A DNA stretch of 64,000 nucleotides, from positions 13,239,865 to 13,303,864 of the forward strand of contig NC_087082.1 in the NCBI RefSeq assembly GCF_026151205.1, given 5' to 3'. A program made the translations under genes and the position numbers. How positions within the stretch are numbered: the first letter of the stretch is position 1; the number at the start of each line of letters is the position of its first letter. The notes below the pieces were generated by a model that was given only the letters and a program-made list of their open reading frames with translations, was not told the DNA's origin and searched no databases. This document shows positions 1 to 64,000 of the stretch, piece by piece. Source of the DNA: Bolinopsis microptera. Taxonomy: Eukaryota > Ctenophora > Tentaculata > Lobata > Bolinopsidae.

Positions 1-154
1 ACAGCTTTTTTAAATGAGTTTAAATATAATGTAAATGTAAATTAATAAGTTTTCTTACCCTGGGCTCTGGAGTTAAAACTGAAATTGCTATTGTATACAG
101 TTATCATATTATCCATAATTCAACGATCCACTAGAATTGAAATACCCCTAATAG

Positions 155-2384
155 ATTTGGGACCGGAGGAGCAAGGAAGTTGAGCAACAGTTCACACCGT
201 CAAGCTGGCAAAAAGCCAAGAGGAGTAAACTAGGATGTCACATAACTTGTCTAGATGTTTGGGATGATTGGGTGGTATGTGGGGGTGGTCCTAACCTCTC
301 TTTGTGGTACCTCAAAGAAGGTACATACCTATTATCTAGTACCCCTCACAATATGCAAGTTAAAGTGTACATCTCTATTATAATTCAGAGAATTGTTTTT
401 GTATGATAAAATTCGGTAAAAAGCAAAAGGTTGCAAAGTAACCATGGTAACGACCAAAAAGGGTTGTTACACGCACGTGCGCGTGCAAAGATTGTTAGAA
501 CGGCATTTTTATCGGTTTTGTTGATATTACGTTGTGTTTAGTGCGAGCAATATTTTTATCGGCTGTATCTTCGGTTGTGTAGGATATTTGTTGATTAAAC
601 TTACTAACAAAAAATACTATTAGCTTCCTTCCTGTGACCACGGGTTTTCTAGTTTATAATATAATATGTATTGCCTGTGCCCATGGAATTGGAAAGGAAT
701 ATTTTCTAATTCTAAGGTCTGTAGAACTGTTGATTATTTTTTTCTTAAAACTTATAAACTTACTGACACTCTCTGTAAATATTTGTCATAGCTTTTGAAA
801 ACCACTGTTTTGCCAGAGAGTGGGATAGCCCTGTTGGATATGGGGGATGCAGTACCATCAGTTGTTCGCTTCATGCCAGATACCATTGTAGCTGCAGGAA
901 ACTCACCTTATCTCATGCACTGGGGATTATCAGGAAAACTCAAATATAAGGTAAGAATATCCTGTGTTTGATAGTTGCAGGCTGGGTGGTTTTAAAATAC
1001 TAGATTGGACATGAAATTATAGTTAGTGGACACAGTGGGCTGTGAGTGGGGGTCATGCTAGCATAGGGTATTTTAGACCATCACACATGCCCCTAACTTT
1101 GTTTCTACGGTAATTTGGGTATAAAAATACGATTCCAATCATTTACAGGGCCGAAAATGTCTCAGAAAAAATTTTTGGACCGATTTTGAGCAATCTTGTA
1201 GTCCAAAAATAGGAGGCTGATCCCAGGAAAAGTTGTTTTTTTAGAGGTTTAATCAATTTTAAAGCTCTTTTATGAACTGTAAACGAAGGACAGCTATCTT
1301 AGAAACTCAAATCTTTTTGAATTATGAAAAAATATTGATCAGAACAAAAGTTGTGCCCATTTATATGACCAAAATTTTCTGAAACACCAAATTGTTCCTG
1401 TTATTTTCAAAAATTTCGTTTAAAATCACGATTTTTTGGATTTTTATCAATTTTAACTATAATAATTGAGATATCTTGATTTTTCATCCATATGCATCTG
1501 GTCTAGGATGCAAAAAATGCCACAAACATGGAGAATAACTAAAATATGTCAATTTAATAGCAAAATTGAGCTCATAAATTATCTAAAAATGCAGCAAATT
1601 TTACCCAATTTTTGAGTTTCTTAATTTTTTAAACAGATATAACCCAAAGTTGCCCAAAGTGATTCATATTGCATCTGATTGGGAATTGTCTAAGCTTTCT
1701 AATGATACCATGCATTATATCGAACTATTGCAAACAAACAACGATTTCTGTCATCAAATACCCCAAAAATTGCCTAAAATACACGCCATAAAAAAGGCGC
1801 GGTCAAAAATCAGGTGAAAATGTTAAAGTCATACAGTTTTTTTAGATGGCTGAGTATTCTTAAGTACTATACTGTATTTCAATTATTAAAAACTGCCTTA
1901 ATCAGGCATTTTAGCCCAAAATAATAAATATTAGGCAATTTTTGGTTGAAAAATGCAAAATTTCTTGACAGTGAAAAATGGTATTTTTTCACGCGACGCC
2001 ATTTTGGCATCTTACAAAGTTTTTAATTACGGTTTTTTGCATGAAATCGGGCTAGCTTTTCACAATAAGAAAAGCTTATTTTCAAAGAAATTTAAGAAAG
2101 TCGATTTTAGGCCTATGCTAGCATGGTAGCCCACTGTGGTGGAGGTGATGGATATGTTCATTTAATTACCCAATTATAATCACCCAATAATTATCTTGAC
2201 TGCTCCACCAACTCTCCACACCTTAATTACACAGGTGACCAGTAAACTAGAATCAGTGAAAGACATATCAGTTAACACTGTTGCGAGAGAACAGCCTGTA
2301 CTTCTCGCTGCCGGTACTCCTTCAGATATAAATGTGTTCTTAGACCTTGGTTATCTTAGTCACACTGTACCCTTTTTAGTGTAG
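155..2384 (+). CDS. THOC6: THO complex subunit 6-like, C-terminal exons (partial gene)
   Basis: THOC6 is a WD40 subunit of the THO/TREX complex, which couples transcription to mRNA export in the nucleus. Three exons are visible: 155-320, 817-950 and 2235-2384, the last ending in TAG. All junctions are AG/GT and phases agree (phase 1, then phase 0), giving about 149 residues. Sequence landmarks are a WD-type IWDRRSKEV, then DDWVVCGGGPNLSLWYL, AAGNSPYLMHWGLSGKL and a terminal NVFLDLGY. These match, in order, my recollection of the vertebrate THOC6 C-terminus (VCGGGPALTLWHL, NQWQLSGEL, VDVFTNLGYRA). The earlier WD repeats lie upstream of the window. The 3' intron (951-2234) carries a Transib-like insertion. 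Another WD40 protein is possible but less likely, because the final GY motif matches well. Confidence 0.75.
1031..2138. mobile_element. Non-autonomous Transib-like DNA transposon in THOC6 intron
   Basis: An element of 1,108 bp begins CACAGTGGGCT and ends with the reverse complement AGCCCACTGTG. It is flanked directly by a 5-bp duplication GTGGA (1026-1030 and 2139-2143). Both ends share a second inverted block, CATGCTAGCATAGG, which contains the palindrome ATGCTAGCAT. That block lies 16 bp inside the heptamer on the left and 6 bp inside on the right. Termini of the type CACWRTG and 5-bp duplications are the known signature of Transib and RAG-like transposons. No long open frame is present, so the copy needs a transposase from elsewhere. 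Superfamily assignment rests only on ends and duplication length. Confidence 0.65.
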
Positions 2385-2989
2385 TATTTGATGATGCATG
2401 TTGTGAAATTGCTTGACTTGCTTTCAATTCTTTTGCAAGATAAAACTGATAAATTTCAACTTAGATTATAAAAACTTAAGAACTGAAACACGTTTATTTA
2501 TCAGGCCTGATATTTTTTGGACCACGGAAAGATTTTTATTTGAAAGCTTGTATAATATTAATGCTGCTCATGCCAAATTATTCTATTTAAAGATGTTATT
2601 CACAAACACCTAATATTTTACACTCGAACCAGTCTTTGCCAGAAATTAGGTCTTGTCTTCTCACGAGTATCAATATTTGAATAATTGAATTTTATGATGT
2701 TGAATGTTTATTAATTGAGTAAAACTTCAAAAACAGTTTGAATAGAGCTTTTTTATGGAACCTAGATGTAGCCTACAACATTACTGCGTACCTTCATATT
2801 ACCCATATCCTAATTCTATTAATTCAAATTCTTTTCACTTGATGCGGAAAAGAAGATCAGTAAATAAACACTGTTTTATTAGACTGGTGTTTGATCACGA
2901 GTCTAGGCATCGTTATAAAATTCTTCTTTTTCTACTACTCATTACATTATCTAGGCACATGAATAATTTGAAGCACCTATGCTGAAAGA
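2385..2989. other. AT-rich spacer without recognisable gene
   Basis: This is the 3' flank of THOC6 and the 5' flank of the acyltransferase gene. Short open frames occur, but none shows recognisable protein features or credible splice borders. Confidence 0.5.
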
Positions 2990-3916
2990 ATGGAGAAGAT
3001 AATCCCTTTAAGATCTTCAGAAATCCCCAAAGATAAGACCCTCTTTAAGCTTCAATTAAAATTTATTGAGGAAGGGTGGATTAAGGAGGAATGTACAGTT
3101 CAATTTTTCCGGTCGAAGCAAGGAAATATTTTTGGAATCATCTTCCATCTTGATAAGCAAGGACTGATTGACGGTCCTTTTGGGATAACCCTTTACATCG
3201 ATGACAATGCAAACATTACTGAAGTTAATACATTTCTCCAGGATATTTTACTTTGTGAAGGAAATTTAGAACGCTTTAGCAAGCAGGCTATTGGAATTGC
3301 TTTACAGTCGTCAAAGTTGTATGAATGTGTATTAAAGCGGATAGAAGAGAAAATAGGTTCACGTTATAGAGAGGAGCATTCGATTTACAAACACAAAATG
3401 TTCAAGTCTCCAATAGAATCTATGGTGGACATACCAATGCCTCAAGGCTACAAAATAGGGCCATTGTTAGAGAACCATATCAACTTTATAGTAAAACATT
3501 GGGCAATTGATATTGAGCTGCATTCGGATCCAGACACACCGACAGAGAACTTTTCAGACTTTCCATTTCGCCCATTAGTCGTATCAAATATTACAGAAAG
3601 GCCTGGATTTGGTGTATTTTCTGAGAGTAACCCTGTTACACCAGTAGCATGGGCAGCGTTTTACCCTGGAGGGGACGTGGGGATGCTCCACGTCTTAGAG
3701 AAACATCGTGGAAAGAAACTGGGTCGCATTATCCTCCGACACATGCTGAAGGTACTTCGAGAGGCACACGGTTCGGACTACCGGACACAGGGCTTTGTAA
3801 AGTTACACAATGTTGCGTCTATGAATTTGTTATCATCCGAGGGGTGGGAAGAACAGCCTTACAATAACAAACGGATCTTCTTTCACGAAGATTTTCTTCA
3901 GCAACTTAAGAAATAG
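2990..3916 (+). CDS. Glycine N-acyltransferase-like protein (GNAT fold), single exon
   Basis: The 308-residue open frame starts at an ATG with an in-frame TGA twelve bases upstream and has no intron. Residues about 205-300 form a GNAT/FR47 domain. Visible parts are TPVAWAAFYPGGDVGMLHV (the beta4 strand region), HRGKKLGRIILRHML (the acetyl/acyl-CoA binding R-x-x-G-x-G/A-like turn) and FVKLHNVASMNLLSSEGW (the N-x-x-S-x-x-L-x-x-x-G-W motif near the end of GNAT folds). The N-terminal half, with IPMPQGYKIGPLLENHINFI, resembles the substrate-side domain of GLYAT proteins. These enzymes transfer acyl groups from acyl-CoA to glycine or other amines, usually in mitochondria; location and substrate here are not shown by the sequence. 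A possible polyadenylation signal AATAAA lies near 4176. Loss of introns could mean a retrocopy origin, but the frame is intact. Confidence 0.75.
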   Translation: MEKIIPLRSSEIPKDKTLFKLQLKFIEEGWIKEECTVQFFRSKQGNIFGIIFHLDKQGLIDGPFGITLYIDDNANITEVNTFLQDILLCEGNLERFSKQAIGIALQSSKLYECVLKRIEEKIGSRYREEHSIYKHKMFKSPIESMVDIPMPQGYKIGPLLENHINFIVKHWAIDIELHSDPDTPTENFSDFPFRPLVVSNITERPGFGVFSESNPVTPVAWAAFYPGGDVGMLHVLEKHRGKKLGRIILRHMLKVLREAHGSDYRTQGFVKLHNVASMNLLSSEGWEEQPYNNKRIFFHEDFLQQLKK

Positions 3917-4527
3917 GCGCTTTAATCAGAAATTATAGATTTTTTTAGTAATTTTAATTTTAAACAGATTTTCTATCTTTTTATGGGGATATAATCTTAT
4001 TATTAAAAGGATGACATATTTAATTCAAAGACATTATCTCTGTAATATCTAAACTAGTAACGCCGTTAGAGCCAGCCACTTTGGCTTACATTTTAAAGTT
4101 TGGCTAAGTGGTCATGATGATGATGAAACTAATACCATTATTTCGAATGACTTAGATTAACTTTTGATTAATTTGAATAAACGTTTAAGTACAGATATTT
4201 CTGTGCGAGGACCTAGAGACAGATCCTAATCCAATCAAAGCTGTTTGGTTAAAATTATATGTTGATCACCTTCTTCAGTTATATCAATATTGTTTTTAAC
4301 TAATACTTGATACGTTTTAAAACGTAAAAAATATTCTGATTTATGTTCCTTTTCACTCACTTGTTGTTGACTGATGTGATCAGGATTTATATAATTTGAA
4401 TTTAAACTCATTTATTTCAAAACGTGTCACTTCATATCTCAAAGTTCTGCAAACTAACCAAAATTATTCCTCACAAGTCATTGTCGTTAAGCTAGACTTC
4501 AAAACTGACTTCACCCGCTTTCTGAAA
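3917..4527. other. AT-rich spacer, probable 3' UTR of acyltransferase
   Basis: Contains an AATAAA near 4176 that could end the acyltransferase transcript. No other coding or RNA feature was recognised. Confidence 0.45.
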
Positions 4528-5647
4528 ATGAAGAATAAGATACAACACACAGTGAAAGTGGTAACAAAAAGTGAAGTGATAGAATGCAGTGGAGCAGTGT
4601 TATGTCAACACAGTGGTATTCTCCAGCAACTAGTTGCTAAGGACAACGAACTTTTCCTAGATAACTACACTCACGTACAGGACTGTCTGCTAGTTCTTCA
4701 CGGAGCTGAGGTTTCTCTTAACATGGACAATATCCTGGATCTTATGAAGTTCAGTGTTCAGTTTGGTATCAACGAGGTTTACTTGCAGTGCCTGGACTGG
4801 ATTGAGACTAATTTTAGTGTGGAGAACTTTCTGGAGATATTTAATATATGCAGCAGTGTTTCAAAATTTGCAAAACTTTGTGGAACTGAGTTACTTAAAG
4901 ATCCATGTATTCATATCGCTACGTATTTGAAGATGGTTGGACCTGATGCTGTAGTGAATCTTTATAAGAGTGATTCTGAGGTCAATCAAACTGATCTGCT
5001 CAAGTTTATGTTTGCCACAAAAGTTCTCGTCAGTTGTTTTGCTGATTTGATTTGCAAAATAGTTTCGGAAGAAAACGTCGCAATGGTGCTTCCTTTGCTT
5101 TGTAACAGCTTTGATGAGATTACGAAATTCTCCGAGAGAAATTTTCGCTGTCTGATCACGAAAATTGATTCCGCATCCATTGAAACTCTTGCGCCCAAAG
5201 GATATATTGATTATAAGAAGAAGCTTTGGTCAATTCTCATGGAAGCACGATCTCCTTGTAGTATTCCTCATTTTCTGTTTGATGGGGTGATTTGTCTCAC
5301 TGATGCTATAGTTAAAGACAAGCTTTGGAAGAAAATGAACAAAGATCAAATTATAGAAGCACATAGGCTCTTTGATACACACTCGAAACATTTTATCTAC
5401 TCAGAAATTATGATTGCTTGGATCGTTGAGAACAAACCATCCCCAGGAAACTGTGACTGAACTTCTTCTGGAATTAAAACCATACCAACTTGGTCCTGAC
5501 TACGTTTCCATGTTGAATGATAAATTCAAAGTTCTTGGTTATACTGAAACCATATATCAGCTCCGTTATTTTCCACTTGGAGGCTCCCAAACCATTTCAT
5601 ATCAGAGACCATCTATCATCACCAAGTTAGTAATGGGTGCGGTATAG
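4528..5647 (+). pseudogene. BTB/POZ-domain protein gene with a 1-nt frameshift near its 3' end
   Basis: The frame beginning at ATG 4528 encodes a BTB/POZ domain at residues about 5-110. Visible landmarks are VVTKSEVIECSGAVLCQHS, LFLDNYTHVQDCLLVLHGA and the helix MKFSVQFGINEVYLQC, followed by a BACK-like helical region. BTB domains mediate oligomerisation and often recruit cullin-3 ligases; no second domain was recognised. The frame stops at 5460, but the +1 frame continues without a break (VTELLLELKPYQLGPDYVS and onward) to the stop at 5647. The shift falls at CCATCCCCAGG around 5440. Either a single base was gained there (pseudogene or sequencing error) or the last codons are simply lost. 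The open frame extends upstream of 4528 but without an earlier ATG. Single-exon BTB genes of this type often occur as multicopy families. Confidence 0.6.
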
Positions 5648-5738
5648 GTATGCAGTTTACAATTCATTGTAGGAGTAATGTCAGCCAAGTCAACCTCACT
5701 ATGTCTCGTTTGGTCGACCTGAGAAGGGGGTGATGCAA

Positions 5739-5901
5739 CGTCAATTAATGTCAGTATTCCATAAAAACCCCAAACTGACATTGACATTAATTGACATTAA
5801 TTGACATTAATTGACATTAATTGACATTAATTGACATTAAATGACATTAATTGACATTAATTGACATTAATTGACATTAATTGACATTAATTGACATTAA
5901 T
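5739..5901 (+). repeat. Hairpin followed by a 10-bp minisatellite (TTGACATTAA), copy 1
   Basis: An inverted pair TGTCAGT...ACTGACA forms a short hairpin. It is followed by twelve head-to-tail units of TTGACATTAA (5781-5900), eleven identical and one with a single change. The same hairpin plus repeat recurs at about 7858-7975 in the same orientation. Confidence 0.85.
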
Positions 5902-6317
5902 TTGTCTTGAAATTTGAGATTATCATTATGTTTGTTTGTTTGTTTGGGCCCGGACGGTGCCGGTGGTTCTAATGACCATTTACTAAAATACATAAATACA
6001 AAATACAATATAGTATAAATATTATAATCAGAAGTTTTATAAATCCTATCCGTCCAAGTTAAACTTGAAGGGCGCTACACGCACGACGAAAACTCCCTTT
6101 AATGTGAGCTGAAGTAGACTACTAGTAGTAGAGCTAGTAGCGCTTGAAATTGACAGAACTGAAAACGAAATCTGACAATTGTCGCGAAAACTGACAGTTT
6201 TGTGTGCTCAAAGTGTCGAGAAATACTGACAGTGCAAGACTGGGCACACAAGAGTGAGTTAAAAACATCCTCCACATAAAAACTTGAATACACTAATAAT
6301 AATAAATTATTACACAC
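5902..6317. other. Spacer with a short GTTT run, no gene seen
   Basis: Holds a short (GTTT) run near 5930 and the flank of the LINE ORF1 relic. No coding sequence was recognised. Confidence 0.4.
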
Positions 6318-6950
6318 AAGCTCATTCTGCAGTCTTATTAGTCTTATCAGTACTCTTTATAGCACCGTTTCTGATAAAGTGTAGCTTATCAGGCTGCTCA
6401 GTTACCAGTCGTTTCATGTCCCTGACGAGTTCTCTTTGCTTGGCTCTCTGTTCTGGAGATCGATCTGGGCTGATAAAAACAGTTTAAACTTTTCCGTTGC
6501 TCGCAGGTTTCTCGATTTAGCGAGAATCTGATTAACAATTGTTGCACTTGCCGCAGTCACTTTAACTGGTCTCACAGCCTTGCCAGGTTTGAGCTTTCCG
6601 ACTCTGCTAGCTTCGATTCTGGGTTTCTCTCCGATTGCTAAAAACACTTCACTGACCACGGTGCTGAGCTCCTCATTGTCCTGCTCCGATAAACCAAAAA
6701 TCATCAGATTTTTGTTTCGGTCTTCCTCCTGTACCACAGTTTTCAGCACTTTTCTTGATCATTTCAGAACTGACAGGCTTCTGAGATTCTGGACAATTCG
6801 CCTGTAATACCGAGCTGAAGGATTTGAATCAGCCTTGACAGACTCTCCGACTGACGATTTTAATGACGTCTTGCAACGCTTCCAACGTTTCATTTTGCAG
6901 GCTAGTAGTTCTTGACTGAGCTTAATGATGGACTCCCTGTGTCTCGAACA
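6318..6950 (-). mobile_element. LINE ORF1-type protein relic
   Basis: Read on the minus strand, frames separated by at least two frameshifts give a coiled-coil-like LQNETLEALQDVI, then EEDRNKNLMIFGLSEQ, ASRVGKLKPGKAVRPVKV and SPDRSPEQRAKQRELVRDM. That order, an N-terminal coil followed by an RRM-like KN-I-x-FGL core and a C-terminal S-P-D-R-x-x-x-Q-R block, is typical of the RNA-binding ORF1 proteins of CR1/L2/L1-type LINEs. No reverse transcriptase follows, so this is a detached, decayed fragment. The stop and frameshifts make expression as one protein unlikely. Confidence 0.65.
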
Positions 6951-7857
6951 TCTGAGTTTAACTGAGTTTTGCGGCCATCTTGTAGTCCGTGGTACGACAC
7001 CAGTGAACTCCCTCCAAATATCTTAATGCCTCGTGGCAACAAGTTACACGCAGTGTCCTTGTTCATCTTCTTCATTCACGCAGAAGGGGATAGTTGCTTC
7101 ATTGCTGTGATCTCCACTCGTACATAGCGCTAGCTGAGAGGTTCAACTGAGTCTCTCCTTAACATGTTGATATCCTTTCACCATACTCGCTGGCGGGATG
7201 GTCATGGTCGGGTAACACGGTGATACACAAAGCCTCTGTAGCTGCACGTTACAATCAACAAGATAAGCACAAGATAAGAGAGTAAGAAAAGAGCAACGTA
7301 TGCAATTAGTGTAATACTGAAACTGAGATAAATATCAAGATAATCCACTCAATGTAAGTTAGACCGGTTCCAAAAAACAAAAAGTCCCCTTGAATAATTA
7401 ATGAGTATGTTCTTATCTTGTTGATCCATAGGTTCAAAACCACCAAAAAAAATTACAGCTTCCAACTCTTCCAGCTTCGTCCCCACCGGCCACTCCCATA
7501 TTTTTATTGGTTTCTTATACGAGGTAAAATATCTTGAATCGGCTTTTTTAGTATGAAGAGTAATGTTAACTGTTTAAGAATTCGTTTATTCAAATATAAA
7601 TGTCATGAAGGCATTTCGTTTAATATGTGGTTTTAAGTTTTCTGATGATGTTGAGAACCACGCCTTGGTGGCCACGCCCATTTAAGAAAATTAAATTGTT
7701 GGAAAAACCGTAATTATTTTAGTTTTATATTGTTTAATGATCTTAATTTTTCACATTTCACATTTCCATATGTGATTATTAGAGAATAAATTTATGATAT
7801 AAACGTTCTAAATTGCAAAAAATGTAGAACTACATAATCTCTGGTCGAAAAATATCG
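6951..7857. other. Spacer, probably old repeat sequence
   Basis: May include the 5' end of the LINE to its left. I see no splice-bounded coding segment or RNA gene. Confidence 0.35.
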
Positions 7858-7975
7858 TGTCAATTAAAGTCAGTATTCCGATAATTTTGCAAAACTGACA
7901 TTGACATTATTGACATTAATATACATTAAATTGACATTACTTGACATATAATTGACATTAATTGACATAATTGAC
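7858..7975 (+). repeat. Hairpin followed by a degenerate TTGACATTAA minisatellite, copy 2
   Basis: Repeats the arrangement of copy 1 (GTCAATTAA-GTCAGTATTCC, spacer, ACTGACATTGACATTA), but the 10-bp units are degraded. It runs into a tract of about 14 C residues at 7987-8000. Confidence 0.75.
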
Positions 7976-8000
7976 GTGCATCCACCCCCCCCCCCCCCTG

Positions 8001-8257
8001 AGAATGGTGACGAAAGATTCCACTGGGTTTGGTACAAAACTAACCCTCCATGTAACGATTCTGATGATTTCCTAAGATGTCCCCTTGATACAGTTCAGAA
8101 CACAGGGGAGAAGGAGAGGATTATGTTTTATGGAACAACTAAAGATAACGTTCACCTTCAATTTCATACTGACTGCGATGATGCTATTTCTAAGTGGAAC
8201 ACTGGTGGACATGATTTGAATGTTAAATGTGTACAGTTTGATAAACTTTCAAATTAA
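8001..8257 (+). CDS. Possible last exon of an unrecognised cysteine-containing protein
   Basis: After a long C tract and a CTGAG that could serve as a splice acceptor, a frame of about 85 codons runs to TAA at 8255-8257. It contains GDERFHWVWYKTNPPCN, LRCPLDTVQ, FHTDCDDAISKWN and LNVKCVQFDKL. Four cysteines and several tryptophans suggest a small folded extracellular domain, but I cannot assign a family. No upstream exon was identified, and the pyrimidine tract may be a chance product of C-tract expansion. It could be an exon, a relic or a chance open frame. Confidence 0.25.
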
Positions 8258-8593
8258 AAGAACCGTTATGAGGTGAATGGTCTGAATAACTTCCGTTGCT
8301 CTTCAAACCTTGGAAAGAGAAACTGTAGTTGTAAAATATGGTAGATGTAATGGAGCTGTAATGTACGAGGTAGTGGCCGTCTTACAGGTCAAAATATATT
8401 TTATCTATGAATTTATCTTTTAAAAAACCTAAGGAAGTGTAATCGAACTCCTCGTTCATACTAATAAGTAGGATAAAGTTCGCTTATTTTACTTGGTATA
8501 GACTCCGACAAATCGTGTAAAGTTTTCTATACTTCTGCTTTTCTGTTTTCTAGTTGACTTATTTACTGACGCTGCCAACACTCTGAAGGCATA

Positions 8594-9500
8594 ATGTCCG
8601 GTTTAACAGACATTAGGTATGACAATTACACTCTGTACGGTATCCAGAGCATGACAGAACGACAACTCCTTATTGGTTACACCTCTCTTATCTCAATATC
8701 TTCCCTTATCGGGGACACTCTCATATTAGTCGGATCTTCAAGGTACAATGCAATTAAACTTCATAAGATCATGGTGGTGTTTATCCAGCACATCGCTGTT
8801 GCTGATCTGGCTTTCTCCCTGTTTAAAGCTCTGCCTGGGGCCGTTTCTCTAGCTGCGAATGATTGGATCCTAGGTCGGTTCCTCTGCTTTGCTGCATACT
8901 ATGCAACATATATCTCTGCATTATCCATGTGTCTTCTTATAAGTGCTCTAGCATTACCAAGCGCCTGATGTCAGGGATCCATTCCGCTGAAGCAATTATC
9001 TTCTTTCTCCAGTAAGTCTGCTCACATGATAGCTTGTGGTATTTGGGTTTACAGTGCCATCTTCCCTATTGCTGCCACAATAAAAGAGAAGTTCGACATT
9101 TATTTTAGTTATCTGGACTACAACTGTGAATCATACGGAGAGTGGAAGCCATTGGAGAACTTGATTTACACCTCGGCTGTTGGGTTTAGTATACTAGCCT
9201 CAGATGTGGTTACCTTGGTTAGCAGTGTAATGCTCATTCACCTGGCAAGGAAGGCCACTCAAAGAGGACTTGGGGAACTTCAATGGCGAGGAATCGCTAC
9301 TGTTCTGCTGACTGGTAGCTGTTCACATTGTATCTACCCTTCCTCTCGCCGTATACTTCGTAGGTTCGGCAATTACAAGTTCAACTCTTTTCCAAGTGGA
9401 GTTCCACAGATACGCACTCTACATAGCCCTTTTTGATACCATGGCAAACTTCTACATCTACACTATTGAACTCTCAGGAAGCTTAGAAGTTCTTGAATAG
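8594..9500 (+). pseudogene. Class A GPCR pseudogene
   Basis: The ATG-initiated frame encodes an N-terminus with an N-glycosylation motif (DNYT), TM1 (ISISSLIGDTLILVG), TM2 with the conserved IAVADLAFSLF, the first-loop NDWILGRFLC with the disulfide cysteine, and TM3. An in-frame TGA at 8966-8968, just after TM3, interrupts it. The same frame resumes with TM4 (GIWVYSAIFPIAA) and TM5 (ASDVVTLVSSVMLIHLA). Near 9300-9325 a frameshift moves TM6/TM7 into the next frame (VHIVSTLPLAVYFVG, then LYIALFDTMANFYIYTI), ending at TAG 9498-9500. The order of seven helices is that of a rhodopsin-family receptor. The DRY and NPxxY motifs are not canonical. A nonsense change plus a frameshift make this most likely non-functional. 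The ligand class cannot be told. Confidence 0.75.
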
Positions 9501-9954
9501 TCCCAAATCCGGTGTAAGTTTCCTCTCTTTCGGTTGGATCACGTGCTCTAAACGAAGACAGAACAATCACTACTGATGCAGAAGAAACTGAACGACAGAA
9601 ACTTCTGACTTAGCTGGGAAGCAGGTCCCACTCCAGGTTTCAATAATTGTTTCCATGTCCATATATGTTATATTTTCTGAATACAATATACATGCGTTTT
9701 TGGGAATCTTATCTTCATTTACTCAATTGTGGTACATAATATCAAATTACGAACTATTTTCTTTAGCAAGATTTTTGTGTTGAGGACCTAAAAAGTTAAG
9801 TTTCAAACCAGTGATTTTCATGATTAACTCCGACATGATTGCTGGATTCATTAATTGTAATATTTCTGAAACACTCTAGATAGTGGTTCACCACAGACCA
9901 CCTCCTGTTGATTAATTTGTATTTACACAGCTGTGGAAAAGAGGGAAAATATAA

Positions 9955-12900
9955 GTTAATCCTGTACCGTGGGCAAAATCCCCGCACGACAATTGGGACG
10001 TCCTCTAAGTTTCTCGATGTAAATCCGACTTTTATGACCCTAAATAACACTATTCACTCGAGTACACTATTTCACCAGTGGGGCATTTCTCGGAATCACC
10101 CCCGCTATAAATTATCTCAGCTTATAATTCTGATTGATATACAGAACTCGGGGCTTGAAGAACTGCACCGAGAGAATCAGGCTCGGGTATTCAGAAAAAC
10201 AGGTCTTGCATAGATCAATTTATTCGCACCGTACTATTATCACAACAGCATTGAGTTTAATCTCCCCCTTTACATAAAGCTGACTTAAAAGCTGCATTCG
10301 ATTCACTTAATCGGGAGTTTATATCTGGAAAACTTCAGTCATTATGGCTTTGCCGTGTAAATACATTCGCATAATGAAGCGATTCTTTTGCGGCACCGTC
10401 AGCGCTGTCAGACAGTAATGGCGAGCTCTCTGAGTGGTTTGACGTTACATCTGTTCTAGGCATGGGATATTCCCGTGTCCCCCTAAATCATTAATGTATT
10501 GCATCAACTCGCCTGCGCAGCGGCGAGAGATAAACAAAGTGAGTTGTCAACACGGGGCAGTGCTGCAGATGAGTTTTACCACCTTTGCTCTGGTCATGAT
10601 ACAGTCGTCCTGGATACTGACTATGCAGGATGATTTAGCTATCATGGACACCCCCTAGGACGGTCTCCAGAGTAGGAGCGACTGATCTTTTATGCAAGAT
10701 CTCGATGCGGCTCAGGCTGGACTCCCCCCCTCAGAATCAATGCAAGAAACAGATGGTTATGGCCATCGGCAAGAATAACATCCACAGAGGGCCTGATACT
10801 GAAGCATCAACGGTGGACATTACAGTAGGAGACACGGCTATCCAGCACGTCAGCAACTTCACTTACCTTGGGTCATTATATTGAAAGTGATGGGACTATT
10901 GACCGGTACTTGTCTGCACGGATCCAGAAGAGCCTCAGTAGCATTCAATCAGCTTCGGTAATACTTTGGAAGAATCGCCATCTATCCAACTAACACCAAA
11001 ATACGGATATATGTTGCATCGGTTCAAACAATATTTACTTTATGGAAGCGAAGTCTGGAACACTACTTCAAAGCAACTACAGCGCTTCGAAGTTTTCATC
11101 AAAACTGTTTGAGGAGAATCCTTCGAATTAAGTTGTCTTCCCACCGACGAGCAATGTTCAATGTTGGAGCGGGCAAGAATAAACCCGGATTATAACTACA
11201 TCAGTGCCAACCCGTCTTCGCTGGTTTGAACATGTTTTCTAGAATGCCGGACACCGAGCAATCCAAAGTAATCTATATGATGGACACCTGCTCACGGCAG
11301 AAGATCACGTTGTGCGGCCAAGAAAGAATTGGCGAACCTGTGACCTAAAGACGCAGTAACATTAACAGGAGATCCAGACATTGTATTTGATAAGGTCCGA
11401 GCGTTGGCAGGAAACCGAAAGCCCTGGAGAGAGATGATACGACATAAGCGGCAATTCCTTGTGCAGGCCACTCGAAATGATTGAGGAGACCCTCATCAAG
11501 TAAATCAAGTAAGTAACAGAACTCAGCCATGAACCTAAATGTGCCTAAGATTGCTGATCTTATCTTAGTGCTATGAAACAAACTTAAGGCCTAAGAGACT
11601 TAGCTTTTGAGAAATCGCCAAATATCCGATTTTACTATACATATTAGCAGTCTCACGAGTAACTATTATCACACTTATTTCAAGGTATCTCAGCTTCTGA
11701 TTGTAGCTAAGCGATCATCTAGGGCATTGAAATGGTCAGAGTCATCATGTTGAGTGAGGTAGAGGATCGGTTTTAAAGTTTTCAGACTTCAGGTTGTTGA
11801 GTTATTAGGTCAGACCCCATTTTTATTCTCTCACAGTTAGCGATTGATGTACTTAATTCAAATTAAGCTGAAAAGTATACATCCATGGAAACCTGCACAA
11901 TATAGAATTATGTAAATCTGTTCACTCATTTAAGGAGGGTGATAATGATAGCGGCAGCTCGTTATTGAAATATTTGCAAAACAAGATGTAGCTTATTTAC
12001 CTTCTTCAGATCTCTTTTAACTAGTAGTACTAGTAGTAACCGACTAATAATTACCATTAATATTTCGGATACTATGAACAATAGATTTAATTCGGGGTAC
12101 GAAATTTGAGATTTTTATATTACAAACTTCTTAGCATTGAGACATGACAAAACTTTTAAATATTATCAAATCCCATTCTCAGGAAAATCAAGACAAGGAT
12201 TTAATTCTAGGATCAAATTTTTGTTGAGTCAGCTATTCTCAATACCATTAATTATTTCCCAACTCCCAGAATTTCCATCTCAGGCAAGCACTCTGACTGG
12301 CGTCTCCAAGTAATCGTAATTTCCTACTCAATTTGTTAAAATATGGTTAATCAACCTAACCCGCGTGGAACGTACAAGGAACTGAAATTTAGTTCTACGA
12401 ACTTCTTGGCATGAAAATTAGTAAAATATATATCACATCCTTTCTCATGGAATCTGGACCACGGATCAAATCAAGTAATTCAATTATTTTATTGCCAGTA
12501 AATTTTCATAAGAATTAATTAAATTGTATCTTTTCAGCTCCTCCCTCAGCCTAGCTGATTGAGCGATTGGTGTTTTACCCCAATTCTTTGATCTACCATT
12601 TATAAAATGGTTAACATTTCTCACGGGTATGCTGTATGCACGTGCACGGTCGTTTAGTTATTAGGTTATACCCCATTTTTACGCTCTCACGAGCCAGTCA
12701 CTTTTGGATATAATAATTGTTGCTATTTAAAGTTACCAAATACATTATTTAAAGCAACGAAAAGTTCGCAATTTTGCTTTAAAAGTACGTTAAGTGCGTA
12801 CAAACCAAATATGATGACTCTGACCTTTTCAATGCCAAAGATGATCGCTTAGCCGCAATCAGAAGCTGAGATATCTTGAAATAGTTGTGATGAATGTTAC

Positions 12901-13215
12901 TCGTGAGACTGCTAAATAGTAAATCGAAATTTAGGCGATTTCTCAAAAACTTAGTTTCGTAAGGCCCTTAAGTATGTTCATAGCACTAATATAACCAAAC
13001 ATGCCATCTTAGCACATTTTTGGTTCATGTCAGAGTTTCTGTATCTCAATCAGAAACTGAAGATAATTGTTAGTGGGGGCGCGATATGGGGTGTCGGGTC
13101 AAAAAGAGTAACCCGAGTAATGGTGCTATTTAGGGTCATATAAGTCGGATAAAATCGAGAAACAAGCCGGACGTCCCCAACTGTGTGCGGGACTGTTGCC
13201 AGGTACATGATTAAA
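9955..13215. repeat. Decayed fold-back element with inverted arms, split by a LINE
   Basis: The sequence at about 9955-10149 plus 11516-11770 is an imperfect inverted copy of about 12790-13215. Matching landmarks include TATGACCCTAAATA and GGTCAGAGTCATCAT against their reverse complements. The left arm is interrupted by the LINE at 10150-11515, while the right arm is continuous and shows the unfilled site. The central loop (about 11770-12790) contains a short internal direct repeat, a TTATTAGGT-CCCCATTTTTA block near 11790 and 12655. No transposase frame was found, so the superfamily is unknown. Confidence 0.65.
10150..11515 (+). mobile_element. 5'-truncated RTE-type LINE with 9-bp target duplication
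   Basis: Broken frames on the plus strand give reverse-transcriptase blocks in order: RENQARVFRKTGLA (the E-x-Q-x-G-F-R motif), KAAFDSLNREFISGKL (the A-F-D/S motif), VGDTAIQHVSNFTYLGS (thumb region) and RIQKSLSSIQSASVILW. Many stops and frameshifts are present. The insertion is flanked by ACAGAACTC at 10141-10149 and 11516-11524. The 3' end carries ATCAAGTA-like short repeats, as RTE elements do, and no poly(A). It begins inside the RT domain, so it is a dead truncated copy. Confidence 0.75.
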
Positions 13216-13324
13216 TTAAATAAAATACTCGGAATAAAATTTTAATTTTGTAAAATTTGCACAAATCAAGTGTTATCAATAAATAGCTTAATTTTGCATT
13301 GTTTACTTTTGATGTTAAGATTTA

Positions 13325-13560
13325 CTAATATTTTAATTTTGTTTACTAAGATGTATTGTTTATTTGATTTCACAGATTTTGACTTTTATCATTGATTGGT
13401 ATTTTTGATAATAACATTTGATTTTGTTATTAAGATTTATAAATACTTTAATTTTTTTTACTAAGATGTATTGTTTATTTGATTTCGCAGCTTTTGATTA
13501 TGTATCATTGATTGGTATTTTTGATAATAACATTAATTGCTTTATTGTTTCCCTTACATT
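13325..13560 (+). repeat. Two-copy tandem duplication, period about 115 bp
   Basis: The block CTAAGATGTATTGTTTATTT followed by a conserved ATTGATTGGTATTTTTGATA occurs twice, starting at 13346 and 13461, with few differences. It is AT-rich and non-coding, just upstream of the rhotekin-like gene. Confidence 0.8.
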
Positions 13561-13832
13561 GTCATTTTGACAGTGAAAAAAAACTTGTTCCATGAAATAT
13601 TAACGACTAATTATAATTATACAGAGTTCAGATCTCGACTATTGAGGAACTATTATACCTATTTTTTGGGATCATTATTCATATCTTCTGTTATTCAATA
13701 TTCATAGTGATTCATTGAAATTTAGTAAAGTGTTATTTAAAAAAATCCAATCTAAAGCTGACATTCACTTTAGATTTACTAACTCAATAACTTGATTAGA
13801 ATATAATTCGCGAATTGCGGTACTAAAGAAAT

Positions 13833-16800
13833 ATGGAGTCAACGCGCAGAGAGTTAGGTTTTGCGGAGATGATATTGCGAAAGGGACGTCCGAAGAAAAA
13901 GAAAGTTCCGGTGATAAAGAAAAGTGAGGTAGAAGAGAAGTTACTGTTTGAAATGGGGATGAGGGAGGCGGCACAAAGACTGCTATCTTCTGCGTGCTGC
14001 CCCAATCCACCAACAAAGGGGGGAGGAACCGCGCCGCGCTAGTCATATTATTAAGTGTCATTTATTTGTTAGGCACTTTTTTAACATGGCCAGAACAGTT
14101 AAAGTCACTCTTTTAGTCTAATTCCCTTATAATAATAATAATTATTATTTAATTACTAAATAAACCGCAACTAAGTAATATTTAATTTATCACCTAATTA
14201 ATCTCAATTACGCAGGTTAGACGCAGGTAAGACAATACTTACCTCCAACAGCAGAACACTAGCACTTATGACAGCACTACAAAAAGAACATGTTAAAGAA
14301 GTAGAGGATGCTCACGGTCTCACTGACTTGTAAGTTATTTTTAAAAGTTAACAATTTAGAAGTTTAATTTATTTTGTATCGCAGAAACAAGGCCTAGACA
14401 GCCAGCTTCGTATTCCTCTGCAGTTAACCACTGATAGCTAATTACTACAAACCGTTGGATTGATTATTCTGATTCTCCAAACATTGAGAAACTTCCTTGT
14501 CAGGAAAGACAAAGACGAGCTGCTGAGAGAGGAAATGATGGAATCAGTCTCACTAGCAGACGTGACAATCTCAAACATAATCGTGCCTCTGAAATGGTGC
14601 AGGATCGACCACAATAAGTACAAGACAGACTGCTGGAAGTACCAGGTGTTCTGTCTCATTAGGAGTGGGATACAGGTTCTAGATTGTTCCGAGCTGACCA
14701 AAGTGGACATTCTCACTGAGAATATCCAGCTTAAGGATACATTCGTTCTGTAAGTGCTCTTATTCTGAAGTTTTAGTAAGTCCGAACTGTATCATTTTTG
14801 CCAGATTATTTGATTGGAATAGTGTGTGGTGCTTAACGATAGCCCTCAGGGTTTTAAAATTGATTAATAAGTCTGCCCTGATCTGTATCAGGTAATTCGA
14901 TGGTAGTTAAACCTCCTTAATTGCAGGAAGGATATGGGACCGGACTTTGTTATAGACCTTGAGTTTTACTACACCCAAACTGAAGATCCTGTAAAGAAGA
15001 AAGATAAGAAGAAGGTATGCTCCGCTCTTTGTTTCTATTGTTCTCGTTAATTTCAGTCGGCGGTTCATATTCCATGTCTTTTCGATGTAGAGATATTGCT
15101 TTTCCGTGTCTATCTGTGATGATTAATTAGCATTTCCCTTAAATATGTTACATATCTTGACATATTCAGATCATCAGGTCTCTAGTCCTTGCAAGATAAT
15201 CTGTGATATCATATCCAAATACCTTACACGGCGATCTTACACCAATATTCGAAATTGCCTCCAAAATGTTGGAGTACTTTCAGGCGGGCGCGGCGTCATG
15301 TTTGTTAATGCATGTGCGCAAAGCACGCACGTACGTACGTAACGTACATTGCATACCATGACAGTTTATTTATTATATTTTTTATATTTCTTGATTCATT
15401 GCCATTCGACGAAAACAAAGCCTTCAAAATTTTGAATTTTGCTTCACAATCAATCAAACTGTCAGCAAATTCAATAAGTCGCACTATCAATTTACACTAT
15501 CAGATTCAACTTAACTGAAAAGTTAAATTAGTTATTAAAATTTCTCAATTTCTTCTGTTTTCAGGCCGAACAAACAGAAGCACCCGCGTAAGTACTGGGT
15601 GTTAGTCAAAAATATTCAAACAAACCCTTGATTTATTTACTTTTTCTACATCACTACAGAGCACATCCTGCATGAAACATTACCTTATCACTTTTTCAAA
15701 CAACTCTCTTCTATCTCCCTTCCTGACAGGCCTGTGTTTGCGATAGCAGCAACCGCCTCCCTCTCCCTAGCACACTGCAATATCTGGTCTCAGAAAGCAG
15801 TCCCTGAAGTCGGGTGCTAAAGGGCTACCAGCGCACATTACAGCCCCTACCTCTCTCCCTGACCTGCCTCCTCTACCTGTTCTCAACTTTTATAGAGCAG
15901 AGATAAACGTTACTCCTCATTTCACTTTGAAACCTTCAAAGGAAGGGTTCCTTGGTTAGTTTGACGGAATCCTGCAGTTCATGTGTTTCACGGAACTTAT
16001 ATTTTATCTAATTTAACAGGTCAAAACGTTTAAAACTATCTAAAAACACCGTGTGCACAGTGATCCTTCGCAGCGTTGCTCAGTGCCTCTGAGGCGTTAT
16101 TGTGATAGATTAGCCACCGTATCATTAAAATTTCTGTTCCAGATGTCCAGCAAATGAGTCAAGGTATGCCTCACTGGGTAAAGTGTTGGTGCTCACTCCA
16201 AGGAATGTACTTGAAGTCATGGAAACAGCCAGAGGACCAATTCGTTTCAGAGCCGCTACTCATTATCGAGATTAACGAGGTAACTCATAAATGATATGCG
16301 TATTTCTAAACTTGCTACCGTTAGTTAGAATGAAAAACAAGCTTTTTCTGTAACGTTTTGAAATGAAAAAGATATCTGGATGGAAATCTAGTCAATGATT
16401 GAGAAATATTTCAGCACATGATGCTGGATCACGTACCAAGGACATCAGTTCAGCGACCCAACAATATCCACATTAGTTACTGCAAGGCACCCTATGTTGA
16501 TCATTTCCTTAGTACCGACACAAAGGAGGATCGCATTCTTTGGGAGATCGGTTAGTTCATCTCAGTACAGGTCCTGTTTCCTGGAAAGTTGGATGTGTAA
16601 ATGTTTAACTAATTGAGAGCACGTTTCCTTGATTCTTGTAGTGGATTTGAGTGCTTTTTTCACCACTGCAGTGCTTTTATGTTCCGGGGTAGGTGGAACA
16701 TATTTTGGTTAAAAATGGTTCTGGCCTGTCCCTAACCATCATAAAAATCAAGTTTCGAACTCGCTCAATACTCTCAACCGCCCACTTCGGGGCGGCCACT

Positions 16801-19800
16801 CCCAGGGGCCACGCCCCTCCCAAAATGAACCGAATCCCAGCTAAAATCAAGACTTTAAAATCTTTAACCCCTGTAGTGCCATTTAATGTCCGGGTAGGTG
16901 GGACATGTTTTAATTAAAAATGGTTCTGCCTGTCCCAAACCATCATAAAAATTCAAGTTTCGACCTCTCAACCCACCCGGGCCACTCCCAGGGCCACGCC
17001 CATCCTAAAATTACAGAATTAATCTAAAATCTAGACTTTAAAATCTTTACCCCTGTAATGTTTTATGTTCCGGGGTAGGTGGAACATGTTTTAGATTAAA
17101 AATGGGTTCTGGCCTGTCCCAAACAATCAAAAAATCAGTTTTCGACCTCTCAACCCTCTCGGGCCACTCCAGGGGCCACGGCCCATCCAAAATGAGCGAA
17201 ATCCAGCTAAAGTCCAGACGTTAAAATCTTTCCCCTCCTGTAGTGCTTTTATGTTCCGGATGGTGGACATGTTTTAAGATTAACAATGGGTTCTGCCTGT
17301 GCCCAAACCATCAAAAAAATCATGTTCGACGATCTCAACCCACAGCGGGCCACTCCCAAGGGCCACGCCCATCCAAAATGACCAAATCCAGCTAAATCCA
17401 GACTTTAAAAATCTTTACCCCTGTAGTGCTTTTTATGTTCTCGGGTAGTGGACATGTTTTAGATAAAAAATGGTCGTCTGCCAGTCCCAAACCATCATAA
17501 AAATCAAGTCTCGACCTCTCAACCACACGGGCCACTCCCAGGGGCCACGCCCATCCCAAAATGACCGAAATCCAGCTAAAATCCAGACTTTAAAACACAT
17601 CGTTTTACCCCTGAGTGCTTTTTGTTTCCGGTGGGTGAGGTGGAACATTTTTAAGATTCAAAATGGTTTCAGCCTGACCCAAACCATCATAAAAATCAAG
17701 TTTTCGACCTCTCAAACGCCACTAGGCCACTCCCAGGGGCACGCCTCATCCAAAATGACCGAAATCAGCTAAATTAATCCCGACTTTAAAGATCTTTACC
17801 CACTGTAGTGCTACTTATGTTCCGGGGTAGGTGGACATGTTTTAGATTAATAATGTTTTGCTGTCCCAAACCACCAAAAAATCAAGTTTTTCACCTCTCA
17901 ACCCACCCTAGCAAATCCCAGGCCACGCCCATCCAAAAATTACTGAAAATATGCTAAAATACAAGGACTTTAAATCATACCCTGTAGTGCTATTATGTTC
18001 CCTCCTGGGGTAGGAGGAACATGTTTTTAGTTTAAAAATGGGTTCTGACTGTCCCAAACCATCATAAAAATCAATTTCGTTACGCGACCTCTCAACCCAC
18101 TCGGGCCCTCCCATGGGGCCATGCCCATGCCCAAAATGAACCGAAATCCATCTAAATCCAGACTTAAAAATCTTTACCCCTGTAGTCTGTAGTGCTATAT
18201 GTTCCGGGGTAGGTGGGACATGTTTTTAGTTTTAAAATGTTCTACCTGTCCCCAAAACATCATAATAATCAAGTTTTCGCTCGACTCTTCAAACCCACTC
18301 AGGCAGGGCCACTCCCAGGGCCACTGCCCATCCCAAAATTTCCGAATCCAGCTACAATCACAGACTTTAAAATCTTTACCCCTGTAGTGCTTTTAGTTCC
18401 GGGTAGGTGGGACCTGTTCTAGTTTAAAAATGGGTTCTGCCTGTCCCCCAAACCATCATAAATAATCAAGTTTCGACCTCCTCAACCCACTCGGGCCACG
18501 CCCATACTAAAATGACCGAAATCCAGCTAAATCCAGACTTTTAAAATCTATTACCCCTGTAAGTGCTTTTATGTTCCGGGTAGGTGGAACATGTTTTAGA
18601 TTACAATGGGTTCTCTTCCTGTCCCAAACCATCATAAAAATCAAGTTTTCAGGTCCGATCGACCTCTCAACCCACTCGGGCACTCCAGGGGCACGCCCAC
18701 CCAAAATGACCGAAATCCAGCTAAAATCCAACATTAAAATCTTTACCTCCCTGTAGTGCTTTTATGTTCCGGGGTAGGTGGACATGTTTTAGATTAAAAA
18801 TGGGTTTCTGCTGCCTGCCCCAAACCACATAAAAATCAAGTTTCGCGACCTCTCAACCCACTCGGGGCACTCCCAGGGGCCACGCCCATCCCAAAATGAC
18901 CGAAATCCAGCTAAATCCAGACTTAAAAATCTTTGCCCCTGTAGTCTGTAGTGCTATATGTTCCGGGGTAGGTGGGACATGTTTTAGTTTTTAAATGGGT
19001 TCTACCTGTCCCAAACCATCATAATAATCAAGTTTCGACCTCTTCAACACCCACTCCTCAGATGCCACTCCCAGGGCCACGCCATTTCAAAATTAACCGA
19101 AATCCAGCTAAAATCCAGACTTTAAATAATCTTTTACACCCCTGATTGCTATTTATGTCCGGGGTAGGTGGGAACAAGTTTTAAAGATTAAAAATGGGTT
19201 CTGCCTGTCCAAAACCAACATAAAATCAAGTATCGACCTCTCAACCCACCCGGCCACTCCCAGGGGCCACGCCCCATCCTAACATTACTGCATATAATGC
19301 TAAAATCTAGACTTTAAAAGCATTTACCCCTGTAGTGCTTTTATGTTCCGGGGTAGGTGGAAATGTTTAGATTAAAAATGGGTTCATGCCTGTCCCAAAC
19401 CATCATAAAAATCAGTTTCGACCACTCCACCCTCTCGGGCCACTCCCAGGGGCCAGCCCAACCCAACATGATGAAATCCCCCTACTAAGACCAGACTTTA
19501 AAAATCTTTTACCCCTGAAGTGCATTTATGTTCCGGGATAGGTGGACATGTTTAGATTAAAAATGGTTCTGCCTGCCCAACCATCATAAAAATCAAGTTT
19601 CACCTCTCAAAACCCACACGGGCCACTCCCCAAGGGCCACGCCCAACCCAAAATGACCGAAGATCTCATGCTAAATCCAGAACTTTAAATCTTTACCCCC
19701 CTGTATTGCTTTTATGTTCCGGGGTAGTGGAACAGTGCTTTAGATTAAAAATAGGTTCGTGCCTGTCCCAAACCATCCTAAAAATCAAGTTTCGACCTCT

Positions 19801-22800
19801 CAACCCACACGGTGCCACTCCCAGGGCCACGCCCGATCCCAAAATGACCGAAATCCAAGCTAAAATCCAACTTTAAAATCTTTACACCCCTGTAGTGCTT
19901 TTATTTTCGCGGTAGGTGGGACTTGTTTTAGATTAAAAATGGGTTTCAGCCTGTCCAAACCATCATAAAAATCAAGTTTCGACCTCTCAACCCACTCGGG
20001 CACACTCCCAGGGGCCTCGCCCTCCTAAAATACTGAAATTAATCTAAAATCTAGACTTTAAAATCTTTAACCCCTGTAGTGCTTTTATGTTGCCGGGTAG
20101 TGGGACATATTAGATAAAAATGGGTCTGCCGGTCCCATACCATCATAAAAATCAAGTCTCGAACCTCTTCAACCCACACGGGCCACTCCCATGGGCCCGC
20201 CCCTCCCAAAAAGACCGAATCCAGCTAAAATCCAGACTTAAAATCTTTAACCCTGTAGTGCTTTATGTTCCGGGTTAGGTGGAACATGATGTATATAAAA
20301 ATTGGGTTATCTGCCTGTCCCAAACCATCATAAAAATCAAGTTTCCGACCACTCACCCACTCAGGGCCACGTCCAGGGGCCACGCCCAACCCAAATGACC
20401 GAAATCCAGCTAAAATCCAGACTTTAAAATCTTTACCACCCCTGTAGTGCTCTTATGTTCCGGGGTAGGTGGGACAGTTTTTAGATAAAAAATGGGTTTT
20501 TGCCTGTCCCAAAACCACCATAAAATAAAGTTTCGACCTCCAAAAACCCACTCGAGCCACTCCCAGGGCCACGCCCATCCTAAAATTACTGAAATTAATG
20601 CAAAAACTAGACTTTAAAATCTTTACCCCTGTAGGTGCTTTATGTTCCGGGTAGGTTGGAACATGTTTTAGGTTAAAAAATGGGTTCTGACTGTCCCAAA
20701 CCATCATAAAAATCAAGTTTCGACCTCTCAACCCACTCGGCATCCAGGGCCATGCCCATCCCAAAAGACCGAAAACCACTAAATTCCAGACTTAAAAAAA
20801 TCTTTACCCCTGAAGTCATATCGTGCTATATGTTTTCCGTATGTTGGACATGTTTTTAGTTTTAAAATGGGTTCTACCTGCCCCAAACCATCAAATAATC
20901 AAGTTTCAGAACTCTCAACCCACTCAGGCCACTCCCATGGGCCACGCCCCATCCCAAAATTACCGCAAATCCAGCTACAATCCAGACTTTAAAATCTTAC
21001 CCATGTAGTGGGCCCCCCTTTTTTATGTTCCGGGGTAGGTGGGACATGTCTAGTTTAAAAATGGTCGCCTGGCCCAAAACCATCAAAATAATCAAGTTCG
21101 ACACTCTCAACCACTCGGCCACGCCCATACCAAAATGACCGAAATCCACTAAATCCAGACTTAAAATCTTTACCCCTTGTAGTGCTTTAAGTTCCGGGGT
21201 AGTGAACATGTTTAGATTAAAAATGGGTTCAGCCTGTTCCCAGAACACATCATAAAAATCAAGTTTCGACCTCTCAAATCAAACCCACCTCGGTCCACTC
21301 CCAGGGCCACGCCATACCAAAATAGGACAGAAATCCAGCTAAAAATCCAGACTTTAAAATCGTTACCCCTGTAGGCTTTGATGTTCAGTGTAGGAGGGAC
21401 ATGATTTTAGATTAAAAATGGGTTCTGCTGTCCCAAACCATCATAAAAATCAAGTTTCGACCTCTCAACCCACGTCGGGGCCTCCCAGGGCCACGCCCAT
21501 CACAAAATGACCGGAAATCCATCTAAATCCAGACTTTAAAAATCTTTGCCCCTGTATACGTAGTGCGATATGTTTCCAGGGTAGGTGGACATGTTTTAGT
21601 TTTTTTAAAATGGGTTCTACCTGTCCCAAAACCATCATAATAATCAAGTTTTCGACCTCTCAACCCACTCCAGGCCACTCCCAGGGGCCACGCCCATTTT
21701 CAAAATACGCAGAAATCCCAGCTAAAATCCAGACTTTAAAATCTTTAAACCCCTTTAGATGCATTTATGTTTCCGGGGTAGGTGGGACATGTTTTAGTTA
21801 AAAAGGGATCTTACCGTTCGCAAATACCATCAAAAAAATCAAGTTTTCGAGCCTTTCGACCACTCAGGGAGCCACTCCCAGGGCCACGCCCATCCCAAAA
21901 TTCACCCGAAATCCAGACTAAAAATCACAAACTTCAAAATTCTTTACCGCTGTAGTGCGTTAACGTTTACGGGTAGGTGGGACATGTTTTTGTTTAAAAA
22001 TGGTCTACCTGTCCCAAATAACCATCATAAAAACAAGTTTCGACCTCTCCCCCTCTGAGGCCACTCCCAGTGGGCCACGCCTTACCCTGAAAAAGCAACA
22101 GTAGTGGGGTTGGGCAAAACAAACGTTACATACGTTTGAGTCTTATACCACCACTGTGTTTTCATATTATGTTACCGGCCCCCCAAAACTTTGCAGATGG
22201 CATGCTGAACAACTCATTCGGAGGATTCCTCGCCAATGTTCAAAAATTTGAATTTTTAGACACACCCATATAATATTAAATCACCTATATTTTTCTTTCC
22301 GGACATGCTAGACGCCCATTTATTTGAGATTACTGCAGATTATTATTGTTGCATCTGATCTGAAACATAATTAGGCAAACGTATTTGAAAATGACGAAGT
22401 TATCAAGCAAATCAATGTATCTCGTTAACAATATTGATTTGGTGATTATGGAATATGTCACATTGAATTTGGTTCCCCTGTGCAATTTGACGGGGCCAGC
22501 TAATCACCTCATCAGTAATCGAATCACCTGATCACACGTAATGGACAAACTCGTCATGCCTCGTATCCTTGGTCATCTGAGAGGCTACAACTCTCATTTT
22601 TTTTCCAGATACAAACGTAATATGAATGGCCCAAATAACACCCTATACAACTTGGCTTCGATCGGATTATCAAAACATCAATAAATGCATTCATAAACCT
22701 TCATTAAATAAAATATTTAAAATGAAAAATGAATATTCTTTGATTTAATATATTCCTCGAATGGAGTGGTGATAGTAAGTCATACCAAAAAGAACACCCC

Positions 22801-25800
22801 GGAACAGGGGTGTAGGAAGCGGGGGGGGGGGCAGGGGGCCATCCCCCCTCGCGCCCTCCCCATGAAATCAGGCAAGGGGCAAAAAGGCCAACAATTTTTT
22901 GAAAAAATTGTTTTTCCCGAAAATTTTACAAGTCAAAAATTTTGTAAGTAAAAGATTTTTGGACCTGAGGGTCCCCCTTTGTAATGCGATCTCGGAAGGC
23001 AGGCCCCCCTTTGCGAATACGAGCTTCGAAGCGGGAGCAACTTTCAGAGGTACCTATCGAGTATGACTTGACCGAAAATTTTCGAAGTCAAAAATTTTCA
23101 AAGTTTTCCTTGGAAACTACTTTGTCCAGTTTTCCTGCTACCCTGATCATTATGACCAAAACTATTTTTTCGTTTTCCGAAGTTCGATATAAGATTTTGA
23201 CTCGAGGGACCCCCTTGTAATGCGATCTCGAAGGCAAAGGGCCCCCCCCCCCCCCCCCCCCCCCCCCCTTTTGCAAACGAGCTCGGAAGCGGAGCCAGCT
23301 TTCAGAGGTACGTATCGAGAGATGACTCGGACCGGAAATTTTCTAAGTCAAAAATGTTCAAAAGTTTTCTCGGAAACCTACTTTTGTGTCATGTTTTCTG
23401 CAACCCTGATCATTATGAAGCCAAAAATGTTTTTTTCGGTTTATTCGAAGTACGATATAAGATTTTTGGACTCGAGGGTCCCCCTTTGTAATGCATCTCG
23501 GAAGGCAGCCCCCCCCCCCCTTGCAATACGATCTCGGAAGCTGAGCTCAGCTTTCAGAGGTACGTATCGGAGAATGACTCGGACCGAAAATTTTCAAAAT
23601 CAAAAATTATTAAAGTTCTTGAAAACTACTTTGTTCATGTTTCCTGCTACCCTGATCATACAACAATGTTTACCTGGGTAAGGTCTCCCTCCTAGTCGGT
23701 TATGGAGTGGCCTGCATACACACATCGCGTTGGCGGCGTAAAACATATGTCTCCCCAACTGTACTCGTTTGGTAAGCCAAGCTTTCTGTTGTGTTGTTGT
23801 CGATGTTTTTCAACACCTGTAAACTTAGCAGCATCTAGCATCTTCGAGTACGCAGGACTTCCCAGTTCTTACGGTCTGCCCTTGACCACTTTCCATAATT
23901 TGGCTTCCAGTTCAACAGAAATCTCGTTAGGGTAGAGTCCTGGCATTCTAACTAACATTCCATATCATACCAACGTAGCCTGGCAGCACTGATGAAAGTC
24001 CTCAACAGACTTGATGCCAGCCCTCAAAGAACTCTTCGATGGTTCACATGAAAGAAACCTTTAATCCTAAGGATCCTTCTCAAGTAGGTTTGATGGAAAA
24101 CCTCGAAGCGTTTCATCTGCTTTTTGTGAGAGGTTCCAGACTTCAGCTACAAACAATAAGATGGTGAGGACAGCAGCCCTATAGATCCTGATCTTGTTGG
24201 AGTCTCTTTATAGTCTGCTATTCCAAATGTTCCGAGCTGATGAAAGCGCCATTAGCCTTCTGGATACGGACATCCAGGTCTCTGTTGATTGTCCCACTCC
24301 CCACTGATAGTTTCACCTAGGTAACAAAGTGCTAACCTGCTCGACGGTTCACCCTCAACCGGTCTGTTCACTACAATCACCTTGATGAAAGTGAAGGTTC
24401 CCCCCCGCTGGGAGGCGCACTTGCTTACAGCCATGCATTGGGTCTTCTTTGCATTTATTCTGAGCCCACAGCGTAGGACAGTAATGAACAAATAGATCAG
24501 TTGACTCCTTTAGCCCTTCCCTGAGGTTTCCCATAATAGCCAGTCATCAGCATAATCGGTGTCCAGAATGACGCATTTCCTCGACCGTCTTCATCTCTTT
24601 CTGCAGCACTGCGCCTTGACTGATGAACTTGTTGGTCTCAGCCAGAATGCAGAAAATTTAGGCATAATAAAGACAGGAGGTCTTGAATGTCACCCTGGAC
24701 CTTGCCTGAGTTAACAATCAAAACCAGTCTGTTAGCGCCCGCATTAACCCTCACCGGAACGTCATGTACCCCCAAAAAATGACTGAAATATTCTGACAAT
24801 ATATTTCAGGCAGCCCATAGTGTCTCATACAGGCACCAAATAAATTGCCCTAACTGATAGAATTTCGAAACGCTGCCCTTGAATCGACAAAATTAATGTA
24901 AAGAGAATTTAAAACCCCGACATTTATGAATAATAGTTTCAGAGAATAAATCTGATCAATACATGAGCGTTCTGTCTAAATCCGCACTGATTTTCCCTGA
25001 GAATACACTCCATACCAGCATGTAACAGCTTAAGAAGAATCATCCCCTGAAACAGCTTTGATGCTGTAGACTTAAGGTGATCCCTCGTTTTCCCGCAACT
25101 GAAGTGTCTCCTTTCATCCCAATACAATGAATTACACCCTTTAACCAATCTCAGGAACATCTCTTCTTCCCACACATTCTTTGAATAGACACCTAGTTGA
25201 TTCAACTAGAGCACTCGCACCTACTTCAGTTGCACGTTTTCTTTCCCTCGTCCACATCTCTGGGCTTTTGTTGTTCTTAACTTTGTCAGGGAATAACTAA
25301 TCTGTCTCTGGTGGTTGGTCCATCCGAACAAGAGAGAGAGTCAAAGATGGGGGTTGGGGTGTACTGTATCAAGGTCTGCAAGGTCGACACTTGATAATGA
25401 GGGTTCAGAAGTTCAGTAAAGTGCTCCTTCCACCTATCTCCTCTGCTGTTGGGAACCGTGATCTCCTACCGTCTTGTCCCGGACACAAGATGCTTGTGGC
25501 TAATTTCTTGTTCTTTACCATAGAACTTCTTGATCTTTGCCCATACCCTCACGCGCTTCTGACCTTTGCTCCCTGCATCCTCAAGATCAGTAGCTACACT
25601 AACTGCCAGTTATTGTCGACTAGCTGCTGCTTTTCTTGACTAACTATTAAGTTTTAGAATATTCTGACCTGTTAGCGTCCGAGTTTGGGTCTATTGCGCT
25701 TAAACGTGCCCGCTGAATCAATAAAACCCATTGGATTTCCCGTGACAGGTTTTGCTCCTTTGCCTTCCGGGGTCTTTTTCCTAGTACCTTCCAGTGAGAC

Positions 25801-28800
25801 CTCAGTGACGGTCGACTGAGGATTACTCACTCGCCCGCGGTTGAGTGTCCCGAAGGGACGACCTCGACTATCCAGACTTGCAAATTCGTTTTGAAAGCAC
25901 AGTTGTACTTCTGTAACCGTAGTACTATCCCCTCCAGGCGCTCGATGGCATGCACATTGGGCCTGTTTGGCGTTGATCTTTGTCACTTGAACTGAAGTTT
26001 TGGATTTTCAGCAGTCCTAGAACCAATAGATGATCGGGAGGCCGATGTCTGCCTCCGCGACAGTACCCTAACATCAAAAGAGATTGACGAAACCGCCTGT
26101 TTCCCCCTTCCCCCCCAATGCAGATATGATCTATCTATTGACGGTGAGACCCGTTGGGGGACCGCCATGCCCTTGTAATGTCTTTGTGCAGAAGAGAGTT
26201 CCCCCGATGACAAGCTGGTTCGTCGCACAGAAATCCACAAGTCTTTGTCACCGTAGTCATTTGATGAGCTATGGAGTGATTCCCCACCGATGAGACCGCT
26301 TCACTTCCATTCTGTCTGATTGTTACTTTTGCTTAAAATCGCCGAGCAGTAACTTGATATCGTGACGAGGTACCCTCAAAATTATCTGTGAGTGTCCTAT
26401 AAAACTTATCTTTCTCATCTCCTCTGGGCACCCTCATTTGGAGCATAGGCCACAACAACAGAGATTGATTTCTTACTATGCAGCCTAGCAGTTAAACCCG
26501 CTCCGATGTGGGAGTGAACGAATATCAGGGAGTTTTCTGATGTTTTGAAAGACTGAGACCGACTCCCTGTCTCTTGATCCCGTCGACTCTACCGGAATGG
26601 ATGAGTAGACTGCCATTGTCCAGTAGAGTGGTGCCAGATCCAGGCATGTGAGTCTCGGTGATCCCCAAAAGATCCAATCTGTACTGATCAATGTTTTGAC
26701 TAAGTTGGTAGAGCTGTGTAGATGAGCTGACAAGAGATAGAACGTTCCATGTTCCAAAACGTAAAAACTGTTTGCAATAATTTACTGGATTGGATTTGTT
26801 GGAAGCAGGGTCAACAAGGATGATCTGTTGACTAATAAATCTGGTCGGATGACGAGTACCCTGATCATTATGAGCCAAAAATATTTTTTTCGGTTTTCGA
26901 AGTTCGATATAAGATTTTGGACTCGAGGGTCCCCCTTTGTAATGCGATCTCGGAAGGCAGGCCCCCCCTTTGCAATACGAGCTCGGAAGCGGGAGCTCAG
27001 CTTTCAGAGGTACGTATCGAGAATGACTCGGACCGAAAATTTTCTAAGTCAAAAATTTTCAAAGTTTTCTTGGAAACTACTTTTGTTCATGTTTCCTGCT
27101 ACCCTGATCATTATGAGCCAAAAATATTTTTTTCGGTTTTCGAAGTTCGATATAAGATTTTGGACTCGAGGGTCCCCCTTTGTAATGCGATCTCGGAAGG
27201 CAGGCCCCCCCTTTGCAATACGAGCTCGGAAGCGGGAGCTCAGCTTTCAGAGGTACGTATCGAGAATGACTCGGACCGAAAATTTTCTAAGTCAAAAATT
27301 TTCAAAGTTTTCTTGGAAACTACTTTTGTTCATGTTTCCTGCTACCCTGATCATTATGAGCCAAAAATATTTTTTTCGGTTTTCGAAGTTCGACATAAGA
27401 TTTTGGACTCGAGGGTCCCCCTTTGTAATGCGATCTCGGAAGGCAGGCCCCCCCTTTGCAATACGAGCTCGGAAGCGGGAGCTCAACTTTCAGAGGTATA
27501 TATAGAGTATGACTCGGACCAAAAATTTTCAAAGTCAAAAATGTTCAAAGTTTTCTTGGAAACTACTTTTGTTCATGTTTCCTGCTACCCTGATCATTAT
27601 GAGCCAAAAATATTTTTTTCGGTTTTCGAAGTTCGATATAAGATTTTGGACTCGAGGGTCCTCCTTTGTAATGCGATCTCGGGAGGCAGATTTTAGCTTA
27701 ATTTCAGTAATTTTGGGATGGGCGTGGCCCCTGGGAGTGGCCTGAGTGGGTTGAGAGGTTGAAACTTGATTTTTATGATGGTTTGGGACAGGTAGAACCC
27801 ATTTTTAAACTAAAACAAGTCCCACCTACCCCGGAACATAAAAGCACTACAGGGGTAAAGATTTTAAAGTCTGGATTTTAGCTGGATTTCGGTAATTTTG
27901 GGATGGGCGTGGCCCCTGGGAGTGGCCTGAGTGGGTTGAGAGGTCGAAACTTGATTTTTATGATGGTTTGGGACAGGTAGAACCCATGTTTAAACTAAAA
28001 CATGTCCCACCTACCCCGGAACATAAAAGCACTACAGGGGTAAAGATTTTAAAGTCTGGATTTTAGCTGGATTTCGGTAATTTTGGGATGGGTGTGGCCC
28101 CTGGGAGTGGCCTGAGTGGGTTGAGAGGTCGAAACTTGATTTTTATGATGGTTTGGGACAGGTAGAACCCATTTTAAACCTAAAACATGTCCCACCTACC
28201 CCGGAACATAAAAGCACTACAGGGGTAAATATTTTAAAGTCTGGATTTTAGCTGGATTTCGGTAATTTTGGGATGGGCGTGGCCTGAGTGGGTTGAGAGG
28301 TCGAAACTTGATTTTTATGATGGTTTGGGACAGGTAGAACCCATTTTAAAACTAAAACATATCCCACCTACCCCGGAACATAAAAGCACTACAGGGGTAA
28401 AGATTTTACAGTCTGGATTTTACCTGGATTTCAGTAATTTTGGCTTTTTGTGATGGGCGTGGCCCCTGGGAGTGGCCTGAGTGGGTTGAGAGGTCGAAAC
28501 TTGATTTTTATGATGGTTTGGGACAGGTAGAACCCATTTTAAAACTAAAACATGTCCCACCTACCCCGGAACATAAAGAAAAATCAACAATAAACTATTA
28601 CAGGTTAGATGTTTACCTGAGTTCTATATCTTTCGATAGCAACTCCATCTATAAATCTGATTAGCAAGTCATTCTGTATTCCACCAGTACTTGTGATCCT
28701 GGTTGCAGCTTTCAACATGTTTTATGGGCCCAACACTCAGCTTTCACAGTTTATGACTTCTGGCCTCCTTGCGATGTCGTAGCAGGTAGACCATTTCTTG

Positions 28801-31800
28801 TTGTCGCGGGCTAACCAGATTGTATAGGAACATCGAAGAGCGACCAAAGCAGCCTCATTCAGGGCTTTATTCTTCGTTCTCTTCGCCAATCCAAAGTAGT
28901 TGAATAGAGCTGGTACAGTATGGTGCCAGAAGCCCCTACACCCAATCTCTATTGTAAAGAGCAGAGCTTTCCAACCGCACCCGTCGATGCCAGGAATCAG
29001 CTCTCTGTTGTAGCGTGCTTCTTTACGTGCTACTTGGTCACTGAAGTTACTCTCGTCACCACAAGTCAGTTCAATCAGAACTACTTCTCTCAAACTATCC
29101 GACCATACTACCATGTCGGGTCTCTCCGCTGTGTTGTAGATGTGCTGTGGGAACTGGGCAGGTAGTGTATCCTCGTCCCATATCAGCTTCCAGTCTTTCG
29201 CTCTCTCAAAGGGCCTCTCCTTCCTCAGCTTTGGCTTTGGGTGTTCATACTTCCCATCCTTCGACTTGAACCGTATCCATTCTTTGTCGGAGGTCGTGGA
29301 ACCTGAGGAATTGTACATCTTGAGTTGGTCAAGCAAGGCTCCGGCTATAACACGTAGGACGTTGTCATGTCTCCAGTTGTACCTTTTGGAGTTTCTTGCT
29401 ATACTGCAGACGGCTAGGATGTGCTTGATGTTGCACGTCTTCCAACCACAAAGTGTACAATTTCCTGTACTCGAGTAGTTCCACAATTTCATGTTTGCAG
29501 GGGTATTAGCCACGTCGTGTGTCGAGTTTAGGTGGAATTTAAGGAGAGCCGGGCTCATCTTGTAGTTGTAGATAAGGCTGTTCCATCCTAAGTCTAACTG
29601 CATCGTGTTCTCCCATGTCAAGAACTTGCCCTGTACTCCCTTGTTTACCAGGGTGACTAGCATGTTGTTCTCTGACACCGATTCTACCAGTTGTCTTAGC
29701 TTCTGCCTCTCAGTCAACTTTGGTTTGCATCCGAGTCCTACTCGGTCTTTAGTCACTACTCCAACCAACTCCTGGAAGTAGAGATCTCGCTCTCTTGCCG
29801 TCAGCTCCGTTGTATAAGACCATCTCGGGCTGTTCTCCTGTTTCTCTCTCTTGTTATTATAGGCTTCTACAACTTTGGTGTCATCACTGTTCTTCAGGGC
29901 GTGTCCCTTTGATACCTGAAGAGACTTGTATAAGTCACTTAGCTTCTTCAAGTTTAGCCCGAAGTAATCCTTGCTCCTGTACAGGACTGTCACAGTAATT
30001 GATCTAGTAACACCCAACCACTTCTTCAAGAATCTGGTGCAGATAGCATCCAGTTCCTACACAAAACTTACAGGAAGGTTGTAAATCATCAGATCCCAGG
30101 ACATCTTGCTAGTCAGCATGTTATTGTAGATCCAACACTTCATGACACCGTTGAGACCACACTCATCCACTGTCTGAAACAGAGTTTTTAGTTTGTCTTC
30201 AATCCGTTGTTCAGTGGCGTAACGAAAGGCCCTGCTGACCCCGCTGTGCAGGGGGGCGCCGTCTTAGGGGGGCGCCAAATCGTCGTTCGAATGTGGGACA
30301 ATTTCGAAAACTTAACTAAAGTACTAGCAAAACTGCGCGTTTTGCTCTAGATACACACTTTTTTAGAGATTTTACCGGCGTATTCTTTAAAATCACCTAG
30401 TTTGTTCAATTTTAGGGAGGGGCACCAAAAGGGGAGGGGGCGCCAACAGGGGGGCGCTTTTTTCGGCAGGGGGGCGCCAACAGGCAACGTTACGCCACTG
30501 CCGTTGTTTAGTGTCATTTAACCCTAGATCGACATAGATCCAGTGGCCCAGGAACTTAATCGGGTTGTTTCCTACATAGCTGATTATCTGGCCGTCAATC
30601 AATATCTCTGGGTCATAAGCCTGGTACGTACCATCTATCACCTTCATTCCCAGGGAGACACACTTGCTAGGCTTGGCCTTCATTTTCCTACTCCAATCCA
30701 AAAACTGCTCCATCAACTCTATCTGCTTCTTTACCTTCTCTAGTCTGGAGGACATAAGTGTTAGGTCATCTGCAAAAGCCCGATTCGATGTAGGTTGCGA
30801 GCTAAAGGAGGGCTTATAACCCAGTTCTTTTTGATCTTGTAGAAGATCTAACAGTAGGTTGAATACAATCAGGAACAACACTACTGAAAGAGGGTCTCCT
30901 TGAAAGAGGCCTAACATGTAGTAGAACCAATTTGACTTCCAGTCTTTGGTTACCACCCTTACAATCAGTTCATCATAGTACTTAAACATGTAATCTATGA
31001 GCCATTCAGGGAATTTGTAATGCCGGAGGGCATAGAGGATCAAGTTGTGTGGGACTCTGCCATATGCATTCATTAAATCTACCCAGACAACGAATATCTG
31101 GCGTCTAGTAGTTTGGCGTCTTTTAGTTCTTCCATAAGCACTTGGGTGTGTTCAAGACAACCAGGAGTCTTCTTCAGAAAGCCCTTCTGAACTGACTTGT
31201 CTATGTACTTATTAGACACCATATAATACCACTACAGGGGTAAATATTTTAAAGTCTGGATTTTATCTGAATTTCGGTAATTTTGGGATGGGCGTGGCCC
31301 CTGGGAGTAGCCCGAGTGGGTTGAGAGGTCGAAACTTGATTTTTATGATGGTTTGGGACAGGTAGAACCCATTTTTAAACTAAAACATGTCCCACCTACC
31401 CCGGAACATAAAAGCACTACAGGGGTAAAGATTTTAAAGTCTGGATTTTAGCTGGATTTCGGTAATTTTGGGATGGGCGTGGCCCCTGGGAGTGGCCCGA
31501 GTGGGTTGAGAGGTCGAAACTTGATTTTTATGATGGTTTGGGACAGGTAGAACCCATTTTTAAACTAAAACATGTCCCACCTACCCCGGAACATAAAAGC
31601 ACTACAGGGGTAAAGATTTTAAAGTCTGGATTTTAGCTGGATTTCGGTCATTTTGGGATGGGCGTGGCCCCTGGGAGTGGCCCGAGTGGGTTGAGAGGTC
31701 GAAACTTGATTTTTATGATGGTTTGGGACAGGCAGAACCCATTTTTAAACTAAAACATGTCCCACCTACCCCGGAACATAAAAGCACTACAGGGGTAAAG

Positions 31801-34800
31801 ATTTTAAAGTCTGGATTTTAGCTGGATTTCGGTCATTTTGGGATGGGCGTGGCCCCTGGGAGTGGCCCGAGTGGGTTGAGAGGTCGAAACTTGATTTTTA
31901 TGATGGTTTGGGACAGGCAGAACCCATTTTTAAACTAAAACATGTCCCACCTACCCCGGAACATAAAAGCACTACAGGGGTAAAGATTTTAAAGTCTGGA
32001 TTTTAGCTGGATTTCGGTCATTTTGGGATGGGCGTGGCCCCTGGGAGTGGCCCGAGTGGGTTGAGAGGTCGAAACTTGATTTTTATGATGGTTTGGGACA
32101 GGCAGAACCCATTTTTAAACTAAAACATGTCCCACCTACCCCGGAACATAAAAGCACTACAGGGGTAAAGATTTTAAAGTCTGGATTTTAGCTGGATTTC
32201 GGTCATTTTGGGATGGGCGTGGCCCCTGGGAGTGGCCCGAGTGGGTTGAGAGGTCGAAACTTGATTTTTATGATGGTTTGGGACAGGCAGAACCCATTTT
32301 TAAACTAAAACATGTCCCACCTACCCCGGAACATAAAAGCACTACAGGGGTAAAGATTTTAAAGTCTGGATTTTAGCTGGATTTCGGTCATTTTGGGATG
32401 GGCGTGGCCCCTGGGAGTGGCCCGAGTGGGTTGAGAGGTCGAAACTTGATTTTTATGATGGTTTGGGACAGGTAGAACCCATTTTTAAACTAAAACATGT
32501 CCCACCTACCCCGGAACATAAAAGCACTACAGGGGTAAAGATTTTAAAGTCTGGATTTTAGCTGGATTTCGGTCATTTTGGGATGGGCGTGGCCCCTGGG
32601 AGTGGCCCGAGTGGGTTGAGAGGTCGAAACTTGATTTTTATGATGGTTTGGGACAGGCAGAACCCATTTTTAAACTAAAACATGTCCCACCTACCCCGGA
32701 ACATAAAAGCACTACAGGGGTAAAGATTTTAAAGTCTGGATTTTAGCTGGATTTCGGTCATTTTGGGATGGGCGTGGCCCCTGGGAGTGGCCCGAGTGGG
32801 TTGAGAGGTCGAAACTTGATTTTTATGATGGTTTGGGACAGGCAGAACCCATTTTTAAACTAAAACATGTCCCACCTACCCCGGAACATAAAAGCACTAC
32901 AGGGGTAAAGATTTTAAAGTCTGGATTTTAGCTGGATTTCGGTCATTTTGGGATGGGCGTGGCCCCTGGGAGTGGCCCGAGTGGGTTGAGAGGTCGAAAC
33001 TTGATTTTTATGATGGTTTGGGACAGGCAGAACCCATTTTTAAACTAAAACATGTCCCACCTACCCCGGAACATAAAAGCACTACAGGGGTAAAGATTTT
33101 AAAGTCTGGATTTTAGCTGGATTTCGGTCATTTTGGGATGGGCGTGGCCCCTGGGAGTGGCCCGAGTGGGTTGAGAGGTCGAAACTTGATTTTTATGATG
33201 GTTTGGGACAGGCAGAACCCATTTTTAAACTAAAACATGTCCCACCTACCCCGGAACATAAAAGCACTACAGGGGTAAAGATTTTAAAGTCTGGATTTTA
33301 GCTGGATTTCGGTCATTTTGGGATGGGCGTGGCCCCTGGGAGTGGCCCGAGTGGGTTGAGAGGTCGAAACTTGATTTTTATGATGGTTTGGGACAGGCAG
33401 AACCCATTTTTAAACTAAAACATGTCCCACCTACCCCGGAACATAAAAGCACTACAGGGGTAAAGATTTTAAAGTCTGGATTTTAGCTGGATTTCGGTCA
33501 TTTTGGGATGGGCGTGGCCCCTGGGAGTGGCCCGAGTGGGTTGAGAGGTCGAAACTTGATTTTTATGATGGTTTGGGACAGGCAGAACCCATTTTTAAAC
33601 TAAAACATGTCCCACCTACCCCGGAACATAAAAGCACTACAGGGGTAAAGATTTTAAAGTCTGGATTTTAGCTGGATTTCGGTCATTTTGGGATGGGCGT
33701 GGCCCCTGGGAGTGGCCCGAGTGGGTTGAGAGGTCGAAACTTGATTTTTATGATGGTTTGGGACAGGCAGAACCCATTTTTAAACTAAAACATGTCCCAC
33801 CTACCCCGGAACATAAAAGCACTACAGGGGTAAAGATTTTAAAGTCTGGATTTTAGCTGGATTTCGGTCATTTTGGGATGGGCGTGGCCCCTGGGAGTGG
33901 CCCGAGTGGGTTGAGAGGTCGAAACTTGATTTTTATGATGGTTTGGGACAGGCAGAACCCATTTTTAAACTAAAACATGTCCCACCTACCCCGGAACATA
34001 AAAGCACTACAGGGGGTAAAGATTTTAAAGTCTGGATTTTAGCTGGATTTCGGTCATTTTGGGATGGGCGTGGCCCCTGGGAGTGGCCCGAGTGGGTTGA
34101 GAGGTCGAAACTTGATTTTTATGATGGTTTGGGACAGGCAGAACCCATTTTTAAACTAAAACATGTCCCACCTACCCCGGAACATAAAAGCACTACAGGG
34201 GTAAAGATTTTAAAGTCTGGATTTTAGCTGGATTTCGGTCATTTTGGGATGGGCGTGGCCCCTGGGAGTGGCCCGAGTGGGTTGAGAGGTCGAAACTTGA
34301 TTTTTATGATGGTTTGGGACAGGCAGAACCCATTTTTAAACTAAAACATGTCCCACCTACCCCGGAACATAAAAGCACTACAGGGGTAAAGATTTTAAAG
34401 TCTGGATTTTAGCTGGATTTCGGTCATTTTGGGATGGGCGTGGCCCCTGGGAGTGGCCCGAGTGGGTTGAGAGGTCGAAACTTGATTTTTATGATGGTTT
34501 GGGACAGGCAGAACCCATTTTTAAACTAAAACATGTCCCACCTACCCCGGAACATAAAAGCACTACAGGGGTAAAGATTTTAAAGTCTGGATTTTAGCTG
34601 GATTTCGGTCATTTTGGGATGGGCGTGGCCCCTGGGAGTGGCCCGAGTGGGTTGAGAGGTCGAAACTTGATTTTTATGATGGTTTGGGACAGGCAGAACC
34701 CATTTTTAAACTAAAACATGTCCCACCTACCCCGGAACATAAAAGCACTACAGGGGTAAAGATTTTAAAGTCTGGATTTTAGCTGGATTTCGGTCATTTT

Positions 34801-37800
34801 GGGATGGGCGTGGCCCCTGGGAGTGGCCCGAGTGGGTTGAGAGGTCGAAACTTGATTTTTATGATGGTTTGGGACAGGCAGAACCCATTTTTAAACTAAA
34901 ACATGTCCCACCTACCCCGGAACATAAAAGCACTACAGGGGTAAAGATTTTAAAGTCTGGATTTAGCTGGATTTCGGTCATTTTGGGATGGGCGTGGCCC
35001 CTGGGAGTGGCCCGAGTGGGTTGAGAGGTCGAAACTTGATTTTTATGATGGTTTGGGACAGGCAGAACCCATTTTTAAACTAAAACATGTCCCACCTACC
35101 CCGGAACATAAAAGCACTACAGGGGTAAAGATTTTAAAGTCTGGATTTTAGCTGGATTTCGGTCATTTTGGGATGGGCGTGGCCCCTGGGAGTGGCCCGA
35201 GTGGGTTGAGAGGTCGAAACTTGATTTTTATGATGGTTTGGGACAGGCAGAACCCATTTTTAAACTAAAACATGTCCCACCTACCCCGGAACATAAAAGC
35301 ACTACAGGGGTAAAGATTTTAAAGTCTGGATTTTAGCTGGATTTCGGTCATTTTGGGATGGGCGTGGCCCCTGGGAGTGGCCCGAGTGGGTTGAGAGGTC
35401 GAAACTTGATTTTTATGATGGTTTGGGACAGGCAGAACCCATTTTTAAACTAAAACATGTCCCACCTACCCCGGAACATAAAAGCACTACAGGGGTAAAG
35501 ATTTTAAAGTCTGGATTTTAGCTGGATTTCGGTCATTTTGGGATGGGCGTGGCCCCTGGGAGTGGCCCGAGTGGGTTGAGAGGTCGAAACTTGATTTTTA
35601 TGATGGTTTGGGACAGGCAGAACCCATTTTTAAACTAAAACATGTCCCACCTACCCCGGAACATAAAAGCACTACAGGGGTAAAGATTTTAAAGTCTGGA
35701 TTTTAGCTGGATTTCGGTCATTTTGGGATGGGCGTGGCCCCTGGGAGTGGCCCGAGTGGGTTGAGAGGTCGAAACTTGATTTTTATGATGGTTTGGGACA
35801 GGCAGAACCCATTTTTAAACTAAAACATGTCCCACCTACCCCGGAACATAAAAGCACTACAGGGGTAAAGATTTTAAAGTCTGGATTTTAGCTGGATTTC
35901 GGTCATTTTGGGATGGGCGTGGCCCCTGGGAGTGGCCCGAGTGGGTTGAGAGGTCGAAACTTGATTTTTATGATGGTTTGGGACAGGCAGAACCCATTTT
36001 TAAACTAAAACATGTCCCACCTACCCCGGAACATAAAAGCACTACAGGGGTAAAGATTTTAAAGTCTGGATTTTAGCTGGATTTCGGTCATTTTGGGATG
36101 GGCGTGGCCCCTGGGAGTGGCCCGAGTGGGTTGAGAGGTCGAAACTTGATTTTTATGATGGTTTGGGACAGGCAGAACCCATTTTTAAACTAAAACATGT
36201 CCCACCTACCCCGGAACATAAAAGCACTACAGGGGTAAAGATTTTAAAGTCTGGATTTTAGCTGGATTTCGGTCATTTTGGGATGGGCGTGGCCCCTGGG
36301 AGTGGCCCGAGTGGGTTGAGAGGTCGAAACTTGATTTTTATGATGGTTTGGGACAGGCAGAACCCATTTTTAAACTAAAACATGTCCCACCTACCCCGGA
36401 ACATAAAAGCACTACAGGGGTAAAGATTTTAAAGTCTGGATTTTAGCTGGATTTCGGTCATTTTGGGATGGGCGTGGCCCCTGGGAGTGGCCCGAGTGGG
36501 TTGAGAGGTCGAAACTTGATTTTTATGATGGTTTGGGACAGGTAGAACCCATTTTTAAACTAAAACATGTCCCACCTACCCCGGAACATAAAAGCACTAC
36601 AGGGGTAAAGATTTTAAAGTCTGGATTTAGCTGGATTTCGGTCATTTTGGGATGGGCGTGGCCCCTGGGAGTGGCCCGAGTGGGTTGAGAGGTCGAAACT
36701 TGATTTTTATGATGGTTTGGGACAGGCAGAACCCATTTTTAAACTAAAACATGTCCCACCTACCCCGGAACATAAAAGCACTACAGGGGTAAAGATTTTA
36801 AAGTCTGGATTTTAGCTGGATTTCGGTCATTTTGGGATGGGCGTGGCCCCTGGGAGTGGCCTGAGTGGGTTGAGAGGTCGAAACTTGATTTTTATGATGG
36901 TTTCGGACAGGAACTACCTATCTAAACGCTAAAACATGTGCCACCTACCTCGGAACACAAAGGAACTACAGTGGTAAAGATTCTCGATCTGGATTTTACC
37001 AGGATTATAGTAATCTTGGGATTGGCATGGCCTCTGGGAGTGGTTTGAGTGATTCAAGAGCTTAAAACTAGGGGTTTGTGATGGTTTGGGATATGTACTA
37101 CCTATTTAAACACCAAAACATGTTTCAAATAGTCAGCAACACAAATCATCTCAGGGCCCAGGGGTAAAGATTCTCATTCTGGATTTTTAGGGATTTTTCA
37201 CAGATTTCAAGCTATTTGGGATTGGCGGCCTGAGTGGGATGGATGTGTTACTTAGATTTTCATATCTTATAAGTGTCTATAAAAGTATAAGCACGAGCAG
37301 TTTATTGAGACTTCTGACTTCTACCGTCGTAGATTCTACAATGATAAATATTGTAAAGTACGTGCGGCGCGCAAAATCCACTACAAAATCCACTACAAAA
37401 TTTAAGGAAACGTCTTCTGACTAATTTTCACAAATCATAATATCACTCTCAGTTTTATTTTATGACTATAATCTTTTTTGTTTTTAGCTAAATTTAAATC
37501 ATGTAATTCCCCAGTGTTACGTAAAGCAATGATAAACTCGAGCACATGGCATCCCAACAAGCTAAGTTCAGCTGAGGTACGTATATTTTTTCCCGATCCA
37601 TGACTCAAAGTGCCGAAGGCACAAAAGAGTCAAGGACAAGGGTTAGCGATCGAGGTTTTTTTTAAATATGGTAGCTTTGAGACCGTGCGACCGTGCCTGC
37701 GAGTGTGCGACCGTACCTGCCCTCGCGCACTGTTATCGCCCACGTGACTACCTGCGCAAAGTTATTTTGCGCACAAATCTGAATTAAATAATTGTCTCGC

Positions 37801-40800
37801 TTGGCATGTCACTTCGCCATATTTGCATGTTTATATAAACAGTAAAGACTGGGCCGTCCCCAGGTTGTATGGAATATGATAAAATACGCCATCACGGATC
37901 GGGAAATTGAGCGGCCATCCACAAAAGAAAAGCGGCCGCATTTCTTGTTCTTAAGGGGGCCGGGGGGGGTCTTCATCAAAATTCTCTCGAAATCGAGTTT
38001 ATAGTTGTTTCTGATAGAGGGGAGTGATATCTATCAGCTGCTTTTGGTCCCATGGAAAAATATTGTTCCTAGCCGAAATTATCGCCGGTCAAAGGTTAGC
38101 GCTTATGTGTAATTGTATTGCGCGAGCAATTTTCAATCGCGCGTTCTGAAAATCGAGTCTAAAAATCTATCTTCTCCTACATTTTTTGAGCAATCACCCT
38201 AAAATTTTCAGGATATGTTCTTAGGATCAGTTAGAAGAGAACTCTAGAGCCAGAATTTTGAGATAGGCCTTTAAAGATTTTTAATCCGATTTTGAAAATC
38301 TTGGACCTTTAAAAATCAAGGTCCAAGATTTTCAAAATCGATTTAAAAATCTTTAAAGGCCTATCTCAAAATTCTGGCTCTAGAGTTCTCTTCTAACTGA
38401 TCCTAAGAACATATCCTGAAAGTTTTAGGGTGATTGCTCAAAAAATGTAGGAGAAGATAGATTTTTAGACTCTATTTTCAGAACGCGCGATTGAAAATTG
38501 CTTGCGCAATACAATTACACATAAGCGCTGACCTTTGGCCGGCGATAATTTCGGCTAGGAACAATATTTTTCCATGGGACCAAAAGCAGCTGATAGATAT
38601 CACTCCCCTCTATCAGTGACAACTATAAACTCGATTTCGAGAGAATTTTGATGAAGACCCCCCCCCCCCCCCCCCCCCCCCCGGCCCCCTTAATACAATG
38701 AGAAAACTATCGATCAGTTTCCATCTTTAAAAGAACCTTCTCTATCTTATATCAAATATTTTGTAATATTCACCAAACCTACCATGACCCTCTCTAGAAC
38801 CAAGGAACCTGCCCGTCCCCACTAAAGTCGCCTCCCCCTAAACCTCCTAGACCGGTTACAGGGCCCCAGTTCTGCTACACGCCTGATAATCCTTGTCTGC
38901 CTTCTTACCGAGCGCGGTATGAGGCCGGAAGGAGCTCCAGGTTCGTGTCCGTTATTAAACTTTTGTATTTTTATGGAACAGTTCACAATATTATTCGAAA
39001 GAGATCAGAATGTGATGACATAACTTCCATCACAAAACGTGTATTATATTTGATTTACAGAATGGGAAGTGGTTCTACTAAAACTCCCATTATACTGTCA
39101 GATTAAATATTTACGTCCCTCTTAAAGAGGCTTTGACATAGCGCTCTTTAGGAAAGATAAGCTGGTGGATTGGACACCAGGGAAGCGAAGTAAGAGCGCA
39201 GAACGTAAACCCAAGACTCCAGCCACTCATGATACGCAGCGATCTAGAGCTAACACGTGGTAAGTTACTAACACGTGGTAGGTTTCAAAGGTTGAACGCT
39301 GATGTTGGTAGTTCTCACCCCTGGGGACAACTGATAGCTAACTCATATCACCGTGATCAAAATAACATCGGCTTTACTATCTATGAATCATATGACAAGA
39401 ATTAAGCTAAACTATATATTCTGAACTTATGATATATTTTGCAGCAAGAAGCCGAACAGAAGAAGGTCGAGGTCTGTAGAAATGACTCCCCTCCGCATGA
39501 CCGCCCCAAGTACTCCTAATCCTCACATTATGGGAACTCCTAAAGATCCTAAAGATCGGGTGTCCGACGCTACGTACGTGTCCATGCACAAGTTCAGCAG
39601 AGTATCTGTGGATAGTACCCCCAAACCTTCCAGAAACCCGCCCCGACCTCCAAGTCTCAGTAATCTGCCCGGGTGAGAAATTTGCTGTTTACGTTACAGT
39701 GGTTACTAAGGTTACATGTCATGTGAACGAAGTCATACCACGACTGATTTGGCTCCGAGTGCTTATCTTGTTCTTACTAAATACTTGTCAAACATCAGGT
39801 CTGCTAGCAAGAAAACTCCCGGAAGACCGTTAAGCAAGATCAACGAGAGTTATAGGACAGCGCTGAACAAGAACACTCCTCCCTCCGCCTCTTCTACAGG
39901 GTAACACATTTTTAACGTTCTTGTAAAATTATTTGGTATTTTCTGTTATCTTGTCTTGCCTTGATAAATCTATAAATGGTAACAGCTGTATTTCAGATTA
40001 AATGGTTTCATACAGATTGTTAGTAACTTGCTACATTCCATTAAAACTTGTTCTTGTTAACAGCTCGTTTCCTATCAGGAAGGGGTCCCCGTCCAAAGGA
40101 ACTCCTCGCCGATCACCAAGACAACAGAAGCTGCAAGCAGATTTGAGCAAGAGAGAGAACAAGAAAAGAGCTCCTATTCCACAAGGGACGAGTCCTCAGA
40201 AGAATTGTAATGTTCACGCCACCAGGTCAGTAATCGTGTCAGGTGAAACTATGCGACATTAATCAGGATTCATTCAAATTCAGCCAAATTTTCCATGTTT
40301 TTCTAATCTCAATTTGAAATTGTTGCAGATCTAAGAAGAGTCCAGCGCCGGAACCTCAGCGCAAAGTAAGAGTGCCCAGACATAGTCAAGGTGGAACGAA
40401 CAACCTCGACTCTCCTAACCGATCAGATCTCAAAAATAAGGAGGGGCTCATGAATGTCTACATCGGCGAGGTTGGGAACTCCAAACTTCATTTTTTAAAT
40501 ACGTTTCAGTCTCAAGTCGCCCACATGTTTATGTTTGATCATCTTAACCGTATTCCCTGTGTAAAATGAAAAAAAAAACTGACTTCCCTGAATTTTTCAG
40601 GAATCGGACACATCACTCTCTCCCTCGATAAAGATATGCAACACACCTTCCAGCAGTGTCACCTCTACCCCAACCAGCTTCACCTTCGATGTAGAGAACT
40701 ACATCGACGAAGCGTTCGGTTGCCTCCAAGCGGAGAGCACTGCCATGACAAACGATGTTACCCCTTCGTTCCACTCAGCAAGTGCAAGGAGAGCTGCCCC

Positions 40801-41739
40801 GAGGGCCCCGTCAACCCCTAAAACGCCAGCAGGGAGGACTCTAACTAAGACCCCTAATAGGAAAGTGTCCAGAAACACGCCTCTCACCTCCACCATGAAA
40901 CAAGGAGCGCCTGATTTCGACCTTCCAGGTGAGATATTATAATCCCTCCCTGTGAAAAGGAGCCTAGTATTTTATGTATATATTTTTTAAATTCTGTCCA
41001 GGACTCCAGGATTGTATATCATGACTGCCATTATCAAGGTGGTAATTAAGTTGATGTTTGATTTGTTGATGATTAATGAATTTCAGGAGACGTAACCGCG
41101 ATTGACAGCGGATCTATGCGACGTAAAGCAATGAAGGAGGTACTCGACATCACCCCCATCATCGAAGAAGAGGAGGAAGAAAAAGAAGATAGCAAAGAGC
41201 GAGGAGCAAGTATCTTAGATGGTTACTTTGACAGCTCTATCGACAGCACTATCGACGAGGATGAGGACACTAAGGAGAACGAAACACCCTGTAATATGTC
41301 CGATCTTTCTCCTATCTATGCAACTTCTCAAAAGAGGAGATCTGAGTCTCCTGTAAAGGAGCACAACTCTCCTTCAAAACGTCTCGCTACAACTGGAAAA
41401 TCTCCTGCGACTCCTGCTTCAAGAAGTAGGAAGTCTCCTGCCACCAGAAGTAAGATTTCTCCAGCAACACCTGCATCCAGGAGTAGAAAATCTCCTGCTT
41501 CAAGGAGTAGTATGTCTCCTGCGACTCCTTCTTCAAGGAGTAAGAAGTCTCCTGCTGTGACAAGCAAAAGGAGCAGTCGATCTCCTTTGGGTTGTTTGAA
41601 AGGATCCAACACTACCTCTTTTAAGAAGGGTGAAATGTCACCAGCTGACCCTGATTTTAATGGCAAAGAGAGCCCGATAACCGTCCGACCGAAGCCTAAG
41701 TTTAAAGTGGTTAACGGAAAACTGATGCCCATATCATAA
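13833..41739 (+). CDS. RTKN-like: Rhotekin-like Rho effector (HR1 - anillin homology - PH - long basic SP-rich tail)
   Basis: Inferred exons: 13833-13993, 14216-14329, 14504-14749, 14927-15014, 15565-15587, 15730-15813, 15896-15954, 16143-16279, 16415-16550, 37488-37576, 39162-39259, 39445-39672, 39799-39900, 40064-40225, 40329-40365, 40601-40928, 41087-41739. They sum to 2,745 nt (914 residues plus stop) with consistent phases; a TAA precedes the ATG in frame. Rhotekins bind active Rho GTPases and septins at the cell cortex. Residues about 30-85 form an HR1-like coil (EVEEKLLFEMGMREAAQRLL, LTSNSRTLALMTALQ). Residues about 110-190 are the anillin homology region (TISNIIVPLKW, MGPDFVIDLEFYY). 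Residues about 255-352 are a PH domain (KEGFLDVQQMSQGMPHW, WKQPEDQF, EDRILWEIA). The tail is rich in Lys, Ser and Pro with many SP/TP sites, an acidic stretch and KEN. The exon 1 donor (GTGCTG) and exon 11 acceptor (AAG) are the weakest borders. AATAAA follows at 41765. Confidence 0.72.
16665..22085 (-). repeat. Satellite A array 1 (about 30 units of ~180-185 bp), inverted and indel-rich
   Basis: About 30 head-to-tail copies of the 185-bp satellite A appear here as the reverse complement of the arrays at 27.7 and 31.2-36.9 kb. Each unit has the landmarks ATGTTCCGGGGTAGGTGG, CCAAACCATCATAAAAATCA and CACTCCCAGGGGCCACGCCC. Almost every unit carries several private one- to three-base deletions or short duplications, often at homopolymers, which the later arrays lack. 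That pattern suits uncorrected long-read sequence at least as well as old divergence. Confidence 0.9.
22086..22790. other. Unique spacer between satellites A and B
   Basis: This segment of about 700 bp resembles neither satellite. No gene, splice-bounded exon or transposon ends were recognised in it. Confidence 0.45.
22791..23659 (+). repeat. Satellite B, diverged left block (~3-4 units)
   Basis: Diverged copies of the 243-bp satellite B, recognised by GAAGTTCGATATAAGATTTT, GGACTCGAGGGTCCCCC and CTACCCTGATCATTATGA. Their C tract has expanded, reaching about 27 C residues near 23242-23268 where typical units have seven. The block ends in TACCCTGATCAT, which is duplicated at 26857 around the inserted LINE. 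Confidence 0.85.
23660..26856 (-). mobile_element. Full-length but decayed RTE-type LINE (about 3.2 kb), 12-bp target duplication
   Basis: Read on the minus strand, the 5' part encodes an apurinic-type endonuclease: LRFGTWNVLSLV, LDLLGITETHMPGSG and GIKRQGVGLSLS, then, near 26000, a distal YLHWGGRGKQAVSSISFDVR block. Reverse-transcriptase pieces follow: RENQCGFRQNAH at about 24950 and GLRINAKKTQCMAV ... RLALCYLGETISG at about 24300-24480. The element is bounded by TACCCTGATCAT at 23648-23659 and 26857-26868. Length, lack of an ORF1 and a short TTGTTG-type 3' end all fit the RTE clade. Numerous stops and frameshifts show it is dead. Confidence 0.8.
26857..27690 (+). repeat. Satellite B array, 243-bp units, near-identical
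   Basis: The unit start CTGATCATTATGAGCCAAAA recurs at 26861, 27104, 27347 and 27590, an exact period of 243 bp, with very few differences between units. Because 243 is divisible by three, frames stay open across units, giving 225- and 259-codon frames in two registers. These are not considered genes. The array switches abruptly to satellite A at about 27690. Confidence 0.92.
27691..28587 (+). repeat. Satellite A array 2, about five units
   Basis: Five units of the 185-bp satellite, with the variants GGTAATTTTGGG, GCCTGAGTGGG and GGACAGGTAGAACC. One unit carries a deletion in the GC-rich block and another an 8-bp insertion. The last unit is cut after GGAACATAAA by the RLE-type LINE. Confidence 0.92.
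28737..30029 (-). CDS. C-terminal ORF of the RLE LINE: zinc knuckle and restriction-like endonuclease
   Basis: An open frame of about 430 codons remains. A CCHC knuckle is visible as CTLCGWKTCNIKHILAVC near residues 190-210. Near residues 305-325 is RPDMVVWSDSLREVVLIEL, which fits the PD-(D/E)xK-like nuclease core, followed by the conserved GWKALLFTIEIGCRGFW. In R2-like elements this nuclease nicks the target DNA to prime reverse transcription. The ATG shown by the frame is probably not a true start, since homologous sequence continues upstream (MLTSKMSWDLMIYNLP) past a TAG near 30060 into the MITE-interrupted RT region. Confidence 0.72.
   Translation of the reverse strand: MKKWLGVTRSITVTVLYRSKDYFGLNLKKLSDLYKSLQVSKGHALKNSDDTKVVEAYNNKREKQENSPRWSYTTELTARERDLYFQELVGVVTKDRVGLGCKPKLTERQKLRQLVESVSENNMLVTLVNKGVQGKFLTWENTMQLDLGWNSLIYNYKMSPALLKFHLNSTHDVANTPANMKLWNYSSTGNCTLCGWKTCNIKHILAVCSIARNSKRYNWRHDNVLRVIAGALLDQLKMYNSSGSTTSDKEWIRFKSKDGKYEHPKPKLRKERPFERAKDWKLIWDEDTLPAQFPQHIYNTAERPDMVVWSDSLREVVLIELTCGDESNFSDQVARKEARYNRELIPGIDGCGWKALLFTIEIGCRGFWHHTVPALFNYFGLAKRTKNKALNEAALVALRCSYTIWLARDNKKWSTCYDIARRPEVINCES
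30212..30500. mobile_element. hAT-type MITE (289 bp) inside the RLE LINE
   Basis: The terminal inverted repeats are CAGTGGCGTAACG and its complement CGTTACGCCACTG. The target duplication is a perfect 8 bp, CCGTTGTT, at 30204-30211 and 30501-30508. Eight-base duplications and CAGTGGCG-like ends are characteristic of hAT elements. The interior is G-rich, with several runs of five or six G (GGGGGGCGCC), and has no coding capacity. Confidence 0.88.
30509..31200 (-). pseudogene. Reverse transcriptase part of the RLE LINE
   Basis: Visible RT motifs are SVQKGFLKKTPGCLEHT (near 31160), the VWVDLMNAYGRVPHNL block (motif A region), GLFQGDPLSVVLF (motif B) and AFADDLTLMS (motif C, F-A-D-D with both catalytic aspartates kept). 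Then come KFLGHWIYVDLGLND and the MITE junction. Motif A is reached only after a frameshift near 31100. The segment before about 31215 is missing, so the N-terminal DNA-binding domains of the family are absent. Confidence 0.72.
31216..36920 (+). repeat. Satellite A array 3, about 31 near-identical 185-bp units
   Basis: The block AAAGTCTGGATTTTAGCTGG recurs every 185 bp (31621, 31806, 31991, 32176 and on). Interior units are virtually identical (GGTCATTTTGGG, GCCCGAGTGGG, GGACAGGCAGAACC). The first units, next to the LINE, keep the GGTAATTTT and GGTAGAACC variants. Rare private changes include an extra G near 34015 and the same one-base deletion (GGATTTAGCTGG) in two units near 34960 and 36620. 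No long open frame is expected, since 185 is not divisible by three. Confidence 0.95.
36921..37235 (+). repeat. Degenerate right edge of satellite A
   Basis: Two strongly diverged units remain recognisable by GGTAAAGATT, TCTGGATTTT, TTGGGATTGGC and GTGATGGTTTGGGA. They grade from the perfect array into unique DNA about 250 bp before exon 10 of the rhotekin-like gene. Confidence 0.85.
37587..37906. mobile_element. Small MITE-like element in rhotekin-like intron 10
   Basis: Imperfect inverted ends TTTCCCGATCCATGA and TTTCCCGATCCGTGA (reverse complement of the right end) bound about 320 bp. No clear target duplication was seen, so the class is unknown. Confidence 0.45.
37951..38693. mobile_element. 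TTAA-flanked fold-back element (~735 bp)
   Basis: Two arms of about 360 bp are near-perfect inverted copies meeting at CTTGGACC...GGTCCAAG around 38316. TTAA lies at both outer borders (37951-37954 and 38690-38693), the duplication typical of piggyBac- or Kolobok-type transposons. The ends begin GGGGGCCGGG. The right arm has a run of about 25 C where the left arm has about 8 G. No coding frame. It would form a very stable hairpin in pre-mRNA of the host gene. Confidence 0.85.
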
Positions 41740-43057
41740 GGGCGTGTACATGCCCATATTAGGACAATAAATGGCGCAGGATTTAATGGAATCGTCATTT
41801 GACTCCGTATCGCTCGAAATGAACTGGTGAAAGAAATGAAACAGTTTGAAGATGATAAGGAACTCGCATGGTACTTCTCCTCAGACACATAGTAAAACAG
41901 TCTGCGAATATTTGAACATCATGAAAAATATCAAACAAAATTCACGCCCAAAAATGTACAATCAGCAATCAGAATATGTACAGGATATGCATTTTTATTT
42001 TTTTGATTCAATGATAATTGATTTATGATATGTCACGGAAAATATTAGCATTTGATTGGATCTGGATCTTTTTTTCAGGTTTTTATTTCATTATTTTTAT
42101 GAATACAAAGTGAAGCAGTTAAATTCCCAGTTTCTTGAGATACAGTTTTTGCATGCATTTAGCTTAGACTCATCTGATAGTGATTAGTGATTTAAATCTT
42201 AATTAAAATGGGTACGAGATCTTGTGAAACTCCCATTTTTAAAGGTATGTGAATTTGTTCACTAATTTTCACTGCAATCATTTCGCTGGATTGTTTAGCC
42301 AATGGTCAAATTTTGATCATGTTTGGCAACGATTTGATCTAATTTTTTGAAAAAAATTTTCAGCACAGTTCAGTTTCAGAACTCAGACAATAACTGAGAC
42401 CATTTTTTAATTAATCGTTTTCCATGTCAAAAATTAAATTGGCAACCCGATGCAAAAAGAGAAGACTCGTTTTTATTTACAGGGTTATTTTGTAATTCCA
42501 AAATTTTGCTGAAAACATTTGTATCGTTAACATCTCTGTTTTGTTTATTATCCTGGAGATGTTATGTGGTTTAAAACTTGACAATAATTTGATAGCTGAA
42601 AGTGGAAACATTGATTAAAAGCAAAATTATTGTGAGCTTGAAATTACTACCCATCATCACAATATGATGAAAGCATCGCTGAATTAAACAAAATATGCTA
42701 TGATACGGAAGTATTATAATTACAATTGACCCATTACAATATCTACGATGAAATACTAGTAGGAACCCTTGTCAGAGTTCAATATCCATTGTCCAGTTTC
42801 AGTCCGTACAGATAAATTTATTCCATGCCAATTTGCCAAATCAATAAATGTAAAACTAATGAAGCGAGCTGAGGTTTTGAGATTTTATTGAAGATCAAAG
42901 ATGATCCAATCTTTAGTGCTCGTGAGGATTTGGATTCTGGCGGATCTTCTTGTGTTGATCTTTTGACAACTTGTCCTAAATTGAGCTAGCCTTTACATTT
43001 GGTAATTCCAGAGCTCAGTCTGAGATACATTTTGCATTCAGCATTGGATGAATTACG
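41740..43057. other. 3' flank of rhotekin-like gene, no other gene seen
   Basis: AATAAA at 41765 is the likely polyadenylation signal. The rest is AT-rich and shows no coding, RNA or transposon feature that I can support. Confidence 0.5.
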
Positions 43058-44533
43058 TTAGTTTTTGGTATTCCTCAATTTGCGAGAGCAGTCCTCTAAT
43101 CTGATAATTTTAACAAGTTCCCTTCTCAATGATTTTGGAGTTAAGAGATACACTAAGGGAGAGAATCCAATCAGGATTTGTAGCACCGAGTAGAAAACAT
43201 CAAAAACAAAGGAAAAATATCTTCCCTCCACATAGCATAACAAGCATTTTAGTTATATCAACAGTGAACAGTGTAGACAATCATCCCAGCCCAGGGTAGC
43301 GTTGTGGTAAGACAGACTATCACAGTGGAGTTCCCACCTACGAGTGGTGGCTGAGAGGTGATGTACAGCGCAACAACAAAAATGTTTGGTAGAAGAAGCC
43401 CCACCACCAGGACAGTGCTGTAGAAAGCCTTGCATTCCGACTTGTTTCTATCATCGTAGCTACAGTAAACCATCTTATCGCTTTTGTCTTTGAATAATAT
43501 GATTTGAAGAACCACTTTACAGAGCCCAAAACTTGGAGCAGCTGCTATAAGCCCACATATAAATACTGCCCCTCCGAATGCAGCTAGCTGGTATTTCTTC
43601 TTTATAAAGTCGAAACAACAGAGAGGGAAGGTTACGAAGTTGCTCCTTACAACAGTGATGATCAGAATACTGTATCCAAGCAGAAGAAGAGTTAACGGGT
43701 GATACTTGTAATATATCTGTTCCAGGACCGTCGACGAGTCCAACTCGGCGCGCGTCCTGGTAGGTTGTAAACCTACAAAAGAAGAGCAAATGTTTGGAGA
43801 GCTTGCTTTATTTTTGTATCACGTGGTGACGGCTCTTACTAAATCGCTCGCCCAAAAATTTCACGTGACTTTGGTTTTTTTGGTTTTGCAGCCGTACAAA
43901 ACGGTTTTACATAAACCCAAGCCCTAAATAATCGAATTCACGTTTTACTAGCCTGTCATGTGACCAAAACGGTTTTTTGCCCATAACTCTCCAGGGAAGC
44001 ATTTTAACCCTACGTCATGGGGGGTGATTCGGAATCAGCGTCCAAAAATACACCGGTTTAGATCACTTTCATGCCTAAAGGGCCTTTTCACAAGAATTTT
44101 CTTTAAATTTGGGCGAGCGATTTATAGTAGGAGCGCGTGGTGACCCCCACTGTCGCTTCACTATAGAGTTTCACCTGTAGAGTTTCTACGATACAGGGGA
44201 GCCGCGCACTCGTGCGCGGCGGGTCATACAACGTATGACAACTTTATTTCACATCTAGATTGTGTTTCTTTAGGGTCCAATAGTTCAGTTATCCATGAAA
44301 CTGTGAGAAGCATTAGAAGAAGCATTATATATAGAACAATATGGAGACATAAATATTAATCAGTGATCTAAAGCGTTTGAAGATGATGTAGAAAGCCAAA
44401 AAACTGAATATTATCAAAGCAATGGAGCTGGGAAAAGAGAAGCTCATACTAAAAGTAAGATTGTGTTTAAATGGGTTTGGAACAACAGGATCTGGTGCCT
44501 CAGATATTGGGTAAGATGTATGGCCGGGTGTTG
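43058..44533 (-). pseudogene. Class A-like GPCR, probably decayed, with a MITE in its intron
   Basis: Read on the minus strand. The segment 44533-44225 encodes an extracellular stretch with an NLT glycosylation site, TM1 (SIALIIFSFLAFYIIFKRF) and, after a shift at a TATATA run, TM2 (IMLLLMLLTVSWITELL) with a cysteine-containing loop. The next exon, from about 43790 after a TTTTGTAG acceptor, gives TM3 (LTLLLLGYSILIITVV), TM4 (AAFGGAVFICGLIAAAPSF), a cysteine-bearing loop 2, TM5 (STVLVVGLLLPNIFVVAL) and TM6 (TVIVCLTTTLPWAGMIVY). After another frame change near 43250, TM7 follows (QILIGFSPLVYLL, an NPxxY-like SPLVY). Two frame changes suggest a pseudogene, although short introns or sequence errors cannot be excluded. 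There is no DRY motif. Confidence 0.6.
43842..44122. mobile_element. Tc1/mariner-type MITE (281 bp) with TA duplication
   Basis: The inverted ends AATCGCTCGCCCAAA and TTTGGGCGAGCGATT are flanked by TA on both sides (43840-43841 and 44123-44124), as for Tc1/mariner elements. The interior block GGTGATTCGGAATCAGCGTC is related, in the opposite orientation, to the element at 46831-47183. Confidence 0.75.
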
Positions 44534-46439
44534 TTGATATAGTAGTTTACCAACAAACTAGGACTCGACCGGTGACCGAACTTTTGAGGGGGTCCCGGAC
44601 CCCAACTGCCAAACGGTTCCCGCGGGGCAGCCACGCCCATATTTGGCCCAAATTAGGCTCAATTTTGCCAAATACCCTAAATATGCCCAAAACCCAGATT
44701 TTAGGTGCCTAACTTGTAGCTTGTAGTCCCTTGAACTCGTATATACATTTTCATCAAGATTGAAAAAAATGACTGAGTAATATGAGCCAAAAACCATATG
44801 ACCATATTTGGGCATACGCACCAAATTTGATCGATTTTGGCCCATAAATTGGTCAAATATCAATATTTTTGAATGAAACCAAATTTATATGGAAGGTAAG
44901 CTTATACTACACATTCTCTATGATTAACAGCTCAGTATCTACCTAACTATGGATTCTGTGTTCAAATAATCGCAAAAAATGAACAAAATTGCCCATATCT
45001 TAGTTTGCGATATTTTCGAAACTGACTTCGCTCAAAACAATAGAACTCAATAGGGTTTCAATATTTTTACATCAAATTTTCAGAATCAATGTAGGATCGC
45101 ATTTCGACCTTAAGTTTTAATATGGAATTTTGAGTTAGGCCTTTTTAAAAATTTGGCGGCCAAATTCTGAAAAATGCCCGGCTAATGAGTTGCGAATTAT
45201 AAGGGTATTTTAAAGATTCTGTGCCGAATTAGGCTGCATATTGAATAATAATATACCCTGTATTTCATTTTGAGATTATACCACGAATTGATTTAATAAC
45301 CTTTATTAAAGATAAACGGAGAAGCTGAATGAAATGCCTCGCAATTGAAGACCAATAATAGCTCGGCTAGCAGATCACGTGACGATGAAGCGAAGCGGAT
45401 GTTAGACAGGGAGACTAGTTCATGGTAGTAAGTTTATTGGGGTTCCTTGATCTGAGTGGGGTTTTAATTAAAAAACGTAGATTTCAAATTAGCAGGCTAA
45501 AATTGATCAATGCAATGATAATTTATAAGTGTTGTAACAGGAGCTTATAATAAAAAGAGAGCTGAGGTGAGTATGGAGAGTGGTTTGGAATTTTAAATTT
45601 AGTGATTTTCTAATGAGCCCGGTATTTATCAATATCATTGTTACTGTTGAGTTCAATTATTATTAACAGTGGCACTAGTACGCTATTGATAAAACTTTTC
45701 TAGTTGGCAGATCGTGCGTTTTAGCTCCCCTCGGTCTGCACGTTTTCGACTCAATTAATATAAATGAACTCATTTGTAAAACGTGATCATTTGATAGATT
45801 ATAGAATATAGGTAGTATTGTGTAATATGTATCTATGTTAGTGAGTTATTATTATGTAGTGGAAGTGGAACATCGAGTTCTGGTCTACGTGAAAGGTTGG
45901 GCGGATCTGCACCTGGGAGAGTGCAGTTAATGCACCACCTCAGAGGAGAGGGGCTGTGAGACAATAAAGTTAGAGTTAAGGGCTTTAAAACACAATGATG
46001 TTCAGCGATTTAGACTGCACCTGGGAGATGATAAACATATCGCTTCAGAGTTAACTTTAAGGATAACAGCCTCATATAATAGAGATCATCATCAAAGGGG
46101 TAGGAGTGGCTAGTCAACAGAGTGCGAAGGTAACAGCTGAACCTGTAACTCTGGTTGAGTTCTGGTTGGCCGGGAGAGGGATCGACAGGGGACATATTAG
46201 TGTCATGGGTCATGGTTTATTTAAGCTAGGATTTTCAGCGTGAATATATACAAGTATTGACGGCCGACTTTATAGTATGTCTGGATATAGTAAGACTAAT
46301 AGTGTAGTGATTGTATTTTATATAGTGTATATTTCTATCGTTTTATAATACGTGTATTAAATTATTAATCATTAGGCCTTCAACGTCAGTGTGTAATAAT
46401 CGCCACTGTTCGTATCAATTAAACTTAAAGCAGGAATAC
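44534..46439. other. Intergenic region without recognised gene
   Basis: AT-rich. A minus-strand frame of about 100 codons at 44558-44863 has no family features. Upstream GPCR sequence could extend into its left end. No RNA gene was seen. Confidence 0.4.
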
Positions 46440-46590
46440 CCACTGCTTACACATTTGCTAAACTTGTGTGCTAAAACCGGGAAATCTGCATTTCTTAGTC
46501 TTACACGTTAACATGTGGTCAGGTGGTACTCATAAAGTCATAAGAACTTTAGAGCATAAATGATATTGATATCAAAAAATTATCCGACAA
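46440..46590 (+). repeat. Direct repeat flanking the TSP1/F-lectin gene, left copy
   Basis: The segment with TTACACGTTA, an ATAAATGA-CATTGATATCA-like stretch and GCTAAAACCGGGAAAT is repeated, diverged, at about 48655-48805 downstream of the gene in the same orientation. Confidence 0.6.
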
Positions 46591-46711
46591 TGTTTAACAA
46601 TTCTTTGATTTATTAATTTTCATCACATTTTCATCATTATCATTATCGATTATTTTTCTATTATTAACGAAGAAAATTTGTATTTTGTTTTCCAACTGTA
46701 TACTTGCAGCA

Positions 46712-48407
46712 ATGAAGAAATTTACATATTTTATGGTCGGTTTTCTGCTTCTTTTCGGAATAAATACTGCTAGAATCAACACGGTACGTATTTCCGAATT
46801 CCAATAACAATTATAAAAACGAGCGTGCTGAATCACTCTACAGTCGATCTTCGAAATTTTTCTAAAAGGGCCCCTAACAGTTGAAACCAACTTCGATCGA
46901 CGTATTTTCGGACGCTGATTCCCAATCACCCCCCATGACATAGGGTTAAAATGCTCCCCTAGCGAGATATTGGCGAAAAACTGACTCGATCGCGTGATAT
47001 GACCATATACGGAAGTTAGTCTAATTTCTCGTTAGGGTTAGGGTTTCAGCATATGCTTTTGTTAGAGATTGGGTTAGGGTTAGGGTTGGAATCAGATTAG
47101 AGGGCTATGATTTCGAATAGTCATTCAGGGCCACCAAGAGAACGTGTTTAAGAAGTCACGTGACAGTCGAGTGTAGAGTGATTAATCATCATCCTTATAA
47201 AAACATAACTGCTGCATCTCCCACATATTGTTAACTCCTTAGAGTAGTAATAGTATACACTATAAACTATACAGTAAAACCCCGAAAATCAGCATAAATT
47301 GAAATAATATTAATGGTATTATTGCAGAGTTCATTTTAAAAATTAACCTTATCCTTATTAGTATTTTTTCATTTCATGGTGCTTGCCCCTTAGCTATTTT
47401 ACGTTTTTCAGGAACAAGAATCGAAAGAAATTGCTGCGGACGATCTCAAGGACCTTATCTTTACATCTATGCACAACATCGTATCCCTAAATGGTCTGGT
47501 TACTGAACTTACCCAAAGAATAGCCCAACTTACACTCTCGTTCGTTGATACTAAAACAGAAACAAAAATGGTGAAAACAGATATAGAAGACTTGAAGAAG
47601 GAGATGTATAAAGTAAATGAGGAGTTAAAGAAACTGAAGGAGTCTCGTGAGGGAAAGTGGACTGAGTACGGTGACTGGTCAGAGTGCTCAGCTGAGTGTG
47701 GGGGTGGAATACAGAACAGAACCAGATCCTGTACCAACCCTGGCCCTGCTAATGGAGAAGCTAATTGTGAGGGAGATGAAGAACAAACTCAGACGTGCAA
47801 TATGGACAAATGCCCAGTTAATGGAGGATGGACAAGTTGGGCAGATTGGTCCCAATGTTCTGTGCCGTGTGGAGGAGCTGGAACTAAAACGAGAAACAGG
47901 ACCTGCACAAATCCCTCTGTAGCACACGGAGGTAACGAATGTACTGGAACAGGCTCGGAAACTGGATCCTGTAACAAAGGAAACTGCGGCAATGTGGCCC
48001 GGATAGGAACAGCAACTCAAGTGAATACATACCATTCGCCTTCAACTGCCGACAAGGCAATTGATGGTAACACTGATGGTCATTGGAGTAGAAATTCTGT
48101 TGCAGGCCCTGCAACGGCTGGAAGTGGCGGTTGGTGGGCTCTTACGTTTCCTGAACCAATGTACATAGATTCTATCGATATTTATGGTCGAACGGGTTGC
48201 TGCGAACACGAAATCGACGGATCTACTGTCTCGATTGACGATCGAATAGTCAAGACCCTATATCACACCGGAAGTTTCCTTTACCAACTGACAACAATCA
48301 GAAGGGTTGGATCTCGAATAAAATTCAGGGGTCACGGGTCAGCTGATAGCAATAAGCATCTCGTCTTGGCTGAAGTTATGGTCTATGGAACATATGCAAA
48401 CGGTTAA
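46712..48407 (+). CDS. Secreted protein: signal peptide, coiled coil, two thrombospondin type-1 repeats, F-type lectin-like domain
   Basis: Exon 1 (46712-46783) encodes a 24-residue signal-peptide-like start, MKKFTYFMVGFLLLFGIN. Exon 2 (47412-48407) joins in phase 0. The mature part has an acidic lead, then a heptad-like helix (TKMVKTDIEDLKKEMYKVNE) suited to oligomerisation. Two TSP1 repeats follow (WTEYGDWSECSAECGGG and WTSWADWSQCSVPCGG), each with the W-x-x-W-x-x-C motif. The C-terminal domain is F5/8-type, closest to fucolectins (AIDGNTDGHWSR, GGWWALTFP, IYGRTGCCEHEIDGSTVSI, VMVYGT). In F-type lectins fucose is held by an R-x-D-x4-R motif; here it reads R-T-G-CCEH-E, so the canonical residues are missing. 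The protein is probably extracellular, in matrix, mucus or defence; its ligand is unknown. The intron carries a MITE. Confidence 0.82.
46831..47183. mobile_element. MITE-like element with short telomere-like repeats
   Basis: Inverted ends AATCACTCTACA and TGTAGAGTGATT bound about 350 bp inside the TSP1/F-lectin intron. An internal block (GGACGCTGATTCCCAATCAC) matches the reverse complement of the element at 43842-44122. Two short TTAGGG runs (near 47033 and 47075) lie inside. No target duplication was identified. Confidence 0.6.
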
Positions 48408-48654
48408 ATTGAAAACGCGACTCTCCTCACGATTGTATTATGAGCTATGCAATGAAATATATTACATATATTAATATAGTGTAACATAATCAATTAATGA
48501 TACGTTTGTCTCACTGTTTCCTTTATTGTTTCCATTAACTCATTAAGATTGTTAAACATATAGAAAGTAAATCAATAAAATTCTGTTGGGATAAGACTGA
48601 AAAGCACAAAATCGTCACAGATGGTTCCAGATATGTATCGTATATCTCCCATAC

Positions 48655-48805
48655 TAATAGTTTTTAAGTAGGCAGATCTTGCGTTTCAGCTCCCCCAATT
48701 CAACCTATTTGTTAAAACCAGGAAATTTGTATCTCTTACACGTTAGCAGCTCGCACCTTTAGACTTAGAGTATAAATGACATTGATATCAGAAATATCCA
48801 GCCTC
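48655..48805 (+). repeat. Direct repeat flanking the TSP1/F-lectin gene, right copy
   Basis: Diverged copy of 46440-46590 (TTAAAACCAGGAAATTTGTA, TTACACGTTAGCAG, GACATTGATATCAGAAATAT). It suggests that the gene or its promoter region was once tandemly duplicated, or that a dispersed repeat lies on both sides. Confidence 0.6.
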
Positions 48806-49667
48806 TGGCTTTAGTTATTTGACCTCGAATAGTCCAATCTGGTGACCCATTAACAAACACTTGCAATCAGAATCTCCATCAAAAGATCCGACTAGAGCTT
48901 AAAATTCACATGTTCGAAAAATTAACGTTTACACCACCACGTGTGCTGATTATAATGCATAAACGGGGGTTTCAATAATTTGATTAGAATTTTTACACAG
49001 TTCATGTTAAATGTCAATGGCTGAGTTGTCGCTGTTCATTATATACGGATCACTGCATAAGCTGCATTAAATTTAATTCGGAAAATTATGGGTAGCTGAA
49101 TCGAACCAATGATCGGAATTTAATTTAATAAGTCAGGTCTCCGTCTAGGTGGTGTGTTACATCTCTGATTCACGTTCTCATTTTCAACACAAGTGTGATT
49201 TAGTGTGAACTTATTATGTTGCACTCTTGTAGTACAGCTGCTGCTCTCATTATGAATTGTATTTGTAAAACGGGGGTTTCGATAATTTGATTCGAATTTT
49301 TACACAGTACATATTACTATATACAAAGAAACACTATTTTGATGAGAAAATTAAGTACAAGCCTCATGAAAGATCTTCGAATACATTTTTTGCTAAGGAT
49401 TATTATAAATATTTTACACTGCAACGTTCAGTAATGCTATTTAAAATTGAAAGGTTTCTATTATAATTCGAAATTGTAATGATAATACATGAATAAAATA
49501 TAGCGCACGACATTGATCAATTCCTGGTACCCCTTCCCTAGTGACATTTGTAATATCTGCAAGTAAATTGTTTCGGAATCCCTGCCCAACATTCCTTTAA
49601 TAAAAATTCTGGAAAATCTCCCCTCCTCTTAACCCAGCTCGTGCCTGAAAGCAAACATCTACTTCTC
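48806..49667. repeat. Spacer with a two-copy direct repeat
   Basis: The block AACGGGGGTTTC-ATAATTTGATT, running on to TTTTTACACAGT, occurs at about 48962 and 49269. The rest is AT-rich with no gene recognised. Confidence 0.6.
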
Positions 49668-49961
49668 CTAAAGTGCCACCAGTTTCTCCCTCTTCTCTTT
49701 CTCCAGCAATTTCATTTCAAGTTCCTTGATCTCGGCAGTAGTCAAGTACCTCAGCACTCCATGCACTCGGTTATCCTCGTCTTCAGTCATTCTACCGTCC
49801 ATACACCGGTACACGATTCTACCAAGCTCGATCACATCTGGGAGGGTATAAGTCAGTTTGGAAGTGTCTTGAGATGAGATTTGAGATGCAGTTTGCCGAC
49901 GATACAGTTTGCTTACGGTTAAATTAAAGATAACAAGTAAAAGTAGCTTAGTTTGCAGCAT
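49668..49961 (-). CDS. Small secreted protein, family not recognised
   Basis: A single-exon frame of 97 residues starts at ATG 49961. It has a clear signal-peptide-like start (MLQTKLLLLVIFNLTVSKL). The mature part is charged: LPDVIELGRIVYRCMDGRM, then DEDNRVHGVLRYLTTAEIKE and a Lys/Glu-rich end. A single cysteine is present and there are no membrane segments after the leader. I do not recognise a family. Its head-to-tail position just downstream of the cysteine-rich secreted gene on the same strand raises the possibility that the two belong to one transcript or a local secreted-protein cluster, but they share no sequence. It could also be a 3' exon of an unannotated transcript. Confidence 0.45.
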   Translation of the reverse strand: MLQTKLLLLVIFNLTVSKLYRRQTASQISSQDTSKLTYTLPDVIELGRIVYRCMDGRMTEDEDNRVHGVLRYLTTAEIKELEMKLLEKEKREKLVAL

Positions 49962-50011
49962 AAATTCGCAGAATAAGTAGTAGTTGATAACCTATCGAAT
50001 ATGATTTGACT

Positions 50012-51404
50012 TTAAACATAGTCTTCAATTAAATCACAAAAAATAACTGTGGACGTACCATTGTGAAAGACGATATTGTTGTTGATGAAACAAGGGCAGT
50101 CCTTCTCCTCGCAGTGAATAATGTCGTTACCGTAACACGTGCACATCTCACAGTCCTTCTTGAACTTCTCCCCAACATCGTAGTTCATTCCGTTCACTGA
50201 GCACTTGTCAGGGCACTGCAAAGTTTGTTTGATTTTTGAATGTAGGTATTGATTTCTTGGAATCTATAAAGTACAGTTTATCTTGATAGTAGATCGGTTC
50301 CCCGACAGACGCCCTAAGTTGATGTGCTTGGTTCCTCACTAAGTCTGGTTATTAAGGCGTGGTTAAGCCAAACTTAAGGGACACTTAAGGCACAGTATTC
50401 ACTGAACTTATAATTCGATGTACTATGAGGCCTCATGTTGTTGTGTTAAATTTTTGCTCTGTGAAGAGAGAAATAAGAAAACATTGTTATTGCTAGAGTT
50501 TTTATTGTGAAGAGCAACTCTGGCGAACACACGAAACTAAAACATCAGTCGAACAAAATATAAGTTCTTCGAATTGCATGGGGTCAAGCATAGTGAGGAA
50601 GTGTTACTGTCATGACTCATGATTATAGAGATAACGTTAATTGAAAGTTAGCATTGCAACTATTCATAAATTATAGTGGATGCAAACAAAAAGCTTGCAA
50701 TAGATAAACAAAGCTATAATGTATTATTGTTACTTAAACTTAAAAGTTAAAGCAACTATTATACGAGGGGAATAAATTCCAACTTTTATAATTAAACAAT
50801 ATTCAGGACGCACCTCTCGGTTAATACAAGTGAAAGATCCATCATCGCACTCGCAGTTGTCACATGTTTCGTCATTGTACCACTTCGTTCCATGGTCGTA
50901 TCTATTCCCCTTGTAGAAACACTGTCTGGGGCACTTTAGTGTTGCTGGGCACTTAATGTGGCCTGGGGTGGTGCGGTTGAAACATAGAAGTGAATACGAT
51001 AGTTTGTAAACAATAGCTTTAAAATAACAGATGTTAATTGTCTTCAGCTGTGCAGGTGGAAGGGTTAAAAGTCAACCTGCAGTCTGCACCACTTTATATA
51101 AAATATCTTATGATATTCGGTCCTATCACGGATTGGTCTGGGAATGATATATCATATTTATAAGTTGAATTAAGTATGCATTGCTTAAATATGAATATCA
51201 CATGACTTCAGGTTGAAACTATCAGCACCTTTAAATCGTTATCCTAGTCAACATTTCATTCTTACCGGGTAAACAGACGCACTCATCACATCCGATCGTT
51301 ATTATCTGGTTGACTCTGTACTCGCTGCCATCGTGACTGCACCCATGAGGGGCTAAGTGAGCCAGACTCACCAGTGTGCTCAGTGTTACCACAATCAGCA
51401 ACAT
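50012..51404 (-). CDS. Secreted cysteine-rich protein with von Willebrand C-like repeats
   Basis: Three exons on the minus strand: 51404-51266, 50944-50814 and 50215-50012, joined in phases 1 and 0, encode 157 residues. Exon 1 carries a signal peptide (MLLIVVTLSTLVSLA) and a first half-repeat (CDECVCLPG). Exon 2 encodes a repeat with CPRQCFYKGNRYDHG, then CDNCECDDGSFTC. Exon 3 encodes a matching one with CPDKCSVNGMNYDVGEKF, then CEMCTCYGNDIIHC. The C-x-x-C-x-C and CP-x-x-C spacing is typical of VWC/chordin-like modules, which bind growth factors or matrix. The short tail after CPCFINNN has no known motif. Each exon holds about one module, fitting origin by exon duplication. Function cannot be specified further. 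Confidence 0.7.
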
Positions 51405-51827
51405 CTCTTCAAATTAGTCCTTTATCAAAACTTACCAGGGTCTCCTAAATGGAGTTTTGAACGAAATTAAATGGATGAATCAGCTTTTCTAAATTTAATA
51501 CGGCTTTGAGCGGCATTTATAATATAGGTGTCAAATATACGTTATGGGTGATAATTTATAGAATTGGGTCACGGGACTCGGAACATATTTCAAAAATATG
51601 CTTATATTAGCCACATATGGCTATATTCCAAAACGCTAGAACTAGAAGTACATGACATTAAACGGCACAGTTCGAACCGAGTACGGTAAAATCGGTATCA
51701 TGTGTAAGTTTATAACCTACTAAAAGTACTAACGACGTTATAATATTTCAAATAAATATTTGACGGGTATCTGTACCATCCACCCGTTAAGGTATCATCA
51801 TCACAGGTTAAAATTGTATTTGTCACC
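51405..51827. other. Upstream region of the cysteine-rich secreted gene
   Basis: AT-rich, presumably promoter and 5' flank of the minus-strand gene. No specific regulatory site can be supported. Confidence 0.35.
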
Positions 51828-51831
51828 TTAA

Positions 51832-54526
51832 GGGGAGATACACCAAAAACGTTTTTGCTCCGAACATCGATTTTATTTTATATTATGGTTAAATAGACAA
51901 AAAGAATAAGATTGCAAACCTTCAAAATTTTCTAAAAATATTCCCTCATCGAGAAAAAAAATATTTTTCTTTTTCGAAAATTTTTAAAATTTTGATAAGT
52001 CTGTCACTGTGATACCGATAGTTCGGCCATTTTAAAAGTTTTTTAGCTGATTTTTTTACTGAACATTACTTACAATCCGTACAAGAAGCCATTGAAAGGA
52101 TTATATAATTCTTCCAAGCAGAGTTACTGGCTTTACTCCACCTCTGTATCCACCTCTCCAAGAACTTTTACGAAGCTACTGAGCTCCACATCTGTATCGA
52201 CAGCAAAGCAGTTCTTCTTGCCTTATCGGGCACTATAACCCGATCCCACCTCATCCTAGACACTCTAGGAGCCTTCAACGCACTTAGCAGGACGCTATCC
52301 GTCACCCTCCACTGGGTACCGGCGCATAGTGGAATTAAAGGCAATGATCTCGCAGATTCTCTGGCAAACAAAGGATCCGACTCTCCTCCCATTGGACCGC
52401 CTCCTTTTGCCCCTTACACTCACTCCTCTCTCTCTAATATTTTAGACAGTTACTTTTCTCGACTTCACTATATTCGTTTATTACTCTTCAGATCCTCCAC
52501 TGATTTTCACCAATCCAACATTATTAGTTTCTTTGACAGACACCTTGACGTTAAACGACATAATAGAGACAATATCAGAATTCTTACCCATCTATTCACA
52601 GGATGCAGTTATCTCAGATATTTCCAAAACAAGATTGGCAACGAACCCAACAGCATATGCAAAAAGTGTGATGAAGACAAGGAAACTACAGCACACTACC
52701 TCACAAGCTGTCCAGCATTCTCCATACACAGGAAATACTACCTTGGTAACTATACCATCAGAGAGGACACCTTCCATCAAACCTTCTCTATCAGTAACAT
52801 AGTGGGGTTCGCTAGAGCTACCAAGTATCTAGATTTCTATGAACCCCCTTAGTCTCTTTCTCTTAGCCATAGCTGACGTAATTGTCCCTCTACCACAATC
52901 ACCCTCCCCTCCCCAGATCGTGTTCAGACTTGCAGCAGGTCCTGCTACCCAGCCAGTTCTAAGGGCTCAATAGTCCACTGGACGGCTCTCGTAGCTTGAC
53001 TTAATGCTTGTCTCTCTCTCCCCCCCCCCCCCCCCCACCCCTTTTTTTCTTCTTTGCTGATTGTGGAAGGGACAACCACGTTACATACTCAGTCTCCTTT
53101 TATTTCTCATTCACATGATTCAGTGACCTCCCCAGCCCTCTATATCTTTAACATGATACCTCCCAGGACCATAGTATTCCATACCAGACATTTCTTTAAC
53201 TCCTCGTTACAGCAAGACTAATACAACACGGAGAAGAAAAGAAATAGAGACAAGAATACGACAGCCATGGACTCTTACAAAAGACTAACAGAAGGAACAT
53301 CCCGGTTTGATCCTTCTGAACTATGCATCTTATATCGGTATAGTATTGGTATCTATTTATTACCTATTGTTATTTTTTATCTTTGCTAGTTAATCAGGTT
53401 TTTGGGTACCGGGCCATCCTGTTTACCTTGCTATGGGCCGTTCCCCTGGCTTCTGCAGGTCTAGTTTACCCATATATATATATATAATTGAACGATAAAT
53501 GACGAAGTTACAGACCAAACAAGGTCGAAAAAATACAAATTGAAATGTTTCCCACTTCTAAAGTTGTACATTTCACCAATCACCCGGGTCAGCAGATATC
53601 GCTTCAAAAATTCTTGTGAGTGTAGCTGATGATCATATCAAACTTTTTGGAGTAGGATTTCTCTCAGATTTGAGTTTTAAGCTATGCAATGTGGCCTCAA
53701 ACGACTTAGTAAAATTCATCGTAAAAAAGGGCAAAAAAAGGCAGATTTAAGGCTTAAAATGCCTATAACTCAAAAAGTATCAGTTTTTTTGAAATCATTT
53801 TTAGCTCGAACACAAGGGTCCCCCCTTGTATAAATTTTGTACAAATTGTACACATTTTTTTACAAATTTTGTGTCTTTAAATATTATAAATGTCGTACTA
53901 AAAGATTCGTCTTACCAAGCTGATTACGATCCTGTAGAAATTATTTCAAAAAAACTGATACTTTTTGAGTTATAGGCATTTTAAGCCTTAAATCTGCCTT
54001 TTTTGCCCTTTTTTACGATGAATTTTACTAAGTCGTTTGAGGCCACATTGCATAGCTTAAAACTCAAATCTGAGAGAAATCCTACTCCAAAAAGTTTGAT
54101 ATGATCATCAGCTACACTCACAAGAATTTTTAAAGCGATATCTGCTGACCCGGGTGATTGGTGAAATGTACAACTTTAGAAGTGGGAAAAATTTCAATTT
54201 TTATTTTTTCGACCTTGTTTGGTCTGTAACTTCGTCATTTATCGTTCAATTATATAATCCTTTCAATGACTTCTTGTACGGATTGTAAGTAATGTTCAGT
54301 AAAACAATCAGCTAAAAAACTTTTAAAATGGCCGAACTATCGGTATTACAGTGACAGACTTCTCAAAATTTTTAAAATTTTCGAAAAAGAAAAATTTTTT
54401 TTTTCTCGATGAGGGAATATTTTAAGAAAATTTTGAAAGTGTGCAATCTTATTCTTTTTGTCTATTTAACCATAATATAAAATAAAATCGATGTTCGGAG
54501 CAAAAACGTTTTTGGTGTATCTCCCC
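51832..54526. mobile_element. TTAA-flanked fold-back element, with a nested LINE in its left arm
   Basis: The outer ends are GGGGAGATACACCAAAAACG and its reverse complement, flanked by TTAA at 51828-51831 and 54527-54530. The arms are about 51832-52110 plus 53481-53815 (left) and about 53938-54526 (right), long and nearly identical, with a loop of about 120 bp. The left arm is split by a LINE; the right arm keeps the uninterrupted sequence. TTAA duplication points to piggyBac/Kolobok-type mobilisation. No transposase frame. Confidence 0.85.
52111..53480 (+). mobile_element. 5'-truncated LINE 3' end with RNase H domain and CCHC motif, intact frame
   Basis: From the first bases of the insertion a frame runs without interruption to TAG near 52851. 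It encodes an RNase H domain with FQAELLALL (Glu), HICIDSKAVLLAL (Asp) and HWVPAHSGIKGNDLADSLAN (His/Asp), then a linker and CKKCDEDKETTAHYLTSCP, the C-terminal CCHC block of I/R1/Jockey-type LINEs. The 3' UTR has a C tract near 53020 and ends in (TA)n. The target duplication TATATAATT lies at 52102-52110 and 53481-53489. No start codon or RT remains, so the copy is dead on arrival, but the unbroken frame suggests recent insertion. Confidence 0.85.
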
Positions 54527-54530
54527 TTAA

Positions 54531-57003
54531 CCACCCAATTAAATAATGAATAAGCTAGTACTGTACTATAGCTCCATTTTACCCTAGAACAGGGCAGAAT
54601 GTGTTTACTATATAGTTGACGAGGGTCGAGGACAGCAATTCACGTACTCTTATAGTTCGACACAAATTCTAGTTCGACAACTTAAGTTCGTCAGAAATCA
54701 CCCCTTTCGAAGTTACGGTACGTGTGGAACTACAGTCCAGGTAGCGTACTCTATGACTATAATTCAACAAATAGTATCTGCTTGTGATTCAATAGCTATT
54801 ACTGGGTCCTTATCAATATCATAGGATAACAGTGTTCAATGACAGGTGCACGGGATCATAAATTTCAAAACGTTTGGGTTATTAAAAAAAGTATTTTCTG
54901 ACATCAAGCAACCAGCGGTAGGAAATTTAAAAACCATTCAGTATCGTTTTAATTTTCCTGTTTGCCACTCAGTTCCGGTCTAGCAAACAGGAAAATAGAT
55001 TGATATCGTTTGTGTTTATATCTAAAAAGATGTGTATAGATCTAAAAAGTACGAGTTACCTGGGACACCATGACGATAGCCGCTTAGTGCAGTAAATTTT
55101 GCTCACTGACAATTATCCACATTACACATATTATTAGTTAAACAGCATGCGATTAAAGTGGAAAGGAAATAAAATTAAAAATTGCCAATGTGATATCAAT
55201 GAGGACCGATTTTCGTGTTCTTTCGCGATCCCATATTGGCAAGCACTTAAAAGCACTGGTGGCGGTGCTACTCATATTAAACTACTTAACTGTTGCTGCA
55301 CGCTATTGGATCACATTTGATTGGGATAACAAGCTCTCGTGGTATATAGGCCTCTCTTTTAGTCTTGCTGTCTCTTCCAACCGGATATTATCCAACTATC
55401 AGTATCGGTATATAGGCCCAATCCCATGAAGGTACAATAGTTTTATTGAACATCATGTCCTCTACTGTTACCTTAATTACTTCTGGCTCACGGAATGTTG
55501 TCAAATTTCATATATGACTCAAAATTGTTCGATAAAAAACTAAATTGAAAGATAATCTGAATTACAAAATTTATCTTTATAAATATCTTTTAATTCATCC
55601 AGTCGAAGTTCTTTTGTCGAACATTTGTCAGCAAAGCAGACAAATGTCATGTCAAAAATCAAAATATAATATTATTATCGAGAACTTCAGTTCGATTAAG
55701 ATCAGAGAAATTAGCCACGTAGCAAAAGACAATACAACAGGTGTAAAAAGCTTCTTCTAGCGACAGTACTAGCGACAACAAAAAGCTTTTTGATGAGAAC
55801 ATATACACATTAGCGCTCATCAAGCTAAATAACGCCCTTGAATTTGCAATCCATATTAATCACCACATGAAAATTTTCTCATGGCTAATGAAGTGATTGC
55901 GTGTGCTGCTCAGTGCTAAGACGGTAAAATACATTTGCACATGGTCCACGTACTAAGTACTTATGTTTCATCGTAGAGCGTACTTCGTCTTCACTTCATA
56001 GGTATGCATATGGACACCAGGAAGAACTGAACTTAACATTGGTCTTTAAAAACACATTCCAACTCGAGTCGTTTCGTCCCATAAGTTTGTGATAAATCAT
56101 GCTTGTAGAGTGAAATGCGTTTTGAAATGGGCACTAGGGGACTCGATGGGCGTGACTACCATCATAAATCATTCCTCGAATTCAAAAATTACTAATTACA
56201 GTTACACGATCTCCAAATAATAGATTTGCTCGATGTTTTTAGAAATGTCCCATCCTTGAAACTGTATAAAATTGCAGGGTTTGATTGTACAGGAGCCATA
56301 TTTCCGTTAACACATTTTATACAATCAATGCTCGTTGGTCGATCTAAGATTAGATTTATCCTATTATTTTCATTTATTTAATACGAATCACCAGTAAATT
56401 ATCATTTAACATTAACGTTTAATTTAGTCAACTTCGCAAAATCAATTGGTGATGTTTAGATCTGAGAAGAAGTACTGTAAAACTAAATCACCCTTAGTAC
56501 CCTTGCCACCAGTGGTACTAATATCGTGTACATAACACAATATCAAGTCTTCTCAACAAACGTGCTTCAAGTCCTCATTTTCAGTGATTGCTGTAAAACT
56601 AACTTGAACTTTGAAGTATAAGAGTTGTTGAACTTTGAAGTATAAGAGTTGTGAACTGTGAACGGCAGTACGCAGGTCCAAAGCGTACATCTGACAAACG
56701 AATCTATGATTGAAAAAGATGTAAATCAGTCATGGTTTTGTTGACTGTATTGCAGAATACTGATTTTCAAGTCCTCTCTCCGTTGGTTGAATCGTAAAGT
56801 TCATTTTCAGTTCCACTTTCACTGCTATGGTTTCTCCTCTTTCCCAGAAGGGGTGAAGTTGCTGAGGTGTATTCTGATTTTGCTCCAATTACTTCCCTCA
56901 TGTAAGGCTGAAAGAACATTTACTGTTATACTCACTGCTCTATTAACATTAAGTTTAACATTTAATAGATAGCTGCGGTTAAATGTATTTCAAACTGTGT
57001 TTA
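54531..57003. other. Intergenic region without recognised gene
   Basis: AT-rich. A 25-bp segment (GAACTTTGAAGTATAAGAGT...) is tandemly duplicated near 56610-56655. Several frames of 60-80 codons exist but none has family features or supporting splice structure. Confidence 0.4.
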
Positions 57004-60000
57004 TCATTTGTAATTCTCAACAGATTCTTTCATTTCATTTACCTTGTCATAAGCTGATATGACGAATATGGTGTTGATGAGACCATGAAGACAAAGAGAG
57101 AACCCGAAGATGGTGGCTATAGAGTTGTAGGACATGTAATCGTACAAAATACCTCCCACCGCGTTACCTGCACCCTGTTGGGACATGTCACATGAAATGT
57201 AGCACGTGGTCTCTTATACTTCGGTACGTGGGTTTAACATTGATCTTATAACGGAGGCACTTAATCTTACGTTCAGGAACTAATTTTATAATTAAGCGCA
57301 TGAGTTTATGTGACCAATCATTCATGCGGTAAGTTTTAGATTAAATTAGACCAAATGTTGAAGAATTGTGGTCGATTGAATCAGATAATCAGGAATCAGC
57401 TCATAATTGATAGAGGGTGTTTCAAAAGTCTGGAAAGTATGATCTTATTAACGATTAAATGTATTATACTCATATAGCTCAGACCATACGACATCATATT
57501 AAACTCCGGCCTTACCTCACCCAAAGAGAAAGTAACAAGGAAGATTGAGGTGATGTAAGCAGAGTAGTCGGTATCTCTGTCAGGTTGGATTCCTCGCCAC
57601 ATGGCTGTCAGTGATCTCAGACCTGGTCCACAGGCCACTCCGAACCCAGAGGCTGTGTAAGTGAGATATTTTAACCATGAAGCTGTTTTAACGATGTTGT
57701 AGTGCGATGTTATATGCAGTCTTAAATTATAACAAAACCTAAATTAGGACATCATTCGAGTTTAAGATTATTTCACTCGAATGATTTGAATATTTTTATT
57801 ATTGAAGCAATGCTGGATGTTTTTTAAAGTGACCATTTTGGTTTTTACAGTAATTAATGCAAAGTGTACAACTACCAACTTACAGCTGATTGCGAACCCA
57901 ATGAGGATCCAATTGTAGGAGGGAGTGAAAGGGAGGAAGAACGCGGGACCAATCAGTAGATTACCGAACGCTTGGATGAAGGGACATATTGCAAAGACCC
58001 AAAGTGCCAATTTTTTGAACCTGGAACGAAATTTATCGTTTGCAGAATAAATATGTATAATCTTGATTTGCGTGACAACATGAAATCTTTGGTACTTTAA
58101 CGCTGATACCCAAATTCAAACATCATAGATTGAAATGCAGCAAGAAAGCTTTAACTTTGTAGCTTGTGGTATAACAGTAACTAACCTGGGGATATCAGTA
58201 AGGAAGCCTGATAAGATAACAAACACTAAGTATCCTACTGCGTCCACTAGAAACAGGACTCCCGCCGAAACTGATCCCTTGTCAAAGGCATCGTCAATAT
58301 AGGGTGCTGTAATTATGATATCTAGATTAGCTTTAGAATATCACAACGAAGTTCTGCTATATGGATTCTTTGTAAACAAATAGAGATGATGGAATGATAT
58401 TTCACATAAAAGGTGAAAAATGGTACACAAAAAGAACCGATGAGAAAAGAACCGAACAGATAATTTAAGTAATTTCAGGTATTTTAGTATCAGTGACAAA
58501 CCTGTTATAGTTAAAGGTAGATTAGTAACAAAAGATCCGTAGAAGGGTAAGAAAAGAGTTAGAACAATTTGCCAGTAACTGAAAGTAGTTAGTTTCAGAA
58601 ATTTAAGCTTCAGATCAACGTTCAAATTTTATTGTCAATCTTTCGCAGCTCGGCGTCGCCCAATGGTGCATGATCGCGCTAAAACGTTCAAATGATGTTA
58701 AAAAATGATCTTAAATTTATAGATGATTTAAGTTACGCTTTATGAAAGCTTAACAATTAACTGTATTGTCTTTTAACCTCAAAACTTTCAAAAATCCCCC
58801 ACTGCTGTTACATTCTTCTGAGCCAGAGTTTGGTCTAGAATAGGTTCTCCTTTTGAACTTAACGTTCAACTCTCGTGAAACTTGTCCCACAAACCACATA
58901 AAAACCACCGTTGCCAGGCACATTGGTAGTAGACACGTTGTGGAAAACTTCCCTGTCCTGCAAAAATATCTTAAACACAAAGAAATGTCTGAATCTCAGT
59001 TGAATTATCAAAATAGCCAGCGCAGTGAACTTGAACTATCAATAACATATTCTTACTAATACTATATAGCTAAAAATTTATTTACCATGTGTATAGAGCT
59101 CCTCCTAGAATTGGTCCTATCAAACAGCCGACGTTAATAGCGGTTTCAATGGCCGCTGAAAATGAGAATTTAATGATAGATTTCAGTTATGATCTAGCAA
59201 TTATAAACTTTTCAACATTTATGCTTTGAAAACTATTACAATTACATACTACGCACAATTGAAGTAAAATTGATTTAGCTTGCTATGTTCAATATTAATC
59301 GGTGACTTACCGCTAAAGGCACCTATTCTACCAGGAAATTTCCTTACAAGAGTTGTGCTAAGAATATTCTCGAAAACCCCTGCTGAGAAACCAGCCAGTG
59401 CTCTCAACGATATCCCCACGCCTGGAAGCTGCAAGGAAATTTCAATGTGGTTATAACTTCCTAAGAAATAGTAGTAGTATTAATAATAAACATTAAATCT
59501 AAACACGCGATGTGGTGACATTAGAATCTAAACATAAGACTAAATTTGAGTCACAAATCTGCGGAACGATGTGCAATGGATTTTAACAGAGGCCTACCTT
59601 GAATGAAGTTGCCATTATTATATCCGACACAAATTGGGCTACCTCATTCAAGTTCAATTGTTAATCATATGATAGTTTACAAAAGACTTGATTGGATAGT
59701 AAATCTCACTCACCAAATATCGAGGTAACCCGATAATGAAGGAGAATGCGATCCCAGATATTAGAAAAATGAAATACGATACGACCATTATCAAATTTGA
59801 ATCCAGACAGTCGTCTAATTTTGGGGACACGATGCACGACAAAATGTACGTAAACCTGAGGATGAGCTTGGTTACTCGGCGCTAACGATGATCGTTCGTA
59901 ATTGGATCGACTTAGCTGATTGAATTAAAGTTATACATTTCTTTTTGCAATGTAACCAACAATTTTTAAATAAAAAGAACAGTAAATTTAAATTGATATA

Positions 60001-60319
60001 TACATAAAACCTATTAATTCTTTGCGAATGAGTTCAAGAACCTAACAGAATAAACAAAAGGCACAGTGATTTTCAACCATGCCGAAACCCAACAAATATT
60101 TTGATTAGTCCCACAATTTAAATTAGTTGTAATATCTAACGTTGAAGATGATATGATGATGGCAGATGTGCTCTCCGGAATGCCATAATCTTGTCTGAGA
60201 ATGACTGGCATGTATGTGGAGGGCATGGTCTGGAACAGGAATGTAATCCCAAGAAGTATGAGTCCAGGCGTTGCGTCCAGTACTTCCCGTAACATCCTCC
60301 TTTTCAGGGTTCTAGTATC
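57004..60319 (-). CDS. SLC18B1-like: MFS transporter, SLC18B1-like (N-terminal exon not found)
   Basis: Eleven minus-strand exons have matching phases: 60319-60141, 59855-59714, 59642-59598, 59428-59311, 59155-59086, 58957-58778, 58578-58502, 58306-58186, 58020-57884, 57652-57516, 57174-57004. They total 1,377 nt (458 residues plus stop). The product is a multi-span carrier of the major facilitator superfamily. The stretch LRALAGFSAGVFENILSTTL, FPGRIGAF, INVGCLIGPILGGALYTWTG matches the TM4-TM5 region of SLC18B1 (G-x-x-x-G-P-x-x-G-G-x-L-Y). The C-terminal half has VGYLVFVILSGFLTDIPR and GNAVGGILYDYMSYNSIATI. Vertebrate SLC18B1 moves polyamines into vesicles; substrate here is unproven. Exon 1 as listed opens in phase 0 with DTRTLKRRMLREVLDATPG after an acceptor, so a first coding exon lies upstream, possibly beyond the window. 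A non-consensus acceptor (ATGAG) precedes the 45-bp third exon. Confidence 0.78.
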
Positions 60320-60689
60320 CTGCTCATATCAACAATTAAAACTGGAAACATGTTCGAAAAATTGTAAAACTAAGCAAAGGCTTTTAATTCACGAAAAGCG
60401 TTTTTATTTCTTAAATCACTTTTAGGCAAGAAAATAGGAATTTTGTGTTTCAGCGTTGGGAGTCGGAACTGATGCTAGTATTTCAAAACATGATTTTTAG
60501 CTTTCACGAAGAGAAGTTTGGGAGCAAAATAACACAATTATGCATATGACACCATCTGAAAACACCAATGTGCAAGAGCAAGAAAATTGTCTAATCGCAA
60601 CTTATTCATCATAAAAACTGAAATAGGATCATCTATTTGCTTCCTATGTGATATGCAGTGGCTTGAGTGGTAAGTGGCTGGGCTATGAC

Positions 60690-61575
60690 AAGGATGGTAA
60701 ATGCGTTTTGGGGAGACTACGCGTAGGTACTACGCATACGTATTTCCCGATGATAAATTACGTATTTCAAATTAAGTTGCAGTAACGCGCGAACATCTAT
60801 ATATAAATATTACATTATAGTATATGGAATCGTGGCTTAATTGGTTAATACGCTAGCTCCATATCAGCAGATTGCGAGTTCGAGACTCGGAACACGGAAA
60901 GGATAATTTTTTCCCATACTTTTTGGCAATTATGAATAACTAATGAATAACTAAAAATACCTCTGTAATATAACTAGCAAGGTGAAATGAAATCGTCATC
61001 CGGCCGAAAAATTTATTATAGCCGTTTTAAAAGTTTATTATAGCCGTTTTTTCTTTCCAGGCTGGATTCCTAGTCACTTTTTAAACTTATGCCACTGGGA
61101 AGTCCGTGTTAATCCGGTAACCGGTTTCAAAATTCAAGCAAGAGAGACTTGTGATCTTAGTCTGCGAATATTGTAATAGATAAAAATGCACTGGAACTGG
61201 GTCTCGGTTGAAAGTCTATTCCTCGAGGGAGGCATAACTGCTTTATAACCTGAGAAGCTCTGCTCTGCAGCAGACTGACTGATTGGTTGGTTCAGCATAA
61301 GAATAGCAAGTCGCTGCAGCGTTTTCATTCGAGCACCGTGAAGTCTCCAAAACGACTGTCAGTATTGCTATATTAATATACCACTGCACACTGGGCCAGC
61401 GACGCACGCGCAAATATCACTAATCTGTAATCACGTATTTCGAAAGAGATACGCGCGTATTTTGAAAAATTTTACCATCAAAGAATTTAAGCGCCAAATT
61501 TTGCCGTATTTCACGTATTTCTTAGAATTTTTGAATACGGCGTATTTACAGGCGATTTTTTGACGTATTTACCAT
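60690..61575 (-). mobile_element. hAT-family transposon relic
   Basis: The minus-strand frame 61328-61134 reads SQSAAEQSFSGYKAVMPPSR and on to RNRLSTETQFQCIFIYYNIR. This resembles the C-terminal dimerisation block of hAT transposases (S-x-x-E-R-x-F-S, then R-x-R-L). Diverged inverted ends GATGGTAAATGCGT (near 60697) and ACGTATTTACCATC (near 61562) may mark its borders, but no target duplication was seen. The rest of the transposase is missing. Confidence 0.4.
60824..60897 (+). repeat. tRNA-like sequence (pseudo-tRNA or SINE head)
   Basis: An A-box-like TGGCTTAATTGG and a B-box-like GAGTTCGAGACTC lie at tRNA spacing. The T arm pairs at four of five positions, but the acceptor and D stems do not pair. 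It is therefore a tRNA-derived repeat rather than a working tRNA gene. Confidence 0.4.
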
Positions 61576-63480
61576 CGATGGATTAATCACGAGTCATTAT
61601 TTCTGTCTACTTTCAACAATTATTGATAATTCGACTTGTTTCACAAGTTTTAGCAATGCGAAAATTTCTAAACTTGATTATCTCTAATAAGGAAATTTAC
61701 ATCTGAGACAAAATTTTTGAATCTAAAATTGAAAGGTTTGACACCGGTAAAATGTCGACCGGGAAAATGTGATGGGTTTTGAGCAATTTCGCCATATTTT
61801 TCCCGAACCATATTTTAACCGGTCGTTAAAGGGATCATCAAGTGTCCCCGACTTAATCGTCAAAACATTTCACATATACTATCACATAGAAACACTAATA
61901 TAAGAATAGGGCTCGGAATTCCCAGATTCGTAACTTAATTATGTCGCGTGAAATCGATACTGGAATATCGCCCTATTTTGTTGGATTGCGGCTAACTGTC
62001 AGACACCGCAATAGAAACAGTGTTAAAATACACATTTTTATTCATGTGCTGTGGCGCCAATTTAATTGATAAAATCTTCAAATTAACGACACTTGATAGA
62101 TTTGAATTGACTTTTATCTTTCGAAAATTGTGGTTGTATAATGTGCATAATATACACAAGCGTCAAATAATTGTCTTATAAATTTCCTAGTAAAAGCTCT
62201 TACGGGCATTTTCTGCTCGATACGCTAGGGACTCCACATACATCTTTCTAGACGTACTTTTGACCGTAGAATCGATTAAACGTGGTTTTGAAATGATAAG
62301 TCTGAGTTTCCCCAGGTAAAATCGCAAAAACTGATTTTTGGGCCAAAAATATGCCAAAAAACCATGTTTTTTGAATTTTTGAGCAAGTTAATTTCGTTGG
62401 CATATCAGCAAAATGTGCATGAAGATAGCTGATACACAGCCGCACATGATGGCATTAAAATTAAGCTATTATTCCAGGATTTCGTGCTACATTCAAGTTC
62501 CATGAAGTGAGCTGCCTTTAATTGCTTGTAGGAACTAGATTAATCGCTGTACACCAAATTTAGGAAGATATGTGAAATATAATGGTTTATACCTGATGGT
62601 AATCTTGTCGGTTCAAAAACATAACCAACAGAAAACTTGTTATGGACGATTAAAATCAGGTGTTTTTACACATGTCGTATATGCTATCCTGTCACCTAGC
62701 CGCAACTTGGAAAAATGTAATTGATATGCCCCATATTATCTCAGCTTGTGAAGCAATTACGACGGAGCTATTTTGGGATTGCGGCAGAATTACCAAGCCT
62801 AGCTCACTACCCAAGTTTCGAGTATTTTTGAAGAATTCGCAAATTTACACTTCATGATCTCGTCGCAATAATCCCGAGTAAGGTATAAGGACAGCTGTGC
62901 TCATCATATTTGGTCTCAACATTCCTCCTTATCTGCTTACTTGTATCAAGATAATATATATCTGTATCAAGATATATATCTGTAGTCTCGTGCGAACGTA
63001 GTATTTAAACTGTGCTACACTTCAGTCTGTTACTATGATCTGTGATAAATTTAAATTAAATTAAAATTTGTAAATGTTCAAGTAAAAGAAGGCTGTTATA
63101 AATGAGAATTTCACTGTAGTTTGCTTGCATCAAGATACCTTACTAGCTTGCATCAATATTAAACTTATAGTATGGTAGTAGTATGCTGTTATATGGTAGA
63201 TCTAAATGAACTCTACTACACTTCAATCTGTTACTGATCCGTATAAGTTTTAAAAGGAATTTAAAGTATACAGCTGTCGAAATGGAAACTCGTTACTGGA
63301 CTGGAGTGGAATAAAGGCAGCGATCTCGCTGCCCGGGTGGTCAGCAACTCTGATGACCCGATAGAGGATTCTATGAAGCACACCAAAGTAACCAAAGTAA
63401 ATATACGAACTGAACTCATCTGACCGATATGGTGCGCAAATTTCTTTAAAACCTCTACATTACTTTTTCTTATTCATGTC
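61576..63480. other. AT-rich region without recognised feature
   Basis: Could contain upstream exons or introns of the minus-strand transporter, but none was found with a matching phase. Short frames only. Confidence 0.35.
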
Positions 63481-63559
63481 ATCTTTAACATTGAATTAGA
63501 ATTTTGAACTTGAATATACCTGCTGAACTACTTTCGATGAGTCTAAATGCCTGAAAAAC

Positions 63560-63680
63560 AATTAAGGGGTATAATAGTAAAGGGGGTATAAAAGTAAAAG
63601 GGGTAAATAGTAAAGGGGGTAAATAATAAAGGGGTAAATAGTAAAGAGGGTAAATAGTAAAGGGGGTAAATAGTATTGTG
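63560..63680 (-). repeat. G-rich minisatellite, unit close to TAAAGGGGGTAAATAG
   Basis: About seven degenerate units of 15-17 bp. The minus-strand frames here (TPFTIYPLYYLPL repeats) are translations of the repeat. Immediately right, at about 63735-63780, TACGGTAAATCGGGGTTTTG resembles a Tigger/pogo-type transposon end; a shorter CAGTAAAACCCCG occurs at 47273. Confidence 0.7.
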
Positions 63681-64000
63681 AAAATAAGAGGCACGGTCAT
63701 GCTTGCCAGCATTGTGATACCGTACACCCCGATATTCCATTCCCAAAACTGTACGGTAAATCGGGGTTTTGCTGTATTTAAAGAGAACTGAGGTAAAATT
63801 AAATGGATACCAAATCAAATTCAAATCAAAATTCCAGTCATTTCTTAGACTTAGAGATAGTGGGATGAAATAAACTTATAAACAGAATGGAATTTTATCG
63901 GTAGGGATCAAAGTTTTCTTCAACCTATCGGGCTTATTATTTCCATGGTAACAGTTGCGGTTCAAAGATAATGGAAAATTGAATAAACGCACAAGGATAA

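Follow-up and report, generated by a model that had tools for sequence, protein, structure and literature searches.

For HzTransib and RAG, cleavage at a terminal heptamer, formation of hairpins on the flanks and insertion into a 5-bp target have been described (PMC6941560, PMC11844651). According to the text of Tao et al. 2022 (PMC9435367), end asymmetry is shared by all Subgroup I Transibs, a nonamer-binding-type N-terminal domain is present in both Transib subgroups, and ctenophores encode six Transib-like proteins, with Transibs of Mnemiopsis and Pleurobrachia named in a legend. For AanRAGL of Aureococcus, the same text describes two conserved elements at the ends, with spacers of 4 and 13 bp. 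PMC8355894, citing Kapitonov and Jurka 2005, assigns 12/23-like ends to Transib5 of Drosophila and, in Anopheles, to Transib2, N1, N2 and N3. ProtoRAG of amphioxus has 27/31 spacers, and unlike ends are preferred in the assays reported for it (PMC8289069). An argument against a general role is the proposal that invertebrate RAGL complexes are relatively insensitive to end asymmetry (PMC7204232). How the 12/23 rule arose is debated: it has been linked to RAG2 of jawed vertebrates (PMC8355894), and alternatively asymmetric ends have been regarded as ancestral in Transib (PMC9435367). Since asymmetric Transib ends, ctenophore Transibs and RAG-like ends with 4/13 spacers are already published (PMC9435367, PMC8355894), the arrangement analyzed here is known in kind. 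In the literature on Transib ends and ctenophore Transibs, with PMC9435367 covered by its text, we found no report of the four families (A–D) presented below. They add a series within one genome in which the offset stays the same, block and spacer letters change, and a matched transposase is present.

The window, a stretch of 64,000 nucleotides from the ctenophore Bolinopsis microptera (NC_087082.1, positions 13,239,865 to 13,303,864), contains a 1,108-bp copy of a non-autonomous DNA transposon at positions 1031–2138. Its features, in window coordinates, are as follows.

1026–1030, no strand: left copy of the 5-bp target site duplication, GTGGA (direct reading; 38/38 two-ended copies have 5-bp duplications)
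1031–2138, plus strand: Transib element of family A, non-autonomous, 1,108 bp (differs by 2.6% from the majority sequence of 33 similarly long copies)
1031–1037, plus strand: left terminal heptamer CACAGTG, the presumed cleavage site (direct reading)
1038–1053, plus strand: left spacer, 16 bp, G-rich (direct reading and genome pattern searches)
1054–1067, plus strand: left second block CATGCTAGCATAGG (similarity to the left end of the longer relative L046 extends over 37 bp and stops at the last base of this block)
2112–2125, minus strand: right second block CATGCTAGCATAGG, inverted (direct reading and alignment)
2126–2131, minus strand: right spacer, 6 bp, GGCTAC (direct reading and genome pattern searches)
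2132–2138, minus strand: right terminal heptamer CACAGTG, inverted (direct reading)
2139–2143, no strand: right copy of the target site duplication, GTGGA (direct reading)

Direct reading of the element agrees with the initial annotation in the letters and coordinates of the exact heptamer CACAGTG at both ends, in the 5-bp duplication GTGGA and in a shared block whose distance from the heptamer is 16 bp at the left end and 6 bp at the right. The annotation had also given spacers of 22 and 12 bp. The 10-bp difference between these figures stands and is independent of where the block is taken to begin. The absolute values depend on that choice and have to be corrected: they were counted to AGCATAGG, which is an inner part of the block, and measured to the whole block the spacers are 16 and 6 bp. 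As with vertebrate RSSs, the heptamer is CACAGTG and the offset is about one turn. However, the second element is CATGCTAGCATAGG at 6/16 and not the nonamer ACAAAAACC with 12/23-bp spacers. This nonamer, whose absence the annotation had noted, is missing from families A–C, the whole-block spacers are 6/16 or 9/18, and the signals described here belong to a transposon. Open stretches at positions 820–960 and 2230–2390, which flank the element, resemble by eye adjacent exons of one gene, and the insertion may thus sit in an intron.

When the genome was searched with the first 200 bp and, separately, the last 179 bp of the element, each query had at least 40 matches. Forty-five distinct family A loci were fetched; both ends were recognised in 38 of them, and one recognisable end is missing in the other 7. 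Identical 5-bp flanks are found in all 38 two-ended copies, including L033, in which the left heptamer is damaged, and flanks of 3, 4, 6 or 7 bp gave 0/38. Two loci (L013 and L040; C6:19140533 and 19158505) lie 18 kb apart and share an identical left flank, so they probably stem from a segmental duplication instead of separate insertions; of the two, L013 alone is counted among the 38. Across 33 copies of 1,050–1,150 bp the median distance to the majority sequence is 0.72%, and that of the window copy is 2.6%. By these distances, the main family A is a young one, and the window copy belongs to its more diverged part.

Three of the 33 copies (L036, L037 and L038) are ~22% from the majority sequence. 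They form a subfamily of A with a normal left end and a different right end (GGCTGG spacer). The divergence of L036 arises from its right part: identity to the window copy is 96% over the left 638 bp and 67% over the last 206 bp, and the right part looks as if it had been replaced. At the right end of L036 the 6-bp spacer is kept, three letters are changed across the spacer and the start of the block, and 13/14 block letters are retained. A 13/14 right block marks the L036–L038 subfamily in general, which tells somewhat against a strictly kept block. In another locus (L041, 104–3378) a family A copy is interrupted by ~2.2 kb. Within the insert lies a short element of family C, complete with both ends and flanked by the duplication ATATA, which makes this a nested insertion.

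The spacing of the ends was surveyed by pattern searches that covered the B. microptera assembly (264.65 Mb), using the reversed pattern as the control. The pattern CACAGTGGGC-N(0-30)-ATGCTAGCAT has 89 matches in the genome versus 0 for the reversed control, and by eye the matches listed are either 24 or 34 letters long. The wider pattern CACAGTGNGC-N(0-30)-CATGNTANNNTAGG has 101 matches (control 0), compared to ~0.06 expected by chance with equal base frequencies. Among the 100 of these 101 that were listed, 52 are 37 letters long, which corresponds to a spacing of 16 bp, 48 are 27 letters long, which corresponds to 6 bp, and no other length occurs. With 6/16 in all listed ends, and left and right consistently 10 bp apart, the helical-turn asymmetry suggested in the initial annotation is supported as anatomy of this family. 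Inverted pairs of listed ends within 6 kb consist of one long-spaced and one short-spaced end in 37 of 38 cases. The remaining pair consists of two short-spaced ends, one from the nested family C element and one from the family A copy around it; both elements have a long-spaced end of their own. Two same-strand pairs within 6 kb are not element pairs. Ends are inherited within a family, so a pairing rule gains no independent support from the lack of like-ended copies.

The initial annotation had raised the possibility of an autonomous relative, and a longer relative lies within L046 (C3:4782560-4787200). It is 3,927 bp long, is flanked by the duplication AGATA and has ends of the same kind as the window element, with spacers of 16 bp on the left (three letters changed) and 6 bp on the right. 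The window copy and L046 have the left 37 bp (91.9% identical) and the right 496 bp in common, and the 37 shared left bp are exactly the heptamer, the spacer and the block. A search of the genome with the Pfam RAG1 family gave a match inside L046; the only other match lies in L051. Joining two reading frames of L046 over a GT-AG intron yields a predicted protein of 740 aa, which matches Pfam RAG1 with an E-value of 1.7e-12 and, among PDB entries, HzTransib (6pqn, 8.4e-23), RAG1L (6b40, 3.9e-12) and RAG1 (3jbw, 2e-8). The catalytic triad of HzTransib is D126, D225 and E436 (PMC6941560); D290, D392 and E658 of the L046 protein align with these residues when the HzTransib chain is numbered 17 lower, an offset that fits all three. 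By these matches the L046 transposase is of the RAG1/Transib type with the three catalytic acidic residues present, and the family A transposase looks intact.

Its C-terminal tail (CKHCDMRGHSRRWC, residues 707–720) is of the CTT1 type, with the CCGHC motif as given in PMC7204232. In the family D transposase the CxxC and the GH of this tail are present and the last C is not in place. The stretch from CxxC to LH comprises 67 residues in A and 61 in D, and is far longer than in the aligned HzTransib. In exon 1 of L046 the segment KKCRLHILKLSKSQQHRRL aligns at −1.8 bits, which is below significance, with a RAG1 segment that we take to be the nonamer-binding domain; AlphaFold models this exon poorly (mean pLDDT 48.8). 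Apart from the transposase frames, L046 has a single frame of at least 100 aa, which encodes 119 aa on the opposite strand. A genome search for a RAG2-like gene gave no PF03089 match, and the positive control was equally silent.

The element thus combines inverted CAC-type heptamer termini, 5-bp duplications (38/38 in family A, 5/5 in B, 4/4 in C and 1/1 in D) and a same-ended relative with a DDE transposase resembling the RAG1 core, all of which characterise the Transib superfamily. Terminal CAC motifs also occur in superfamilies other than Transib, such as CACTA or Chapaev, and a transposase of one of these might in principle mobilise the element. Given the 5-bp duplications in 38/38 copies and the RAG1/Transib transposase inside the same-ended L046, the probability of this is negligible, and a non-Transib transposase was rejected on the latter ground. 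Among its recognised ends and copies, family A showed neither equal-spaced ends, nor duplications of other lengths, nor a non-Transib transposase. In line with a ctenophore host, a glutamate receptor ligand-binding domain of this genome scores 222 bits against ML032222a, a receptor of Mnemiopsis, and 187 bits against a kainate-like chain (4zdm); the remaining matches among the 60 listed reach at most 100.2 bits. We conclude, with a probability of roughly 0.7 for the whole explanation including ends, transposase and mechanism, that the window element is a recently mobile non-autonomous member of a ctenophore Transib family.

Its asymmetric ends agree with Subgroup I of Transib. As described in PMC9435367, this subgroup is also alike in its RAG1-like transposase (no second gene was seen in L046), its listed host phylum, the 5-bp duplications, which are a general Transib trait, and a CxxC-GH-C tail, which here is CTT1-like. 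The many residues that separate the zinc cysteines from the next conserved segment are, on sequence grounds, as expected if the alpha11-alpha12 region were kept. The comparison to the published ctenophore Transibs is by text description only and does not extend to their subgroup or spacings (PMC9435367).

Three further families show how far the arrangement is conserved within the genome. Family B has the block CATGATAGTTTAGG at both ends and a spacing of 16/6. Its copies of ~1,444 bp have 5-bp duplications (5/5), and L051 matches them over 380 bp on the left and 560 bp on the right; its transposase is 60% identical to that of family A. The L051 transposase is split (3387–7257; C2:19700386-19704256): the main part is on the minus strand, with the left end upstream, and stops short, and the last 55 residues together with the right end are inverted beside it, which looks like an inversion at the element end. 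On the other side of the split transposase there is a frame that by eye resembles an oxidoreductase.

In family C, whose block is CATGCTATATTAGG, the spacing is 16 bp in the long left ends L066 and L067, and no recognised right end follows within ~2.8 kb of either. No transposase match was found in L067 or in L066 and its next 4 kb (L075), and no C-type block was found in L075 either. Four short copies have both ends, with duplications in all four. In three of them (L041, L069 and L070) the left and right blocks are alike at 12/14 letters and the left spacer is 16 bp, and in the fourth (L068) the left end is one base shorter. Among the C loci examined we saw no element with a perfect block at both ends, and the block mismatches of the short copies and the left end of L068 speak against perfect block matching in this family.

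Family D (L057) is represented by a 4,348-bp element with the duplication TGGTG. The block, CTGGAAARAATCAAG, lies at 18 and 9 bp, with its two copies alike at 14/15 letters, and two further family D right ends keep the 9-bp spacing. Measured to GAAARAATC, an A-rich stretch, the distances are 21 and 12 bp. The transposase matches HzTransib with an E-value of 3.2e-8 and is 29% identical to that of family A in the aligned exon. In families A, B and D the long-spaced end is upstream of the transposase. A 1.5-Mb region at C5:12.6-14.1 Mb contains two degraded family D copies and numerous Transib transposase fragments. Of 10 further transposase loci fetched (L051–L060), only L051 and L057 have recognisable ends and the other 8 do not; the series of families is thus not a full survey of the Transibs in this genome.

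Because family B keeps 16/6 despite a changed block, family C does so with small exceptions and family D has 18/9, the asymmetry is old and has been retained. The initial annotation had named a single 10-bp indel as an alternative. As a recent accident in one copy or in family A this is ruled out, since the offset is common to family B, with a ~60% identical transposase, and is matched by 18/9 in family D, with 29% identity. An old indel that was kept since is a different matter. The offset could be the relic of one 10-bp insertion into the left spacer of an ancestral Transib element, inherited without any role in pairing: the left spacer resembles the right spacer plus a G-rich stretch, families A–C could share one ancestor, and the ends are inherited as a pair. 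The alignment of the A and B left ends argues against this. It has 19 gap columns in 199, several gaps lie inward of the block, and none is found in heptamer, spacer or block; its first 42 columns are gap-free, which hints at a length constraint and is weakly unexpected. Moreover, in family D the offset is a separate one (18/9) and the block is different, and AanRAGL has spacers of 4/13 bp (PMC9435367). We therefore regard the relic as unlikely, if still the most serious competitor. A search for bacterial relatives that might root the asymmetry gave 28 pattern matches in prokaryote contigs, of which none was confirmed.

The letters of the block differ between families A and B, yet agree at both ends within each family, while most spacer letters disagree. 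In the window copy the family A block contains the perfect 10-bp palindrome ATGCTAGCAT. Palindromes are common in the sites of regulators, and in place of a transposase site the block might be a conserved promoter, host-factor or replication element near both ends; binding by the transposase is itself a prediction here. Such an element would have to be present at both ends and to change its letters by family in step at both ends, as is the case in A and B; in addition, families B and C lack the palindrome. We consider a regulatory role improbable. The palindrome was also rejected as the recognised feature, because families B and C have lost it. The second block is most simply predicted to be the site of an N-terminal domain that resembles the RAG1 nonamer-binding domain.

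By analogy to HzTransib and RAG, a transposase supplied in trans would nick at the heptamer, form hairpins on the flanks and insert the element into a 5-bp staggered target. Its N-terminal domain, akin to the nonamer-binding domain, would grip the second block as RAG1 grips the nonamer, and the offset of about one turn would favour pairing of the long-spaced upstream with the short-spaced downstream end, like that of a 12RSS with a 23RSS. On this analogy, a functional pairing rule for unlike ends might hold in these families. That several ctenophore Transib families obey such a rule by means of the one-turn offset, with a block that co-evolves with each transposase and with no RAG2, is a tentative proposal to which we give somewhat less than even odds. 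If it is true, a 12/23-like rule would be a property of the transposase alone, predating RAG2 and adaptive immunity. Genome-linkage data currently place ctenophores as the sister group of other animals.

The described systems resemble this arrangement to different degrees. In the fly and mosquito Transibs the distance between heptamer and second element likewise differs by about one turn between the two ends, but the second elements are reported to be RSS-like nonamers (PMC8355894), whereas families A–C share the block CATGNTANNNTAGG; among A–D only family D has the A-rich block. AanRAGL is alike in its spacer offset of 9 bp and its 5-bp duplications, but carries RAG2L and has other end sequences (PMC9435367). 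In ProtoRAG the heptamer-like TR1 and the distal TR5 also lie at unequal distances; however, the offset is 4 bp and RAG2L is required (PMC8289069). Families A, B and C, which keep the 10-bp offset with changed blocks, and family D with 9 bp are natural variants with a matched, intact-looking transposase. Thus, it can be tested whether a Transib transposase without RAG2 prefers unlike ends, and whether its N-terminal domain reads the block. Finally, near one family A fragment (L045, 1689–3108) there are long repetitive open frames on both strands, which form a minisatellite-like tandem array.
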